Origin: Promethearchaeota archaeon
Lineage (GTDB): Archaea; Asgardarchaeota; Lokiarchaeia; Sigyniarchaeales; SOKP01
Direction of reading: 5' to 3'
DNA length: 37,187 bases
NCBI GenBank assembly: GCA_016839765.1
Contig: JAEOTP010000051.1
Location: 1-37,187, forward strand
Part shown: piece by piece, positions 1 to 37,187 of the stretch
Layout of the letters: every line of letters starts with the position of its first letter
How positions within the stretch are numbered: the stretch's first letter is position 1
Made by a program: the position numbers and the translations under genes
The notes under the pieces: model-generated
Database searches by the model: none
The model's input: the letters and a program-made list of their open reading frames with translations, nothing else
What the model was told of the DNA's origin: nothing

Positions 1-2
1 CT

Positions 3-458
3 TTAACCCATGTACATGTAAATCAAGCATCCTATCAATATCCCGAATGTTAGTAATACCACAAATCCCATTTTCTTATTTTTTTCGAAAGTCACGCCAA
101 TTATGCTGAAGTCAGCAGCATAAAATACTATAATGTAGGGGATATGAAGTGGTAATATCTCTCTGAATGGAATCATGAGGATATAGTCTAATAATAATTC
201 CAAAAAGAGATAGAATAGGATAATGACTAAAGAGATTATAATCTTTTTTTCCTCCTTTTCCTTAATATATCCTATTAAGGTGATAGAGAAGGGAATTATT
301 AGGAGAATCACAATAAGACCAGAAACCTGCACGAGTTCCATATTTCCTATCTTTGTCGCAATATAAATAATACTTACTGAAATATTGAAAATAATAGAAG
401 AGATAATGAAAATAATATCCATTGATTTACCTAAATTTAATGATTTTGATTTACTCAT
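3..458 (-). CDS. Small polytopic membrane protein, function unknown
   Basis: The 151-residue product is almost entirely hydrophobic, with about five predicted membrane segments (roughly residues 13-33, 42-64, 73-92, 105-123 and 131-149). A short charged loop with KEKEEKK lies near residue 66, and the basic start MSKSKSLNLGK suggests a cytoplasmic N-terminus. No catalytic or transport motif is visible and I do not recognise the family. It lies 25 bp downstream of the Rab-like GTPase on the same strand, so the two may be co-transcribed. The stop codon is at the very edge of the window but appears complete. Confidence 0.7.
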   Translation of the reverse strand: MSKSKSLNLGKSMDIIFIISSIIFNISVSIIYIATKIGNMELVQVSGLIVILLIIPFSITLIGYIKEKEEKKIIISLVIILFYLFLELLLDYILMIPFREILPLHIPYIIVFYAADFSIIGVTFEKNKKMGFVVLLTFGILIGCLIYMYMG

Positions 459-483
459 AATATTAAAAATTTCATTTCATTTA

Positions 484-1041
484 TTAAAGCCTAAGCTTGA
501 TTTCAGCGATGTCTAAACCAGCCATAAGACAAGTAAGAACATAAAAACAATCATCTACCCTCTTTCCTGTCTTAGCTGAGGTTTCAATATAATATAAGTT
601 GAAGTCTTTGGCAAATTGATTTATTTCTTCCATAGAAATGGCTCTCTGATCAGGTAAATCGCTTTTATTACCAACTAACAAAAGAGGGATTTCAAATTTT
701 ATATTGGTACGCACTTCTTCTATCCATTTGAGAAGATGTTCAAAACTAGCATAATTTGTAAGATCAAAGACTAAAATTGCTCCTAAAGAACCCTGATAAT
801 ACATAGGTCTTATAGAACCAAATCGTTCTTCCCCGCCCGTGTCCCATACTTGCAATTTACATGTAATTAAGCCTTCATCTATTTCTATTGATATTGTTTT
901 AACGTGGAAATCTACTCCAATGGTCATTTTATAATCTTCGGTAAAAATTCCTTTTGAAAATCTAATAGTTAAAGCTGTTTTACCTACCCCACCATCTCCT
1001 ACAACAATCGTTTTAAAAAGATAATCATATTCTTGAGCCAT
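484..1041 (-). CDS. Rab/Ras-like small GTPase without lipid anchor
   Basis: This 185-residue protein has the full G-domain: P-loop GDGGVGKT (residues 15-22), switch I threonine at 40 in MTIGVDFHVK, G3 WDTGGEERF (66-74), G4 NKSD (125-128) and G5 ETSAK (153-157). It should bind GTP and Mg2+ and act as a cytosolic switch, as Rab-family proteins do. The residue matching the catalytic Gln of Ras/Rab (DTAGQE) is Glu71, so intrinsic hydrolysis may be altered. The C-terminus ends in EIKLRL and has no cysteine prenylation motif, so stable lipid anchoring is not expected. Rab-like GTPases of this kind are abundant in Asgard archaea. It may share a transcript with the membrane protein downstream. Confidence 0.95.
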   Translation of the reverse strand: MAQEYDYLFKTIVVGDGGVGKTALTIRFSKGIFTEDYKMTIGVDFHVKTISIEIDEGLITCKLQVWDTGGEERFGSIRPMYYQGSLGAILVFDLTNYASFEHLLKWIEEVRTNIKFEIPLLLVGNKSDLPDQRAISMEEINQFAKDFNLYYIETSAKTGKRVDDCFYVLTCLMAGLDIAEIKLRL

Positions 1042-1361
1042 TTTACATCAACCATTGAGATTTTCTTTTGTTCTATATTTCAATTCCACGATTTTTAATT
1101 ATACTATTAAATGAAGATTTATAAGAATCTAGTTATTTTTAATTTGATAATTTGTGTTAAATTAAAAAATTAAAGATTATTGACTATATATAAGGATAAA
1201 CTGTTTATTTGAATTTAACATTCTCAACCCTATTAAAAAAGTGGATATTATTTATAATTATTATTATATAAAAGTATTGTTTTCACTTAACTATCGTAAT
1301 AACAAGTTAGTTATGAAGAAAAAATAATGTAAATAAAATAATAATTATAAGATGATATCTA
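1042..1361. promoter_or_regulatory. Divergent AT-rich intergenic region with two candidate promoters
   Basis: This 320 bp gap separates the GTPase (minus) from the aminopeptidase (plus). No coding potential was seen. TATA-like sequences occur near 1264-1273 (tatataaaag, plus strand) and near 1115-1123 (ttataaatc read on the minus strand). Either could serve the flanking gene with a leader of roughly 50-65 nt. A further TATA-like run (ctatatataagg) lies at 1184-1195. Promoter assignment is inference from archaeal TATA-box spacing. Confidence 0.35.
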
Positions 1362-2627
1362 ATGTTATCCGAGTTTGAACAGAAATTAGAAAAATATGCT
1401 GAAGTAATATTAAAAGTAGGGTTAAATCTCCAACCTAAACAGCGGTTACTCATCGGAGGGGCTTCTAGTGCCTATGATGGTATATCTTTTGAAGCAGCTC
1501 CGTTGGTACGGATAATTGCAAGAAAAGCATACCAAATGGGGGCTCGATTGGTTGATGTGGTATGGGGTGATGAGCAATTACGCTTGATTCGATTTCAATA
1601 TGGTCCCAAAAGATCGCTTAAAGAATATCCAAAATGGAGAATAGATGCGAGACTCGATATTTCTCAAGCGGGAGATGCGAATCTTCACATTAGCAGCCCA
1701 AATCCCGATTTATTGAATGGAGTGGATCCTAGCCTGATTTTAAAATTTCAACTCCCTCTACATAAGCAACTTAAGCCCCTATTAAATCTTGTTTCTCAAT
1801 ATGCTTTAAACTGGTTAATAATTTCAACACCAAACCGAGCTTGGGGAGATAAAGTATTTCCAGACATTCCTTCACATGAGCGGATTCAGAAATTATGGGA
1901 TATGATATTTAAAATTTGTCGAATAACTGAAGAGGATCCTATTTCTGCGTGGCAAAATCATAATAAAAACCTCCATAAGCGATGTAATTATTTAAATCAA
2001 AAACAGTATAAAACACTAAAATTAACTTCTCCAGAAACTAATCTAACTGTTGGATTGCCTAAAGATCATATCTGGCATGGTGGAAGTGTAACATCACAGA
2101 GTGGGATTGATTTTACACCAAACTTACCTACTGAAGAAATTTTTACGATTCCACATAAAGACCGGGTTGATGGGGTTGTTAAGACTACTAGACCAGTTTT
2201 CTATCAAGGAAAAGTTATTGAGGAGTGTTCTTTTAAGTTTTCTAACGGCCGGATAATTGAGGCACAAGCTAAGGTTAGTGAAGATATTTTAATTAAGATA
2301 ATTGATATGGACGAAGGAGCTCGAAGATTAGGAGAGATTGCTTTAGTACCTCATAGTTCTCCCATATCACAGACAGGATTGCTTTTTTACAATATTTTAA
2401 TCGATGAAAATGCTTCAAATCATATTGCAATAGGTCAGGCTTTCAGAAATTCATTGAAAAATGGAAAGGAATTGACAGACGAAGAGTTCATGGCTGCTGG
2501 AGGTAATAATAGCATTATCCACCTTGATCTTATGATTGGTTCGGGAGAAATGAACGTAGATGGAATATTAGAGGATGAGACCGTAGAACCAATAATAAGA
2601 AACGGAGATTGGGCTTTTGATGTATGA
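1362..2627 (+). CDS. M29-family metallo-aminopeptidase
   Basis: The 421-residue protein matches the thermophilic aminopeptidase (AmpS/AmpT, peptidase M29) family in length and layout. It starts with the typical LEKYAEVILKVGLNLQPKQR helix and strand. The C-terminal half carries the likely two-metal site: Glu258/259 in LPTEEIFTIP, Glu325 in LGEIALVP, His354 in NASNHIAIG, and His387/Asp389 in HLDLMIG. The family removes N-terminal residues from peptides in the cytosol, and no signal peptide is seen here. ATG at 1362 follows a long AT-rich leader, with no clear Shine-Dalgarno sequence. It appears monocistronic. The family call is firm; substrate preference cannot be read from sequence. Confidence 0.92.
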   Translation: MLSEFEQKLEKYAEVILKVGLNLQPKQRLLIGGASSAYDGISFEAAPLVRIIARKAYQMGARLVDVVWGDEQLRLIRFQYGPKRSLKEYPKWRIDARLDISQAGDANLHISSPNPDLLNGVDPSLILKFQLPLHKQLKPLLNLVSQYALNWLIISTPNRAWGDKVFPDIPSHERIQKLWDMIFKICRITEEDPISAWQNHNKNLHKRCNYLNQKQYKTLKLTSPETNLTVGLPKDHIWHGGSVTSQSGIDFTPNLPTEEIFTIPHKDRVDGVVKTTRPVFYQGKVIEECSFKFSNGRIIEAQAKVSEDILIKIIDMDEGARRLGEIALVPHSSPISQTGLLFYNILIDENASNHIAIGQAFRNSLKNGKELTDEEFMAAGGNNSIIHLDLMIGSGEMNVDGILEDETVEPIIRNGDWAFDV

Positions 2628-2691
2628 TTTGATCTTTAACTGAGAAATTTTCTAATTTTGGAAGATCTTGATCTCTTTCATGAATAATTAA

Positions 2692-3057
2692 TTACAAGGA
2701 GAAAATATTCAAGATTGCTATGCTAACTGAAGCAATAAGAATTATTCCGAACATAATCACAAATGACCACTGTTTTCTTTGTCCATAGTAACCTGCTGCA
2801 TTAATCACTGCATAAATTACTAATCCCATTGCTAGAATAAAGAAATAAGGTGCCCAAGAGAGCCCAATAAGAAGAAAAATTCCGCTTACGAGAGAGAGAA
2901 TCCCCATTGTAATTTCAGCAGTTAAATGAAGCGCTATTGCTACAGGTTCTGTTTTCAATTCTGGTACCTGTTTTGTTAGAAGCAACATTGTCCAAAGTCC
3001 TAAAATCCCTATTCCTATTCCTATTGCGTATATTCCACTAATTATTAAAAGAACCAT
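2692..3057 (-). CDS. Four-helix small membrane protein, unknown
   Basis: The product is about 121 residues with four hydrophobic helices, in a spacing reminiscent of small integral membrane families in archaea (GIYAIGIGIGILGLW at the N-terminus, then three further segments). No functional motif is visible. The reading frame opens at GTG 3066, but that GTG lies inside the ribosome-binding sequence AAGGTGAG. I therefore place the start at ATG 3057, five bases after GGTGA. It is convergent with the aminopeptidase gene and downstream of the ArsR-like regulator on the same strand, with 194 bp between them. Confidence 0.7.
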   Translation of the reverse strand: MVLLIISGIYAIGIGIGILGLWTMLLLTKQVPELKTEPVAIALHLTAEITMGILSLVSGIFLLIGLSWAPYFFILAMGLVIYAVINAAGYYGQRKQWSFVIMFGIILIASVSIAILNIFSL

Positions 3058-3190
3058 ACTTCTCACCTTTTAAGGCAATTTTGTTAAAGAAGATAAGAAC
3101 TTAATCAAATAAAAGATTTTTGCTTCTTTTTAATTCATTATTTTATGCAATTAGGCTCACAGCGAAGAATTCTGGAATTGCATCTCTTCT

Positions 3191-3206
3191 TATTATTGCA
3201 ATAATA
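3191..3206. repeat. 16-bp perfect palindrome TATTATTGCAATAATA
   Basis: A perfect inverted repeat lies between the stop of the ArsR-like regulator gene and the start of the four-helix membrane protein. It could be a regulator site for the downstream gene or a termination signal. It is AT-rich, so chance occurrence is not excluded. Confidence 0.4.
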
Positions 3207-3251
3207 TTATTATTGAGAAAAGCATTCAGAATTTTATCAGATAAGGATAGA

Positions 3252-4004
3252 TTACTGGTTTAGAAATTCTAAGATACTCTTCATTGGAATCCCGGTTACC
3301 ATAAATATAAAGGGTTTCTCATTGCTTGAAGCCTTAATAAACTCTTCACTATAGAATAATTGGCAAAACTTTGTATACTTTTCTGATACCATATTAAATT
3401 GGCGTGGAGAGAGGTGTAAATAGCTAGATAATGCAGGAAATTCTATAGTTTCCGAACCATTTTTTGAAGTTATTTTTGACTCAACATCGTTAATTTCATA
3501 TTTAGGCCTAAATAACCCATAAATTACTTTTTTTGCAACATTTATCATCTTTTCTGGTTCTTTCTCAAAATTATTACTTACTTTTTCAAAAAAGCGCTGT
3601 GTTATGTTTAAATTAGCTTTACGAATTTTAATTGCATATAGCAATAGATTAATCACAGCTTTTGCTTGATCAGTGGTTGGCTTTTCTGGATTAAGTCCTG
3701 GGATGAAATCTTCAAATTCAGTGCTAAATTCAGGATTGAGAGAATATACATTCTCAAATACTTTAGGTTTATTAGAATTAGGATCAGAGTATATAGCTCT
3801 TTTTTCTTCAATAACACCATTTACTTCTTTCAACTTTTTTATATGCTCATGAATAGTAGATTTACTTTTATTCAATTTTTCAGCAATCTCGGTCAGGCTT
3901 AACTTTCCGTACATATTAAGATAAGTATAAATTTGGAATCTTGTCTTGTTTAAAAGATCAAACAGATCAGACATTTGTTCCTTTTTTAACGATATTTTAT
4001 CCAT
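3252..4004 (-). CDS. ArsR-like winged-helix transcriptional regulator
   Basis: The 250-residue protein has an N-terminal winged helix (about residues 16-75) with the helix-turn-helix LTEIAEKLNKSKSTIHEHIK, typical of archaeal ArsR-like regulators. A helical C-terminal region of about 170 residues has no recognised motif and may be a ligand or dimerisation domain. The gene is divergent from an MFS transporter. The 155 bp between them holds repeated CGAATTCG palindromes, which are good candidates for its own operator. A role as local regulator of the exporter is inferred from this arrangement. The start at ATG 4004 agrees with the predicted first helix. Confidence 0.85.
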   Translation of the reverse strand: MDKISLKKEQMSDLFDLLNKTRFQIYTYLNMYGKLSLTEIAEKLNKSKSTIHEHIKKLKEVNGVIEEKRAIYSDPNSNKPKVFENVYSLNPEFSTEFEDFIPGLNPEKPTTDQAKAVINLLLYAIKIRKANLNITQRFFEKVSNNFEKEPEKMINVAKKVIYGLFRPKYEINDVESKITSKNGSETIEFPALSSYLHLSPRQFNMVSEKYTKFCQLFYSEEFIKASSNEKPFIFMVTGIPMKSILEFLNQ

Positions 4005-4025
4005 TTTTTCTCACTCATCATATAC

Positions 4026-4143
4026 AATTCGAAAATATAAAAATGATCGAATTCGAATAATAATAAAAAATACGAACATTTAAATATTACCCATTTAATT
4101 TATTTAATATCAAATTCGAGATTGTTATCAAAAAACGAATTCG
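4026..4143. promoter_or_regulatory. Repeated CGAATTCG palindromes, candidate operators
   Basis: Two palindromes, TCGAATTCGA at 4047-4056 and CGAATTCG at 4136-4143, flank the regulator/MFS intergenic region about 88 bp apart. Related half-sites AATTCGAA (4026-4033) and AATTCGAG (4113-4120) lie beside each. The TATA-like tttaaatatta (4079-4089) lies between them. One palindrome sits 16 bp before the MFS start, and the other about 43 bp before the regulator start. Binding by the ArsR-like protein is inferred. Confidence 0.55.
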
Positions 4144-4159
4144 AAAAATAAAAAAAATA

Positions 4160-5602
4160 ATGAAGAGAAAAATGAAGAACAAAAAGGAAAATGTGATAAA
4201 AAAAGCTTGGCCTGCCTTTATTTCAAAAATTTCATATGCTATGACAATTAGTGCCGTATATTTGAATGTTATAATAATCTCAAAACTTCTCTGGTACAAT
4301 GAGCCATTTCATAGTGGTGAACTAGGTCTAATGATAGGTAGTACGATGATTATGACAGCACTTTCAGGTATACTTTTTGGATATTTAGCAGACAAATTTT
4401 CTAGAAAAAAAATCTATGCAATTTCAATCACTTTTTATGGATTTGGATTACTTTTGAATGGATTCGTTCCATTTGGGTTAGGAAACGTCTCATTTTATTT
4501 CTTTTTTACAACTCTTCTTATTCAAGGGTTTTTCAGTGGAGCTTTCACCCCTACTGAAACGTCCTATGTGAATGATATTGTTGACCAATCTATGCGTTCG
4601 AGATTTTATGGTTCAATTAATGCAGTTTTTCAATTAGCCCAGATTTTAGGAATGCTTGTTTCCTCAATCTTATTTCAAAATTTACTCTGGCGTCAATTCT
4701 ATTGGATTTTAGGTTCTTTAATAATTCTTGAAGGTATCTTAGTCGCAATTAAAGCACGAGAGCCTAAGAGGGCTATGAATCAAGAGGAATTAAAAGAAGT
4801 ATTAAAATCCTCCGATGTAAAATATAATTATAAACTTACAAAAGAAACAATTCGAAACACAATCCTTAGAAGGACCAATATGGTCGCATTCATAGAAGGT
4901 ATTTTTACTACCGTATTATTGTCAATCCCTGATTTCTTACTTATTGCTTACATAACAGGACCCCCCCATAATGTTGCTCCATTTACGACAACAATTTTTA
5001 TGCTAATAACGGGAGTACCCGGAGCAATAGTTGGTTCAATTAGTTTTGCAAAAATTTCTGATCATCTTGCAAAGAAAAACATTCGAAATCGAATTTATGT
5101 GATTATAACTTCGCTGATAGGGATGTTCGGAATATTCCTATTCATCTTTATCCTTCCCATCCCCAATTTCAGCTTAGAAGAAGGGAAAAGCATAGCAATT
5201 ATATTCAATCATCCGGAATTTATAATTATGGGTGTGTTAGCATTCCTCGCGAAAATGATTTATACAATTTATTCCATCAATCAACCCCCGATATTACAGA
5301 AAATCAATTTACCAGAAGCTCAAGGAAAGATTAGTTCAATAAATCAATCTCTAGAACTTATTGGTTCAGGATTAGGGCCAATTATAGCTGGGTTCCTATT
5401 AGCTAGTCTTAATCAGGATTATCGATCAACAGTCTTGATTTCTGCCACTATTGGAATGATAGGGTGCTTAACATGGTTACTTGGAGCGAAATCTATAAAA
5501 AGAGATATCCAAGGAATTTCATCAATATTAAAAATTAGGGCAGAGGAATTAAAAGAAAATGGTCAAATTCTTGACGAAATAAGCTTAATCGCTCAAGATT
5601 AA
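4160..5602 (+). CDS. MFS transporter, probable drug or small-molecule exporter
   Basis: The 480-residue protein has about twelve membrane segments with a central loop near residues 195-230, as in the major facilitator superfamily. The motif-A-like loop GYLADKFSRKKIYAIS (residues 75-90) matches the conserved G-x-L-aD-r-x-g-r-k pattern between helices 2 and 3. A late hydrophobic stretch reads LELIGSGLGPIIAGFLLA. MFS carriers move small solutes across the cytoplasmic membrane using ion gradients; the substrate is not readable here. The divergent ArsR-like regulator suggests inducible expression. ATG 4160 or ATG 4172 could be the start, since both leave a basic cytoplasmic tail. Confidence 0.9.
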   Translation: MKRKMKNKKENVIKKAWPAFISKISYAMTISAVYLNVIIISKLLWYNEPFHSGELGLMIGSTMIMTALSGILFGYLADKFSRKKIYAISITFYGFGLLLNGFVPFGLGNVSFYFFFTTLLIQGFFSGAFTPTETSYVNDIVDQSMRSRFYGSINAVFQLAQILGMLVSSILFQNLLWRQFYWILGSLIILEGILVAIKAREPKRAMNQEELKEVLKSSDVKYNYKLTKETIRNTILRRTNMVAFIEGIFTTVLLSIPDFLLIAYITGPPHNVAPFTTTIFMLITGVPGAIVGSISFAKISDHLAKKNIRNRIYVIITSLIGMFGIFLFIFILPIPNFSLEEGKSIAIIFNHPEFIIMGVLAFLAKMIYTIYSINQPPILQKINLPEAQGKISSINQSLELIGSGLGPIIAGFLLASLNQDYRSTVLISATIGMIGCLTWLLGAKSIKRDIQGISSILKIRAEELKENGQILDEISLIAQD

Positions 5603-5683
5603 ATATTAATTTATTTTTTTCTAGGAATTTCGATTGATATTTTTAAGCTTTAAAAAAATTAAAAAAAAAAATATTTACTTGTT

Positions 5684-5818
5684 TTATTCACAACAACTTT
5701 TATTTAGTGTTGTTTCACTTTTACGATCGCTATCATTTGAGCTCATACAAGTACAAATACAATCGTTATCTTCCTTAACGGGTTCCAAATCTTTTACTGG
5801 TTTAAATTTATTAGACAT
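5684..5818 (-). CDS. 44-residue Cys-rich small protein
   Basis: On the minus strand an ATG at 5818 opens a 44-residue frame that ends at TAA 5684. It starts MSNKFKPVKDLEPVKEDND, carries CICTC in the middle and ends in SCCE. It therefore has five cysteines and otherwise hydrophilic, charged residues, quite unlike random AT-rich translation. The opposite strand has an open frame across the same bases, but that product is Leu/Ser/Phe-rich and looks like a shadow. The gene is divergent from the HxlR regulator, whose N-terminus also carries a CxC motif. Metal or thiol chemistry is a plausible role but is inference; no known family is claimed. Confidence 0.6.
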   Translation of the reverse strand: MSNKFKPVKDLEPVKEDNDCICTCMSSNDSDRKSETTLNKSCCE

Positions 5819-5973
5819 TTTTTTATTTCATCCATAATTTTGTTTTTTTTATATTGATTCCAATCAATAAATTTTTAATAAATTGCTATATATTATATAT
5901 TAAGTATAAATTGTAAAGTATTTAAATTAACAAGTGTATAATAGCATAGTAAGTAAAAATAAGGTGATTTACT

Positions 5974-6342
5974 ATCAAAATAAATACTAATTCAAAATGT
6001 TATGATACAGAGGAAAATGGAATATGTTTTTGCCCGATTGAAGGAGTTATTGAAACGTTAAGCAAAAAATGGGCATTGGTAATTATTGGCACAATTAGTA
6101 ATCATAAAAGAATTAGATTTAATGAACTTATGAAAGATTTAATTGGGATAAGTCCAAGAACCTTATCAATGAGATTAAAAGAATTAGAAAAAGCAGAACT
6201 TATAAAAAGAGAAAGTTTCGCAGAAATTCCACCAAGAGTCGAATATACTTTGACGCAAGATGGCATAGAAGTGAAAGATGCTATGATACCTCTCATGGAG
6301 TGGGCTCATAAAAAATCAATTCAATCAAAAGCAGAAAAATAG
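5974..6342 (+). CDS. HxlR-family winged-helix regulator with non-canonical start
   Basis: The HxlR/DUF24 domain is clear: CFCPIEGVIETLSKKWALVI, then RIRFNELMKDLIGISPRTLS (recognition helix region), and the wing with IPPRVEYTLTQDGIE. The conserved N-terminal cysteine and KKW helix lie upstream of the first in-frame TTG (6076), so that start would remove part of the domain. The frame is open back to a stop at 5965 and contains no ATG, GTG or TTG there. A good ribosome-binding site GGTGAT (5963-5968) is followed five bases later by ATC (5974), which I use as the provisional start, giving 122 residues. An assembly indel is the alternative. The CxC motif recalls redox-sensing HxlR members such as HypR. 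Confidence 0.75.
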   Translation: MKINTNSKCYDTEENGICFCPIEGVIETLSKKWALVIIGTISNHKRIRFNELMKDLIGISPRTLSMRLKELEKAELIKRESFAEIPPRVEYTLTQDGIEVKDAMIPLMEWAHKKSIQSKAEK

Positions 6343-6468
6343 ATCAATTTAGCTATTTTTAATGAATATCTTACCCTTTCATAGCTAATTATTAATAATA
6401 TTAATTAAATTTGTAATTTGAATAGAAATTTACGAAATCTAGATTATATACCTGATAAACTTATACAT

Positions 6469-6981
6469 TTATTTTGTTAATTCGTGTATTAGATCGCATA
6501 TTTTTTGTGGGTTTCTTGTAGAGAAAAGAAATGGTCTACCAGATTGAAAGGTTAATTTTACAGCCTCTCCGAAATCTGTGTTATAGGCCCATGAGCCATC
6601 TAATCCAAATCGAATTCCTATCCCACCGTAAGTTCTAAAATGTGCTTTAGTTATATCACAACTGGTTATTTTGTTTAAGGGAATTCTTTTATGGTTAAAT
6701 ATTCCATAGGATACTTCAAGTTGATTACTAGTTAAATTAATTTTTAGTCCTCTGTAGTTCCAATAAAAAAGAAAAATGAGTATACTTACAACTCCAAATA
6801 TTATACCTATAAACCAAAATTCTTCTGGTATGATAACAGGAATGATTATACCGAGAGAAAGAATTAACAAAAATGCAAATAAGATTACAGCTTTTACAAA
6901 TTTTCCAGCGGGAACCCATTCTGCATATACTATTTCATTATTTTTCTGGATATTGTTTTCCTTAATTATATTAATCACCAA
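6469..6981 (-). CDS. Membrane-anchored PH-like domain protein
   Basis: The 170-residue protein has a short cytoplasmic start, two adjacent membrane helices (about residues 30-50 and 55-75), and a C-terminal domain that reads as a bacterial-type PH-like fold. That domain runs from LKINLTSNQLEVSYGIF and the IPLNKITSCDI strand pair to GEAVKLTFQSGRPFLFSTRN and a terminal helix PQKICDLIHEL. Proteins with two helices and a PH-like domain are common in archaea and bacteria, but their roles are mostly unknown. The start is uncertain: the frame opens with TTG 6981 and GTG 6978, and no ATG is near. It converges with the HxlR gene. Confidence 0.65.
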   Translation of the reverse strand: MVINIIKENNIQKNNEIVYAEWVPAGKFVKAVILFAFLLILSLGIIIPVIIPEEFWFIGIIFGVVSILIFLFYWNYRGLKINLTSNQLEVSYGIFNHKRIPLNKITSCDITKAHFRTYGGIGIRFGLDGSWAYNTDFGEAVKLTFQSGRPFLFSTRNPQKICDLIHELTK

Positions 6982-7149
6982 TTTAATTTTGTGTTTTTCA
7001 CCATGCTAATCATAACTAAGATAGGATTTAAATTTTTTTAATCTGCTATATATGCAATTATATATTTCAAGAGTGTATCTTATCAAACTAATCAATCTAT
7101 TTGTTTTTAGTAAACTAATAAAGTAAAAGAACATTTAATATTGATTAGA

Positions 7150-7974
7150 ATGCCCAAAGAAGAAGAAATTATCGGTTCATATAAGATTTCTAAATTCCCT
7201 AAAGATAGAATTCCTACTCTTGATTTTCTTGCAGTCGGAGATAATAAACATTATGTAAAAGGATTAATTGAAGTTGATGTTACCAATGGACAGCAAATCA
7301 TTAATAATTATGAAGAGGAGACTGCTATAAAGATCTCATTTACTGCTTGGTTATTAAAGTGTATAGGAAAGGCAGCCAGTGAATATAAAGAAGTTCACTC
7401 ACTGATGAAGGGTAAAAAGAAGATCATATCTTTTGATGATGTTGATATCTCTGTTCCTGTCGAAAGGTTAGCTAAAGGATTGAATGTTGTGATGCCGCTA
7501 GTAATAAGAAAGACTAATTTAAAAAGTGTCAAACAAATTCATGAAGAAATTAGATCAGCACAATCAGAGGAAGTTGATGGAGCTACTGTACTTGGAGAGT
7601 CTTCAATTAAAAGATGGGTTAAATTTTATACGAAACTTCCGAAATCAATAAGGAGATTTTTAATAAAGAGGTTATTGAAAAATCCCTTAAGAGTTAAGAA
7701 ATTAATGGGTACAATTATAGTAACTGCAATTGGAATGTTTGGAAAACTCTATGGATGGCCAATTCCGACTACTTCTCATCCACTAGCATTCGCGATTGGA
7801 GGAATTACCAAAAAGCCAGGAGTTATAAATGATAAAATTGAGATTAGACAATATTTAACAATTACTGTCTTATTTAATCATGATGTAGTAGATGGTGCTC
7901 CTGCTGCTCGTTTTATTACCAAACTAAAAGAATTAATTGAATCAGGTTATGGATTAATGGAATTAGAATTTTAA
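7150..7974 (+). CDS. Standalone E2-type (2-oxoacid dehydrogenase) acyltransferase domain
   Basis: The 274-residue protein corresponds to the catalytic core of dihydrolipoamide acyltransferases, with the active-site motif HDVVDG at 244-249, and with FTAWLLKCIGKAASEY and the GTIIVTAIGMFG strand. It has no lipoyl domain and no E1-binding domain, so it cannot be a normal E2 on its own. Chloramphenicol acetyltransferase shares this trimeric fold, and a free CoA-dependent acyltransferase role is possible. A close paralogue of equal length lies at 14906-15730. The frame opens at TTG 7141, but ATG 7150 is the better start and aligns with the paralogue. No E1 or E3 gene is near. Confidence 0.85.
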   Translation: MPKEEEIIGSYKISKFPKDRIPTLDFLAVGDNKHYVKGLIEVDVTNGQQIINNYEEETAIKISFTAWLLKCIGKAASEYKEVHSLMKGKKKIISFDDVDISVPVERLAKGLNVVMPLVIRKTNLKSVKQIHEEIRSAQSEEVDGATVLGESSIKRWVKFYTKLPKSIRRFLIKRLLKNPLRVKKLMGTIIVTAIGMFGKLYGWPIPTTSHPLAFAIGGITKKPGVINDKIEIRQYLTITVLFNHDVVDGAPAARFITKLKELIESGYGLMELEF

Positions 7975-8005
7975 TTATATATATAAAGAAAATAATAATC
8001 TAGAT

Positions 8006-9561
8006 ATGAATGAAATTAAAGAAAGTCCTGAACATGTCATAGAATTTCGATTATCAAAGAAGAAATTCCTTTTTAATTTGATAAAATTAATTCCAAAAAT
8101 GAAAAAGATTAGAAAAAAAGCCGAACAAATTCTACTTGAAGCTGAACCACCAAAGCTAAAGGTTGAGGCACCTACCTCAGAGAAAGTCCAGGAAGATTTA
8201 GAAAGTATTTGCAAAGTTCCACATCGAAGAATTGGAACAGAACATGCCCATGAAATTGAAGATTTTTTAGTAAGTAAATGTAAAGAATTAGGATTGGAAT
8301 CTGTGAAAAAAGAACCTGTTGAAGTAATGAACTGGGGTGCAACGAATTGGAAATTAAGAATATCAACAGAACTAGAAGAGATAGATGTGCCATGTTTTTA
8401 TGTGCTTAATACAGGGTTTACATCAGAAAATGGTATAACAGCTCCTCTGGTTTACATCGGAACCGGAAAAAAAAGGATTTTAAGAAAGTAGATGTTAGCG
8501 GTAAGATTGTAGTTGCAGATATTGAATTTCCAACCTTGCCTTTAGGGAAATTGATAAAATTAGCTAAACTATTTTATGTTTCAGATCCTTCTAATACGAT
8601 TGATGAAGCTACTGAAATCGTCTTAACATTTGCATTAACTAACTTTCCTCCTCAAACTTTAGGAGGAAAAAGAAGAGAAGATTCTGTATACTGGCGCGTA
8701 TTTGATAGAGGTGCATTGGGTTTAATATTAATTTTAAGGGATTATCCATCAAATGTAAATAGCCATTGGGGTCCCTATGATGGTGCTATGAAACCAATTC
8801 CCGCATTATATGTTGGTAAATATGATGGAATGAAAGTCCGAGAAGTAGTACAGGAAGAAAATGCTCAAGGCACTATCATACTTGAAGGCTTTAAAGAACC
8901 AAGTATTGCACATAATATTTGGGGTATTTTACCAGGAAATTCTGAGGAAATGATAATGATTTCTAGTCATCATGATTCAGCATTTAAAGGAGCATCTGAA
9001 GATGGTATAGGAGTAGCGATGGTATTAGCTCAACTAAGAGCATGGGCAAAAATTCCAAAGGAAGAACGCCCTAGAACTTTGCTCTTTTGCTTAACAGCAG
9101 GGCATCTATATGGGGGGATTGGTGCTGAAACATTTGCCCGTAAATATAAGGATACCTTATTAAAAAATGTAATTGTAGATCTAAACTTAGAACATATGTG
9201 TGCTAAAGAGGTTGTAGAAGATCCCACAACTCATGACTTTAAAACAACAAGCAATTTATCAATAGGAGCAGTCTTTATCTCAAGAAATGAAAATTTAGTA
9301 GCCCCTGTTATTAAGGTCTGTAGAGAATATAATATTGAAAGAACGATCTTAATTCCAGATAACTTTTTCGCAACACCTCCAATCGGAGAAGCAGGGCATT
9401 TTACCACTCAAGCAGATTTAAATGTTATTCATTGGATTAGATCACCTTATTATTTATTAACAGCAGAGGATACGCTCGATAAGATTAATATAGAAAAGCT
9501 CCATTCTACCGCTCAATGTATATCTGATTTAATCGTTTCATTAATGTATATACCCAGATAG
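8006..9561 (+). pseudogene. M28-like peptidase split by a -1 frame break at an A8 run
   Basis: Two adjacent frames encode one protein. Frame 1 (8006-8491) covers the N-terminal helix and first strands up to PLVYIGTGKK. Frame 2, already open before its first ATG/TTG, continues with KKDFKKVDVSGKIVVADIE and runs to 9561. The join is at the eight A bases 8467-8474. The second part carries a PA-like insert and an M28 core: SHHDS (His/Asp), EDGIGVA (Asp), NLEH and EDTLDKI. The usual Glu-Glu pair is replaced by Gly-His in LTAGHLYGG, and the usual HT before EDT reads LT. M28 enzymes are zinc aminopeptidases; this one may be non-catalytic or use altered metal ligands. It could be a broken gene, an assembly indel or recoding. 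Confidence 0.75.
8467..8474 (+). other. A8 homopolymer at the frame break; slippery heptamer A AAA AAA
   Basis: The zero frame reads GGA AAA AAA AGG, so the last A of GGA plus AAA AAA forms a heptamer of the X XXY YYZ type. A -1 slip here joins the two halves of the M28-like gene exactly. One missing A in the assembly would give the same result. Confidence 0.6.
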
Positions 9562-9679
9562 TATTATAAAGATTTAGCTACCAGTTATCGTTGGTATGTT
9601 GCCAATTCTATCCTCAAAAATAGAATTCAGAAGGAAAATTCAATTATGAAATAAATTAGAAAAAAAGGTGATAAAAAAT

Positions 9680-9901
9680 ATGGGTAAAATGAGCTTAGAA
9701 TTTGATGAGGCATTAGAATTATGTGAGCAAGTTCGTGCGAAGAATAAGAAAAAATCGATTTCTTTTAATAAAATGTGGTGTTGGGGCTGTGCAAAATTCA
9801 CTAAAAGTCCTGAGAAAAGATGTTTCGCAAATGCTGAAAATGGAAGCAATAATGGATGTGTTCAAGTCAATAAATTATATGAAAAGCTGAAAAACCTATA
9901 A
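9680..9901 (+). CDS. 73-residue Cys-rich small protein, unknown
   Basis: The protein carries five cysteines: LCEQV near the N-terminus, the tight MWCWGC pair, RCFAN and GCVQV. The spacing suggests a small zinc- or iron-binding domain. Lys-rich stretches flank it, and no signal peptide is seen. The ribosome-binding sequence GGTGAT (9667-9672) lies seven bases before ATG 9680; the in-frame GTG at 9668 lies inside that site and is rejected as start. It follows the M28-like gene by about 118 bp. I do not recognise the family; metal binding is inference. Confidence 0.65.
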   Translation: MGKMSLEFDEALELCEQVRAKNKKKSISFNKMWCWGCAKFTKSPEKRCFANAENGSNNGCVQVNKLYEKLKNL

Positions 9902-9902
9902 A

Positions 9903-9927
9903 ATTTCTTTTTTTTTGTTTTATTTTC
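9903..9927 (+). terminator. T-rich transcription terminator
   Basis: A run of tttctttttttttgtttt follows directly after the stop of the Cys-rich protein gene. Archaeal RNA polymerase terminates at such T-rich stretches on the coding strand. Confidence 0.5.
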
Positions 9928-10019
9928 CTACCACATCAGTGTTCATAGTGTATCCCGCTTTTAAGCTTAATTATTCATTTATCGATGATTATATATTTTA
10001 ATTAAGATATTATGTTTAT

Positions 10020-10403
10020 ATGAATAGAGAGATTAAACAATTAACTGAAAAATTTTTGGAGCAATTAAGAGCCTCAAAATATTTTTCCAAAACAGAGTTT
10101 GCTATCTTGTATGGGTCTTCTCTGAGCAAATATCATTTAGAAGATAGTGATATAGATATTTGCTTATTCATTGATGCTGAGAAGAGAACACTTTCAGAAA
10201 TACGATTAGAATTATTAAAAAAGTTTAATGATGAATTTGATATTCAAATGTTTCAATTACTCCCGTTATATGTTCAGATTGAGGTATTAAAAGGTAAAAT
10301 TCTTTATGTGAGGAATGAGGAAAAATTATATGAAATCGCTAACGAGACTATTGAAGAATATGAAGAATTTTATCCATTTTATTTAGACTATATTAATCGG
10401 TGA
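10020..10403 (+). CDS. mntA: MntA-type nucleotidyltransferase antitoxin (MNT domain)
   Basis: The 127-residue protein has the minimal nucleotidyltransferase signature: GSS at 32-34 and DSDIDI with Asp44 and Asp46, matching the GSx10DxD pattern of MntA antitoxins. In the characterised type VII system, MntA transfers AMP from ATP onto a tyrosine of the HepT toxin and so silences it. Here it overlaps the HEPN gene downstream by four bases, the usual tight antitoxin-toxin arrangement. The start ATG 10020 follows an AT-rich leader. Family and pairing are firm; activity is inferred from known pairs. Confidence 0.88.
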   Translation: MNREIKQLTEKFLEQLRASKYFSKTEFAILYGSSLSKYHLEDSDIDICLFIDAEKRTLSEIRLELLKKFNDEFDIQMFQLLPLYVQIEVLKGKILYVRNEEKLYEIANETIEEYEEFYPFYLDYINR

Positions 10404-10831
10404 TAATTTTGAGAACTGATATTATTAAAACCAAACTTAAAATTATTAAAGAAAACGTTGAGTTAGTGGAGGAAAATCTTCCTGATGATGTGAATGAATT
10501 TAAAGTATTAGGTTTAGTAAAGGATGGTATTTATAAAAGAATTGAAACATCAATTCAAGAGGTTATGAGTATATGCTCAGTAATTAATACGGATTTAAAA
10601 TTAGGTATTCCCTCTAATAGAGAGGATATTATTATCTCATTAATAGAGAATAATATCTTATCAGGAAAAATGGGTGAAAAAGTTAAGGAGATGAAGGGGT
10701 TTCGAAATTTTTTAGTGCACCGTTATGGTAAGATTGATGATGGAGTTGCGTTTAAAGATATTAAAAAAGGACTCCCTGATTTCGAATTATTTAAGAAAGA
10801 GATTCTTAATTTTTTAAAAAAACATGATTAA
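10400..10831 (+). CDS. hepT: HepT-type HEPN toxin (RNase)
   Basis: The 143-residue helical protein has the HEPN signature R-x4-H-x-Y as RNFLVHRY (Arg102, His107, Tyr109). The Arg and His are the RNase active residues, and the Tyr is the site AMPylated by MntA in characterised systems. The frame opens with GTG 10400, which overlaps the mntA stop. TTG 10409, five bases after GGTGAT (10399-10404), is an equally good start and would begin MRTDIIKTK, as many homologues do. Together with mntA it forms a toxin-antitoxin operon. All key residues are present, so the toxin looks intact. Confidence 0.88.
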   Translation: MIILRTDIIKTKLKIIKENVELVEENLPDDVNEFKVLGLVKDGIYKRIETSIQEVMSICSVINTDLKLGIPSNREDIIISLIENNILSGKMGEKVKEMKGFRNFLVHRYGKIDDGVAFKDIKKGLPDFELFKKEILNFLKKHD

Positions 10832-10927
10832 ATCTATAAGATTCATGTGATTAAGTTAAAGCTCAATTTTTTAATTAAAAATTGATAACCAATTCATGAA
10901 TTTTTAAAAATTAATAAACAGATTCTT

Positions 10928-12229
10928 TTATGATATGAAGATTTTATTGAAATCCTCTTCAAGTTGATCGCGAAAATCAGGATGGGCAATATTAATCAAT
11001 GCTTTTGCACGTTGATGTATTGTTTTTCCACGTAAATTGGCAATACCATATTCAGTGACAACATAATGGACATCATTACGTGAAGTGGTTACACATGATC
11101 CTTCATTCAGTTTAGAAACTATTCGACTAATTGTTCCTTTTTTATTTGATGAGGGCAGAGCAATAATAGATTTACCTCCAGGAGATAAACTTGATGCTCG
11201 AACAAAATCGACTTGACCTCCAACGCCTGAATATTGTTGGTAACCTAGTGTATCCGCACACACCTGACCATATAAGTCCACTTGGAGGGCAGAATTAATA
11301 GAAACTAAGTTTTTAACTTTTCCAGCTATCATAACATTATTAGTGTAATCAACTGTATGCATTTCAACATTAGGGTTATTATCAACGAATTGGTAAAGTC
11401 TATTTGTACCCATTAAGAATGTGGCGATAAATTTACCAGGATGTAAATTATTATATTTATTTGTTATAACTCCTTTTTCATATAGCTCCACTACTCCATC
11501 AGAAAACATTTCGGTATGAATTCCTAAATCTTTCTTTTCGTGAAGAAACTTTAATGCAGCATCAGGAATTCCACCAATACCTAATTGAAGATTTGCCTGA
11601 TCTGGGATTAATGAAGCAATATAACGCCCGATCTTTTCTTCAACTTCCGTGATTTTTGGAAGAGGGATTTCTATTAAGGGCCTGTCAGTCTCAACAATAT
11701 AATCGATGTCTGAGATATGGATATTCGCACCATTGGTTCTAGGCATTTGCTTATTTACTTCAGCAATGACAACTTTCGAGGACTTTGCGGCTTGCACGGT
11801 ATAATCCACAGATATTCCATAGCTCATCAAACCTTGTTCGTCTGGGGGAGAAAGTTGAATAAGTGCGATATCTACAGGCAAAATGTTGTCTCTAAAAAGA
11901 CGTGGAATTTCAGAAAAATAGGTTGGAGTATAATCAGCTCTTCCCTCCCTTATTGCTTTTCGTGTTCCCGCTCCTGCAAATAAAGAATTATGGCGGAAAT
12001 GTGATTTCATTTCAGGTAAGCAATATTTACATTCTCTAAGAGGAACCATATGAACGATTTCAACATTTTGCAAGCGATCTTTTTGTCTTACAAGTTCGTC
12101 TACTAAAACAATTGGTTCCCCGGCAGCGTGTCCAAATACTACTCTATTTCCAGATTCTATATTTGAGACAGCCTCCTCTTTTGAGGTACATTTTTGAGAA
12201 TATTTTTCTTTCCAATCCATCATATACAT
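10928..12229 (-). CDS. Acetyl-CoA hydrolase/4-hydroxybutyrate CoA-transferase family protein
   Basis: The 433-residue protein belongs to the Cat1/AbfT-like family of CoA-transferases. The catalytic glutamate is Glu240 in GIHTEMFSDGVVE, and the glycine-rich CoA-binding loop is SGVGGQVDFVRA (334-345). ITEYGIA-type signature residues appear as VVTEYGIANLRGK near the C-terminus. The family moves CoA between acyl groups such as acetate, butyrate or 4-hydroxybutyrate in the cytosol. It lies 41 bp downstream of an alpha/beta hydrolase on the same strand, so a shared transcript is possible. ATG 12229 or ATG 12220 may be the start. The substrate is not resolved from sequence. Confidence 0.9.
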   Translation of the reverse strand: MYMMDWKEKYSQKCTSKEEAVSNIESGNRVVFGHAAGEPIVLVDELVRQKDRLQNVEIVHMVPLRECKYCLPEMKSHFRHNSLFAGAGTRKAIREGRADYTPTYFSEIPRLFRDNILPVDIALIQLSPPDEQGLMSYGISVDYTVQAAKSSKVVIAEVNKQMPRTNGANIHISDIDYIVETDRPLIEIPLPKITEVEEKIGRYIASLIPDQANLQLGIGGIPDAALKFLHEKKDLGIHTEMFSDGVVELYEKGVITNKYNNLHPGKFIATFLMGTNRLYQFVDNNPNVEMHTVDYTNNVMIAGKVKNLVSINSALQVDLYGQVCADTLGYQQYSGVGGQVDFVRASSLSPGGKSIIALPSSNKKGTISRIVSKLNEGSCVTTSRNDVHYVVTEYGIANLRGKTIHQRAKALINIAHPDFRDQLEEDFNKIFIS

Positions 12230-12270
12230 TACACCATATACTTATAAAAATTGTAACGCCTATTCATATA

Positions 12271-13095
12271 CTATTTTCTTTTTAAAAATTCGATTACTTT
12301 CTGGGTCCAAGGCTTAAGTTGTTGAATAATTAAACCATGGCCTGTATTCTCAAATAACATCAATTCAGCAGAAGGAATATTTTCAGCCAGAATTTTAGCA
12401 TTCTCAACTGGTAATATTTTATCTTCTGTTCCATGTAAAATTAAAGTTGGAATATTTATTTCTGATAATCTATCATAAGTTTCAAAAGTATCAACGTATG
12501 CTGATTGACCTTCAAAACCTTTGGGGGTTGGAGGATGAGCCATATAATTTTTGACTACTTTTTCAATAATATGAGGATTTCTTTTTTTATAATCCTCAGG
12601 AAATAAAGAATTAGTAAGTATTCGGGCCATTTCTTCGTATTTTCCTTCCTTCATAAGAGGCAACATCTTTGGGAATGGATTTTCTTCGGGGATAGGAGTA
12701 ACAACCCCATGAGAAGGACCGCACCAAGAAGAGGTGAGTATCAATTTAGTCACTCTATTAGGGTAATTAAGCACCATTTCTTGGGCTATACATCCTCCCA
12801 TCGAGAAGCCTAACAAATAAGTTTTGCTAATATCCAAAGCATCCATTAAAGCAATAGTGTCATCAGCCATCATTTTAGCATTATAATTTCCATCTGGGAT
12901 ATCAGTTCTCCCTGCACCTCTATTATCAAATAATATTGTTTTAAAAGATTTGGAAAATTGCTCAATACTATACGGTGGCCAACTATCTAATGAACTGCTA
13001 AGTCCACGAATTAAAATAAAAGGAATTCCTTCCCCATGAATTTTATAATAAATATTAATATCATTAACTTGAACTTTTGGCAATTTATTTTTCAC
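12271..13095 (-). CDS. Alpha/beta-hydrolase fold enzyme
   Basis: The 274-residue enzyme shows the complete catalytic triad: nucleophile Ser98 in GFSMGG, Asp225 in HGTEDKILP, and His253 in NTGHG. The oxyanion region is IRGLSSSLDSW, and FDNRGAGRTDIPDG is typical of the enol-lactonase/esterase group. It is soluble, without a signal peptide. The start appears to be GTG 13095, since no upstream ATG fits the N-terminal strand. It is the first gene of a probable operon with the CoA-transferase. The substrate could be an ester, thioester or lactone and is not known. Confidence 0.9.
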   Translation of the reverse strand: MKNKLPKVQVNDINIYYKIHGEGIPFILIRGLSSSLDSWPPYSIEQFSKSFKTILFDNRGAGRTDIPDGNYNAKMMADDTIALMDALDISKTYLLGFSMGGCIAQEMVLNYPNRVTKLILTSSWCGPSHGVVTPIPEENPFPKMLPLMKEGKYEEMARILTNSLFPEDYKKRNPHIIEKVVKNYMAHPPTPKGFEGQSAYVDTFETYDRLSEINIPTLILHGTEDKILPVENAKILAENIPSAELMLFENTGHGLIIQQLKPWTQKVIEFLKRK

Positions 13096-13204
13096 AATGG
13101 GCTATTTTTTCATTTATAAAGCTTTAATATAATTCTTTTTAAAAATTTTTTGTTAAATATTATAATTGAGGTTTAAACCCATCCTTAATAAAGAAACTTA
13201 TCAA

Positions 13205-13239
13205 ATCTTTATAAAGATAAGATCAATCTTTATTAAGAT
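13205..13239. promoter_or_regulatory. Tandem ATCTTTATWAAGAT palindromes, candidate operator
   Basis: A perfect 14-bp palindrome ATCTTTATAAAGAT (13205-13218) is followed 21 bp later by a near-identical copy ATCTTTATTAAGAT (13226-13239), each followed by AAG. The 21 bp spacing is two helical turns, so a dimeric regulator would sit on one DNA face. The pair lies between the divergent hydrolase and barrel-protein genes. Confidence 0.5.
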
Positions 13240-13388
13240 AAGAGCCGAGTTGGATAAATAATGGTATTAAGTTAATAACTTCAATCTTTTAAACGAATAT
13301 GAAATCACTTATATTTAAAAAGGTAATAATATAAATCTAATATTTGATTAGAATCATCTAATTTATTATATTAAGGAGAAATAATAAT

Positions 13389-14015
13389 TTGTTTACTATT
13401 TGCACTGCTTTTGTTGAGGATGGTAAATTAGAGGAGTTTCTCAAAGATCTGCCAGAATCAGAAAAAAAATTTACTAGAGATATTGGTGTACTTTTTAGAA
13501 AATTCTTTCAGTGTCAAGTACAACCACATATTATTTGGTCTCTCACAGAATGGGTTAGTGGAAAAGCACATCATGATGCAGCTCAATCAATTCTGAAAAC
13601 TAGGAGGGATGATCGTTTTGCTTCCGTAGCATTTGGACCAGAACCATATTTCGAAATTTTTTGCAAGGCTGAAGAGGACCTTTCAATTGGAGAATATTCA
13701 GACTCATATGATTTTTTCATTGTTGTACATGTCTTAATTAATGATAAAGTTATAAAAGAATATCTAGATCTGAGAAAAGAAAGATGTGAAGAATTAAAAG
13801 ATAAATTGGAGTGGATGAGGATATTCCATAATTATTCTAATAATTCGGAATTTGTGGCTTTTTTGGGATTTTCACACGAGAATCGATTCGAGAAACTACG
13901 AAAAGTCGGAGAATTCTATTTAGAAGAATATTTATTCACGGGGATTAAAGAGCCACTTGGAATGTCTTATATTGCGAGCTATAATCAATTCATTTGTAGA
14001 TTAATTATTCTCTAA
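13389..14015 (+). CDS. Putative two-domain dimeric alpha-beta barrel protein
   Basis: The 208-residue soluble protein appears to contain two related halves of about 95 residues. Each has a strand, helix, strand and WSLTEW- or FVAFLGF-like strand, as in ferredoxin-like dimeric alpha-beta barrel (ABM-type) proteins. The first half contains HIIWSLTEWVSGKAHHDAA and the second YDFFIVVHVLINDKVIKEYL. Such proteins include small monooxygenases and stress proteins, but no active-site motif can be assigned. The start is TTG 13389, with AAGGAG about ten bases upstream. The fold call is moderate and the function unknown. Confidence 0.55.
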   Translation: MFTICTAFVEDGKLEEFLKDLPESEKKFTRDIGVLFRKFFQCQVQPHIIWSLTEWVSGKAHHDAAQSILKTRRDDRFASVAFGPEPYFEIFCKAEEDLSIGEYSDSYDFFIVVHVLINDKVIKEYLDLRKERCEELKDKLEWMRIFHNYSNNSEFVAFLGFSHENRFEKLRKVGEFYLEEYLFTGIKEPLGMSYIASYNQFICRLIIL

Positions 14016-14130
14016 TCGCCTTAATATACTTCCATTAGATAATTAATTAAAAAAAACAATCTAAAAATGTTTAATATTTAAAACAATTAATAAAAATTTG
14101 AAAACAAATTAAATTATCGAGTAGATTTGT

Positions 14131-14385
14131 ATGAAAAAATGGACAGCATTTACTATTGGAATAATTCTGGTTGTTATTTTTATAATAACAATGTTTGTAT
14201 TACCTCCGTTATTAGGGTGGTATTACCCTAATATTACAAGTTGGCAGGATTTTATAGATTCTATTAGCACACCAGAAGGCTTTATGGTTGGGATCGTTAC
14301 TGAGGTGATTCCGATTATATGCGTTACTATCGGAGCTATATTTCTTATAATTTTTGTGATTAAATTAATTCGAGGCAAAGAATAA
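14131..14385 (+). CDS. Small two-helix membrane protein, unknown
   Basis: The 84-residue protein has one membrane helix at about residues 5-30, a loop with WYYPNITSWQDFIDSISTPE, and a second helix at about 50-78 ending in a basic KLIRGKE tail. The loop probably faces outside and the termini inside. No family is recognised. A T-rich terminator follows at about 14396-14421, suggesting it is a separate transcript. Confidence 0.6.
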   Translation: MKKWTAFTIGIILVVIFIITMFVLPPLLGWYYPNITSWQDFIDSISTPEGFMVGIVTEVIPIICVTIGAIFLIIFVIKLIRGKE

Positions 14386-14395
14386 GTATATAATA

Positions 14396-14421
14396 ATTTT
14401 TTTAATTTTTTTTTATTTTCT
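14396..14421 (+). terminator. T-rich transcription terminator
   Basis: Two T runs, one of seven and one of nine, broken only by AA, lie just after the small membrane protein gene on the coding strand. This fits archaeal intrinsic termination. Confidence 0.5.
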
Positions 14422-14633
14422 TCTTGATTAGAGAGATAAATAACGATATGTTTCCTCTCTTTTTTCTTTTTCTATTTAAAAGGTTAATATTGTAAAGTTA
14501 ACACTATCTTTCCTTTATTTCCTTTATTCGAGTATAAGACTTATACTAGTGAATTAATGAAATTTTTTATTGAATAACATTTATAAAAAATAATAGAAAA
14601 TATTCAAAAATACAAATTAGGAAATAATATAAG

Positions 14634-14906
14634 ATGGAACCAATTGAATGGATATTTACAATTTTATCCTTTATAGCTTTTTATTTTTTCATAAGTAAAA
14701 AAGCAAGTCAGGCAAAATTTCGGATTATTGGACTGATTTTATCAATTATTATAGCAATTCTAATGGCAATTTTTAGTTTCTCGATTGAAGTTCTCAGTTT
14801 GGGAGTAATCAATATTTGTTATATCTTTCTTAACGGATATGGAATTTATAATTGCTACAAGGAAATAAAATTAAATAAAAAAGATATGAAAATTGGAGAG
14901 AATTAA
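14634..14906 (+). CDS. Small three-helix membrane protein coupled to the second acyltransferase
   Basis: The 90-residue protein has three predicted helices (about residues 5-20, 30-50 and 52-72) and a charged Lys-rich tail. The sequence VINICYIFLNGYGIYNCYK recalls small helical proteins of the CBU_0592/PnuC-like type, but this is only a resemblance. Its stop codon overlaps the start of the acyltransferase gene by one base (TAATG), so the two are probably translated together. A functional link between this protein and the acyltransferase is therefore plausible. Confidence 0.65.
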   Translation: MEPIEWIFTILSFIAFYFFISKKASQAKFRIIGLILSIIIAILMAIFSFSIEVLSLGVINICYIFLNGYGIYNCYKEIKLNKKDMKIGEN

Positions 14907-15730
14907 TGACATCAAAAAAAAAGAAATCTCTTGGGAGTTATGAAATAGTTAAATTTCCCAAAGAGCGTAAGATGGTAATAGATATTATGGAACAGGGAAT
15001 GAAGAAGCATTACATTAAAGGATTAGTTGAATTTGATGTGACCCATGGAAGAGAACAGCTAAAAAGCTACAAATTGAAACATGGAAAAAAGTTATCTTTT
15101 ACTGGATGGCTTTTAAAATGCATTGGACAAGCTGCCAGTGAATATAAAGATGTCCATGCCTTAAAAAAGGGCAAGAATAAAATTTACAGATTTGATGATG
15201 CTGACATTTCAATTATAGTTGAGAAAATAATTGATGGTAAGAACATCCCGTTGGGGATTATAATCAGAAAAACAAATGAAAAATCTGTTGAAGAAATTAC
15301 TCACGAAATTAGAGATGCTCAAGCAGAAGCAGTTGATAAAGATATTTTGCTTGGGCTCAAAAAAGAAGAAAAATTTAAAAGAATCTTCACCTCTCTTCCT
15401 AAATTTATAAGAAAATTTACATACTGGAGATTTGGCAGGAATCCACTACTACTTAAAGATTTCGGGGGGACTATTTCCTTAACTTCCGTAGGGATGTTTG
15501 GAGACTTAACTGGGTGGGGAATTCCCATCGGAGTACAACCGTTAATGTTCGCTTTGGGGACTATCACAAAAAAACCAGTTGTAATTGAAGAGAAAATTGA
15601 AATTAGAGAAATTCTTCATACGACTATCTTATTTGATCATGATATCATAGACGGTGCTCCAGCAACACGATTTTTAACAAAATTAAAAGAATATATAGAG
15701 AGTGGATTTGGTCTTGATCAATACACATAA
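14906..15730 (+). CDS. Second standalone E2-type acyltransferase domain
   Basis: The 274-residue protein is a close paralogue of the one at 7150-7974: the same length, the same opening (GSYEIVKFPKERK against GSYKISKFPKDRI), the same FTGWLLKCIGQAASEYKDVH block and the active-site motif HDIIDG at 245-250. It also lacks lipoyl and subunit-binding domains. The duplicates therefore probably act as free acyltransferases rather than as parts of a dehydrogenase complex. It is translationally coupled to a small membrane protein upstream. A long A run (about 15788-15804) follows the gene. Confidence 0.85.
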   Translation: MTSKKKKSLGSYEIVKFPKERKMVIDIMEQGMKKHYIKGLVEFDVTHGREQLKSYKLKHGKKLSFTGWLLKCIGQAASEYKDVHALKKGKNKIYRFDDADISIIVEKIIDGKNIPLGIIIRKTNEKSVEEITHEIRDAQAEAVDKDILLGLKKEEKFKRIFTSLPKFIRKFTYWRFGRNPLLLKDFGGTISLTSVGMFGDLTGWGIPIGVQPLMFALGTITKKPVVIEEKIEIREILHTTILFDHDIIDGAPATRFLTKLKEYIESGFGLDQYT

Positions 15731-15825
15731 ATGTCGGTTTTATGACCAAACCAAATAAGATATAGAAAATTTATATTCTAATACTTTAAAAAAAAAAAAA
15801 AAAATAGTTTAAGATTTTTATTTAT

Positions 15826-16152
15826 TTATTCTGGCATTTTAAGCCCAACCATTGGCATTGCCTCTACCCCTGCCATGAACACTTCAATCTCATATTTGAG
15901 GGCTTTAACGAGATTGCCAAACATAAGCATTCGTCTGTATACTAAATCTAAAGTTTCCTGAAGTTTTCCTTCTTTAACATCATCTACGGCAAGCCCTTTA
16001 AAACCTTCCGTAGTCGCTTTGACACAGGCAGACACAACTGGTTTATATAAAGTTTTATCTGCTGGATATTTTTTCATAACTTCAAGATACGCCTTACCAA
16101 CTGCTTCAGCTTCGCTATGAGGCCATCGAGTGTGAATTAAAACAATAGGCAT
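15826..16152 (-). CDS. Conserved small protein, possibly alpha-beta barrel-like
   Basis: The 108-residue protein begins MPIVLIHTRWPHSEAEAVGK and ends AMPMVGLKMPE, with alternating strands and helices (helices around 14-30 and 65-90). The pattern fits a small dimeric ferredoxin-like fold, but no catalytic motif is visible. GC content is higher than in neighbouring genes, which suggests a well-expressed protein. An AGGAG ribosome-binding site lies about ten bases upstream of ATG 16152. I believe similar proteins occur in other Asgard genomes, though this is from memory and the function is unknown. Confidence 0.65.
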   Translation of the reverse strand: MPIVLIHTRWPHSEAEAVGKAYLEVMKKYPADKTLYKPVVSACVKATTEGFKGLAVDDVKEGKLQETLDLVYRRMLMFGNLVKALKYEIEVFMAGVEAMPMVGLKMPE

Positions 16153-16408
16153 ATTTCTTAACTCCTTTATTTTTTATTGATATAGATAATTGAATTTAGA
16201 AGAGATTTTACCCTCTTTTTTAAATTTTCTAAAAATTTGTTAAAAATATTTTTTAAATTTCAATAAGAACAATATTAATTTAAAGATTTTCTCTCTCCAC
16301 TTAAATATCGAATTTCTAATTGATTTGATATATAATTTAAATTTATCATGCAAAACTAGACGGGGAATTAAAGCTACTAGGTTAGAATAAACAGATTTAA
16401 AAAAATCA

Positions 16409-17098
16409 TTAAGTTATTGAATTACCACAATTTGCGCAAAATTGTGCAGATCTTTGAATTTTAATTCCACAAAAAGGGCAAAATTTTACTTCGTTTTGTT
16501 CTACTAAAGCATCCTTCTCAACTTTTTTTTCTTGGTAATGAGTTTTAGCATAAATTTCCTTTCGAATAATTTGATCTTTTTGTTTCTTCCTTAGTAATAA
16601 AAGGATAAACATTCCAACTAAGAAAATAATTGAACTCGGCAATATCAGAACTAATAAATATATTCCCCCAAAAAATGGAGTAAGGGGTGCTGTAGCAGTA
16701 TTTGTTTTCCCCCAATCTACTCTTATATCAAAATATCCTGAATATAATTTAGATATAATCAGAATATAGTAATTTCCGCTCCTAGATGGCACAAAATTCA
16801 TAATATCACCCGTATTAGAATTACTATCGACCATTTGTCCTGCTACGACATAGGGGTTAGGGCTTATTTTTATTTTAATGTCCATCTCCCAAATTAGATC
16901 TACATCTACATTGATTGTATATTCTAGCCCTTCTATTAACGGTATCACATACATTCTTGGTGAAGATCTACTTGTATGTTGATCTGTTAAAGGCGTATCG
17001 AGATCTAGGCTTTTAGCAAAAGTATAAGGAAGTGGTGTTGAAAATATTAAAGGGATTATAGAAAGTACAACTACTATTACATAAAATTTGGATTTCAT
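16409..17098 (-). CDS. Secreted-domain membrane protein with C-terminal zinc ribbon
   Basis: The 229-residue protein has a signal peptide (about residues 1-29). A beta-rich outer domain (about 50-130) follows, with an SRSGNYYILIISKLYSGYFD strand pair resembling pre-peptidase C-terminal domains. There is one membrane helix (about 147-170), a basic Lys/Arg-rich stretch, and a cytosolic zinc ribbon with CPFC and CANC (about 208-226). The topology is outside-in, so the ribbon would be cytosolic. It may be a small receptor or adaptor; no enzyme motif is seen. It is flanked by about 250 bp of AT-rich non-coding DNA downstream. Confidence 0.75.
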   Translation of the reverse strand: MKSKFYVIVVVLSIIPLIFSTPLPYTFAKSLDLDTPLTDQHTSRSSPRMYVIPLIEGLEYTINVDVDLIWEMDIKIKISPNPYVVAGQMVDSNSNTGDIMNFVPSRSGNYYILIISKLYSGYFDIRVDWGKTNTATAPLTPFFGGIYLLVLILPSSIIFLVGMFILLLLRKKQKDQIIRKEIYAKTHYQEKKVEKDALVEQNEVKFCPFCGIKIQRSAQFCANCGNSIT

Positions 17099-17247
17099 AG
17101 TTCTTCTTATTATAATTAATTTCTTTTGGAATTATATAAAAAATGTTGTATTATTGGATACAATGGATCTTATAAATTTTTTAATTTAAAATTTTTATTA
17201 TAAATAATTTATTATAATTAAATATTCAAATAATTGGTGAAGTAAAA

Positions 17248-17838
17248 TTGAGTTTAAAATTGGAGGATGTAAGAGAAGAAGATAGAGGAATTCTTGCTCC
17301 TTGTGGTATTCTTTGTCTAGGATGCGATATCCATATTGGAGAGGGAGTCGAAGCCGCTAAACAGCTTAAGAAAATTTGGGAAGGGTGGAATATGGAAGAT
17401 CTTGGCCCACTACTGGGTTTGAGACTTAAAGGCATACAATCAACGCTGAAAACGTTAAATAAATACATAGATATGAATAAACGGGGAAACTGTCCTGGTT
17501 GTTCTCAAGGAGCTCCTATGGCTAATGCATGCGGGATAGCTTTATGTGTTAAATCCAAAGGATACTGGACCTGTGCTGAATGTGATGATTATAATCCAGA
17601 TTCAGATAGTCCCTGTCCACATTCAAAAGAGGGAGTAGTACCAACCAGCGATAGTAGTAAAATGATGAAAATAATTTCTGCTCGTTATAGTGGAAACACT
17701 ATTGAGAATTTGAAAAGATGTCGAGAAATCGGATATTCAGATTTTATCAATGAAGCACAAGAAAAGGTCAAAAATGGATGGAGAACGTGGCAGGTAGTTA
17801 GTAGAGATATGCTTTTCACTGAAGCAACAAAAAAATAA
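17248..17838 (+). CDS. DUF3795-type Cys-rich protein
   Basis: The 196-residue protein has the DUF3795 pattern: LAPCGILCLGCDIHIGEG near the N-terminus, then CPGCSQG, GIALCVKSKGYWTCAECDD and a CPHS motif, with over ten cysteines. Such proteins probably bind zinc or an iron-sulfur cluster; their function is unknown. The gene starts at TTG 17248, seven bases after GGTGA (17236-17240). A C-terminal helical segment lacks cysteines. It is soluble and stands alone between divergent or unrelated neighbours. Confidence 0.8.
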   Translation: MSLKLEDVREEDRGILAPCGILCLGCDIHIGEGVEAAKQLKKIWEGWNMEDLGPLLGLRLKGIQSTLKTLNKYIDMNKRGNCPGCSQGAPMANACGIALCVKSKGYWTCAECDDYNPDSDSPCPHSKEGVVPTSDSSKMMKIISARYSGNTIENLKRCREIGYSDFINEAQEKVKNGWRTWQVVSRDMLFTEATKK

Positions 17839-17979
17839 ATTAATTTTATTTTATTTATTTGAGATATTATTTATTATAAAAAAAAGTTTCAAACACATTT
17901 CACCAGAATCCCTAGTCTACATTATCTTTTATTTTTCATAATACGAATTAATTTATTATCAGATGGCTCTTTTTTTAAT

Positions 17980-18561
17980 ATGTCTATTATAATAATTGTT
18001 TTAATTGTAGCTCTTGGAATAATTTCTCTTTGGTTCGCTTGGGGATTGATATCACCGCATATCTGGGAACAACCGGAATATGAAGTTTTAAAACGTTTGG
18101 ATAAAGTTGAAATTAGGCAATACAAACAATCCAAAATCCTAACTACTAGAGCATCGACATCAAGTAATGCTTTTTCAAAACTTGCCTCTTACATTTTTGG
18201 CAAGAATGAAGAAAAAGAGAAAATTGCTATGACTACACCAGTTTTAACAGAAACTACAGAGGATAATGATATAAGAATGGTTTTTTATCTACCTAAAAAA
18301 TACCATATTAAAGATACACCCACGCCTTACATTGAAGATATTAAAACTGAAAAACAAGATGAAAAAATTGTGGCAATCTTGAGATTCTATGGAAGAATGA
18401 CCAACAAAAAGAGGGAAAAATATATAGAAAAATTGCTAGGTATTTTGCAAGATAATAATGTTCAAACAAAAGGTAGCCTTTTCTATTTAAATTATAGTGA
18501 TCCTTTCGTTCCCCCACCCTTACGGCGCAATGAAATCGGAATTGAAATAAATGTGAATTAA
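17980..18561 (+). CDS. SOUL-family haem-binding protein with membrane anchor
   Basis: The 193-residue protein has an N-terminal membrane helix (about 2-25), followed by a complete SOUL domain: YEVLKRLDKVEIRQYKQSKI, then KIAMTTPVLTET, MVFYLPKKY and the C-terminal YSDPFVPPPLRRNEIGIEI. SOUL/HEBP proteins bind haem or related tetrapyrroles. The helix would place the domain either outside or at the inner membrane face, depending on orientation, which cannot be decided here. It is known in many archaea. The start ATG 17980 keeps the full helix. Confidence 0.9.
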   Translation: MSIIIIVLIVALGIISLWFAWGLISPHIWEQPEYEVLKRLDKVEIRQYKQSKILTTRASTSSNAFSKLASYIFGKNEEKEKIAMTTPVLTETTEDNDIRMVFYLPKKYHIKDTPTPYIEDIKTEKQDEKIVAILRFYGRMTNKKREKYIEKLLGILQDNNVQTKGSLFYLNYSDPFVPPPLRRNEIGIEINVN

Positions 18562-18625
18562 TACTCATTAAGAGTTATAAAATATAAATAGAACTTTTTA
18601 TTAGCTTGATTTTTTTATTATTGAT

Positions 18626-19048
18626 ATGACAGAGCTTAAAACTAAACCTAATGATCAGAGTGTTGATGAGTTTCTTAGAAAAGTTGAAAATCCAAAAAGG
18701 CGAAGTGATAGTTTTGAGATTTTAAAATTAATGCGGGAAGTCACTCAGGAAGAACCCATTATGTGGGGAGACAGTATTGTGGGCTTCGGCAGTTACCATT
18801 ATAAATATGCAAGCGGACGCGAAGGGGATTGGTTCCAAATTGGATTTTCACCTAGAAAACAGAGCCTTACAATTTATGTTGTGCCTGAACTTGATAGATT
18901 TGAGGAGATACTTAATAGATTAGGAAAATTTAAGACTGGCAAATCCTGTTTATATATTAACAAATTACAGGATATTAATATCTCAACCTTAAAAGAGCTA
19001 ATGGAAGAAGCTATTATATATCTTAGAGAACAATATATTGAAATATAG
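18626..19048 (+). CDS. DUF1801-domain protein
   Basis: The 140-residue soluble protein matches the DUF1801 (YdhG-like) fold: VDEFLRKVENPKRRSDSFEI, MWGDSIVGFGSYHYKYASGR, DWFQIGFSPRKQSLTIYVVP, and GKSCLYINKLQDINISTLKE. The family is widespread and structurally known, but its biochemical role is unclear. It lies 64 bp after the SOUL gene on the same strand and could be read from the same promoter, though a TATA-like sequence (ttataaaatataaat) lies between them. Confidence 0.85.
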   Translation: MTELKTKPNDQSVDEFLRKVENPKRRSDSFEILKLMREVTQEEPIMWGDSIVGFGSYHYKYASGREGDWFQIGFSPRKQSLTIYVVPELDRFEEILNRLGKFKTGKSCLYINKLQDINISTLKELMEEAIIYLREQYIEI

Positions 19049-19166
19049 AATACAGTATTAGTCATCAAATAAAAATAGATTTATAATAATACTTTTTTCT
19101 TATCCATCTAAAAAATTATAAACTACTAATATATAAGTATCTTGCAATAACAACAAAATATTAAAA

Positions 19167-19445
19167 ATGAGTGAAGACCAGAAAAACAAAGTGCATCCTA
19201 TTGTCGAGAGGGCACTGGAAATGGCGTATAAAGGAGTAGAACCTGTAGAATTCGATGACTATGCCGTTGAGCAACTGCAAGACCTGCTTAGGGAACGTTT
19301 TGGAAAACCTGATCTACTAAAAGCCGTCGTAGATCTAATCAACTTAGCTGGAGTACTTGAACAACAAGGATGTCGTTCAGCATCATTGAAACTTATGATT
19401 GTTGTGACTATTGCGGCGGATGCTCTAAAAGATCTGAAGAGATAG
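19167..19445 (+). CDS. Small helical protein, unknown
   Basis: The 92-residue protein is helical and charged (MSEDQKNKVHPIVERALEMA, then VEQLQDLLRERFGKPDLLKA), with a hydrophobic C-terminal helix containing KLMIVVTIAADALKDLKR. Its GC content and codon use are richer than in its surroundings, which suggests a highly expressed gene. No known domain is recognised. A TATA-like sequence (actaatatataagtat) lies about 40 bp upstream. The overlapping frame starting at 19370 shares its last 76 bases. Confidence 0.65.
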   Translation: MSEDQKNKVHPIVERALEMAYKGVEPVEFDDYAVEQLQDLLRERFGKPDLLKAVVDLINLAGVLEQQGCRSASLKLMIVVTIAADALKDLKR

Positions 19446-19678
19446 ATAAAGAGCTAAATTATCAATTTTTAATTTTAAAATTAAGGATTAAATCTTTTTG
19501 GATAAAACTAGGTAAAGAGTTTAATTACAAACGGAATCTCTTATTAAGGTCAGATAATATGTTTCTTTTGATAAATGATTTTCGTTTTTATAAGGAATAT
19601 ACCACTCCTAAAGGCTGGCCTCCTGATGATCTGGAAGAGTATAAGCATTATATTAAAAAAAAACCTTTAAAAAAATAA
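19370..19678 (+). CDS. Possible small gene overlapping the helical protein
   Basis: An open frame of up to 102 codons starts at ATG 19370 inside the previous gene and runs to 19678. The part beyond 19445 looks protein-like, with a basic helical stretch and the tail TTPKGWPPDDLEEYKHYIKK. A shorter start at ATG 19559 would give 39 residues. The initial CCDYCGGC sequence is probably a by-product of the overlap. It may be a real small protein or the decayed end of a gene; confidence is low. Confidence 0.3.
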   Translation: MSFSIIETYDCCDYCGGCSKRSEEIDKELNYQFLILKLRIKSFWIKLGKEFNYKRNLLLRSDNMFLLINDFRFYKEYTTPKGWPPDDLEEYKHYIKKKPLKK

Positions 19679-19745
19679 CATCTCATATTCGGTTAAACAT
19701 GGAGAAAAATAAAAAACAAAAATAATTTTAAATTTTTTTATATCT

Positions 19746-20675
19746 TTAATGCCTTTTCTTTAAGTAGACAACTGTAATTGCTAAAATTCCAATGGCAGAT
19801 ACTGATGCAATAGCTACTGTGCCTAGCACTACAGATGTCGTTTCCTCAGGAACTAATAAAGTCCAAGTTGATAAAACGCTTGTTTCAGCAGTGAGATAGC
19901 CATCGTGATTTATTGTTGGGACAGTCACCCATTCTTCATTTTCATTGTCATAATAAGCCCATTGACCTAGTCGGTTCTGATTAGTTTCTCTGATTCTTAA
20001 TCTTGCTTTTAGAAAGGTTCCATTATAAGGACATTCGGAATCGCATTTACATTCCGGATTACACTTACATTGGCAGTCACATTCGCAATTACATACAGGA
20101 TCACATTTACATTGGCAATCACATACACAAGAACATTCCGATTCACAATTGCAATCACAATCACAAGGGCATGTACATTCAGGATCACATTTGCATTCAC
20201 AATCGCACACACACTTACAATCAGGGTCGCATTTACATTCGCAATTACAATTTGCAGTAGATTTCATCGCAATACAAACCCCTTCTAAATACCGATACGT
20301 ATTTCTATTCCTCAACCTATGCAGACTTCCATTCATTAAACCGAGCTGAGCTTCCTCCCTAGTACATGTCATAGTCATTCTAAGGTCACCGTCTCCTTCG
20401 ACTTCAATAATGACGTCTTTATCTCCAATTCTTAAGGCTTCACAATTAATATCTAACTCTAAACCAATATTTGCACAAATTGTTAATCTTGTTCTTTCGC
20501 GAAAACGAAACATGGTTCGAACATTGCTTTGCAATTGTGTCTGAATTGCGTCACCCTCAACGTCGATTGTTTGATCAGGTGTTTCAACTGCGGTCACGCT
20601 AACAGAACCAATTAATGAAAGCAGAATCATTATCGTGAAAGCACTTAACAATACCTTATTAAAATTTTTTTTCAT
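19746..20675 (-). CDS. Membrane-anchored surface protein with alternating-Cys repeat array
   Basis: The 309-residue protein has a signal peptide (about 1-29), an N-terminal domain (31-139) with four cysteines, a central array (143-215) with 31 cysteines in 73 residues, a domain with GQWAYYDNENEEWVTVPTIN (about 218-275), and a C-terminal membrane helix (282-304) ending KKRH. The array consists of 14-residue units of the pattern xCxCxCxCxCxxxC, for example KCVCDCECKCDPEC (154-167), with acidic residues between cysteines. It would sit outside the cell, anchored by the C-terminal helix. High-capacity metal or metal-cluster binding is the simplest role, but that is inference. A TATA-like CTTTTTATAAG lies about 45 bp upstream on the minus strand. 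Confidence 0.85.
   Translation of the reverse strand: MKKNFNKVLLSAFTIMILLSLIGSVSVTAVETPDQTIDVEGDAIQTQLQSNVRTMFRFRERTRLTICANIGLELDINCEALRIGDKDVIIEVEGDGDLRMTMTCTREEAQLGLMNGSLHRLRNRNTYRYLEGVCIAMKSTANCNCECKCDPDCKCVCDCECKCDPECTCPCDCDCNCESECSCVCDCQCKCDPVCNCECDCQCKCNPECKCDSECPYNGTFLKARLRIRETNQNRLGQWAYYDNENEEWVTVPTINHDGYLTAETSVLSTWTLLVPEETTSVVLGTVAIASVSAIGILAITVVYLKKRH
20031..20249 (-). repeat. 42-bp (14-residue) tandem repeat encoding the Cys array
   Basis: Four full and two partial 14-residue units lie head to tail: residues 140-153, 154-167, 168-181, 182-195, 196-209 and 210-215. Each full unit has cysteines at positions 2, 4, 6, 8, 10 and 14. The DNA repeats have diverged at codon level, so the array is old or under selection, not a fresh expansion. 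Confidence 0.85.
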
Positions 20676-20931
20676 TAAATACCACCAAAATTTGAATCAA
20701 TTGATAATTAGAATTTCTTATAAAAAGGATTAAGGTATAATGTTTCCCAATAAAACAAAATTATACTAATCTGTCATATTACAAAATTAACATTTTTTAA
20801 AAAAAGAACTCTAATTTTAAGTAAAACTTTTTTTTAAAAAGAAGCCTTATTCTCTATCAAAGAATTTATAAAATAGTCCAATTCTTTCTGCTTTTATTTT
20901 CTTTTTGGATAAAACTAGCTTTATACGGTTC

Positions 20932-21336
20932 TTAGGTTTTAAATTTAAAAATTGAATAAGTTCCATTGGCTTTCGCGACAAGCGTTTCACCATTCATAAT
21001 CTCTGATTCAAGAACACCAATCGTTTTTCCTTTATGAATTACCTTAGTATCACATATAACCATTCCTTCCCTTACAGGTTTAAAATAACTTATTTTAATT
21101 TCAACAGTCGCACACTGCTCATCTTTTTCTAATAAAGAATATAATGCAGCTCCCATACCCGTATCTGCCATTGAATATAAAACACCTCCATGCACCACAT
21201 TATGAGGATTAAAATGGTTCTCATTTATCTGTAGAACACATTGGGAATATCCCGTTTCAAATTTTGTAAATTCAAAACCGATTAAATCGCCAAATTTATG
21301 AAAACCTTTCATTTTAAGCGGAAACGGTTTAGGCAT
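20932..21336 (-). CDS. PaaI-family hotdog thioesterase
   Basis: The 134-residue protein has the PaaI/YigI-like hotdog signature NPHNVVHGGVLYSMADTGMG (43-62), with the asparagine, HGG and aspartate region used for thioester hydrolysis. The following strands carry TVEIKISYFKPVREG and KTIGVLESEIMNGETLVAKA. It should hydrolyse acyl-CoA thioesters in the cytosol as a homotetramer, as in the family. It stands alone, divergent from the methyltransferase gene downstream in the window. The acyl group is unknown. Confidence 0.9.
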   Translation of the reverse strand: MPKPFPLKMKGFHKFGDLIGFEFTKFETGYSQCVLQINENHFNPHNVVHGGVLYSMADTGMGAALYSLLEKDEQCATVEIKISYFKPVREGMVICDTKVIHKGKTIGVLESEIMNGETLVAKANGTYSIFKFKT

Positions 21337-21450
21337 AATTTTTCAATAATTTTTTTAGTTATAAACATTCTTATTAAGCTTAATTTTTTTATATTACTTT
21401 CTCAATTTTTTATTTCTTACTGAAAAAACTAATATATATATAAATTAATA

Positions 21451-22074
21451 ATGGGAATATATATGATTGAATGGATAAATTTAAGTTTATTATTAATGAG
21501 CTTATTTCTTTTTAGTTATTTTTATACTTTAAGTGTCCAACCAGTTAAGAGGGAAAAATTGAAGGGTGAGCGAGCATGGAAGGAATGTATGAGATTGCGT
21601 ATATTTGCAAGTATATTTGAGTTTATTATAGTAATAACCCTGATATTGTGGATTTGGTTCCCTCTTCCTTTAATTAATTGGAAAGTTCATCTCAATTATG
21701 TGTTTGGTTTAATTATTGGCATTGTAATCAGTTTTCCATGTTTAGCAATTCTATTGAAGGGAGTGAGAGACGCCGGTTCAGAAACACTTCAGCCATCAAA
21801 AGAGACAGAAATATATGGTGGAATATATAATTATGTCCGACATCCTCAGTCTCTTGGAGAATTCCCATTATTTATAGCGATAGCATTTATGGTAAATTCA
21901 TGGTTTCTTGTACTTCTGATGGTTATTTATATCATAGTATATGTTCCTATTATGATTTATTATGAGGAACAGGATCTCATTAGAAGGTTTGGTGAAAAAT
22001 ATCGGGAATATCAGAAAAGAACAAGAGCTTTTTTTCCAAAAATTAGAAAAAAAATAAATAAATCAAAAATTTAG
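21451..22074 (+). CDS. ICMT/PEMT-like membrane methyltransferase
   Basis: The 207-residue protein has about five membrane helices and the C-terminal signature of isoprenylcysteine carboxyl methyltransferase and phospholipid methyltransferase proteins: GIYNYVRHPQSLGEF (124-138) and YEEQDLIRRFGEKYREYQKR (171-190). These residues bind S-adenosylmethionine at the membrane face. The substrate could be a lipid, a quinone-like molecule or a modified cysteine. Neither GTPase in this window has a C-terminal cysteine, so protein isoprenylcysteine methylation is not supported locally. Confidence 0.82.
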   Translation: MGIYMIEWINLSLLLMSLFLFSYFYTLSVQPVKREKLKGERAWKECMRLRIFASIFEFIIVITLILWIWFPLPLINWKVHLNYVFGLIIGIVISFPCLAILLKGVRDAGSETLQPSKETEIYGGIYNYVRHPQSLGEFPLFIAIAFMVNSWFLVLLMVIYIIVYVPIMIYYEEQDLIRRFGEKYREYQKRTRAFFPKIRKKINKSKI

Positions 22075-22089
22075 CTTTTACTAAAAGCT
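22073..22089. terminator. Perfect inverted repeat AGCTTTTA-C-TAAAAGCT
   Basis: An inverted repeat with 8-bp arms and a one-base centre overlaps the stop of the methyltransferase gene. It could end that transcript or be a regulator site for the beta-helix gene 60 bp downstream. Confidence 0.4.
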
Positions 22090-22149
22090 CAAGAACAATT
22101 ATATAGGTTGTTATGCATTATATTGTTAATCTAATCTAATTTATCTAAA

Positions 22150-23229
22150 ATGGTAAAAATGAGGAAGAAATATTTATTACTTTTAGGTAGTATAGCGATT
22201 TTAGCTATAATAGTACCAGTGTTTTCTCTATCAATCTCACCTTTAGTTGTTAATGAAACAAGCAGAAAATTTAAATCCTCGGCATCAACAGAACTTAATG
22301 ATATAGTAATAATTGACGATTTACCTGGAAGCATGACTAATTGGACTTGGGCTAAGGATCAGGGATATTGTACGGGAAATGGTACAATAGTTGATCCTTA
22401 TATCATCTCAGATTTCTTCTATAATACATCAACCTATAGCTATAATTGTTTAACTATAATAAATTCACGTAAATACTTCATAATAGAGGATTGTTTATTT
22501 AAAGGAGACTTTAATTTTGCTGGAGTTAGATTAGATAACACAACAAATGGATTAATACGGTTAAATAGACTTTATCCTCTCACAGGCGCATTGTTATGGA
22601 TTTATAATTCAAGTCTAAATGAAGTTTATAGGAATAATGCTTCAGCTGGATTTTTCTACGGTATTTTAATAGATGGAAATCTAGGTCTTTGTTCTTCGAA
22701 TATTATCTCTACTAATCTTGTATCTTTTAATTGGGACACTGGAATACAAGTAAGAGGTTATACTCTTTTCAACCAAATTATTGCCAACACTGTGAATAAT
22801 AATACTAAGGGTATTGAAATATATAGTTCATCTGATAATAATACTATTCATAGCAATATAATTAGGGATAATACAAATTTTGGAGTAGGGATATCTTCTG
22901 ATTATAATACGATTTATCGAAATTGTTTCATTAATAATGGGTTGCATGCGTATGATGATGGAGTTAATAATGCGTGGGATTATTTAGGACAGGGAAATTA
23001 CTGGGATAATTATACAGGAGTAGATGCGAATAATAATGGAATTGGCGATATTCCTTATAATATAACTGGGATTGCAGGAAGCCAAGATAACTTTCCCTTG
23101 ATGAGCTGTCCAATAATCACTGAGGAGGCAATTCCTGGATATGATTTACTTATCATATATTTAACAGGAATTACAATGACAATGGGAGTAATCTATATAA
23201 AACTAAAGAAAAAAATAAATGTAAAATAG
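22150..23229 (+). CDS. Right-handed beta-helix surface protein (NosD-like repeats)
   Basis: The 359-residue protein has a signal peptide (about 4-30; ATG 22159 may be the real start) and many beta-helix turns with N-x-I/V patterns such as NNTKGIEIYSSSDNNTIHSN and SSDYNTIYRNCFINNG. The NosD-like closing motif GQGNYWDNYTGVDANNNGIG is followed by IGDIPYNITG, a linker and a C-terminal membrane helix (about 332-351) with a basic tail. It is therefore an extracellular protein fixed to the membrane. The family includes carbohydrate-acting and structural proteins; no catalytic residues are apparent. Confidence 0.88.
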   Translation: MVKMRKKYLLLLGSIAILAIIVPVFSLSISPLVVNETSRKFKSSASTELNDIVIIDDLPGSMTNWTWAKDQGYCTGNGTIVDPYIISDFFYNTSTYSYNCLTIINSRKYFIIEDCLFKGDFNFAGVRLDNTTNGLIRLNRLYPLTGALLWIYNSSLNEVYRNNASAGFFYGILIDGNLGLCSSNIISTNLVSFNWDTGIQVRGYTLFNQIIANTVNNNTKGIEIYSSSDNNTIHSNIIRDNTNFGVGISSDYNTIYRNCFINNGLHAYDDGVNNAWDYLGQGNYWDNYTGVDANNNGIGDIPYNITGIAGSQDNFPLMSCPIITEEAIPGYDLLIIYLTGITMTMGVIYIKLKKKINVK

Positions 23230-23257
23230 GGGGATTTCCTCCAAATTTTATTTAAAT

Positions 23258-23272
23258 TTTGTTTTTTTTTAA
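23258..23272 (+). terminator. T-rich terminator after the beta-helix gene
   Basis: A tttttttttt-type run follows the short G-rich/C-rich segment gggggatttcctcc just after the stop codon, which can form a weak hairpin. It fits transcription termination. Confidence 0.4.
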
Positions 23273-23432
23273 TAAAATTTTATTTCTGCTTATCCAAAAG
23301 AAGTGGATCAAATAATATGAGGAATTGAATGATATGTTAAGAATGTTTGACGCGATGAAGATAAGATTACAAAATAATAAATTTCCATATAATCTTTGAA
23401 ATGAGAAAAAAAAAAGTTATATTGCCAGTATT

Positions 23433-24329
23433 TTACGGATTCCATTGAACCTTCACAGGATTTCGCGGAGGAGCTCTTAAATATTGAACTTCGGGAAAGC
23501 CAACTATTAAAACCCCTGTTACTTCCATATTTTTTGGAATTTTTAACCACTTATTATTAGCTTTATATCTTCTTAATGCTTCATGAGAAAATCCAATCCA
23601 ACATGTTCCTAATCCTCGAGCTTGAGCTGCAAACATACCATGAGTTAATGCAATAGCAGAATCTAAACATGTAGTTGGTCCCATACTTGGAGAATAAGTT
23701 ATTATTATTGCGGGAGCTGAATGAAAAATAACATCTTGTCTCTCTTCAAATTGTTTAATCATATCATCCATACCTGCTTTAATGGATGGATCTAATAAGA
23801 TTTCTTTAACATTTTTAGGTAAGAACAACTTCAAGAAGAAACTATACTTCATTATTTTTCTGTAAAAATTTATTAATTTTATGGCTTCATATTTAAGCTT
23901 TTCAATTTTTTCTGGCTCAGTGATAACAATGTAGTAGACTTGTTGCATATTATGAGACGTAGGAGCATAACGCATTGCTTCTAGTATTGCTTTAATTTCC
24001 TTCTTTGGTATCATTTTATTTTTAAAATGTCTTATCGAACGTCTTGCTCGAATAATTTTTACTAAAGTTTCATAATTTACTATCGATGCTGGGTTATTTA
24101 CATATTCGAACTCATATGTTGATTCGATATTTTCATATTCAATCGCATTTGAAGGACAAACAGATACACAATGCCCACAAGAGATACACCAATTATAGAC
24201 ATCATTAAACTCAATTGTTTTTATTCCTGTATTAACATCAGTTGAATTTTTATAACAACTTGCTGGACAATAATTTACACAATTAAGACATTTTGAACAC
24301 TTATCTTGATCTACTCCAATAATCTTCAT
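23433..24329 (-). CDS. Ferredoxin-nitroreductase fusion oxidoreductase
   Basis: The 298-residue protein begins with two [4Fe-4S] motifs (cysteines 11, 14, 17, 21 and 48, 51, 54, 58) and continues with a nitroreductase domain. That domain has RARRSIRHFKNKMIPKKEI for FMN binding, then APTSHNMQQVYYIVITEP and a C-terminal GLGTCWIGFSHEALRRYK. It is cytosolic and likely transfers electrons from its clusters to FMN to reduce a quinone, nitro compound or other acceptor. It is divergent from a TetR regulator, and the palindromic operators between them suggest it is the regulated target. Confidence 0.92.
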   Translation of the reverse strand: MKIIGVDQDKCSKCLNCVNYCPASCYKNSTDVNTGIKTIEFNDVYNWCISCGHCVSVCPSNAIEYENIESTYEFEYVNNPASIVNYETLVKIIRARRSIRHFKNKMIPKKEIKAILEAMRYAPTSHNMQQVYYIVITEPEKIEKLKYEAIKLINFYRKIMKYSFFLKLFLPKNVKEILLDPSIKAGMDDMIKQFEERQDVIFHSAPAIIITYSPSMGPTTCLDSAIALTHGMFAAQARGLGTCWIGFSHEALRRYKANNKWLKIPKNMEVTGVLIVGFPEVQYLRAPPRNPVKVQWNP

Positions 24330-24379
24330 TAGCTTTTTCCTTTACAATTTTGATGTTTAGTATTAAGTAAATAAATTTC

Positions 24380-24442
24380 GGAACAATGTTCCACAAAAAT
24401 ATAAAGTTGATATTGATATATAAAGTTTATGAACGATGTTCC
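24380..24442. promoter_or_regulatory. Twin GGAACRATGTTCC operators around a TATA box
   Basis: Perfect palindrome GGAACAATGTTCC (24380-24392) and near copy tGAACGATGTTCC (24430-24442) are exactly 50 bp apart. TATA-like atataaag sequences (about 24400-24407 and 24418-24425) lie between them. The second copy lies between that TATA box and the TetR start at 24455, where a bound protein would block transcription. Binding by the TetR protein is inferred. Confidence 0.75.
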
Positions 24443-24454
24443 GTTACTATATAT

Positions 24455-25063
24455 ATGGAAGAAGAAAAAAAATTCACACGAGATAAGGACGAGAAAATTA
24501 GACTCATTTTTCAGACTTTTGCAGATTTAGTTAATGAAAAGGGATATGAAAACATAAGTATAAGAGATATTACAACTAGAGCTGAGATAGGCATTGGTAC
24601 GGTTTATCGCTACTTTCCTAAAGGTAAGCCCTCAATTGTAAGTGGGTTTTTTGAACATGCAAAAGAAAAGATCCTTGATATTAATGCTATTAAAAAAATT
24701 GGAGATAAAAATTTATCAGCAATATTTGATCTTTATATTAGAAATCATCTAAAAACTCATCGTGAAAATTTTGAGATTCATCGAGCTTATGAGCAAGCTA
24801 TATTAGCCAATAAAGAACTATTTTCAAATGTTAAAAATTCTGTAGATGATATGTTCAAAGATATAGTAGATACATATAAAAAAGAAAATATCTTTCGTGG
24901 GGTGCCAGACGATCTTTTACTAAAAAATAATATTTTATTCTTTAATCTTATAGAAGCAATCATTCATCGCCATCTTTTTATCATACCTTTTTTTGAGACA
25001 GATGAAGAATTGGTAGAATTTATCAAAATATTAATTATGTGTATTATTAAAACTCAAGTATAA
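24455..25063 (+). CDS. TetR-family transcriptional regulator
   Basis: The protein of about 202 residues has the TetR N-terminal helix-turn-helix (about 34-54) with ISIRDITTRAEIGIGTVYRY and a helical ligand-binding C-terminal domain. The frame is open from 24386, but that start would place the operator inside the coding sequence and add a hydrophobic stretch, so ATG 24455 (MEEEKKFTRDKDEK) is preferred. TetR proteins repress their own and neighbouring genes until a small ligand binds. The divergent nitroreductase and the palindromic sites support autoregulation. Confidence 0.9.
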   Translation: MEEEKKFTRDKDEKIRLIFQTFADLVNEKGYENISIRDITTRAEIGIGTVYRYFPKGKPSIVSGFFEHAKEKILDINAIKKIGDKNLSAIFDLYIRNHLKTHRENFEIHRAYEQAILANKELFSNVKNSVDDMFKDIVDTYKKENIFRGVPDDLLLKNNILFFNLIEAIIHRHLFIIPFFETDEELVEFIKILIMCIIKTQV

Positions 25064-25073
25064 AATAATATTT

Positions 25074-25931
25074 TTAACTCAAAATTTTATTAAATTCACT
25101 TCCTATTATACCGGGATTTTCTCCAAGATATGAGTGGGGATTACAAAATAACAAATAAAAGTAAGGTTCAAACAAACCATCAATGCTCGGTCCTACGTCT
25201 GATTTGTATATATAAACCCACAATTGCTCGTTGGCATAATTAGCTTGTCGGTAAATCCAGTTTAAAGGAGAAATTTCAGGGATATTTCTAATACTTCTTA
25301 AAATTTCATGTACATCATCCAAATTATACTTTTTACTTAGTACGATAATTGGTGAGAGATCAAATGAGGTAATACATATTCCATTTAGACCATAATTTTT
25401 TAAATGTATTAAAAAATCGTTTCCCACACGATTAATTTTACTTTTGTGATGTTTCACACGATTCCTTGCTTCAGCATCACTTAAAATATCAATTATTATC
25501 TGCTCTTCAGCAGGTAAAATTTCCATAGATGAACTCAGAGGGATTTTATCGGTGATGATGGATTTGTAAATTAAATTAATTTTTTCGAAAACGGATTTAT
25601 GAAATAAATATCTTTCTGTTTGAGCAGTAATTAATACATTTCCACTATATTTAGATTCTCTTTTTTCCATATTAATTTCATTACTAGAATCAAATTCAAG
25701 GAGCTTAATATTCTTATTCATACTGTGTGCGAATTTAAATAATGCAGAAACTAATCCTGCATGCAACTCAAATGAATTAGCGTGATCAAAATTATCTTCA
25801 TGCTCAATAGCTTCTTTTGAGAAATCAAAAAACCTTAGATACAATTTAATTCCTTTTGGTAAATCTTTCAAAACTAAATGGTAATATGGAAATCCGTAGC
25901 TGCTTATAACTGAAAACTTGTAAATCGTCAC
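25074..25931 (-). CDS. Putative longin/roadblock-like domain protein
   Basis: The 285-residue protein starts MTIYKFSVISSYGFPYYHL and contains LHAGLVSALFKFAHSMNK followed by NVLITAQTERYLFHKSVF and EKINLIYKSI. This strand-helix-strand order resembles Asgard longin/roadblock-like domains of the profilin-like fold (about residues 1-140). The C-terminal half (about 150-285) has no clear match, though it has a mixed helix-strand pattern. In Asgard genomes such proteins often accompany small GTPases as candidate regulators. The reading is by pattern only, so moderate confidence applies. It ends ten bases after the convergent TetR gene. Confidence 0.5.
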   Translation of the reverse strand: MTIYKFSVISSYGFPYYHLVLKDLPKGIKLYLRFFDFSKEAIEHEDNFDHANSFELHAGLVSALFKFAHSMNKNIKLLEFDSSNEINMEKRESKYSGNVLITAQTERYLFHKSVFEKINLIYKSIITDKIPLSSSMEILPAEEQIIIDILSDAEARNRVKHHKSKINRVGNDFLIHLKNYGLNGICITSFDLSPIIVLSKKYNLDDVHEILRSIRNIPEISPLNWIYRQANYANEQLWVYIYKSDVGPSIDGLFEPYFYLLFCNPHSYLGENPGIIGSEFNKILS

Positions 25932-26013
25932 TTTTCTAGATAAATCCTACATTAATTAACTTTTTTTGACCAATTTTAATATATAACTTTAGTTTTATAA
26001 AATTTCGTGGATA

Positions 26014-26661
26014 TTATTTTTTTTCTTGAAGGTTTAAAATTTCTTTTAATTCAATAAGGTTTCTGATATTAAAATCAGCTAGCTCGTAGATTTTGCCTTT
26101 AGGGCTGAAATAACAAGACTTAATACTAATTGCATGTGCCGTTTGGATGTCAATCATCCTATCACCAACTGAAATTACTTTCTCTTTCGGTATTTGAAAT
26201 TCATTAATTAGATATAAAAAAGATGCGGGGTTTGGCTTACTCGGGAAGCCATCTTTATTTGTAATAACTTTTTTGAAAAGATATTCCATATTGTAGTAGT
26301 GTAATAATTTAAATAAAGTGATGGATCCACGATGAGTGACAATGAAATTTTTACCGCCCCTTTTTTGAATATCTGTGAGAATTTCTTTTGCTCCTGGAAA
26401 GGGAGGTTGCTGAGATTCTAGATTTACCAAATACTTTTTACTGAATAAATCCTGAAATTCTAATTTATTTATATTGAAATCTGAAATAATTTTATCAAAA
26501 CAAAATTTCAGACTTGTTTCACACCATTCTTGAACCTGATTCATATTCAAATGTATGTTAAATTTAATTTTCATGATTTCTGTTATTACTGAAGCTAGAT
26601 GTGGATAGGTATTAAATAATGTGCCGTCAAAATCCCAAATGATATATTTAAAGTTATGCAT
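26014..26661 (-). CDS. HAD-family phosphatase (phosphoglycolate phosphatase-like)
   Basis: The 215-residue enzyme has all four HAD motifs: DFDGT (Asp10, Asp12), the Thr in VTHRGS (109-110), Lys142 in SKPNP, and GDRMID (166-171). A helical cap lies between motifs I and II (about 20-85), as in type C1 phosphatases such as phosphoglycolate phosphatase and beta-phosphoglucomutase. It should hydrolyse a small phosphate ester in the cytosol with Mg2+. The substrate is not readable. It lies 52 bp downstream of the GyrI-like gene on the same strand. Confidence 0.9.
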   Translation of the reverse strand: MHNFKYIIWDFDGTLFNTYPHLASVITEIMKIKFNIHLNMNQVQEWCETSLKFCFDKIISDFNINKLEFQDLFSKKYLVNLESQQPPFPGAKEILTDIQKRGGKNFIVTHRGSITLFKLLHYYNMEYLFKKVITNKDGFPSKPNPASFLYLINEFQIPKEKVISVGDRMIDIQTAHAISIKSCYFSPKGKIYELADFNIRNLIELKEILNLQEKK

Positions 26662-26713
26662 AGCACCATCTTGTAATTTTTTTTTAATCCAGAACGACGT
26701 AGAAGAATTGATT

Positions 26714-27220
26714 CTATTTTTCCCATAGCTGAAGCATAAGATTAAAGATGAGTTTCTTTTCGCTATTTTCTACCATAGCAGGATACCAATTAAGGTGTTC
26801 TTCAAAACCTAATTCATAACCAAATTCTCCTTTTATTTCACCTATAAATTCATATTCACTTTCATCGACCCATTTCCATAAATTAGCCCAAGTTTCTCCT
26901 ATTTGCTCTACCCCCTCACATCTGGATACGGCATAAAGACCTCCAGGTATAATACGAACGGATATATCTTCATCAATTGAAATATTGGGAGTAAATGTTA
27001 TAAAATAGCCATAGCCATGGGGCTCTGGGTTCTTTGTTGGATATGTATTTCTTCCAAAGATGCGTGCGTTGGAATCTTTCTTTAATAACTCCTTTTCTTT
27101 CGCCCAAGATTCTGCCTTTTTCCACGAATCATATTCTGGCGCCTCTGAGAGTGCATGGAAATATGCAGCACGCATAGATTTGATCCTCTCAAGCGTAATT
27201 TTTTCCTTCATAAAAATCAT
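26714..27220 (-). CDS. GyrI-like small-molecule-binding domain protein
   Basis: The 168-residue protein matches the standalone GyrI-like/effector-binding fold: MRAAYFHALSEAPEYDSWKK at the start, GYGYFITFTPNISIDED in the middle, and PGGLYAVSRCEGVEQIGETW then LNWYPAMV at the end. The family binds small hydrophobic or charged ligands and includes the C-terminal effector domains of AraC-type regulators and cyclopropanoid hydrolases. No DNA-binding domain is attached. The start may be ATG 27220 or a nearby ATG at 27211; both leave the first strand intact. It is the first gene of a short minus-strand group with the HAD enzyme. Confidence 0.82.
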   Translation of the reverse strand: MIFMKEKITLERIKSMRAAYFHALSEAPEYDSWKKAESWAKEKELLKKDSNARIFGRNTYPTKNPEPHGYGYFITFTPNISIDEDISVRIIPGGLYAVSRCEGVEQIGETWANLWKWVDESEYEFIGEIKGEFGYELGFEEHLNWYPAMVENSEKKLIFNLMLQLWEK

Positions 27221-27738
27221 TTTTTAAATACTGTATTAAAGATATTACAGAATTTAATTAAAATTTGAGGAATACCAGATTTTTTCTCAAAACATTGCTG
27301 ATACAATAAAACAGATTAATATGGAGAGTAATACTTTTTTCAGAAATTTATCCCCAAAACATGACAAATTTTCATTATTTATTAAGAAAACATTGATGGT
27401 GTTTGTAGATTCCATAGAAATTAAATTTAGAACATCTTATACTTCAGAAATTTACCATTTTCTAGCACCAAAAAAACATGATTATATCGGGATAATTATA
27501 AAAATTACATTCATATTTGAAGGAGGTAATGCTGAATGAATAGGTGAAAAAATTAGAAAAAGTATTTCTAAATAAATATTACTATAGTCAGCTTTTTCTG
27601 GTTTACTTTCTTTTTCCTTAAGATATATTTATCTTATATGATGAAACATTTTCTACTAACATTTTGGACAATCAGAGCAGGCCTCCCTAGCTTAAGATTA
27701 TAAATTTATAGGTTTTAAATAAAGCTTAGCACTTTTAT
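27221..27738. other. AT-rich intergenic region with an uncertain small frame
   Basis: This 518 bp region separates the GyrI-like gene from the receptor gene. It holds a plus-strand frame at 27321-27539 (72 codons, starting MESNTFFRNLSPKHDK), which has no recognised motif and may be a decayed gene or chance. A strong ribosome-binding-like ggaggt at 27521-27526 is followed only by a four-codon frame. AT-rich palindromes include TAAGATA/TATCTTA (27619-27636) and TATAAATTTATA (27699-27710). I see nothing else. Confidence 0.35.
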
Positions 27739-29868
27739 TTAGTATAAACTTGGAATAATGATACGTTTATAAATTAATGAGTTAATGGCATCAAAAATTA
27801 GGTCTTTATTTTCTTCGCTGATGATATTAACTAATTCTTCCAAATAAAAATGATGATTATCTTTAGAGATTGAATGTATCACATTAATAATACGCATTTC
27901 AATTTTTGGTATATTGTTTTCTCTTTTAAGTTTAGAGATATTTATTCTATCGGAACATAATTTGAAAGGTTCTTTATAAAAAAGTTTTAGATGATCACTT
28001 AATACTGAAGGGATTATTTGATTGAAATTATCTAAAGAGCCATCAAATTCTTCTAATTGATCACTAATTTTAAGATTTAAACTTGAAGTTAAATCAACAA
28101 TTTTCTGTTTTAATCTCTGAGATGCTTTTTCTTTTAGAATTAGAATAATTCTGATGTTATTTTTATCACTAACTAGACAGTTAAAATATTTAAAGTCAAA
28201 TTCAAGTAACTTTTTTATATCATAGGGCGCAGCTGAAGCCTCAGAATAATATTTATTATCCTTTTCATCAGTTATTTCTTTCGCCATTGCCGTTAAAGCT
28301 TGAATAAAACCGGGAAATAATATTTGTTTTTCTTTTTTTAACATTGAATAGCTCTTATAAAAAATTGGGATTCCACTATTATTTTGAACGATTAAAATGG
28401 CTTGAATATTTATTGAATCTTTGAATTTTTGTATCCTCGATTGCAAATTGAAACCTCTTTTTTTCTTTCTCGGGATTATGACATGTGTTCTTAAGCTTAA
28501 ACTAGAAAGAATTGCGATAATTACAAAAGAACCAATTAAGATTATCATAATCAAGGTGTATGAGGGAGATATATCTTCATAAGAAATTAGTAATGATACA
28601 TTATCAATTGAAATAGTGATTTTTTTATCTAATACGAATTCATCTGCCAAAAAAATTTGAAAAGAGACCGATATATTTACTTCTTTTAATATTAATGCTG
28701 TAACATCAAAACCATCTAATCCTATTTCTTGAAAAGATGTATTAAATGAAATTAATCGTATTTTTCTCTCATATAGAAAATCATTTATAAAAATTCTTAA
28801 TTCAGAGTTCAGAGAGCGGCTTTCCGGCCAAATTTGATTGATTTTATAATCGAAATTTAAAATAGCACTTGTAATTTCGATATTATCTCCGGTTACTTTA
28901 TTACCTATTTGATTCCAAGATATATAAGTTAACTGGTCTATCTTTTTCTCATAACTAAATGTAAAATTTACAGATTTAATCAGTAATTCATGAAATTCAT
29001 CATTATCATATGTTCCAGAATTATCTGCGGTGTATATTCTAATTCCTAATGTAATTGTAAAATTAAAATAATTTGTACTAAGTACAGAGGTTAAAAAATA
29101 AATCAGGTCATCTTCAGGATAAGATATTAAATATGAATTCGGTAAAGTATCGTCTCCAGGTGGATTGCCTTGCCCTAAATCAGTTGGTTGAAGATACGCC
29201 ATTTCATATACCTTACCTTTTGGTAGATCAGATACTAAGACATAGAATCTAACATAGTCATAGGATTCTTGTTGATCTAAATCATCTCCAGGACAATCAA
29301 CATCTAGATCGACTGTTGCGTTTACGACTACTTGAATTGATGCAGATTTTATTACGTAATCAGACATATCTACAGACGTGGTAATATTTCTGTCCCAATG
29401 GACGCTTGGATTTTGATTTGCATTCTCATCATCAAAAAGATGATATACTTTCAATCCTTCTGAGTCTGAAAAATTGCTACTGGGGCCCTGTGGAAAATCT
29501 GGATTTGGAATAGCCACCCAATTTGAACCTATCGGTGGTGTTTCTACCAATGAAAATGTTCTTTGCTCACCTAAAATTTCAAAATTCCCTTGTCCTGATT
29601 TAATAGATGCGTTTACATCTGTAGGATCTCCTCCAGATAACTTAAACCATGAATTTGTAGGATTATCGAAAGAAGGATTTGAAATCCACTCTTTATTAAA
29701 TTCTTCATAAGTGCTATGGGTTTTTAAATTAGCAGAATCAAAGAAATTCCCTTTATTAATATCAAATAAAGTATTGATATTTGAAATCGTAAATAGAAAT
29801 TTGCCACAAAAGCACAAACTTAAAATTATAAATATTGAAACATAACTTAGTTTCTTATACATTCTCAT
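27739..29868 (-). CDS. Transmembrane receptor-like protein with cytosolic longin-like domain and winged helix
   Basis: Residues are counted from the upstream TTG at 29910 (723 codons); ATG 29868 (709 residues) is preferred, giving a signal/anchor (about 15-42). A large beta-rich extracellular region follows (about 60-445), with NYFNFTITLGIRIYTADN and KKITISIDNVSLLISYED. One membrane helix lies at 452-472, then a basic PRKKKRG stop-transfer. The cytosolic part has a longin/roadblock-like domain (about 502-650; IQAILIVQNNSGIPIFYKSY then NIRIILILKEKASQRLKQKI), and a C-terminal winged helix (about 669-720; FYLEELVNIISEENKDLIFD). It is divergent from a small GTPase, which suggests that outside signals act on that GTPase. 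No such fused protein is known to me. Confidence 0.7.
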   Translation of the reverse strand: MRMYKKLSYVSIFIILSLCFCGKFLFTISNINTLFDINKGNFFDSANLKTHSTYEEFNKEWISNPSFDNPTNSWFKLSGGDPTDVNASIKSGQGNFEILGEQRTFSLVETPPIGSNWVAIPNPDFPQGPSSNFSDSEGLKVYHLFDDENANQNPSVHWDRNITTSVDMSDYVIKSASIQVVVNATVDLDVDCPGDDLDQQESYDYVRFYVLVSDLPKGKVYEMAYLQPTDLGQGNPPGDDTLPNSYLISYPEDDLIYFLTSVLSTNYFNFTITLGIRIYTADNSGTYDNDEFHELLIKSVNFTFSYEKKIDQLTYISWNQIGNKVTGDNIEITSAILNFDYKINQIWPESRSLNSELRIFINDFLYERKIRLISFNTSFQEIGLDGFDVTALILKEVNISVSFQIFLADEFVLDKKITISIDNVSLLISYEDISPSYTLIMIILIGSFVIIAILSSLSLRTHVIIPRKKKRGFNLQSRIQKFKDSINIQAILIVQNNSGIPIFYKSYSMLKKEKQILFPGFIQALTAMAKEITDEKDNKYYSEASAAPYDIKKLLEFDFKYFNCLVSDKNNIRIILILKEKASQRLKQKIVDLTSSLNLKISDQLEEFDGSLDNFNQIIPSVLSDHLKLFYKEPFKLCSDRINISKLKRENNIPKIEMRIINVIHSISKDNHHFYLEELVNIISEENKDLIFDAINSLIYKRIIIPSLY

Positions 29869-30142
29869 AATATCAGAATTAAAATATCTAATCCTTAACT
29901 TTATTAGCAAATATACAATAAAAGTTTTCTAATATATATATTTTCAAATATTTAGTTTTTCAGAATAAACCACTTTATATTAACCAAAATTTTTCGATTA
30001 CTACTCTATAATAATACTGATCTTCCTACGATAAGCAACTCAAACCTTTTTTAAATTGGAATGTGTTATACAATTTTAAAATTCTGTTATTATCAAAACC
30101 TTTAAAAACTTTAGCACTATAGTTTACTAGGATAAGAGATTT

Positions 30143-30166
30143 TACCTAAAATCTTTATTTTAGGTA
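30143..30166. promoter_or_regulatory. Perfect 10-bp inverted repeat upstream of the GTPase
   Basis: TACCTAAAAT (30143-30152), a CTTT loop and ATTTTAGGTA (30157-30166) form a perfect inverted repeat ending 27 bp before the GTPase start. It could be an operator or an RNA hairpin in the leader. The receptor gene's winged helix makes a link tempting but unproven. Confidence 0.5.
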
Positions 30167-30193
30167 TAAGAATAAGTTTTGAGATATAATTAG

Positions 30194-30742
30194 ATGTTCC
30201 TATCAAAAACAGATCTTGCATATAAGATATGTTTATTTGGAAATAAGCAAGTTGGTAAATCTTCTTTAGTCAATCGGTTTGTAGATGGACGATTTGAATT
30301 TGATTTAAAACCGACTATAGGTGCGGCTATTTTTGTAAAAACTATTGAACTTTATAATAAGGTGATCAAACTTCAAATATGGGATTTTGGGGGTGAAGAA
30401 AGGTTCCATTTTCTTTTGAAATCATATGCCTATGGATCCTTTGGAGGAATTTTCATGTTTGATTTAACCAATGCTCATAGTTTAAATGAGATTTACGATT
30501 GGATTTCTATATTTCGGGGTTCATTGGATTATAACTTCAAAAAAGCTCCAATTTTATTAGTAGGAGGAAAATCGGATTTGGAAAATCAAAGAATCTTTGA
30601 TAGTGATGAAATAAAATCTTACCTAACTTCCTTAAATTTGTTCGATTATATTGAGTGTTCATCTAAAACAGGAGAGCATGTAAATTTTGTATTTGAAACA
30701 ATAGTATCTAAGATTATAGAAACATTTACTGATAAAAAATAA
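30194..30742 (+). CDS. Atypical Ras/Rab-like small GTPase
   Basis: The 182-residue protein has P-loop GNKQVGKS (16-23), switch I threonine 41 in KPTIGAAIF, and G3 WDFGGEERF (63-71). G4 is changed: GGKSD (124-128) instead of NKxD. G5 reads CSSKT instead of SAK. The position of the catalytic Gln is Glu68. These changes suggest altered nucleotide selectivity or slow hydrolysis. The C-terminus (ETFTDKK) has no cysteine, so no prenyl anchor is expected. The gene is divergent from the receptor-like gene across 325 bp, and a perfect inverted repeat lies in its leader. It probably acts with the receptor's cytosolic domain. Confidence 0.93.
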   Translation: MFLSKTDLAYKICLFGNKQVGKSSLVNRFVDGRFEFDLKPTIGAAIFVKTIELYNKVIKLQIWDFGGEERFHFLLKSYAYGSFGGIFMFDLTNAHSLNEIYDWISIFRGSLDYNFKKAPILLVGGKSDLENQRIFDSDEIKSYLTSLNLFDYIECSSKTGEHVNFVFETIVSKIIETFTDKK

Positions 30743-30779
30743 AGTATTAATTATAAGTGGAAACTAAATTCTTACCAAT

Positions 30780-31790
30780 CTAAGAACTCCTAGATAAATT
30801 TTTAACTGGTTTTCTTTTGCCGAACCACAGTAAGCCATACAAGCTTATGAACACAATCAACATAGCAATAATCTGGTACACTTCAATAGACTCTTTCAAA
30901 ATGAATAACGCAAAAATCATGGTTATCATAGGAGTAGGTGTTGTGACTGTGCTAGCTACTGATACATCAACATGCTTTACAGCATAAAACCAATTTACAA
31001 GTTCTAAGTAATACACAATTCCCATTAGAAATCCAAATAATTGGAATTCAAAGTTTAACAGCCCATCAAAAATATTTGTAATTCCATTAATAAGCGAGGA
31101 AATTCCAAAAAGAATAATGGACGATATAAGCACTCGAAAGAAGGTTACCTGATTAGGAGTGATAGGAGATGTATCAAGCGTGTTCTTTATGGTAACATGT
31201 GCTATACCCCAAAGAAAAGGTACTATAAGAGCAACTGCAAACCATGGGGAAAAACCACTAATGAGCCATGTTCCCTCTGTACCAAGATAATAAATCCCAA
31301 TTATCATGATCAAAGTGAAAACAATCTCACCTAATCGTTTCTTTTTCTTAAAAAGAATAAATTCCCAAAGGATCGAAAATAAAGGGTATGTTTGAATCGC
31401 TATAGCAGCACTTACTGTCCCTGCTGTCTCAAAAGCAAATACATAAAAAAAAGTAGATATAGAAAAAATGAAACCCGTTATCCCCATAATGAGATATGTC
31501 TTTTTCCGAATTTTCCAATCTACAGATTTTTGAAAAATTCCTAAATTTTTTTTGGAAATTTCAATAATAAATAGGGGCAAAGCACATATTAACTCCCATA
31601 AAGAGAGGTAAAATGCATAATCCAAGGCGTTTAGATCAGAAGGGCGGCTATTTGATATAATGGGTAACATTGCAAGAAGAAATAAGGAAATAAATGAAAG
31701 AAAAATCCCTTTATTAAAGTTTGGACTAAAGTCCAAAGAATTAGCTTTAATTGAGGGAAAATCATGGGCTTCATTTCGCTTTCCTGCCAT
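30780..31790 (-). CDS. EamA/DMT-family transporter
   Basis: The 336-residue protein has about ten membrane helices in two homologous halves, as in EamA (drug/metabolite transporter) proteins. FAFETAGTVSAAIAIQTYPL in the first half corresponds to AVKHVDVSVASTVTTPTPMI in the second. A charged N-terminal extension of about 35 residues precedes the first helix. Members move amino acids, nucleotide sugars, drugs or other metabolites, and the substrate is unknown. The gene is convergent with the GTPase; the two stops are 37 bp apart. Confidence 0.88.
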   Translation of the reverse strand: MAGKRNEAHDFPSIKANSLDFSPNFNKGIFLSFISLFLLAMLPIISNSRPSDLNALDYAFYLSLWELICALPLFIIEISKKNLGIFQKSVDWKIRKKTYLIMGITGFIFSISTFFYVFAFETAGTVSAAIAIQTYPLFSILWEFILFKKKKRLGEIVFTLIMIIGIYYLGTEGTWLISGFSPWFAVALIVPFLWGIAHVTIKNTLDTSPITPNQVTFFRVLISSIILFGISSLINGITNIFDGLLNFEFQLFGFLMGIVYYLELVNWFYAVKHVDVSVASTVTTPTPMITMIFALFILKESIEVYQIIAMLIVFISLYGLLWFGKRKPVKNLSRSS

Positions 31791-31938
31791 AATTTATCAA
31801 AAATAGGTTCACTTATAAACATAGGGGAAATATTAGCTACTTTTCGAATATTCAGTTTATAAAGTAAAACTATATTTTAAAAATATATTAGATTACCATT
31901 CATTATCCATCTTAATATATATATTATTATTTAGACTT

Positions 31939-32415
31939 ATGAAATCAAAAAAAAATCCCTATAATACAAAGGCAACAAATCCTATAGAAGAATTTACTTC
32001 TGTAAAACCAAGTGAGATCCATGGGTTAGGATTATTTGCTAAGAAATTCATCCCAAAGAGTACAATGTTGTGGCATGCGCGCCCACAAGATGTATTAATT
32101 ATAACAAAGGACCAATTTTTAACTCTTGATACTTCTTATAAATCATCATCAATCAAGGACTATATTCACTATTTACTCACCTATTCCTATTATGATAGAG
32201 AACTTGATGCCATAATTTTTTGCTTGGATAATTCACGATTCATAAATCATTCATTTAATGCAAATTCTGGGATATCTGAAGATGAAAGTAGTTTCATTGC
32301 TGTAGCCCAAAATGACATTCAACCGGGGGAAGAAATTACCGAGGATTATTCAAAATATACAGTTTGTACCTGGTTGCTAAAATACAAACAATATTTTGAT
32401 CCCTCTTGTTGGTAG
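31939..32415 (+). CDS. SET-domain protein (lysine methyltransferase-like)
   Basis: The 158-residue protein is a minimal SET domain: IHGLGLFAKKFIPKSTMLW (28-45, SAM-binding), DNSRFINHSFNANSG (97-111, pseudoknot), and IQPGEEITEDYSKY (127-140, catalytic Tyr region). A cysteine follows at 143 and another at 157 near the end, as in some post-SET regions. SET proteins methylate lysines on histones and other proteins. Presence in an archaeon is consistent with Asgard or other archaeal SET proteins, and the substrate is unknown. A perfect hairpin sits just after the stop. Confidence 0.9.
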   Translation: MKSKKNPYNTKATNPIEEFTSVKPSEIHGLGLFAKKFIPKSTMLWHARPQDVLIITKDQFLTLDTSYKSSSIKDYIHYLLTYSYYDRELDAIIFCLDNSRFINHSFNANSGISEDESSFIAVAQNDIQPGEEITEDYSKYTVCTWLLKYKQYFDPSCW

Positions 32416-32417
32416 GG

Positions 32418-32438
32418 ATTTTTCATCTAATGAAAAAT
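32418..32438 (+). terminator. Perfect hairpin ATTTTTCAT-CTA-ATGAAAAAT after the SET gene
   Basis: Nine-base arms with a three-base loop begin two bases after the SET stop codon. This may end transcription or stabilise the mRNA. Confidence 0.5.
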
Positions 32439-32530
32439 GAAAATTCCGATTAAGTAGCTAAAAATCAACCGATGCAATTAAAAATTATTGATCATATCCT
32501 AGACATAAGATTTTAAGCATAATAGTTGAG

Positions 32531-33460
32531 ATGAGTATGTTAGAGGAAGCAGAGCTTAAACCTAAAAAATTAAAATGCCCAAATTGTAGTAATAAGTTTG
32601 TTCCGAAATTTTTTCATCGCGAAAAGGTGAAATTTGAACTTGGAGCACCAATTCATAGATTTAAAATTCCTAAATTTAAAAATTCAAATGGTTATAGCAG
32701 ACCTTATAATATAGTACGCCGATCTTGGGTTACTTTTTGCCCTAAATGTAAATATATTATCAAATTTGCTGCTGAAGTTGGTAAAAAAGAAATGCTAGCA
32801 GATTTTAGCTCATTGCTTCATCTTAAGGAATTCAAAGAAAATGGAAATATCTATGAATATTCTTTTCACGATTACGAAAAACCCTATAAGGAAACTATAT
32901 ATTATAATGAAATATTAATGGAGGACTTGAGAAATGATATTTTGAATACTCTTGAAGATTTAAATTTAGCCCACTGGGGAAAGTTGTATAAGATGTGGAA
33001 GAGTGAATCTTCTATTGATTCTTTTAAGTTTCTAATTAGATTTTATTCACTGATACTGAAACATATTGAAATTCAAGACGTTAAAATCAGCAATGAAAAA
33101 TACTCTGAGAAAATTAAAAACCTAGACCTACCAGAAGTTTTAAAGAAGGATTTACTAGAAATTAAAGAACTTAGAAGGAAAACAATTTATGAATATTACG
33201 ATTTAAACGAAGTGGATGAAGGATTTATCCGTAATATATTTATTAATTTAATGTTTGAATTAGTTTTTAAAAAATTAGAGCCATTGGAATTAAAAAGCAT
33301 TTATAATAAAAAGGATGCCGAAATTTTGGATAATGAGTTTTTATATTCAGAATTTAAAAAGTTATTCAGCAATTATTTAGAAGAACAATTAGGATTAGGA
33401 GAATATGCTAATGAATTTGTAATTTCTTTGTTGAATAAGTTAAAAGTTACTCTAACATAA
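32531..33460 (+). CDS. Zinc-ribbon protein, DUF2225-like
   Basis: The 309-residue protein starts with a split zinc ribbon: KCPNCSNKF near residue 14 and FCPKCKYIIKF about 45 residues later. A helical body follows, with LAHWGKLYKMWKSESSIDSF and several charged helices. The spacing of the Cys pairs and the following helical region resemble DUF2225 proteins, but I would not assert membership. No signal peptide or membrane segment is seen. It is 52 bp before the RCK membrane protein on the same strand, so an operon is likely. Confidence 0.6.
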   Translation: MSMLEEAELKPKKLKCPNCSNKFVPKFFHREKVKFELGAPIHRFKIPKFKNSNGYSRPYNIVRRSWVTFCPKCKYIIKFAAEVGKKEMLADFSSLLHLKEFKENGNIYEYSFHDYEKPYKETIYYNEILMEDLRNDILNTLEDLNLAHWGKLYKMWKSESSIDSFKFLIRFYSLILKHIEIQDVKISNEKYSEKIKNLDLPEVLKKDLLEIKELRRKTIYEYYDLNEVDEGFIRNIFINLMFELVFKKLEPLELKSIYNKKDAEILDNEFLYSEFKKLFSNYLEEQLGLGEYANEFVISLLNKLKVTLT

Positions 33461-33511
33461 AAACTAGGAATTATCAGATCTTTTTTAAATTGGAGTGTTT
33501 TATCTTATGTT

Positions 33512-34666
33512 ATGAGTATTCTAAATTTCTTTATCGAAGTCCATCTTAAACTAAAGCAATACAAATTAGCGTTTATCTTTCTGTTCATATTTTGGTTTGG
33601 TGGTTTTATGGGTTTTTTCATTACAGAACCTAACGAGGATATAGGAATACTACTCTTGTATTCCTTGGGTGTGCGTCGTCCCGAACCTACAGGAGACTTT
33701 GCAAGTTTTTATGCTTTACTATGGCCTATTTTATTAGAGGTAATTGTTTTTGGCTTCATTATGGGAGAATTTTTAGAAAAATATAATCCAATCATAACCA
33801 GTAGAATTCTCTCTAAACATAAACGCAATCATACGGTGATTATTGGATATCAACATCTATCTGAGAGAATTGTAGAATATTGTTATGAAAATAAGGAACA
33901 ATTCTGCATAATTGAGGATCATGAGGAATTGGTCGAAGATTTAATTAATGCAAGCTACCCAGTTGTTGTTGGTGATCCAACCGAGACAACAAATCTTGAA
34001 TTTGCGAATATAAAACGAGCTAAAGAGGTTTTTATTAATATAGGCGATGTAAGAGTTGCTATTATCTGTACTGAAAAGATTCGTAAAATGAATCCATATT
34101 GTCGAATTTATGTTCGTGCATTTGAAGATCATGTGCAAGAATATCTCGAACAACCGCCATTAAATGCATTTTCTTTTTCAACATCAAAATGGGCAATGGA
34201 AGGGATTCAGGATTGGACCAAAGGAAAAACAGGTAAAGCTATAGTGATTGGTCGGGATAGTTTAACACATAGAATTGCTTATCATATTTCCTTGCAACCA
34301 GAACGTGAAGTATTTCTATTTGATGATATCCATGATGGTATTGAGTTTTTTGTAAATGAAAAATTACATATTATCACTGAATTTGCTTGCTTTTTGAGTG
34401 ATTTACGTGCCCATGTGAATCTAGAAGAAATTTCCCAAGTATTTATTTGCTGGAAAAAAGACTCAGAATTCGATGAATCACTTTATTTAACATCTAAATT
34501 TAACTTACGTTATCCCCAGGTTGAGGTTTTTGTGAGAATTTTTGATGAAGAACTTGTAGATTTGGTTGAAAAATATAATGCAAAAACTTTCTCGACGTCA
34601 CAAAACGCGTTTGAGAAGCTTCAAAAAAAAGTTACACCAGACTCTGGAATTGCTCCCCGAAAATAA
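33512..34666 (+). CDS. RCK (TrkA-N)-domain membrane protein without K+ filter
   Basis: The 384-residue protein has two membrane helices (about 19-37 and 66-86) and two cytosolic RCK/TrkA-N domains (about 107-235 and 242-370), as in ligand-gated potassium channels. The first has HTVIIGYQHLSERIVEYCYE and VVVGDPTETTNLEFANIKRA; the second starts AIVIGRDSLTHRIAYHISLQ. The pore loop (about 43-65) reads YSLGVRRPEPTGDF and lacks the TVGYGD selectivity filter. It may be an inactive, altered or differently selective channel. The GxGxxG turn is also altered in RCK1 (Ser for the last Gly). The substrate ion is therefore uncertain. Confidence 0.85.
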   Translation: MSILNFFIEVHLKLKQYKLAFIFLFIFWFGGFMGFFITEPNEDIGILLLYSLGVRRPEPTGDFASFYALLWPILLEVIVFGFIMGEFLEKYNPIITSRILSKHKRNHTVIIGYQHLSERIVEYCYENKEQFCIIEDHEELVEDLINASYPVVVGDPTETTNLEFANIKRAKEVFINIGDVRVAIICTEKIRKMNPYCRIYVRAFEDHVQEYLEQPPLNAFSFSTSKWAMEGIQDWTKGKTGKAIVIGRDSLTHRIAYHISLQPEREVFLFDDIHDGIEFFVNEKLHIITEFACFLSDLRAHVNLEEISQVFICWKKDSEFDESLYLTSKFNLRYPQVEVFVRIFDEELVDLVEKYNAKTFSTSQNAFEKLQKKVTPDSGIAPRK

Positions 34667-34706
34667 AGATTAACAAGAATTAATTTCATTTCGATATTAA
34701 TTGATT

Positions 34707-35849
34707 CTAAAGCTTTAATCCAAATCGAGCAGCTGTTTTATTAGTAATTTCAACAATGTCTGCCATTTCTTGGTCTGAAAAATCTGGAGTATAATAAGTA
34801 GGTTGATGTAGATGTTTAATATAATATTTTTTAACTTTTTCAAATTTAGTTGCAGGAAGCTCGGTATGTTCGAGTATCTGATTTATTATTTTTGCTGGAG
34901 TATCGCATAGCTCATCATATCTTACAATAAGGGTAGCTTTTTTGAGCTTTTTGTTTGCATCAAGACTATTGGCGATGAAATCATAAATTGATACCCAATA
35001 ATACGCCCAACCTTTTACATATGTTTCTTTATTTATCCATAATCTGCGAACTTTTTGAATGAGTTCTGTATTTTGAGCGTTTATACATACTTGATCATGA
35101 CCAAACTCATGATGACCAACCATTTTTAACCAATCATTTAATAATGGCCCTTCTCGTCCCAATTGGGTAAATAATTTCGTTTGTTTAATTAGGGAAGCTA
35201 TATGATTGACTGGATTACGAATAATTAGTAAAAATTTTGAACTTGGAAAAAGGCGAAGTAAATATTCCAATCTTGTAACATTGTAATTATTTTTAGCTAA
35301 ATAGCGAGAACTTTTTTGAGTTATTATGAGTTTTCGAATGTGATTTCGATAAAAATTCTCAAATCGAGGATTAGATGCTACCCCATTAATAATATTGGAT
35401 GTATTTTCGTTATGAGCATTATCAAAGAAGTTTTGCCAAAAAATTTCCTCAACCGCTTCAGGGCTTTCACCTGTAACAAATATTCCATCTTTATGGAACC
35501 GCTCAAACGGTTCAGTGTACATTCTAAAAGCTTTTGCGATCTGATTAATCCAATGAGGGATGTATGGCATAAGCAGATATTTATACCGGTGCGATGCCAG
35601 ATCCGGATGTTTGCTTAACATTTCTAGAATGATTGTTGTACCTGCACGAGCAAGACCAGTAATATAAACCGGGTTATTGATATTTATTTTATCAAAATGA
35701 TGACGTAAATGCATAGTTTCAACTTTATCAAGGAAAAATGAGAGATTTTTGAAGTTGTCAAAGAATTTAGCGACAGAATATCCCACATATCCCAACAGTG
35801 GGAATTTAAATCCATCATGATTTTTTGATTTTGCTTTTATCCTTATCAT
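34707..35849 (-). CDS. Sulfotransferase-family protein
   Basis: The 380-residue protein has the PAPS-binding loop YITGLARAGTTIILEMLSKH (62-81) and the 3'-phosphate-binding region FLLIIRNPVNHIASLIKQT, both typical of the P-loop sulfotransferase fold. The central SPEAVEEIFWQNFFDN segment and a C-terminal helical part complete the fold. It would transfer sulfuryl groups from PAPS to a carbohydrate, lipid or protein; the acceptor is unknown. No signal peptide is evident. It is convergent with the RCK-protein gene (40 bp between stops). Confidence 0.88.
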   Translation of the reverse strand: MIRIKAKSKNHDGFKFPLLGYVGYSVAKFFDNFKNLSFFLDKVETMHLRHHFDKININNPVYITGLARAGTTIILEMLSKHPDLASHRYKYLLMPYIPHWINQIAKAFRMYTEPFERFHKDGIFVTGESPEAVEEIFWQNFFDNAHNENTSNIINGVASNPRFENFYRNHIRKLIITQKSSRYLAKNNYNVTRLEYLLRLFPSSKFLLIIRNPVNHIASLIKQTKLFTQLGREGPLLNDWLKMVGHHEFGHDQVCINAQNTELIQKVRRLWINKETYVKGWAYYWVSIYDFIANSLDANKKLKKATLIVRYDELCDTPAKIINQILEHTELPATKFEKVKKYYIKHLHQPTYYTPDFSDQEMADIVEITNKTAARFGLKL

Positions 35850-36080
35850 TATATTATCCCGTATTTATACGACTTGCTCATATAAATCTTACAATAAAAA
35901 TTTAATCAATAGTTCTCCTTTTTTATCATTTTTTACTTAGATGATAATATGATATAATATATAGTAAATTGTCAATTTCTAAATAAAGATTATATATTAA
36001 AATAATATTTAAACATTATAAAATCTAATAATCTAAGAACAACAGATATTTTTAATATAAAAACGAGTGAATAGGTCAAA

Positions 36081-36929
36081 ATGACCGAAAATAATTCTAA
36101 ATCTTGGATAAAAAAGTTAATTATACTCGCTATATTTATAGGAGTAATAATAATAACAGCGGAAGTAGATTGGGCAGCTGAGCATGATGAAGTAGGAATT
36201 GCTATACGACTTCTATGGTTAATTAGTTTATTAACTCTAGGGTTAGTATTACCCGTTGGATTCATGTATCTTGCAGGTAATAAAGAAAGTGAAAGAGGAG
36301 ATTCTGATAAAAAATGGTTTATAATTGCTATAATTCTTTTCTTGATCGCTAATGGAATCCCAATTATCTTTTATGTAGTTCTTGGAATTTCACCTGGGTT
36401 TTTTTTATATGTGCAATTAATCTTGTTTGGATTAATTCCAGCTTTCTTTCTGCAACCAAAAAAATTTAAAATGCGAATTCTAATATTAGCTATTCTTTTT
36501 GTTGCGATTATAATCCCAATAGGAATCCTAGTAAATTTTACAATTGATGATATTTGGCATGGTGGCGTAACGGATAAAATAATGTACTATTTGTCCTTTT
36601 GGGGTCTTTTAATGACATTTTTCTACCTCATTATTGCTATTGGTTGGAAATTGGGCGGTGGTACTAAAAGACAAAGCTGGAACATCTTTTTGGCCGGAAG
36701 CCTTTTACAATTTAGCACCCTTGAGGATTTCTTTTACTTCTTTTTAAATGGTGAACCACTTCCCTCAGATTGGTACTGGATGGAAAACTTTGTCATAAAT
36801 TTGAAAACTCTATTTGGTTCTCCTATTACTAGTTGTGATCTACTTATATTCTGCATAATAATAACGGTAATTGCCCTCTTAATTTTATTCGATGTGCATG
36901 GGTATATCTGGAAAAAAATTAAGTCTTAA
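36081..36929 (+). CDS. Polytopic membrane protein, unknown
   Basis: The 282-residue protein has about eight membrane helices (near 11-29, 42-65, 76-98, 101-118, 129-150, 165-187, 197-213 and 255-275). Loops contain EVDWAAEHDEVG, DDIWHGGVTDKI, and an aromatic PSDWYWMENFV near residue 230. No family is recognised. The acidic and tryptophan-rich loops could be part of a substrate site, but nothing supports a specific activity. It stands alone on the plus strand, 231 bp after the divergent sulfotransferase start. Confidence 0.7.
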   Translation: MTENNSKSWIKKLIILAIFIGVIIITAEVDWAAEHDEVGIAIRLLWLISLLTLGLVLPVGFMYLAGNKESERGDSDKKWFIIAIILFLIANGIPIIFYVVLGISPGFFLYVQLILFGLIPAFFLQPKKFKMRILILAILFVAIIIPIGILVNFTIDDIWHGGVTDKIMYYLSFWGLLMTFFYLIIAIGWKLGGGTKRQSWNIFLAGSLLQFSTLEDFFYFFLNGEPLPSDWYWMENFVINLKTLFGSPITSCDLLIFCIIITVIALLILFDVHGYIWKKIKS

Positions 36930-36983
36930 ATCCCCTTATTTTTTATTTTCTATATTTTCTATTTTATTACATTACATATCATA

Positions 36984-37139
36984 ATGAACAACCAGAAGGA
37001 ATTCCTTTTCCAGATTGGCTTGATACTTCTTGGCATAATTGTCTTGTAGGGTGTCTTTATTGTAAATAAGATAGTTAAAGATTGGACCGAACCTGGACCC
37101 ATTTTTACTGAAGAGGAAACAAAATTGCAAATAAGATAG
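36984..37139 (+). pseudogene. Small membrane peptide with in-frame TAG, possibly broken
   Basis: ATG 36984 opens MNNQKEFLFQIGLILLGIIV, stops at TAG 37047, and the same frame continues with GVFIVNKIVKDWTEPGPIFT to TAG 37137. A single hydrophobic helix would span the stop codon, so the gene looks interrupted. TAG ends other genes in this window, so readthrough is not assumed. It lies in a tandem repeat at the window edge, so assembly error is possible. Confidence 0.35.
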
Positions 37140-37187
37140 TTAAAGATTGGACCGAACCTGGACCCATTTTTACTGAAGAGGAAACAA
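37059..37187. repeat. 65-bp tandem direct repeat at the window edge
   Basis: Bases 37059-37123 repeat almost exactly from 37124 to 37187 (last base cut off by the window end); one mismatch was found, T63/C128 of 370xx/371xx. The period of 65 is not a multiple of three, so the second copy is in another frame. It may be a true duplication or a contig-end assembly artefact. Confidence 0.75.

Follow-up and report, generated by a model that had tools for sequence, protein, structure and literature searches.

The genome of a Lokiarchaeota-type Asgard archaeon (G000, 3.32 Mb) encodes a surface protein in which a cysteine array is inserted into one hairpin turn of a duplicated ectodomain family member, and comparison of orthologous sequences indicates that the array cysteines are under purifying selection. 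Because relatives retain these cysteines while the intervening residues change, the array probably functions in metal binding or cross-linking and is not mere sequence noise. The window, by which we mean the whole stretch of DNA analyzed (37,187 nucleotides), is an entire contig of this genome. The named records of its relatives are Lokiarchaeota or Lokiarchaeia MAGs, in keeping with the Asgard origin proposed in the original prediction, which had been made from the DNA letters. The gene and the parts of its product are given below.

19746..20675, minus strand: array-bearing surface protein gene (309 aa), an open reading frame with intact orthologs in other assemblies
20589..20675, minus strand: putative signal peptide, about residues 1-29 (MKK, a hydrophobic run, then SVSVTA), read from the sequence, with a model helix at 3-23
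20253..20588, minus strand: residues 30-141, forming the N-terminal part of the beta-rich ectodomain and including the conserved Cys78 and Cys104
20031..20249, minus strand: cysteine array, residues 143-215, 31 cysteines in 73 residues with C-x-C and C-x3-C spacing only
19833..20030, minus strand: remainder of the ectodomain on the C-terminal side (residues 216-281, WAYYD..WVTVPT..GYLTAE..LSTWTLLVP), with a weak likeness to the corresponding C-terminal part of GAIN/ZU5-UPA domains, assigned from the model and the Foldseek hits of an array-less relative
19761..19832, minus strand: predicted C-terminal membrane-spanning helix at about residues 282-305, with KKRH after it, from the sequence and a model helix at 282-308

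The original prediction had delimited the array and its cysteine count exactly to the base. Its view of the product as a secreted, membrane-anchored protein of the cell surface agrees with the predicted signal peptide and C-terminal anchor. When the positive-inside rule is applied to this topology the array should face the cell exterior, with or without cleavage of the signal peptide. As Cys78 and Cys104 are a conserved pair, occurring together in 53 of 55 ectodomain family members, it is suggested that disulfides form outside these cells. A frameshift or assembly artifact was rejected as the source of the array. A frameshift that would remove it was looked for and none was found, and the reading frame is uninterrupted, with intact orthologs in other assemblies that include the complete chromosome CP070831.1.

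None of the libraries that were searched describes the array-protein family. No Pfam family, the CXCXC repeat (PF03128) included, matched the array protein at E values up to 1; NCBIfam gave only weak compositional matches far below cut-off; and there was no real match among PDB sequences, the profile search returning only compositional pre-SET hits. A description of such an array was not found in the open-licence literature. The earlier remark that no characterized protein with such an array was known is supported as far as Pfam, NCBIfam and PDB sequences go.

Within the G000 array 24 cysteine spacings are of two residues and six are of four. Self-similarity is greatest when the array is shifted by 14 residues (0.60, the other even lags giving 0.34-0.50 except lag 28 at 0.57), and Tandem Repeats Finder reports a period of 42 nt with 5.0 copies at 20042-20249. 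The 14-residue repeat first proposed is thus present in this genome, but it is not a fixed unit: the unit is of 14 residues in most genomes, of 10 in G014, where the array is recently expanded and runs off the contig end, and irregular in L096. Across 11 arrays all Cys-Cys spacings are even (281/281; 219 of two residues, 60 of four and two of six), and CC, CxxC and off-parity cysteines are absent from every one. Sites of cysteine parity that lack cysteine mostly hold P, S or N. D, E, K and Q make up most of the spacer residues, and all 11 arrays are strongly acidic, with a net charge of -4 to -16; the G000 spacers are mainly acidic (net charge -12). Array length ranges from 27 residues (L096, the shortest) to more than 131 at a nearly constant cysteine density (37-44% in 11/11 arrays), and aromatic residues are almost absent. 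Such a composition, rich in C-x-C, upholds the likeness to metallothioneins that had been remarked upon.

The even spacing may be functional, placing the thiols on one face of an extended chain, or it may be mere growth of a 6-nt repeat. The former idea had been put forward as a beta-solenoid with a line of thiols, and in its general form it holds that a beta-structured array, either a solenoid or stacked hairpins, carries on one face a thiol ladder along which metal ions or clusters are lined up. The single parity of the cysteines in all 11 arrays is as expected of such a ladder, and the P, N and S residues that regularly interrupt the units at cysteine-parity sites could be turns. However, a DNA origin of 6-nt periodicity trivially gives the same spacing, the inconstant unit length (14 or 10 residues) is unlike that of solenoid coils, and the pattern of hydrophobic core residues is absent. 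Moreover, AlphaFold2 (alignment of 15 sequences) gave the array a pLDDT of 35-41 and no more than scattered strands of three residues; over most of residues 216-281 the pLDDT was 67-83. The low array values speak against a confident solenoid and say little about a metal-bound or disulfide fold, with which they are compatible. The line of thiols is compatible with the spacing without being required by it, the solenoid itself finds no favor in the model, and we consider a thiol ladder quite unlikely.

Five orthologous arrays align without gaps, and in these 28 of 31 cysteine columns are invariant versus 12 of the 42 others. Between G000 and G159 none of the 31 cysteine columns is replaced despite eight silent changes, whereas 20 of the 42 other columns are (Fisher p = 1.6e-6). 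Comparison of G000 with G009, G153 and G159 gives 33-43 nucleotide differences and the loss of 0, 1 and 0 cysteines, respectively, where random change would be expected to remove about 11-14 (9-11 if only transitions are allowed). Silent TGT/TGC changes are frequent in the array cysteine codons. Single cysteines are lost on occasion, by change of C to S or Y in G023 and of C to S in G153; G023, the nearest relative, differs from G000 by only four nucleotide changes, two of which cost a cysteine. Non-cysteine identity is 0.56 between orthologous units versus 0.36 between units of the same array, and thus the arrays of G000's lineage have not undergone rapid homogenization.

These data weigh against a coding minisatellite that grew neutrally within a loop as functionless low-complexity sequence. 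The wide variation in length, the 6- and 42-nt periodicities and the absence of the array from most genomes of the genus are all as neutral growth would have them, and CxCx strings are also found in unrelated simple-repeat frames of viral contigs. (Among 80 loci of the matches listed in a pattern scan of such contigs there were simple-repeat frames only, for example CRCRCR, and no array of the DPxC grammar.) Neutral growth does not account for cysteine losses so far below expectation while silent changes between TGT and TGC proceed freely, nor for retention of the array in two genera whose array-bearing proteins have 51-58% protein identity. The substitution pattern largely refutes neutral expansion, which we regard as extremely improbable, and a chance hexanucleotide repeat in a lucky frame was rejected on the same counts. 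Variable low-complexity sequence with unconserved cysteines, an outcome that would have spoken against the original prediction, was looked for in the homologs: length varies, and the cysteines are the conserved part.

When 228 genomes from the phylum were scanned with a strict pattern, the matches were mainly simple-repeat noise with equal counts in the control, and a stricter pattern was therefore adopted. Array-bearing copies are present in ten genomes belonging to two genera of one family, plus L096, a short contig labeled Bathyarchaeota that carries a Loki-type array gene and is possibly mis-binned or misnamed. Each of the ten array genomes also has an array-less copy, as do most genomes in the order. 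In G000 this paralog (C51:29278-29952) is 55-56% identical to the array protein (E 2.6e-47). Its presence, and with it the nature of the array as an insertion, had escaped the original prediction. In a tree built on the core domain with the array excised, the 11 array-bearing proteins form one clade (support 100/99), so that a single change on the tree suffices and, on these sequences, the array arose once, after gene duplication. An array-less relative modeled with AlphaFold has a short turn, between strands 133-138 and 141-150, at the site of the insertion.

A promoter-like element lies upstream of the gene.

20720..20751, minus strand: promoter-like element ATTGGGAAACATTATACCTTAATCCTTTTTAT (also given as GGGNANNNTTATNCCTYAATCCTTTTTAT), ending 45 bases before the ATG

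The element is of 29-32 bp with a TATA-like stretch at its end, and is conserved in both array clades and before the array-less paralogs. With up to three mismatches it occurs in the 3.3-Mb G000 genome only at the array gene and its array-less paralog (control 0), and it marks family members in 16 genomes with zero control matches. As the few other sites inspected in related genomes (2-3 mismatches) mostly precede genes encoding secreted beta-helix and secreted peptidase-like proteins, the element looks like a Lokiarchaeial surface-protein promoter motif. A role as a metal operator was rejected, since the genes at those other sites show no metal link.

The array-less proteins have features of their own. 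An HFS motif near the domain C terminus is found in 42 of 44 of them and in array clade A; it has been lost in array clade B, and the G000 array protein has VLS at this position. The motif lies where GAIN/ZU5-type domains undergo self-cleavage. Foldseek comparison of an array-less core model (pLDDT 65) with GAIN, FIIND and ZU5-UPA domains gave a best E value of 2.4e-3, a TMq of 0.34 and TM-scores of 0.3-0.4. The array-less ectodomain encoded at L101 4437-5117, which has the HFS motif and a weak GAIN/ZU5-UPA likeness, is possibly an archaeal relative of self-cleaving surface domains; the ZU5/GPS superfamily has been discussed elsewhere (PMC3482391).

Downstream of the array-less copy is the gene of a membrane winged-helix regulator, the ectodomain of which is homologous by hhalign (probability 97.5, E 7e-12). 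The order array-less copy, winged-helix regulator and convergent cation-efflux gene is kept in several genera. At L057 the regulator (10039-11283) is membrane-anchored and possibly forms a one-component surface sensing system, and the efflux gene (11318-12724, minus strand) encodes a fusion of a cation-efflux (CDF) protein and a winged-helix domain. A further reading, which we judge unlikely, is that the array, set in a sensor-like ectodomain, would be a surface polythiolate of adjustable length and of a previously undescribed kind that would bind metal ions in a chain, or clusters, outside the cell, its occupancy possibly being read by the membrane winged-helix regulator sharing the ectodomain. 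The neighborhood of the array gene itself is not conserved between clades and has no adjoining metal gene and no conserved redox partner gene; it was therefore dropped as a functional clue. Other features of the window are a gene at 17980-18561, close to the array gene, that encodes a SOUL heme-binding family protein (Pfam E 2e-40), a Ras-family small GTPase gene, of a kind that Asgard archaea are expected to have, at 484-1041 on the minus strand (Pfam Ras E 5e-53), and a 65-bp direct repeat (98% identical) at the contig end (37059-37187) that is perhaps an assembly end effect.

We favor the array as a cell-surface metallothionein-like polythiolate for soft metals, tunable by repeat number, a reading that in our estimate is evenly poised between right and wrong. 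In this scheme a membrane-anchored ectodomain gene would have been duplicated in Lokiarchaeia and one duplicate would have acquired an array of Cys-x dipeptides within a beta-hairpin turn. Tandem repeat slippage would lengthen or shorten the array while selection retained the cysteines, and the C-terminal anchor would keep it outside the cell. Neighboring C-x-C pairs would act as chelating ligands for soft metals, namely Zn, Cd, Cu(I), Hg, As(III) or Fe, with a capacity that scales with repeat number. In Oikopleura OdiMT2 four divalent ions are bound by 12 cysteines, and a larger number of repeats gives a greater capacity (PMC8283569). On this analogy, 31 cysteines could hold about ten divalent ions. 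We infer the reduced state of the array, its metal binding and any biological role from sequence.

The C-x-C motifs, the acidic spacers and the variable length at constant cysteine density fit such a chelator better than fixed disulfides. The cysteine totals of the array proteins (35, 33, 37, 19, 28, 23, 34 and 27) have no fixed parity, and an odd total excludes a fixed all-cysteine intramolecular pairing in the proteins concerned. Likewise, the tolerance of single cysteine losses is easier to accommodate with a flexible chelator than with paired disulfides. The CDF gene near the array-less locus in several genera lends weak support. Against metal binding stand the lack of a metal gene beside the array gene, the possibility that extracellular thiols may oxidize, the disulfides outside the cell suggested by the conserved Cys78/Cys104 pair, the absence from the arrays of the CC and CxxC motifs common in many metallothioneins, and the genes with similar promoter elements, which give no sign of a metal regulon.

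Were the cysteines oxidized, they would form dense intra- and intermolecular disulfides, making the array a stalk or cross-linker that stiffens the protein or links surface proteins. The insect high-cysteine chorion and Balbiani ring proteins are Cys-x-Cys structural proteins of this sort. The extracellular location, the disulfides implied by the conserved Cys78/Cys104 pair, a promoter element common to other surface proteins and the conservation of the array cysteines are all consistent with cross-linking. However, the odd totals in many orthologs preclude complete intramolecular pairing, C-x-C neighbors are strained as disulfides, and the free gain and loss of units together with the single cysteine losses suit pairing poorly. 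In addition, the known ecology of the group makes an anoxic and often sulfidic habitat probable. We think cross-linking, the chief alternative to metal binding, possible, if somewhat doubtful. The same cysteine density and location, together with the lack of an obvious fold, would also suit a thiol-redox or exchange surface, a cysteine reservoir that reacts with sulfide, polysulfide, heme or electrophiles. Given that the CxxC redox motif occurs in no array (n=11) and no conserved redox partner gene adjoins the array gene, we find this very unlikely.

Should the array bind metals, archaea of the lineage closest to eukaryotes would bear on their exterior a metallothionein-like device whose capacity is set by repeat copy number. 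If it is cross-linked instead, it would suggest that anoxic archaea have a disulfide-based surface layer. In either case it is a clean example of a new cysteine-rich module that arose by one insertion in a duplicated surface gene, for which the array-less paralog is the natural control.

The array resembles metallothioneins in its very high cysteine content, its C-x-C motifs and its few aromatic residues. It differs in matching no metallothionein family model and in being part of a 309-residue protein with a signal peptide, an ectodomain and an anchor, whereas metallothioneins are small, usually intracellular and consist of the cysteine domain alone. The multi-modular metallothioneins of Oikopleura (OdiMT2, PMC8283569) and mollusks (PMC9781358) also have tandem C-x-C units, few aromatics and a repeat number that varies between lineages or populations. 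These proteins contain 28-31% cysteine, with CC or CCC and irregular longer gaps beside C-x-C, and no anchor or host domain is described for them (PMC8283569, PMC9781358). In contrast, the present array has about 42% cysteine and even spacing only, and is placed within a loop that belongs to a membrane-anchored ectodomain; metal binding was shown for those proteins and is proposed here from sequence. The Zn3Cys9 pre-SET/CXC proteins are likewise rich in C-x-C, although the weak profile matches to histone methyltransferase pre-SET regions (E 0.048) are compositional only, the spacing is different and those proteins are nuclear. With GAIN and ZU5-UPA/FIIND domains (BAI3 4dlo, CD97 9mqr, NLRP1 7crw and ankyrin) the array-less core shares a weak Foldseek likeness and the HFS motif, but the TM-scores are low, the model is of moderate confidence, there is no sequence match and the G000 array protein lacks HFS.

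Secreted Asgard cysteine-rich proteins also combine a signal peptide, C-x-C runs and acidic spacers. L065, L066 and L275 are short members of family f15 in which D/R-rich repeats accompany CDCDCDC or CECECEC runs, and L287, of another family, has repeated CxC and CxxC motifs (QECQCDCPDECPNCPDNCQNCPEC). All four differ from the array protein in being short, with repeats that are D/R-rich or contain CxxC and without this ectodomain, and are probably of independent origin. The array-less Lokiarchaeial family (for example the G000 paralog and L101) is homologous to the array protein in signal peptide, ectodomain and anchor, with 55% identity, and its promoter element is homologous too. It differs in having C-N/D-G-T/S or a similar sequence at the turn where the array is inserted, and in retaining HFS, which was lost from array clade B.

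Follow-up and report, generated by a model that had tools for sequence, protein, structure and literature searches.

The locus lies within the window, the whole 37,187-nucleotide stretch of Promethearchaeota archaeon DNA that was analysed, and comprises a gene for a single-pass membrane protein, termed here the receptor, and a gene for a small GTPase, arranged divergently head-to-head across a 283-bp spacer of 21% GC (Table 1). For the receptor, an alternative ATG at 29871, which yields a 710-aa protein, looks a better start than the TTG. Elsewhere in the window are a second, more canonical Ras-family GTPase (484-1041, minus strand) and a stand-alone SET-domain protein (31939-32415, plus strand; Pfam SET E=2e-13).

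Table 1. Features of the receptor gene, the neighbouring GTPase gene, and the spacer between them (window positions)
Feature	Position	Strand	Basis or detail
Longin-tailed single-pass membrane protein gene	27739..29910	-	723 aa from TTG start
N-terminal hydrophobic segment, residues 24-42	29785..29841	-	Hydropathy
Ectodomain, residues 44-453 (~410 residues), beta-rich by eye	28552..29781	-	Alignment A2
Single transmembrane helix, residues 453-471	28498..28554	-	Hydropathy, sequence
Predicted cytosolic longin domain, residues 501-638	27997..28410	-	Homology
Three-helix winged-helix-like segment lacking a wing, about residues 660-723	27742..27933	-	Pattern, alignment A1, weak profile support
Perfect inverted repeat, 10+10 bp, TACCTAAAAT-CTTT-ATTTTAGGTA	30143..30166	.	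Upstream of GTPase start
Rab-like small GTPase	30194..30742	+	Pfam Ras E=4e-38; best PDB match Rab3B

Hydropathy analysis detected only two hydrophobic segments in the receptor. The N-terminal one is likely a secretion signal sequence, and the second is followed directly on its C-terminal side by a basic stop-transfer stretch, RTHVIIPRKKKR; because this stretch is very basic, the C terminus is placed in the cytosol. Hydropathy and the positive-inside rule together give a type I single-pass plan of signal, ectodomain of ~410 residues, one transmembrane helix, basic stop-transfer, and cytosolic tail, confirming the single-pass layout claimed in an earlier note on this DNA. Most relatives of the receptor keep the same plan. 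Full-length orthologues, 41-48% identical, were detected in 9 genomes, and relatives in 65 of the 65 genomes of the same taxonomic family. Pfam and NCBIfam scans of the receptor gave no match.

The neighbouring GTPase had been called atypical. Its membership of the Ras family stands, and its oddity does not: it carries WDFGGEE in place of DTAGQE and, at G4, GGKxD (GGKSD) in place of NKxD, and both motifs are common to the ~17 nearest Loki relatives, indicating that the protein belongs to a normal Loki subfamily. The perfect inverted repeat reported between the genes is likewise present and unremarkable. Dinucleotide shuffling of the spacer yields arms of at least 10 in 3.4% of cases, and such arms are present in 3 of the 22 intergenic regions of the window; no second copy within one mismatch was found in the genome. 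The repeat is a possible operator that does not rise above chance, and with chance-level arms and no second site in the genome we set the operator candidate aside.

Sequence identity of the cytosolic tail

The cytosolic part of the receptor had been described as a longin/roadblock-like domain at residues 502-650. Homology favours the longin half of that description, over residues 501-638, and goes against the roadblock half. A longin is the best reading of the combined sequence evidence, which joins GTPase-fused relatives, a Pfam match in the relative L143, and matches to longin structures in the PDB. Tail profile A1 has 22 matches in the same genome, some of them with the longin fused to a GTPase; the GTPase-fused relatives comprise a 300-aa protein on contig C61 (longin plus an Arf/Ras-like domain) and an 880-aa protein with a P-loop on contig C95. 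When the tail longin was compared by hhalign with GTPase-fused and stand-alone Loki longins, the probability was 98.9% (E=1.8e-17), with control comparisons to ectodomain, GTPase, and roadblock profiles at about 1% or less. L143, another product of the same genome, has a Pfam Longin match (E=0.0035) followed by one to the HTH_47 winged helix (E=7.5e-4), an order that agrees with that of the receptor tail. The 880-aa C95 protein (L146:114-2756) is a fusion of longin, P-loop GTPase-like, and carbon-nitrogen hydrolase domains.

The family profile A4 (12 sequences) was searched against the PDB, counting matches at E up to 10. Longins made up 9 of the 22 matches (AP-4 sigma, AP-2 sigma, AP-3 mu, Bet5, TRAPPC1, and VAMP7), including all of the top four, with AP-4 and AP-2 sigma in the lead; each longin match was individually sub-significant, the best having E=0.04. 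The broader profile A5 (29 sequences) returned longins as 7 of 21 matches, not at the top, and the narrow profile A1 gave a chance match only. The receptor tail alone had no significant longin match, nor did the tail profile give any signal against six single eukaryotic longin sequences. The longin fold of the tail is a reading from sequence.

Longins differ from roadblock domains in having no N-terminal helix and an extra C-terminal helix (PMC10933270). Read off the alignment, the tail may follow the pattern beta-beta-alpha-beta-beta-beta-alpha-alpha with no N-terminal helix, and in the stand-alone tail relatives the initial Met aligns right at the first strand. Roadblock identity was considered and rejected: hhalign to Loki roadblocks gave 0.4%, and no roadblock chain was among the PDB matches of A4 or A5.

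The C-terminal winged helix proposed earlier is, for the receptor, a weak call at the level of an HTH-like helix pattern. Pfam searches of the receptor tails gave no winged-helix match. Acidic third helices characterise 21 of 23 receptors, and the receptor chain stops just past the last strand, too soon to include a wing. Pfam TrmB or HTH_47 was matched weakly by some of the soluble relatives. The receptor segment thus has neither the wing nor the basic recognition helix of a DNA-binding winged helix; protein binding, as an adaptor, is a more probable role for this helical end than DNA binding.

A family of longin-tailed membrane proteins

Matches to the receptor trace to two modules that occur independently of each other, an ectodomain (A2) and a tail (A1/A3). 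The ectodomain family, aligned at 39-52% identity, is carried by the nine full-length orthologues, by membrane proteins lacking the tail, and by longer proteins that enclose it. It has no credible match in Pfam or the PDB; of the large extracellular beta domain described earlier, the ectodomain itself is upheld and its beta character is a judgement by eye. Contig C14 of the same genome (L009:5288-12227) encodes four tandem tail-less membrane proteins with this ectodomain family, and similar tandem arrays are found in other genomes.

The tail is likewise mobile. It is found on receptors with other ectodomains, whose total length reaches ~1800 residues and more, in stand-alone proteins of ~211 residues, and inside soluble proteins. 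At least three unrelated ectodomain families or clusters carry the same longin tail, a shuffling of tails and ectodomains, and the longin-tailed membrane plan also occurs in Asgard families beyond the window's own. A transmembrane segment precedes the longin in 91 of 99 non-identical long longin proteins examined, a sample collected mostly by tail queries whose proportion is not a genome-wide rate. The gap between the transmembrane segment and the longin has a median of 30 residues (mostly 26-34), and 65-103 residues follow the longin in about four fifths of the long longin proteins. The receptor is a member of a large Asgard family of longin-tailed surface proteins, apparently undescribed so far; in the literature searched, consisting of open-licence papers, we found no description of longin-tailed single-pass receptors.

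Other longin-bearing proteins were observed in the course of the analysis. On contig C3 (L012:5589-7580), a longin-bearing membrane protein cut by the contig end has an ectodomain weakly matching macroglobulin MG4 (E=9e-5). Contig C25 (L014:2438-3817) encodes a soluble 459-aa protein with a Cys-rich N terminus and a longin-winged helix (longin-wH) module, in which a C-terminal stretch weakly matches the MIT domain (E=0.003); many genomes encode relatives of similar size, about 460 aa.

GTPase genes in the neighbourhood of longin genes

A Ras-type GTPase was found near none of the 9 full-length receptor orthologues, in flanks reaching at most about 9 kb on either side (shorter at contig ends). 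Their neighbours are instead an FGGY kinase, divergent and upstream (7/9), an AMP-binding enzyme (7/9), and a class III aminotransferase downstream (8/9). The divergent receptor-GTPase module envisaged in the earlier note is not supported. Among about 50 longin-tailed membrane proteins, only the window's receptor immediately adjoins a Ras-type GTPase, and on these counts we rejected a dedicated pair as a conserved feature. The window's genome has 67 Ras-family matches among roughly 3,800 genes, a total extrapolated from the density of 43 genes per 37 kb, and the chance of an immediate GTPase neighbour is then ~3.5% per gene; with at least 35 longin genes in the genome, about one GTPase-adjacent longin gene is expected. 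The adjacency is therefore best read as chance, and the Rab-like GTPase next door is probably a chance neighbour and not a dedicated partner.

That receptor homologues are never near a small GTPase gene is true of immediate adjacency in the orthologues, yet a Rag-type protein is encoded 7-9 genes from paralogous large receptors. These belong to a conserved block found in about 21 non-redundant genomes, in which a stand-alone longin-wH gene lies about 6 genes from the large receptor and the gene 7-9 genes away encodes a longin-RagA-roadblock protein of ~470-490 aa. This protein matches Pfam Gtr1_RagA (E=2e-24) and RagA/Gtr1 structures in the PDB, with an N-terminal match to Folliculin (Pfam E=0.001). 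The genes between the large receptor and the Rag gene are unrelated (transglutaminase, an L13e/HHH protein, and a methyltransferase), window-type orthologues do not have the block, and no relation was detectable between the Rag protein's own longin and the tail longin. In the window's genome, on contig C95 (L011:747-2926), a Rag gene is followed directly by a stand-alone longin-wH gene on the same strand, 120 bp apart. The large-receptor block is a better GTPase lead than the window's neighbour. On contig C25 (L014:6165-7322), a soluble longin gene is followed directly by a Ras-type GTPase gene on the same strand, and this arrangement is a stronger candidate for a longin-GTPase pair than the one in the window. 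C95, C25, and the Rag block bring the tail family near GTPases at the level of genes, which falls short of proving interaction.

Proposed role and known systems

The receptor most likely works at the cell surface as a sensor or an anchor, with small GTPases docking on its longin tail, given that longin and roadblock domains serve as GTPase platforms (PMC10933270, PMC3521125). The variable ectodomain, here of the 410-residue family, would bind something outside the cell, and the nearly fixed-length linker (median 30 residues) would present the longin and the small winged-helix-like unit to the cytosol. The tail longin would most likely pair with another longin and act as a docking or regulatory platform (a GEF, a GAP, or an effector) serving at least one of the ~67 Ras-superfamily GTPases, and contact or ligand state outside could then be tied to GTPase activity in the adjoining membrane patch. 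The C-terminal helical unit would more likely serve as a protein-binding adaptor than as a DNA binder. What the sequences show is the architecture, the family, the exchange of ectodomains on the tail, the longin homology, and the lack of conserved pairing; dimerisation, GTPase binding by the tail, the direction of signalling, control by the ectodomain, and a ligand are all inferred components of this proposal. Taken whole, as an Asgard type I surface protein with a longin tail as GTPase platform and a neighbouring GTPase that is there by chance, we give the explanation about an even chance of being correct.

Four other readings were weighed against it. A dedicated, co-regulated pair, in which the tail would act as GEF or GAP for the adjacent Rab-like GTPase under control of the spacer and its repeat, draws on the head-to-head gene arrangement in the window's genome and on the Rab type of the GTPase, which longin dimers bind; we regard it as very improbable, since the adjacency recurs in no orthologue and no other longin-tailed membrane protein, about one such adjacency per genome is expected by chance, the repeat is at chance level, and GTPase genes of MK-D1 generally lie outside operons with longin or roadblock genes (PMC10933270). 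The strongest of the four, though still unlikely, is that longin-tailed receptors regulate Rag-type GTPases in GATOR1/Ragulator-like nutrient or surface sensing, with an Npr2/Npr3-like tail and the stand-alone longin-wH proteins as soluble counterparts. The large-receptor block of about 21 genomes, the Rag and longin-wH genes 120 bp apart in the window's genome, and the makeup of Npr2 and Npr3 as longin plus wHTH proteins (PMC3521125) speak for regulation of this kind; the distance of 7-9 genes occupied by unrelated ones, the absence of the block from window-type orthologues, and the lack of detectable relation between the two longins speak against it.

The receptor might also be a membrane-bound one-component transcription regulator, its ectodomain sensing a signal and its C-terminal winged helix binding DNA either from the membrane or once freed by proteolysis. 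The HTH-like pattern and the weak TrmB or HTH_47 matches of some soluble relatives are consistent with this, but with receptor tails that have no winged-helix match, an acidic third helix, and no wing, the probability is very low. Some longins, such as those of SNAREs and adaptor sigma chains, do not bind GTPases. The tail could be an adaptor- or SNARE-like sorting or cytoskeleton anchor, with no GTPase regulation, on a surface adhesin or coat protein. Tandem arrays of tail-less proteins of the ectodomain family, as for abundant surface proteins, and adaptor sigma chains as the closest PDB longins both fit such a role, which we nonetheless consider rather unlikely (less so than transcriptional regulation, more so than the Rag-type link), as this genome also encodes GTPase fusions of the same longin family and a SNARE motif was not seen.

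The sensor or anchor with a GTPase-docking tail bears on a wider issue. In Asgard genomes, Rab/Rag/Arf-like GTPases and domains of the longin or roadblock kind are encoded by the dozen, and the longin-tailed surface family is a concrete candidate for their link to the outside world; the tail fragment of about 225 residues, with its soluble relatives, is testable against a defined set of GTPases. More tentatively, and with the balance of probability against it, a large class of Asgard transmembrane receptors may signal via longin-wH tails to Rab/Rag-type GTPases, a system that would predate and partly resemble the GATOR/Ragulator and Rab-GEF systems of eukaryotes.

Several known systems share parts of this architecture. 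CadC/ToxR-type membrane-bound regulators are alike in linking an outer sensor and a winged-helix-like domain through a single transmembrane segment, whereas the receptor has the reverse topology, a longin in between, and a winged-helix-like unit that has no wing or basic helix. Longin SNAREs (VAMP7, Sec22, and Ykt6) and adaptor sigma chains resemble the receptor in the longin, by profile match, and in membrane association; SNARE longins, however, are N-terminal, with a C-terminal transmembrane segment and no ectodomain, and the receptor has no SNARE motif. In MglA-MglB and Ragulator-Rag, a roadblock/longin dimer forms a GTPase platform, the mechanism proposed here for the receptor tail, but the receptor's domain would be a longin and not a roadblock, and is anchored by a transmembrane receptor rather than by lipidated LAMTOR1. 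Npr2 and Npr3 of GATOR1/SEA have a longin followed by wHTH domains (PMC3521125), an order shared with the tail family, soluble members included; they differ in having three wHTHs and neither transmembrane segment nor ectodomain, and the Pfam scan gave no Npr2/Npr3 match. A further likeness is with the longins and longin-GTPase fusions of Loki and other Asgard archaea, which have a homologous longin, belong to the same lineage, and are abundant beside dozens of Rab/Rag/Arf-like GTPases. Loki longins, GTPases, and their fusions have already been described (PMC4917890, PMC10933270), with 41 longins in Lokiarchaeum, 5 of them fused to Arf-like GTPases (PMC4917890). The described fusions join a longin to a GTPase, whereas here the longin forms the tail of a single-pass membrane protein with a secreted ectodomain.
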